Of a stretch of DNA of 14,121 nucleotides, positions 1 to 14,121 are shown piece by piece. The first letter of the stretch is position 1. Each line of letters starts with the position of its first letter. The position numbers and the translations under genes were made by a program. The notes beneath the pieces were generated by a model. That model worked only from the letters and a program-made list of their open reading frames with translations, ran no database searches and was not told the DNA's origin. Source of the stretch: a bacterium (GTDB lineage Bacteria > CSSED10-310 > JAJRTK01); assembly GCA_024278345.1 (NCBI GenBank), contig JAJRTK010000201.1:1-14121 (forward strand), written 5' to 3'.

Positions 1-1
1 A

Positions 2-2338
2 AGTGCCCTGGACCAGGCGCCGGACCTCTATTTTTTCAAGCTGTACAACGCCTGCGGCGGGAGTTCCGTCACCCGGGGCGGCCCCCCGTTGGCGCTGGAC
101 CGGTGGAACCGGGTGACGGTATCGCTTCGCCCTCTGGATAACTGCTGGCCCAGTGACGGACTCGATCTGAGCGACATCACGCGGATGGAGTTCCACACGC
201 GGGACAACGAAACGGTGAACGGCAACGGTGGGTTTTACGATGACGGCGACATCCTGACCCTCTGGTTCGACAACCTGCGGCTGGTGGACCAGAATAGCGG
301 TCAAATCCGGTGGGAAGCGCAGACCGGCGTGACCCGGTACCACGTCTATTTCGACGTCCTGACCCACGAGGGCCACCCGCCGCCGGAGCTGGCCTCGAAC
401 CTGGGCCCGGTCACGGCGCAAGGATCCGTGGGTCCCGTGGAGGCGGGCGGCTACTACCACTTGGTGGACGGAGTCTCCGGGGCGGGGAGCCTGGCCATCT
501 GGACGGCGCCCACGGTGGAAAAGATAGTTCCGGGCATGGCGGCGCCGTCGGTATCGGCGCCGCTCCGCATTGCCGCGGCGCGAGGAGAATTCGAGCCGTT
601 CCAGATCCTGGTTCGTGCCGCCGCGACGAAATCTCTGGCCGTGGGCGCCACGGACCTGGCAAAGGGAGGCGACCTGGTGCCCCGGCCCGCGCTCCACCGG
701 GTCGATACGGTTCCCATCACCACCACCGGCGATCACTTCGACCGGATCGGAGAGTGGCCCGATCCTCTCTGGCCGCTAGAACTGGGATCCTCCGTCACGT
801 TCGAGGCCGGAAAAACCCAGGGGCTCTGGTTCACGGTCCAGGTGCCGTGGGATGCGCCGGCGGGCGTTTATTCGGGGACGGTGACCATCGGGGGTGCAAG
901 CGTGCCCGTGGAGCTGGAGGTCTGGGACTTCACTCTCCCACGGGAGAGCCACCTCCCGTCGGAGTGGGGGTTCGGTTGGTCCAGTGTAGTGGAAACTTAC
1001 GGCGGCACATCGGGCGGCTCGGTCCAGCCCTGCTACTGGGATGTCGTGGACGCGCTGAAGCAGGAGTTCGCGGACCATCGCCTGATCCCCAAGGGCGTCG
1101 CCTGGCCGGCGGGCCTGAACTATCCCGGCGGGATCGAGTACGACTGCGCCGGGGGCCTCGACGCGGACGCCTGGGGCGACTGGGACTTCGCCACGCTGGG
1201 CGGCAAGTACGTTCAGGGCCAGCAGGGCTTCAACGGCGGCTACGGCTTCCCGGCTTTCCTGGCCTTCGGCCCACAGAGCAACTGGCCGCCGGACAGCCTT
1301 CCCTACTCCTTCTGCGGCATCAGCCGGAACGGCGTCCTGGGGAGCAACGCGTACCGGGCGGCATGGAAGCAGTATTTGGGCGCCCTGGATTCGTACATCA
1401 CTTCGGCGGGCTATACCGGCGCCGCCTACTACCACATCGTCAACGAGCCCCAGACCGCGGATGACTACACCATTGTCGGCCAGGTTTCGGCACTGGTGGA
1501 AGCGGCGGCCCCCAACCTCCGGCAGATGGTGAGCGAACAGGTGGAGCCGGCCATTTACACTTATCCCGGCGCCAAAATCGACATCTGGATGCCCACCATC
1601 TCCAACTACCAGGTGGAGAGAGCCCAGGATCGTCAGAAGAACCATGACGAGGAAGTCTGGTGGTATTATCTGTACGGCGACGACCCGCCCTTGCCCAATC
1701 CGATCCTCATGAGCCATCCCGGCACGGAAGCCCGGATCACGCCTTGGCTGGCCTGGGCCGAGCGCGTGGACGGGCTGCTCCACTACAGCGCCACGGACTG
1801 GAGCACCAATCCGTGGGAGCAGCCCAACGTCACGGGCAAGGACAACGGGGACGGCTTTTTCTTCTACCCGCCCAGAAAGGATGGCCTGCCGCTTGAAACC
1901 TGCGGTTCCCGGGGGAACCGGCTGGTCCCCTCCATTCGGTGGGAAAACCTCCGGGACGGGATGGAGGACTACGAGTATCTCTGGCTCCTTGCGGGAGGCA
2001 AGGCGCAAGTGGGCGTAACAAACGCCGCAGATGCTCTGGTCGCCGAGCTGGTGAGCTCCAGGACCCTCTTCAGCCGGGTTCCCACGGATCTGGAGAAAAC
2101 GCGCCGGGCCGTGGCGGAGAAGATCGCCGGCCCGCCGGTGCCCGACGCGGGATTTTACGGATTACTCGCACTCCTTTTGGCCATGAGCTGGCTGGTCGCC
2201 ACCCAAGAACGCTTCGACAAAAAAGATGCTGCCTGGCTCCGATTGCGCGGGCATCGTTCGAGCTCGGCCCCGCGAAACCAGAAGGGTTCGCTGGCGGCTC
2301 CTGCTTCCAGCCCAAGCAAATCCTCGATCTTGTCGTAA
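2..2338 (+). CDS. Secreted GH123-like (DUF4091) glycoside hydrolase, 5' end missing
   Basis: The frame is open from base 2, so the gene starts upstream; 778 residues are visible and the signal peptide is not. Residues 1-100 look like a jelly-roll carbohydrate-binding module, followed by an FN3-like stretch (about 103-170). From about 190 comes the GH123 N-terminal beta-sandwich (GEFEPFQILVRA, then VPWDAPAGVYSGTVTI and VPVELEVWDFTLP). The catalytic barrel ends with the DUF4091 signature RWENLRDGMEDYEYLWLL at about 646-663. GH123 enzymes cleave N-acetylgalactosaminides by substrate-assisted catalysis with an Asp-Glu pair; the candidate site here reads VNEPQ (N481, E482), so the usual Asp is Asn. 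Residues 717-735 form a hydrophobic C-terminal anchor after PVPDAG. About 43 polar residues follow it, unusually long. The fold assignment is firm; the substrate is unknown. Confidence 0.8.
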   Translation, partial: SALDQAPDLYFFKLYNACGGSSVTRGGPPLALDRWNRVTVSLRPLDNCWPSDGLDLSDITRMEFHTRDNETVNGNGGFYDDGDILTLWFDNLRLVDQNSGQIRWEAQTGVTRYHVYFDVLTHEGHPPPELASNLGPVTAQGSVGPVEAGGYYHLVDGVSGAGSLAIWTAPTVEKIVPGMAAPSVSAPLRIAAARGEFEPFQILVRAAATKSLAVGATDLAKGGDLVPRPALHRVDTVPITTTGDHFDRIGEWPDPLWPLELGSSVTFEAGKTQGLWFTVQVPWDAPAGVYSGTVTIGGASVPVELEVWDFTLPRESHLPSEWGFGWSSVVETYGGTSGGSVQPCYWDVVDALKQEFADHRLIPKGVAWPAGLNYPGGIEYDCAGGLDADAWGDWDFATLGGKYVQGQQGFNGGYGFPAFLAFGPQSNWPPDSLPYSFCGISRNGVLGSNAYRAAWKQYLGALDSYITSAGYTGAAYYHIVNEPQTADDYTIVGQVSALVEAAAPNLRQMVSEQVEPAIYTYPGAKIDIWMPTISNYQVERAQDRQKNHDEEVWWYYLYGDDPPLPNPILMSHPGTEARITPWLAWAERVDGLLHYSATDWSTNPWEQPNVTGKDNGDGFFFYPPRKDGLPLETCGSRGNRLVPSIRWENLRDGMEDYEYLWLLAGGKAQVGVTNAADALVAELVSSRTLFSRVPTDLEKTRRAVAEKIAGPPVPDAGFYGLLALLLAMSWLVATQERFDKKDAAWLRLRGHRSSSAPRNQKGSLAAPASSPSKSSILS

Positions 2339-2395
2339 TCCCCATCGTCGATACAGGATGCTGTGACCCTTGCCTTGAATCCAACACCCTGAACC

Positions 2396-2400
2396 AGGAA
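2396..2400 (+). promoter_or_regulatory. Ribosome binding site of the AAA-nuclease gene
   Basis: AGGAA lies 5 nt upstream of the ATG at 2406 and supports that start. The 67-bp gap after the glycosidase stop (2338) shows no obvious promoter or terminator. Confidence 0.5.
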
Positions 2401-2405
2401 CCCCA

Positions 2406-3977
2406 ATGACCCGATTCTTCAACGTCGCGGGCCCCTGCGACCCGCGCAAACACTACATGTTGCCCCCGGAGCGCCGACTCCCGGGCGTCCGCCAACTCAT
2501 CGACCGGGAACATTACTTCGTCATCCATGCTCCCCGACAGGTAGGCAAGACCACTTGTTTCCGCACACTGGCGACCCGCCTGACAAGGGAAGGACGATAT
2601 GCCGCTCTCTACACCACCTGCGAAACCGCCGAACCCGCCGCTGGCAACGTCGAAGCCGCCGTGCAGTCCATTCTCCAGTCCATGGACTTCATGGCCGAAT
2701 GCCTGCCACAAGAACTCCGGCCACCGCCCGCCGACACCTTGAGAAGCATCAATCCCGACAATCGCCTCCAGGCTTCCCTTTCCCTGTGGAGCAAGAACTC
2801 TTCTCTCCCCGTGGTTGTCTTCTTCGACGAGATCGATGCCGTCCTTGACGAAAGTCTCATCTCCGTCCTATGCCAGCTCCGGACAGGATACCTCAACCGA
2901 CCGGGAACCTTTCCGCAATCCGTAGCACTCATCGGCCTGCGCGACGTCCGCGACTACAAGATCCGCATCCGCCCCGACACCGCAAGCCTGGGCACCGCGT
3001 CTCCCTTCAACATCAAGGTGGAATCCCTCACCATCCGCAACTTCATGCAAGAAGAAGTCGCCGAACTCTACCTCCAGCACACGGAAGAGACCGGTCAGGT
3101 GTTCCAGGAAGAAGCCATGGAACTGGCCTGGGAACTGACCCGCGGCCAGCCCTGGCTCGTCAACGCACTGGCACGCCAGATCGTGGAAAAAGATATCCGC
3201 GACCGCTCCGCGCCCATCACTCCACGCCAGATCGAGGCCGCCAAGGAAGCCCTCATCCAGCGCAGGGACACACACCTCGACTCTCTCATCGACAAGCTCC
3301 GCGAACCTCGCGTCCAACGCGTCATCGAACCCATCCTCGCCGGGGAGCTCCTCCTCGACGATCGCATCCACGACGATGCCGCATACGTCCAGGACCTGGG
3401 ACTGGTCACCCGCAGGAAAGGCGCACACCTGGAAATCGCCAACCCCATCTATCGCGAAGTGATCCCCAGGGCCCTGGCCCATGGCGCACAGATGACCATT
3501 CCCTACGAGACCGCCTGGTACGTCCGGGAGGATGGCACCCTGGACATCCAGAGCCTCCTGGAAGCCTTCGTCACGTTCTGGAAGCGCCACGGCGAACCTC
3601 TCATGGGCGCACAACCCTACCACGAGATCGCCCCGCATCTCGTCCTCATGGCCTTCCTCCAGCGAATCGTCAACGGCGGCGGCACCATCGACAGGGAATA
3701 CGCCATCGGCCGTGGAAGGATGGACCTCTGCATTCGATGGCCTCACAAGGAAGGCACACAGCTTGCCGCACTGGAACTGAAGGTCTGGCGCCCCGACAGA
3801 CCCGACCCTCTCGACGAAGGCCTGGAACAACTGGGCAGATACCTGGAGAGGCTAGAGCTCAACGAAGGCGTCCTCGTCCTCTTCGACCGGAGGCCAGAAG
3901 CACCTCTCATCGAGGAACGCACCAGAATCGAAACACTGCGGCACGACGGCGGGGCGATCACTCTCCTTCGCCTTTAG
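2406..3977 (+). CDS. AAA-like ATPase fused to PD-(D/E)XK nuclease domain
   Basis: This is a 523-residue cytoplasmic protein without signal peptide. The start MTRFFNVAGP is typical of AAA-like (AAA_35/ATPase_2-type) proteins. A Walker A motif lies at 42-50 (APRQVGKTT, K48; the first Gly of the classic loop is Ala). Walker B is at 136-144 (VVVFFDEID, D141-E142). A helical region with RGQPWLVNALA (246-256) follows, as in STAND-like ATPases. The C-terminal 120 residues carry a nuclease core: D440 in GRGRMDL, E457 and K459 in LELKVWR, and Q475/Y479 in QLGRYL. This matches the ATPase plus PDDEXK_9-like arrangement found in many multi-copy genes of environmental bacteria; its biological role is not established, though defence or mobile-element functions are often suspected. 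It looks foreign among secreted glycan genes. It runs convergently towards the beta-helix gene. Confidence 0.85.
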   Translation: MTRFFNVAGPCDPRKHYMLPPERRLPGVRQLIDREHYFVIHAPRQVGKTTCFRTLATRLTREGRYAALYTTCETAEPAAGNVEAAVQSILQSMDFMAECLPQELRPPPADTLRSINPDNRLQASLSLWSKNSSLPVVVFFDEIDAVLDESLISVLCQLRTGYLNRPGTFPQSVALIGLRDVRDYKIRIRPDTASLGTASPFNIKVESLTIRNFMQEEVAELYLQHTEETGQVFQEEAMELAWELTRGQPWLVNALARQIVEKDIRDRSAPITPRQIEAAKEALIQRRDTHLDSLIDKLREPRVQRVIEPILAGELLLDDRIHDDAAYVQDLGLVTRRKGAHLEIANPIYREVIPRALAHGAQMTIPYETAWYVREDGTLDIQSLLEAFVTFWKRHGEPLMGAQPYHEIAPHLVLMAFLQRIVNGGGTIDREYAIGRGRMDLCIRWPHKEGTQLAALELKVWRPDRPDPLDEGLEQLGRYLERLELNEGVLVLFDRRPEAPLIEERTRIETLRHDGGAITLLRL

Positions 3978-4026
3978 AATGGCCAACCGTACGACAACCG
4001 GAGCGCCCGCCCGCAGAGCCAGTGGG

Positions 4027-4045
4027 AAAAATGCCTTTGGGGCAC
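4027..4045 (-). terminator. Weak intrinsic-terminator-like hairpin
   Basis: Read on the minus strand, GTGCC-CCAAA-GGCAT followed by Ts gives a five-pair stem (one G-U) and a T5 tract. It lies about 70 bp past the stop of the minus-strand beta-helix gene and could end its transcript. The short stem makes this tentative. Confidence 0.3.
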
Positions 4046-4056
4046 CAAGACAAGGT

Positions 4057-4110
4057 CGAGGGCGATGAGGGGCGAGTGGCGGGAGCCGGATGGCGACCGA
4101 CGCGAGCGGA
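4057..4110 (+). repeat. GC-rich dispersed intergenic repeat, copy A
   Basis: Aligned without gaps against bases 13716-13774, roughly 46 of 58 positions are identical by eye. Both copies share the lead AGGGC-ATGA-GGGCGAG and the trailer CGCGAGCGGA. Copy A lies in the gap between two convergent genes and directly abuts the FGE remnant. Its internal hairpin is weaker than in copy B. Nature unknown: REP-like element, MITE end or bidirectional terminator. Confidence 0.6.
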
Positions 4111-4112
4111 CC

Positions 4113-6218
4113 TCAACCTGAAGAAAAACAGCAGTTGTTTGCAGGACAAACGGGCTTCAGCATCCCAGCATCGGTTTGGAGCTGCGCCCCACGCGGCGGA
4201 AATGATCTGCACGACACCATAGGCAATGTGTGCGAGTGGGTCCGGGACTGGTTTGAAATCGGGTGGCCTCGTTTCCGAACCGCTAATCCCAGAAGGGATA
4301 GCAGGAGTATCAGGGAAACCAAGATCGAGGGCCATGGGGTGGAGAGGCGGGCTCCGGGGCAACCCGATGAGTCCGTGTACTGGCTTGCTCCAGTGCCCGG
4401 ACAACGATCCCAGGCATCGGGGACACCGTCTCCATCGGCATCGGGACAGTCGCACGGCCAGGGAGTGGCCGTCGGGGACGCGCTGATGGTGGGAGTGGGG
4501 CTGGGTCCGGGCGGTGGAGAGGGCGTCGGGGTTGCCAAGGATCCAGATCCGTATTCGTATGCGCCCCGATCCACGCCTGTCCCAACAGGGCGAGAATTGC
4601 CATCCCGATCATCTGATGGCACGAGGCCGCCCAGGCTCCCCACGGGAAGCCCGTTGTCCAGAGCAGGACTTCCAGTTTGCAGGTGTCCATCGAAGGCGGC
4701 TAGGGTATCGTTGACCAGCAGAGGATCCTGGCACAGGTTGTTCCCGCCATCACATGGCGATGTGCCGCCAAATTTGGCTCCCCAAAAGAGATTGTAGCTC
4801 ACGCCAGTATCGGCAAAGCCGGAGGGATCGTAGAGGAAACAGGTGGTATCGCCTGGCTGGAGGTAATCGGTGTAGCCTAGAAACAGGCTGTTCCGCAGGC
4901 GGATCTGCTCGGTGCCGTTGCAAGCTCCTGGAACCCGGCATTCGGCGATGACCAGGCAATCGCCTTCCCCGGCCAGGGTGGAATTGACGACATCGATGAC
5001 GGACCCGGGCTGGGGATTGAGGGCCAGGGCGGAACCACCGGCGCGGCAGTGGTTGAAAACACCGCTCGATTCGGTGAATGACTTCCCGTCAAAAAAGCTG
5101 CAGTGGCTGATCATGACGCTGTTCACTACCTGAGTGGGACCGGAAACCTTCATCTGGTCTCCCGCATTGGCGAAAGCCAGGCTCTGGCGGATGACGATGG
5201 ACGACGCGTACTGGGCGTCGCCTCCGACGTACAGCAGGTCTAGCCCGTCGCTGGTATTGTACCGGAAGAGGGAATCCTCGATGAGCCAATCACCGCCGGT
5301 GGCCCCCGTCCCCACGCCATCACCATAGCCTCCAAGAACCTGTTCCCAGCAGTGCTCGGGCTGAAGCCCCGGATAACTTTCGCCGCACCCATTCCACTCC
5401 ACGGTCCATCTGCGAAACACCATGGAACCGCTGTTGGAACTGTCTCCGCCGATATCCCCATTCCAGCCAGCCCAACCATTGGCGGCGATGCGAACATCTT
5501 CCACCGTCCAATCCGCCAAACGTCCTGCCCAGATTCCCTGGTTTGCCAGGCCGTGGATGTTCAAGTTTTGGAGACGGAGATCCGCGGAATCCCGGGCGAA
5601 AATACCGGTGGATGCCCATGGTCCGTAGGGGTAAGTGTCCCGCTCGCAGGCGACGGAAGGCGAACAACCCGTCCCGCCAGGGTCGGGGCAGAAGAATTCG
5701 ATACACTGGGAGTGATCGGTCAGTTCCAAGCAGGCGACCTCCGCGTGGGACGTGCCGCTCAGATTCAGGATGAAATCAGTCCGCTGCGTTCCCCAAAGCT
5801 CCGGAGGCGAGGGGCAGCCCGCGTTGTAGCCCTGGCCCAGGAGTCGCGTGGGAGTCAGGGCGTTGGGGCCGGAAGGCAGGGAAGGCAGATGGCAAGTGAA
5901 GGCTCCAGCTGAATCGCACCATCCTGTATTGGGCGCCCCATACCCCATTTCATAGCTTCCAGCGCCGATCATGAGGGTGTCGCCACCCTGGAGCTTCCAA
6001 GCGGCTGTGCCCCCCGCCGCGCTCAAGGCCCAAAAAGGGTGGGACCAGGCACAGGGCAAACCAGTTCCAGTCCCGGGATAAGAGGCATCGACGAGACCTG
6101 TACACTGATCTGAACTGCCCCCGTCGATCCGGATATAGTAGGTGGCTGATCGGGCCGTGCAAACAAACAGGGCCAGCGCCATAAGCGCTGGCCCCAAAGC
6201 CATAAGCGTGGATTTCAT
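4113..6218 (-). CDS. Secreted right-handed parallel beta-helix protein with C-terminal anchor
   Basis: The start at 6218 is chosen because it gives a clean signal peptide (MKSTLMALGPALMALALF, cleavage near ARS-A, residue 24) and has GGAGG 6 nt upstream. The frame stays open 150 codons further upstream, but that part looks non-coding. The 701-residue product has a Cys-rich N-terminal region, then parallel beta-helix rungs (DLRLQNLNIHGLANQGIW, DWLIEDSLFRYNTSDGLDLL). It closes with DDRDGNSRPVGTGVDRGAYEY near residue 550, as in choice-of-anchor Q proteins. A Thr/Pro/Ser linker, a Ca-binding thrombospondin type-3 motif (DADGDGVPD) and a hydrophobic anchor (about 630-648) with RKRGHP follow. Such helices bind or cleave acidic polysaccharides; no catalytic residues could be assigned. 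The last ~48 residues are antisense to the FGE remnant and probably not native. Confidence 0.85.
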   Translation of the reverse strand: MKSTLMALGPALMALALFVCTARSATYYIRIDGGSSDQCTGLVDASYPGTGTGLPCAWSHPFWALSAAGGTAAWKLQGGDTLMIGAGSYEMGYGAPNTGWCDSAGAFTCHLPSLPSGPNALTPTRLLGQGYNAGCPSPPELWGTQRTDFILNLSGTSHAEVACLELTDHSQCIEFFCPDPGGTGCSPSVACERDTYPYGPWASTGIFARDSADLRLQNLNIHGLANQGIWAGRLADWTVEDVRIAANGWAGWNGDIGGDSSNSGSMVFRRWTVEWNGCGESYPGLQPEHCWEQVLGGYGDGVGTGATGGDWLIEDSLFRYNTSDGLDLLYVGGDAQYASSIVIRQSLAFANAGDQMKVSGPTQVVNSVMISHCSFFDGKSFTESSGVFNHCRAGGSALALNPQPGSVIDVVNSTLAGEGDCLVIAECRVPGACNGTEQIRLRNSLFLGYTDYLQPGDTTCFLYDPSGFADTGVSYNLFWGAKFGGTSPCDGGNNLCQDPLLVNDTLAAFDGHLQTGSPALDNGLPVGSLGGLVPSDDRDGNSRPVGTGVDRGAYEYGSGSLATPTPSPPPGPSPTPTISASPTATPWPCDCPDADGDGVPDAWDRCPGTGASQYTDSSGCPGARLSTPWPSILVSLILLLSLLGLAVRKRGHPISNQSRTHSHTLPMVSCRSFPPRGAQLQTDAGMLKPVCPANNCCFSSG
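4141..4257 (+). pseudogene. Remnant of a formylglycine-generating-enzyme (FGE-sulfatase/SUMF1) domain
   Basis: Translating the plus strand from about 4165 gives PASVWSCAPRGGN and then DLHDTIGNVCEWVRDWF (4204-4254). This matches the core FGE-sulfatase signature, family form roughly PVGS-P-N--GLYDM-GNVWEW--DWY. In the family this motif sits in the middle to C-terminal half of a 250-300-residue domain. Nothing recognisable of the domain precedes it (repeat copy A lies upstream). After DWF the frame runs into DNA that encodes, on the other strand, the C-terminal anchor of the beta-helix protein. The usual RGGSW and C-terminal GFR blocks are absent. Only about 40-50 codons survive with no start or stop of their own, so I call it a decayed fragment. 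Homology is inferred from the motif only. Confidence 0.65.
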
Positions 6219-6224
6219 GGCTGG

Positions 6225-6229
6225 CCTCC
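6225..6229 (-). promoter_or_regulatory. Ribosome binding site deciding the beta-helix start
   Basis: On the minus strand GGAGG lies 6 nt before the ATG at 6218. It favours this start over the longer open frame reaching 6668. Confidence 0.75.
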
Positions 6230-6534
6230 GTGGCAGTCCCGGGCAGGATTTCCGAGCATCGGCGCAATTCCCGATGCCAACCCGCGGGACGATGATGGCA
6301 CCGCCGACCGGGATCCAACTCCAAGCCGACTCGATCCTTCGCGACGATCGAATCTTAGGGTAGACAAAAGTTTGGCGCCACCCCCGCGACACGAATTCGA
6401 TGGGTGCGAAAAGAGTATGAAACTCATTTCGAGCCCGTTTTCTCTTGCTTACCCGAAGAGCGTCCTGTAACTTCTTCCTTGTGGGATCATCGCCAAAACA
6501 CTCACCTTCCGGCCAGACCCGGGGACGCTCGGGT

Positions 6535-6540
6535 GGGAGG
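6535..6540 (+). promoter_or_regulatory. Ribosome binding site of the RCC1-repeat gene
   Basis: GGGAGG lies 9 nt before the ATG at 6550, supporting that start over the in-frame TTG at 6445. Confidence 0.65.
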
Positions 6541-6549
6541 TTCAGGCCC

Positions 6550-8955
6550 ATGACATCGCCTCTTGTTTCCGCCCCGGCCTTCTCCCTGCCCCCTCTGGGG
6601 AGAGCGGGTCTCCTCCAGACTTTTCGGCTCCACGGGAATGGTGTCTCCGCCGTGTTGGTTCTGAGCACTGCACTGGTACTGCTGCTCTTCCCTGCTTTCG
6701 CCAGAGCTGCCGGGTTTCCCTATGCCTGGGGGGACAGCGCCGATGGAAAACTGGGCTACCTTCCCGCCGGGATACCCGAGATTACAGGGGTGACTGCCAT
6801 TGCGACCAAGGGCGATCACCTGCTGGGACTCAAGGGGGATGGCACCGTTTGGACTTGGGGTCGAAACGAATCCGGCCAACTGGGGGAGGGCACCAACACG
6901 AACCGGAATAGGCCCGTGCAGGTGCGGGATCTGGCAGGCGTGATTGCCGTATCTGGTGGAAACAGGCACTCGCTGGCGGTGAAGGGGGATGGCACGGTCT
7001 GGGCCTGGGGTTTGAATATCCATGGCCAACTGGGAGATGGTGGCCTCTGGGACCGGAACAGGCCTGGCCAGGTGACGGGTCTGACCGGCGCCATTGCCGT
7101 GGCCGGTGGTTACGATTATTCCATGGCCCTAAAAAGTGACGGCACGATCTGGACCTGGGGCGACAACTCTTACGGCCAACTGGGGGATGGAACGAATTTG
7201 CAGCGGACCAGCCCGGTTCAAGTGACTGGTGTGACCGCCATCACACTGGCCGCGGGGTATGATCACTCTTTGGCATTGAAGGAAGACGGCACCATTTGGG
7301 CTTGGGGCAATAACTTCTTCGGCCAACTGGGCGACGGCACCACCACCGACCGAAGCATGCCCGTACAAACAATCGGTCTCACGGAGATCGTTGCCATCGC
7401 CGCCGGCAGTGCTCATTCTCTGGCGTTGAAAGGGGACGGCAGTGTCTGGGCTTGGGGCGACAATAGTAACGGCCAACTGGGGGATGGGACGACCACGGAC
7501 CACACAACTCCAGTGGAGGTCACAGGCCTCACGGGCATCACTGCCATCGCCGCGGGATTTGGTTCTTCCCACGCGCTGAAGAGCGATGGCACGGTCTGGG
7601 CCTGGGGAGCCAACCTCTATGGTCAGCTTGGGGACGGCACCGCAACTGACCGCCACGTGCCGGTGCGGATGACGGGGCTCGCGGGGGTCACCGCCATCGC
7701 CGCTGGAAACGGCTCTCTGTTGGTGCTGAAAAGCGACGGCACGGTGACAGCGCGGGGAGCCGGGCAGGACGGCCAATTGGGGAATGGCACCACCACTGGG
7801 AATCCTCAGAAGCTATCATCTCTTGCGGAGATCACAATGGTGGCGGGAGGAAACAATCACTCACTGGCATTGAAAAATGATGGGACGGTCTGGGCCTGGG
7901 GCGCCAATTTCTACGACCAACTGGGGGACGGCACCGGTACAAGCCAAGTGGCGCCGGTCCAGGTCAGCGATCTGACGGGCATCGTCGATCTGGCGGCAGG
8001 AGGGGATCATTCGCTGGGATTGAAGGAAGATGGCACTCTCTGGGCCTGGGGCGCTAACTATGCCGGGCAACTTGGGGATGGAACAACCATAGGACGGTGG
8101 GCACCAGCCCGGGTGACTGGACTCACAAGAGTCATGGCCGTGGCTGGGGGCTTGGAGCACTCACTGGCGTTGAAGGAAAACGGCACCATTTGGGCCTGGG
8201 GCATCAACGATGCCGGGCAACTTGGGAATGGCACCACGACTGACCAGCTAACGCCAGTGCAGGTGAGTGGCCTGACTGGCATCATCGCCCTCACTGGCGG
8301 GGCAAAGCATTCAGCCGCGATAACAGGCGATGGAGCGGTCTGGGCCTGGGGCCAGAATCTCTACGGCCAACTGGGCGATGGTACGGCTGCAGACCGGACG
8401 ACGCCTGTTGAGGTCAAGGAACTCTCAAGCGTAACCGCCATCGCCGCAGGATGGAATCACACCCTTGCGTTGAGGGAAAATGGCACGGTCTGGGCCTGGG
8501 GCCAGAATCTCTACGGCCAACTGGGAGATGGTACAATGCTGGACCGGGTCACGCCGGCTCAGGTGAGCGGTCTGGCAAACATCATCGCCATCGCTTGCGG
8601 TGCCAATCAATCTCTGGGCTTGAGGAAAGACGGTACCCTCTGGGCCTGGGGCGCAAACGGAAAGGGTGAACTTGGCGACGGCACCTCCACGGACCGTGCG
8701 GCACCAGTGCAGGTGATCAATTCAGCCGGTACGGGATGGCTGCAGGGTATCACTTTTGTGGCGGCTGGAACTCGCCATACGCTGGCCGTTTCTTCTCCGT
8801 CATTAGTCCCGACTCAGGCACCCTTCGGTATCGCCTGGCTCCTGATGCTAATGCTGATGGGCCTTCTTACGGGAATCATGCTGAGGCCGCAGCCCTCTCT
8901 CCAGGTTTGCCCAACGCCGAAGGCTGACCAAAGGGAAACCTCAAGAAGCAAATAG
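6550..8955 (+). CDS. Secreted 14-repeat RCC1-type beta-propeller protein
   Basis: The 801-residue product starts at ATG 6550, which has a good ribosome binding site. A long polar n-region precedes a hydrophobic core (32-50) with likely cleavage at ARA-A (53). Nearly the whole mature protein is RCC1 repeats of about 50 residues with the pattern WAWG-N--GQLGDGT--D---PVQV-GL---AIAAG--HSLALK-DGTV. I count 14 copies, the first degenerate (GDSADGKLGY) and the eighth diverged (GAGQDGQLGNGT). RCC1 folds are seven-bladed, so this is probably two propellers in tandem. Residues 757-778 form a hydrophobic C-terminal anchor after VPTQAPFG. Bacterial secreted RCC1 proteins are generally binding or adhesive rather than exchange factors; the ligand is unknown. 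It lies 27 bp before the GH5 gene, probably in one transcript. Confidence 0.9.
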   Translation: MTSPLVSAPAFSLPPLGRAGLLQTFRLHGNGVSAVLVLSTALVLLLFPAFARAAGFPYAWGDSADGKLGYLPAGIPEITGVTAIATKGDHLLGLKGDGTVWTWGRNESGQLGEGTNTNRNRPVQVRDLAGVIAVSGGNRHSLAVKGDGTVWAWGLNIHGQLGDGGLWDRNRPGQVTGLTGAIAVAGGYDYSMALKSDGTIWTWGDNSYGQLGDGTNLQRTSPVQVTGVTAITLAAGYDHSLALKEDGTIWAWGNNFFGQLGDGTTTDRSMPVQTIGLTEIVAIAAGSAHSLALKGDGSVWAWGDNSNGQLGDGTTTDHTTPVEVTGLTGITAIAAGFGSSHALKSDGTVWAWGANLYGQLGDGTATDRHVPVRMTGLAGVTAIAAGNGSLLVLKSDGTVTARGAGQDGQLGNGTTTGNPQKLSSLAEITMVAGGNNHSLALKNDGTVWAWGANFYDQLGDGTGTSQVAPVQVSDLTGIVDLAAGGDHSLGLKEDGTLWAWGANYAGQLGDGTTIGRWAPARVTGLTRVMAVAGGLEHSLALKENGTIWAWGINDAGQLGNGTTTDQLTPVQVSGLTGIIALTGGAKHSAAITGDGAVWAWGQNLYGQLGDGTAADRTTPVEVKELSSVTAIAAGWNHTLALRENGTVWAWGQNLYGQLGDGTMLDRVTPAQVSGLANIIAIACGANQSLGLRKDGTLWAWGANGKGELGDGTSTDRAAPVQVINSAGTGWLQGITFVAAGTRHTLAVSSPSLVPTQAPFGIAWLLMLMLMGLLTGIMLRPQPSLQVCPTPKADQRETSRSK
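6718..8793 (+). repeat. Tandem ~150-bp repeats encoding RCC1 blades
   Basis: Fourteen units of about 150 bp underlie the RCC1 repeats. DNA identity is highest between units 12 and 13: 8338-8384 and 8488-8534 differ at one base in 47 at an offset of exactly 150. Confidence 0.85.
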
Positions 8956-8970
8956 AGTCTCTGGGTGGCC

Positions 8971-8976
8971 AGGAGG
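8971..8976 (+). promoter_or_regulatory. Ribosome binding site of the GH5 gene
   Basis: A perfect AGGAGG stands 6 nt before the ATG at 8983. It selects that ATG over the in-frame GTG at 8965, which would place the site inside the coding sequence. Confidence 0.8.
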
Positions 8977-8982
8977 AAACTG

Positions 8983-10668
8983 ATGATCAAGAGAGACAAG
9001 CGATGCAGGGTGATTCCCATTCTTGGAGCAGTGGGCTTTCTTTGGTTTCCTTCAGCGGTCGTGGGGCAAGGCTATATTCAAGCCAACGGTCGGGATCTTG
9101 TTTACACTGTTTCGCAGCAAAATCTTTGTCTTCGGGGGGTCGGCTTCGCCACGGACCTCTTGCGGGATCCCAACGACCCCGCCGCCGACTGGGAGCGGAA
9201 TTCGCCTGGAGACAACTGGATCCCGGTGACAGACTGGTATTCGGAGTCGGACGTGCAAAGTCTTGCGGGATTCGGCTTCAACATGTTGCGAATCGCCTTG
9301 AACTACCGGATGTTCGAAGATGATGGCGACCCCTGCACCTGCAACCTTCTGAACGAAGAATGCGCGAACATTTTCAGTTTCCCGGCGGGAGATGCGTGCA
9401 ACTACGTCAATTCCGTCTGGAGCCAGGATCCCAGCTATTCGTCGGGGTGGCACTACCTGGACACCTGGATCCAGTGGGCCAAGAACCATGGTGTCACCAT
9501 TGTTTTCGACATGCACACGCCCCAGGGTGGCCTCCAGTTGAGCGCACCGGGAGTCTTGCTCTGGACCGATTCCCAGAGGTCCGACCGACTGGTGCGCCTG
9601 TGGCGGGCCATCGCCAAGCGCTACGCCAACGAGTCGGTGGTGGCGGCTTTCGACATGCTCAACGAGCCATCGCCGGCGGAGCCGGGCCCCCAGGTCTCCA
9701 CGGGGCAGTTGTGGCAAACTTTGGCGGGGCGAATCATCGCGGAAATCCGCAAGGAAGACACGCAACATCTGATCATCATGGAGCGGGTCATCGCCATCAC
9801 GGACGAGAACTTTAATTTCGCCTACGACGAGTACACGCTGCCCATGGCGAACTCGTGGTTTCTTATGGGCGACTCGAACGTGATGTACGACTTTCACTAT
9901 TACTGGCCCATGATCAACCACCAGCCCAACTGGGGCCTATGCGGCGGGACGATCAACTACCCGGCCCCTTCGATCCTGGAGGACAGCTTCCAAGGCCAAC
10001 CGCAAATTCCTTGCGACTACAACGGCGTGGAGAGCCACTTTCAGGCGTTCAACGATTTTGGGGTGACAAACCAGGTCCCCACGAGCGTGACGGAATGGGG
10101 TGGTGCCAGTTTGGGAGGCGATATTTTTAGCTACGTGGGCGGGCTTCAGTATATCCAAGACATGCTGAGCATCCTAGAGGGGAACCACGCCAATTCGGCC
10201 TTCTTCTACACGAACATCCTGCACCAGAACAGCGACCAGGCTCAGCCATTTGACCCCACTCGAACGTCGATCTTCTCCAATTATTTCCAAGGGGCCACTT
10301 GCGTGGCGCTCAATCCAACCGCGACAGCGACTCCCACCCAGACATCCCTGGCGACCTGGAACGCCACGATGACGCCGACGGCCACAGCGAGCGCCACCGG
10401 GAAACCGGGCACATCGACTCCGGTTTCCGGCACGGCCACGCCAAGTCTCTCGCCCACGGCAACCAGCACAGCCCCAGCGGGCCTGTCGCCCACGGCGACC
10501 CTGGCCTTTGGCACCCCCTCTTCCACGGCGACAAAAAGCCCATCCTCCCCCCCGACCCCATCGCCCCTGCAAGCATCCTCCAGCAACGAAGGAAATCAGT
10601 GGCTCCTGGTGGGCCTGGTGGGGCTGCTCTTCTTGATGATCCGGATTCAAGAGTTCAAGGTTCCATGA
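8983..10668 (+). CDS. Secreted glycoside hydrolase family 5 (cellulase-fold) enzyme
   Basis: The 561-residue protein begins with a signal peptide (MIKRDKRCRVIPILGAVGFL, cleavage near residue 28). The GH5 (beta/alpha)8 barrel spans about 30-440: FNMLRIALNYRMF early on, H178 in FDMHTPQGG, the acid/base E228 in DMLNEP, H305-Y306 in YDFHYYW, and the nucleophile E371 in VTEWGG. All expected catalytic residues are present, so it should be an active retaining endo-beta-glycosidase. Subfamily and substrate (glucan, mannan, or a sphingolipid glycan as in endoglycoceramidases) cannot be read from sequence. A Thr/Pro/Ser linker (about 445-535) leads to a hydrophobic C-terminal segment (539-556) and a short tail. 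It lies directly behind the RCC1 gene and has the strongest ribosome binding site here. Confidence 0.9.
   Translation: MIKRDKRCRVIPILGAVGFLWFPSAVVGQGYIQANGRDLVYTVSQQNLCLRGVGFATDLLRDPNDPAADWERNSPGDNWIPVTDWYSESDVQSLAGFGFNMLRIALNYRMFEDDGDPCTCNLLNEECANIFSFPAGDACNYVNSVWSQDPSYSSGWHYLDTWIQWAKNHGVTIVFDMHTPQGGLQLSAPGVLLWTDSQRSDRLVRLWRAIAKRYANESVVAAFDMLNEPSPAEPGPQVSTGQLWQTLAGRIIAEIRKEDTQHLIIMERVIAITDENFNFAYDEYTLPMANSWFLMGDSNVMYDFHYYWPMINHQPNWGLCGGTINYPAPSILEDSFQGQPQIPCDYNGVESHFQAFNDFGVTNQVPTSVTEWGGASLGGDIFSYVGGLQYIQDMLSILEGNHANSAFFYTNILHQNSDQAQPFDPTRTSIFSNYFQGATCVALNPTATATPTQTSLATWNATMTPTATASATGKPGTSTPVSGTATPSLSPTATSTAPAGLSPTATLAFGTPSSTATKSPSSPPTPSPLQASSSNEGNQWLLVGLVGLLFLMIRIQEFKVP
10312..10587 (+). 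repeat. Low-complexity Thr/Pro/Ser linker sequence
   Basis: This coding stretch of the GH5 gene is made of repeated ACG/ACC-CCN/GCG codons (PTATATPT, TASATG, SPTATSTAP). It gives an extended, probably glycosylated spacer between barrel and anchor. The beta-helix protein has a shorter linker of the same kind. Confidence 0.8.
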
Positions 10669-11054
10669 AGAAGGCGCTCGAACACGTCCCCGTTGAACAA
10701 GGAGGCGCACACGGGCATCCGCGGTTAGCAGGAGACTCCCGGGTTGCCGTGAAGGCGACGACCTCGATGCCGCAGTTTTCCAGAACCAGACAGTGGACGT
10801 CCGTGGATCCGGGCCACAAGTGGTGGTGGGCGGCGACAAGCATCCGCGGCGGGAAAAGAGGATTGCCGGTGCCGTTGGTGGGTTCGGGCGCGGCAAACAA
10901 GACGCCTGGTGGCCCCAAGGGCGATCTAGGCGACGGCTGGCATGATAAATGCGAAGGACATATAGCTGCGCAACCCATGAATCAAGGCCCCGCACCCACC
11001 GGGAGGGCGCGACGCGTCGCGCACGTCGCCCCTCATGCCTCTGGGGGTGGTTCG
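10669..11054. other. Intergenic gap between GH5 and propeller genes
   Basis: These 386 bp hold no gene I can support. They contain repeat copy C near the right end. On the minus strand, between about 10735 and 10860, a stretch reads RMLVAAHHHLWPGSTDVH and then LVLENCGIEVVAFTATRES. It vaguely recalls a Rossmann-like or cobalamin-binding fold and may be a gene remnant. No clear promoter or terminator was seen. Confidence 0.4.
10998..11043 (-). repeat. GC-rich dispersed repeat, copy C, with 16-bp palindrome
   Basis: The minus strand reads GGCATGAGGGGCGAC, sharing ATGAGGGGCGA exactly with copy A. It is followed, as in copy B, by a GC-rich dyad. Here the dyad is the perfect 16-bp palindrome GCGCGACGCGTCGCGC at 11007-11022. 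It ends about 12 bp before the start of the propeller gene. The match to copies A and B is shorter than theirs to each other. Confidence 0.45.
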
Positions 11055-13655
11055 ATGCTCTCTATGACTGTTCAGTGCCAACCTGCTCGAGTCTTCTTCC
11101 TCTTCGTGGTCATCGGAAGCGCGGCCTCCCAGGCGAGCCCTGCTTCCGGGCTTTCGGGCGGGCTGCCTTCCTTTGGATGGGATCGGGTCGGTTCCACGGA
11201 GTATCCGATTTTCCCACTGTCGGAGCTGTACCTGGAGGAAGCGGATCTGGATGGAGGCGAAGACTGGCCGGAGTGTAGCATCCTCGTGAATGGGCGGCTG
11301 TACATCGCCACGGGGACGAATCCCGGCCGGATCGTCCAGATCGATCCGCGTACGTTGCGGCGGATCCGGACGATCAGGCTGGCGCCGGGCGAGGATCGGC
11401 CTCGCAGCGTCGTGGCCTTTGGCGGTTCTCTGTACTTCGGTACGAACACGCGGATCGGGCGGATCGTCGAAGTCGGCTTGTCTCCGTTCGAGCGGCGGCG
11501 GAGCCTGAAGCTGGCACCCGGGGACAACTATTTGCTCAGTGCCGTGGCGGCGGGTCGGAACGCCTATTTTGCCACGGGCGGGGAAGCGAGGCGGATCGTC
11601 CAGGTGGACCTTGCGGCCATGCGGCGGCTGGGGAGCCTGGAACTGGACGATGGGACGGAGCCTTTGGAAACCGCCGTCGCCTGGAAGGGGATGGGATATT
11701 TCGGCGCGAAAGGCCGGATCCTCCGCATCGGCTTGAGTCCGCTCCGAGAACTGGGAAGCCTGTCGAACCTGCCGTCGGGAAGCGCGAGGATCCTCAGTTC
11801 CGTCCGCGTGAACGGGGAGGCCTTCTTCGGCACCGATGGCCGGCCCTCGTCCATACTGCGCCTCGACCTGGCCGGGTTCCGGGTCACGGGGAGCCTTCGC
11901 CTCCAATGCCCCGACGAGTGGGAGTTCCCTTTCCAGTGCGAAGAAGGACTCGGCGCCGCCGTGGCCACGGATTCCCACCTCTATTTCGCCATCGGCACGG
12001 GGAACGTCTACGGTCGCATCCTGCGGGTCGAGAGAAAAAGCCTGACTCGGGCAGGGGTGCTCTACACGGAGAAAGGTATCAAGAGCGCGGCGCTCTGGAA
12101 CGGCGCCGGCTTCTTCGTCGCCGACTCAAGCCCCGGGAAGGTGGCCAAGATCGATCTCGACGCATTCAAGAAAGATGGCCTGCTATTGCTGCGGCGGGGG
12201 GAAGAGAATCCGCAAGCCCTGGCCATCGTGGGAGACCATGCCTACCTGGCCACCGGGACGAGGCCCGCCAGGCTCGTGCGCATCAATCTCCGGACGTTTC
12301 GACACGACCGGGCTATCGACCTGGCGCCGGAAGAGATCTACCCGAGCCTTTTGCTGACCGCCGGCTCCACGGCCTACCTGGCCACGGGAGGAACCACCGG
12401 CCGCATCGTGGAGATCGATCTCCGGGAATTCCGGCGCACCGGCGCATGGAAGCTGCCCTCGGATTGGGGCTACATCACCTGCGGCTTCGTCTCCAAGGGC
12501 CGCATCTACCTGGGAACGACGTCCGAGCCGGCTCGCATCCTCCGATTCGATCTCTCCCCGTTGCGACTGACGGGCAGTCTGAGGCTCGAATCCGGGCAGA
12601 CGACCCTCCGCTCTGCCGTCGCCGTGGGGAATTACGGCTATTTCGCCATGGACGGACAGCGGTGGAACGACCCTACCCGCGTGGTGCAAATCGACCTGGA
12701 CCAGATGCGCCAGGTGGAGACCATCTCCTTCGCACCGGGCAAATGGGGCCGCGCCGTGACCGCCCTGGCCTACCGGAACGCCCCCTACATCCTGGCGGGC
12801 GCCAGCCTGATAAAACTTCGCCTCCATCCCCTGGCGATAGAGAAGTCGCTCAACCTGGACAGTTGCGAATGGGGGATCTCCATCGACGCCAGATCAGCCG
12901 TTGTCAGCGGAAAAACCGCCTACATCGGCACCGTGGGATCGTTCTCGCAATTCGACGGGGAGTGCGCCGGCATCCTTGCCATCGACCTGGACTCGTTCCA
13001 GCAAATCGACTGCCCCGTGGGCGCCGCCGACATGCAGTCGGCTCTGCTGGCCGGAGCCGCCGACAAGAACTTCGTCTATTTCACGGTGTCCGGCTATCCC
13101 GACAGACTCCTTCGCCTGCGGCCACGCTCCCAGGAGTTCCGGATCCAGGCGACCCGCGCCCACCTGGAAGAACCCGGCGAGATCGTGGCCATGCAGTGGT
13201 ACGCACACGAAGCCGCTGGGCATGTACGGCTAGCCCTCTACGACAGCAGTCGCGACCTGCTCTGGCAGAGCCATCCCCGCAAAGTGGATCGTGGCGGCGT
13301 CCTGCTCACCATCCCCATCTCTTCCGGCTCCCCGTCCCGCCTGGACCCACTCACGCCCGGCGACTACTTCCTGGCCTGGCAGATCGACACGCCCGCCCCG
13401 GTGCCGAGCTACACGGAAGGCCACCCCGGCGACGGATGGACCGAGTCCACCTGGGAGTTCGACGCCTTCCCCTCCTGGGCAAGCTCCGTGACGCCCACCG
13501 CCGCAAAATGGACGCAATTCGCCATCTACAAGCCGGTGGAAACCCTGGAGACTCCGCGTTTCTTTCCGGCTCTTGGCCTCTTTCTGGGCCTTCTTCTTTT
13601 TTGGAGACGCGTAAGGCCACGGGGAAACCCCGCCCAAAGCAAGGGAAGCCCATGA
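11055..13655 (+). CDS. Secreted double YncE-like beta-propeller protein with C-terminal anchor
   Basis: The chosen ATG at 11055 gives 866 residues and a signal peptide (hydrophobic core RVFFLFVVIGSAASQA, cleavage near residue 27). A purine-rich GGGGGTGG lies just upstream; ATG 11064 is an alternative. The frame is open far upstream into the GH5 gene, but that part is a shadow. Residues about 82-697 are repeats of about 45 residues, consensus YFGT---PGRIVQIDL--FRR-GSL-L--GE---SAV, of which I count 14. This is the YncE/NHL-like propeller type, so two seven-bladed propellers are likely. A beta-sandwich-like domain follows (about 696-830, EIVAMQWYAHEAAGHVRLAL, GDYFLAWQID). A hydrophobic anchor with RRVRPRG ends the protein (836-855). 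No catalytic motif was seen; a binding or structural surface role is inferred. Confidence 0.85.
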   Translation: MLSMTVQCQPARVFFLFVVIGSAASQASPASGLSGGLPSFGWDRVGSTEYPIFPLSELYLEEADLDGGEDWPECSILVNGRLYIATGTNPGRIVQIDPRTLRRIRTIRLAPGEDRPRSVVAFGGSLYFGTNTRIGRIVEVGLSPFERRRSLKLAPGDNYLLSAVAAGRNAYFATGGEARRIVQVDLAAMRRLGSLELDDGTEPLETAVAWKGMGYFGAKGRILRIGLSPLRELGSLSNLPSGSARILSSVRVNGEAFFGTDGRPSSILRLDLAGFRVTGSLRLQCPDEWEFPFQCEEGLGAAVATDSHLYFAIGTGNVYGRILRVERKSLTRAGVLYTEKGIKSAALWNGAGFFVADSSPGKVAKIDLDAFKKDGLLLLRRGEENPQALAIVGDHAYLATGTRPARLVRINLRTFRHDRAIDLAPEEIYPSLLLTAGSTAYLATGGTTGRIVEIDLREFRRTGAWKLPSDWGYITCGFVSKGRIYLGTTSEPARILRFDLSPLRLTGSLRLESGQTTLRSAVAVGNYGYFAMDGQRWNDPTRVVQIDLDQMRQVETISFAPGKWGRAVTALAYRNAPYILAGASLIKLRLHPLAIEKSLNLDSCEWGISIDARSAVVSGKTAYIGTVGSFSQFDGECAGILAIDLDSFQQIDCPVGAADMQSALLAGAADKNFVYFTVSGYPDRLLRLRPRSQEFRIQATRAHLEEPGEIVAMQWYAHEAAGHVRLALYDSSRDLLWQSHPRKVDRGGVLLTIPISSGSPSRLDPLTPGDYFLAWQIDTPAPVPSYTEGHPGDGWTESTWEFDAFPSWASSVTPTAAKWTQFAIYKPVETLETPRFFPALGLFLGLLLFWRRVRPRGNPAQSKGSP
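11298..13146 (+). repeat. Fourteen propeller repeats
   Basis: Repeated Y(F/L)(G/A)T, RI(V/L), (I/V)DL and SAV blocks recur about every 135-150 bp. Units 5, 11 and 13 have insertions, and units 4 and 12 are degenerate. Unlike the RCC1 array the units are diverged at DNA level, so this is an old expansion. Confidence 0.75.
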
Positions 13656-13663
13656 GTTGGCCT

Positions 13664-13673
13664 GGGGGGGGGG
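13664..13673 (+). repeat. G10 homopolymer tract
   Basis: Ten consecutive G residues lie 8 bp after the stop of the propeller gene. The tract is non-coding as annotated. It may be prone to slippage or to assembly error. Confidence 0.7.
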
Positions 13674-13715
13674 CGGCCTTCCGGCTGGAGTCTTCCACCG
13701 GTTTTTGGATGAAGT

Positions 13716-13774
13716 CCAGGGCTATGAAGGGCGAGCGGCGGCGGACGGATTGCCGCCGCCGCGAGCGGAAGCCA
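13716..13774 (+). repeat. GC-rich dispersed intergenic repeat, copy B
   Basis: This is the best-structured copy of the element also seen at 4057-4110. It shares the lead AGGGC-ATGA-GGGCGAG and trailer CGCGAGCGGA. It again lies between two convergent genes (stops at 13655 and 13835). Confidence 0.6.
13735..13762. terminator. Strong GC hairpin, possible bidirectional terminator
   Basis: GCGGCGGCGG (13735-13744) pairs perfectly with CCGCCGCCGC (13753-13762) around an 8-nt loop. It sits between convergent gene ends. No T-tract follows on either strand, so termination or 3'-end protection is inferred from position only. Confidence 0.45.
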
Positions 13775-13834
13775 GCACAAAGGAAGCCTTTCGGAGCGAT
13801 GCTCTGTACGGGATTCCGGCAGGTAGCGGGGTGG

Positions 13835-14121
13835 CTACGCGCCCACGGTCTTTCTCACGGCGGCCTCCAAGAGCCCCGGTTCCAGCTCTTCCAGCTCGTA
13901 ATAGACCGTGGCCAGAGGCCTTTCGATCTCCAACACACGGCGCATGTCGATAGGCGTTCCCTGGACGACAACGTCGCATGGCGTAGCGTCGATGGTGGCT
14001 TTAAGATCCTCGATCTGGGCCTCGGAGTATCCCATGGCCGGTAGAATCCCCCTGGCGTTGGGGTATTTTTCATAAGTGGCGGCGATGGAGCCTACGGCAT
14101 AGGGAGTGGGATCGACGATCT
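13835..14121 (-). CDS. Cyclic 2,3-diphosphoglycerate synthase family protein, N-terminal part outside window
   Basis: The minus-strand frame enters at the right edge and stops with TAG at 13835-13837; 94 complete C-terminal residues are visible of a family usually near 450. The visible sequence contains DPTPYAVGSIAATYEKYP, GILPAMGYSEAQ, CDVVVQGTPIDMRRVL and ATVYYELEELEP. These match the conserved C-terminus of the P-loop GTPase-like cDPG-synthase family. The archaeal founder ligates 2,3-bisphosphoglycerate to its cyclic form using ATP; many bacterial members are uncharacterised. The P-loop lies outside the window, so activity cannot be judged. It is cytoplasmic, convergent with the propeller gene and unrelated to the secreted proteins. 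Confidence 0.85.
   Translation of the reverse strand, partial: IVDPTPYAVGSIAATYEKYPNARGILPAMGYSEAQIEDLKATIDATPCDVVVQGTPIDMRRVLEIERPLATVYYELEELEPGLLEAAVRKTVGA

Follow-up and report, generated by a model that had tools for sequence, protein, structure and literature searches.

The exosortase proposal, which defined the motifs Cys, Asn-x-x-Arg and His as a putative catalytic triad (PMC1569441), is the source from which the mechanism of exosortase H (XrtH) is drawn here by analogy, and archaeosortase A is known to cleave and lipid-anchor its substrates (PMC7157517). The XrtH/IPTL-CTERM pair was defined by sequence and is barely studied by experiment; in the literature searched we found no work on exosortase H, a single paper naming IPTL-CTERM, and nothing to show that any XrtH attaches lipids.

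The DNA analysed, hereafter the window, is a contig of 14,121 nucleotides (C125) from a 6.06 Mb genome (550 contigs, 88% complete). A previous reading of its sequence alone had proposed that five secreted proteins share a C-terminal hydrophobic anchor similar to IPTL-like tails handled by exosortase-type enzymes. The observation was partly confirmed, and its interpretation is partly supported and largely right in kind. The features are collected in Table 1.

Table 1. Features of the window, and loci elsewhere in the genome and the phylum that are discussed in the text
Feature	Position	Strand	Remarks
GH123-like secreted protein; candidate XrtH substrate	2..2338	+	Pfam GH123_cat 6.6e-23; 5' end beyond window; tail PPVPDAGFYG-LLALLLAMSWLVA
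VPDAGFYG motif ([VI]P-x5-G), GH123	2138..2161	+	motif score p 0.025 vs internal membrane segments
GH123 hydrophobic segment	2159..2200	+	followed by 43 residues, no net basic cluster; atypical
AAA-ATPase-like gene (sixth gene)	2406-3977	+	C-terminal part weakly matches NucS-type nuclease; apparently unrelated to the tails
Remnant frame	3975-4300	+	carries NDLHDTIGNVCEWVRDWFEIG; antisense to long extension of beta-helix gene
Intergenic repeat	4055-4110 and 13714-13769		80% identity between copies
Beta-helix / choice-of-anchor Q protein	4113..6218	-	signal peptide MKSTLMALGPALMALALFVCTARSA; C-terminal segment
Beta-helix protein hydrophobic segment	4278..4325	-	followed by RKRG and long extension; without VP motif
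RCC1-repeat secreted protein; candidate XrtH substrate	6550..8955	+	RCC1 1.7e-165; tail LVPTQAPFG-IAWLLMLMLMGLLTGIML
VPTQAPFG motif ([VI]P[AT]-x4-G), RCC1 protein	8806..8829	+	p 0.004 vs internal membrane segments
RCC1 protein hydrophobic segment	8830..8883	+	23 residues remain after it
GH5 secreted protein	8965..10668	+	Cellulase 7.1e-22; Ser/Thr/Pro linker; C-terminal segment without VP motif
GH5 hydrophobic segment	10600..10641	+	
Repeat ('propeller') secreted protein	11055..13655	+	sub-threshold DUF6923; internal repeats D5-D7; C-terminal segment; basic cluster WRRVRPRG
Propeller TPRFFPALG and hydrophobic segment	13551..13604	+	borderline motif
XrtH-associated partner loci	L002:1883-2419, L003:1988-2602, L075:9756-10370, L076:8950-9720, L078:7068-7766, L079:8880-9785, L081:8329-9081, L082:10187-10774		
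VIT-domain proteins beside own sorting enzymes	L004:2978-5392 (C373), L182:9502-12325 (C491)		

C-terminal tails of the window proteins

The domain identities first given to the five proteins held for GH123, RCC1 and GH5, which are confirmed by Pfam. The beta-helix protein exceeds the cut-off of NF041518 (choice_anch_Q) and remains just under that of Pfam Beta_helix (24.2 vs 25.9 bits), and the propeller label is left with a sub-threshold match and internal repeats only. A hydrophobic N-terminus was detected, by hydropathy or direct reading, in the RCC1, GH5, beta-helix and propeller proteins, the start of GH123 lying outside the window.

A hydrophobic segment was seen near the C-terminus in 5/5 ORFs, as originally described. 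Where a P-x-x-G-like motif had been said to precede several of them, [VI]P-x5-G was found in GH123 and RCC1, in which VPDAGFYG and VPTQAPFG directly precede the segment with Val-Pro, five residues and Gly, which is the spacing of IPTLSEWG. The propeller sequence TPRFFPALG matches [VI]P-x5-G poorly and is doubtful, and no VP motif was found on reading the beta-helix (STPWPS) and GH5 tails ahead of the segment, in such a way that the motif with the right spacing is present in 2/5 tails and to speak of a signal shared by the five was too strong. Motif scores were obtained from a table built from relatives alone, with the genome's own internal membrane segments as the background, and with this table the beta-helix and GH5 tails are not set apart from those segments.

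Basic residues had been reported near most tails. The net charge in the eight residues past the segment is +4 in the propeller and +3 in the beta-helix protein; RCC1 and GH5 have +1 each and GH123 has 0, whereas the tails examined elsewhere in this genome and its phylum have +2 to +5. The distance from segment to C-terminus is 43 residues in GH123, 23 in RCC1, 54 in the beta-helix protein, 8 in GH5 and 16 in the propeller protein, compared with 3-19 elsewhere. A compact basic cluster at the extreme C-terminus was found in none of the five, GH5 and the propeller protein being the nearest.

That the tails fit no named class exactly proved right in the strict sense, as the window proteins gave no match to the IPTL-CTERM model TIGR04174 and the best match in the genome reached 13 bits, under the cut-off of 20.5. 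A tail model trained on relatives scored near noise on the window proteins, and direct reading of their tails revealed no LPxTG-like or GlyGly motif. Read as sorting tails, they are weak specimens, among the least canonical seen in the genome.

The remnant frame opposite the beta-helix gene resembles, we presume, part of formylglycine-generating/sulfatase-modifying proteins. As for the intergenic repeat of the window, similar frames of the 'GRRTDCRR' type also lie between genes elsewhere in the genome, which suggests a dispersed repeat.

Sorting enzymes and related tails in the genome and the phylum

Three matches to Exosortase_EpsH (PF09721) were found in the genome. Two of them are short enzymes that exceed the XrtH cut-off of TIGR04177 (91.1 and 88.8 vs 86 bits), with Cys, Asn-x-x-Arg and His intact, C97, N135, R138 and H157 being invariant among ten homologues. 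A BNR/sortilin-like protein ending in VVPGLGAAGVVVLLLLFGLLLNPVCWRK, with the motif VPGLGAAG, is encoded 2.4 kb upstream of one of them.

Each of the two XrtH genes is followed by a gene for an XrtH-associated-like membrane protein, and wherever the flanks of an XrtH locus could be read, that of G003 excepted, a gene for a small membrane protein comes after XrtH. These partners match NF041730 (exosortase H-associated membrane protein) below its cut-off, with a best E of 2.5e-4 and 20.8 vs 35 bits for the best relative. The XrtH model even picks up one partner copy of this genome (E 2.3e-5), and the comparison of XrtH and partner profiles gave an E of 1e-4 with a modest 56% probability. AlphaFold2 models of XrtH (pLDDT 86) and partner (pLDDT 83) have in common the order helices, three strands, three helices, and the partner has no aligned counterparts of the Cys, Asn-x-x-Arg and His of XrtH. 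A search of solved structures by sequence and fold returned no relatives of either protein. Sequence, profile and predicted secondary-structure order suggest that the XrtH-associated protein may be a catalytically dead exosortase paralogue, a concrete testable idea on how XrtH works. That XrtH and this partner work together as a heteromer, with the dead subunit reading the tail or handing over the carrier, is a tentative and rather doubtful extension; if true, it could explain the use of loose signals in this phylum.

The third exosortase, a long one on C373, adjoins a VIT-domain protein ending in GIPEPEEWLLLLLGSATLIFLAMRRRK, the sole protein of the genome over the PEP-CTERM cut-off (TIGR02595). 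A class sortase on C491 (4.3e-28) adjoins a VIT-VWA protein ending in LPRGGTTG...LSRRLSHG. From their position beside a single VIT protein with a tail of its own, the long exosortase and the sortase each look like part of a dedicated pair, and because of this XrtH is likely the general enzyme. No rhombosortase was found over the cut-off of TIGR03902, the best rhomboid-like match having 21 vs 84 bits. As the two VIT proteins each adjoin their own enzyme, the genome carries, with XrtH, three kinds of C-terminal sorting.

Further tails were looked for in sampled stretches of the genome that add up to 0.77 Mb, with genes called by a home-made program; genome totals are therefore rough. With the window excluded, a C-terminal membrane segment was detected in 12/51 secreted-like proteins (350 or more residues, without internal membrane segments) vs 4/73 non-secreted ones (p = 0.004), two of the 12 (L095 and L166) not resembling genuine tails. 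At the sample rate, five tails in five neighbouring proteins would have a probability of about 7e-4, for a cluster that was chosen by eye. The motifs VPALGSLG, VPGLGAAG, VPARAGWY, VPTGNEHL and IPAPRGNS recur in the genome, and compact [VI]P-TM-basic tails, in which the C-terminus follows 5-12 residues later, were found on other proteins (VPALGSLGIAFMGLVALAFGLLLTRR, VPARAGWYETGLLFLLLLLGGAVLGRGRRR, MIPAWTGTLGTILLLGLLAFFMASRRRR, IPASSLLT..., VPTGNEHLLILVALLVMGSWLVARRRK and IPAPRGNSFVLMLLLAGLFLVIRRRR in the sample). These proteins are unrelated, as for instance an endonuclease I/lamin-tail protein and a 2371-aa FG-GAP protein; degenerate tails with good basic ends, VIGQAPWS and RPGYGGVG, are present too. 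[VI]P[ATGSD], one of several patterns tried, precedes 4/21 C-terminal segments vs 6/291 internal ones (p 0.0025), and the pooled motif score of C-terminal vs internal segments was borderline (p 0.053). Scaled up roughly from the sample, the number of tails would be of the order of 100 per genome. Models trained on the tails of the window and the genome were little informative and mostly returned their training sequences, and a single tail used as query returned itself alone.

XrtH is present in 8/8 genomes examined from the phylum vs 4/90 from other phyla (p about 3e-8), and one XrtH used as query against the contigs of named genomes gave one short match, in Omnitrophota. TIGR04174 is exceeded in 3 of the 8 phylum genomes; outside the phylum it is exceeded in 3/4 genomes with XrtH, in 0/20 lacking it and in 0/14 named controls. 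In total, IPTL-CTERM is found in 6/12 XrtH genomes vs 0/34 others (p about 1e-4), the others being the 20 XrtH-lacking genomes plus the 14 controls, which were not screened for XrtH. The tails of relatives are canonical IPTL-like and read [IV]P[AT]x4[GA]-TM-basic (VPTMNEWGMIIFTALTGLGAVYYLKKK, VPTLSGWAMILLTLLLGTVVLVSTRSR, IPATNQWGLLLMIGILSGILFISSRR, IPTTGPAGIGLLMLALGALMSLAGIRRKK). This co-distribution reproduces the XrtH/IPTL pairing, with the present genome at its degenerate end. The phylum, with tails that range from canonical to very degenerate, is well suited to the question of how loose a signal an exosortase accepts. Since XrtH is found phylum-wide, its presence in this genome cannot by itself tie the enzyme to the window proteins.

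Origin of the window tails

We consider it likely that the five segments are diverged XrtH/IPTL-CTERM sorting tails, with a good case for GH123 and RCC1, a possible one for the propeller protein, and a weak one for the beta-helix protein and GH5. The IPTL-like tail and the exosortase put forward in the sequence-only reading are supported by the two XrtH, the recurrent tails, the canonical tails of relatives and the co-occurrence of XrtH with IPTL-CTERM. By analogy with the exosortase proposal and with archaeosortase A, we infer cleavage by XrtH, transfer to a carrier and the choice of substrates by each XrtH; the tails that lack the motif may be used as well. Either XrtH, probably acting with the XrtH-associated protein encoded next to it, would attack near the motif through the conserved Cys and would cut at or near VP, on the outer side of the inner membrane; the hydrophobic stub of the tail would then be released, and XrtH would pass the protein to a surface carrier, either a lipid, as archaeosortase A does, or a polysaccharide.

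The division of the motif, present in 2/5 tails, is also what would be found if the cluster were a mixture in which GH123, RCC1 and perhaps the propeller protein are XrtH substrates and the tails of the beta-helix protein and GH5 have decayed or are simple anchors. In such a mixture, loss of its own stop codon may have let the beta-helix gene run on into a degenerate, sulfatase-modifying-like remnant of the other strand; its extension does overlap the GNVCEWVRDWF-like frame of the + strand and adjoins the intergenic repeat. However, the signal is degenerate genome-wide, as in VIGQAPWS and RPGYGGVG, so that a missing VP is weak evidence, and we regard the mixture as a serious contender while leaning slightly against it. 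Plain membrane anchoring, with a transmembrane helix that holds the proteins without any processing, agrees with the absence of the motif from two or three of the five, with the zero net charge after the GH123 segment, with the long extensions and with the lack of window matches to curated CTERM models. It is nevertheless unlikely, given the compact [VI]P-TM-basic tails that end shortly after the segment on other proteins of the genome, the cognate enzymes in this genome and the canonical tails in relatives. Plain tail anchors were indeed the original expectation for a proteome with no recurrent motif and no sortase-like enzyme, and here two XrtH are present and similar tails recur.

The genome also has a long exosortase, a class sortase and a sub-cut-off rhomboid-like protein, any of which might serve the tails in place of XrtH. 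We find this quite improbable: the exosortase and the sortase adjoin single VIT targets ending in PEP-CTERM and LPRGG, an arrangement typical of dedicated pairs, one PEP-CTERM protein is over the cut-off genome-wide, and the window tails have neither GlyGly nor LPxTG.

Relation to known sorting systems

Among the named classes considered for the window tails, MYXO-CTERM was rejected because they lack its invariant Cys, and LPXTG because they lack such a motif and the sortase lies beside its own VIT-VWA target. GlyGly-CTERM/rhombosortase (PMC3237569) is similar in its tripartite layout and in the many-to-one logic, but it was also rejected, as the genome has no rhombosortase over the cut-off and the tails have no Gly/Ser-rich motif. 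Archaeosortase A with PGF-CTERM (PMC7157517) belongs to a homologous superfamily, has an active-site Cys and serves as a model for cleavage plus lipid attachment, whereas its motif is another one and its substrates are archaeal S-layer proteins. The PEP-CTERM/EpsH system (TIGR02595/TIGR02602; PMC1569441) has the same tripartite motif-TM-basic tail and an enzyme with Cys, Asn-x-x-Arg and His, but PEP is absent from the window tails and the sole PEP-CTERM protein of the genome, the VIT protein of C373, adjoins its own exosortase.

The closest system is XrtH (TIGR04177) with IPTL-CTERM (TIGR04174) and NF041730, which agrees in an enzyme over the XrtH cut-off, the [VI]P-x5-G spacing, tripartite tails, a neighbouring partner gene and co-distribution. 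The present genome differs from it in degenerate tails under the IPTL-CTERM cut-off, in having two XrtH modules, and in partner proteins that match NF041730 below cut-off. It is thus a diverged example, in an uncultured phylum, of a known and hardly studied form of protein sorting, and not a new system.
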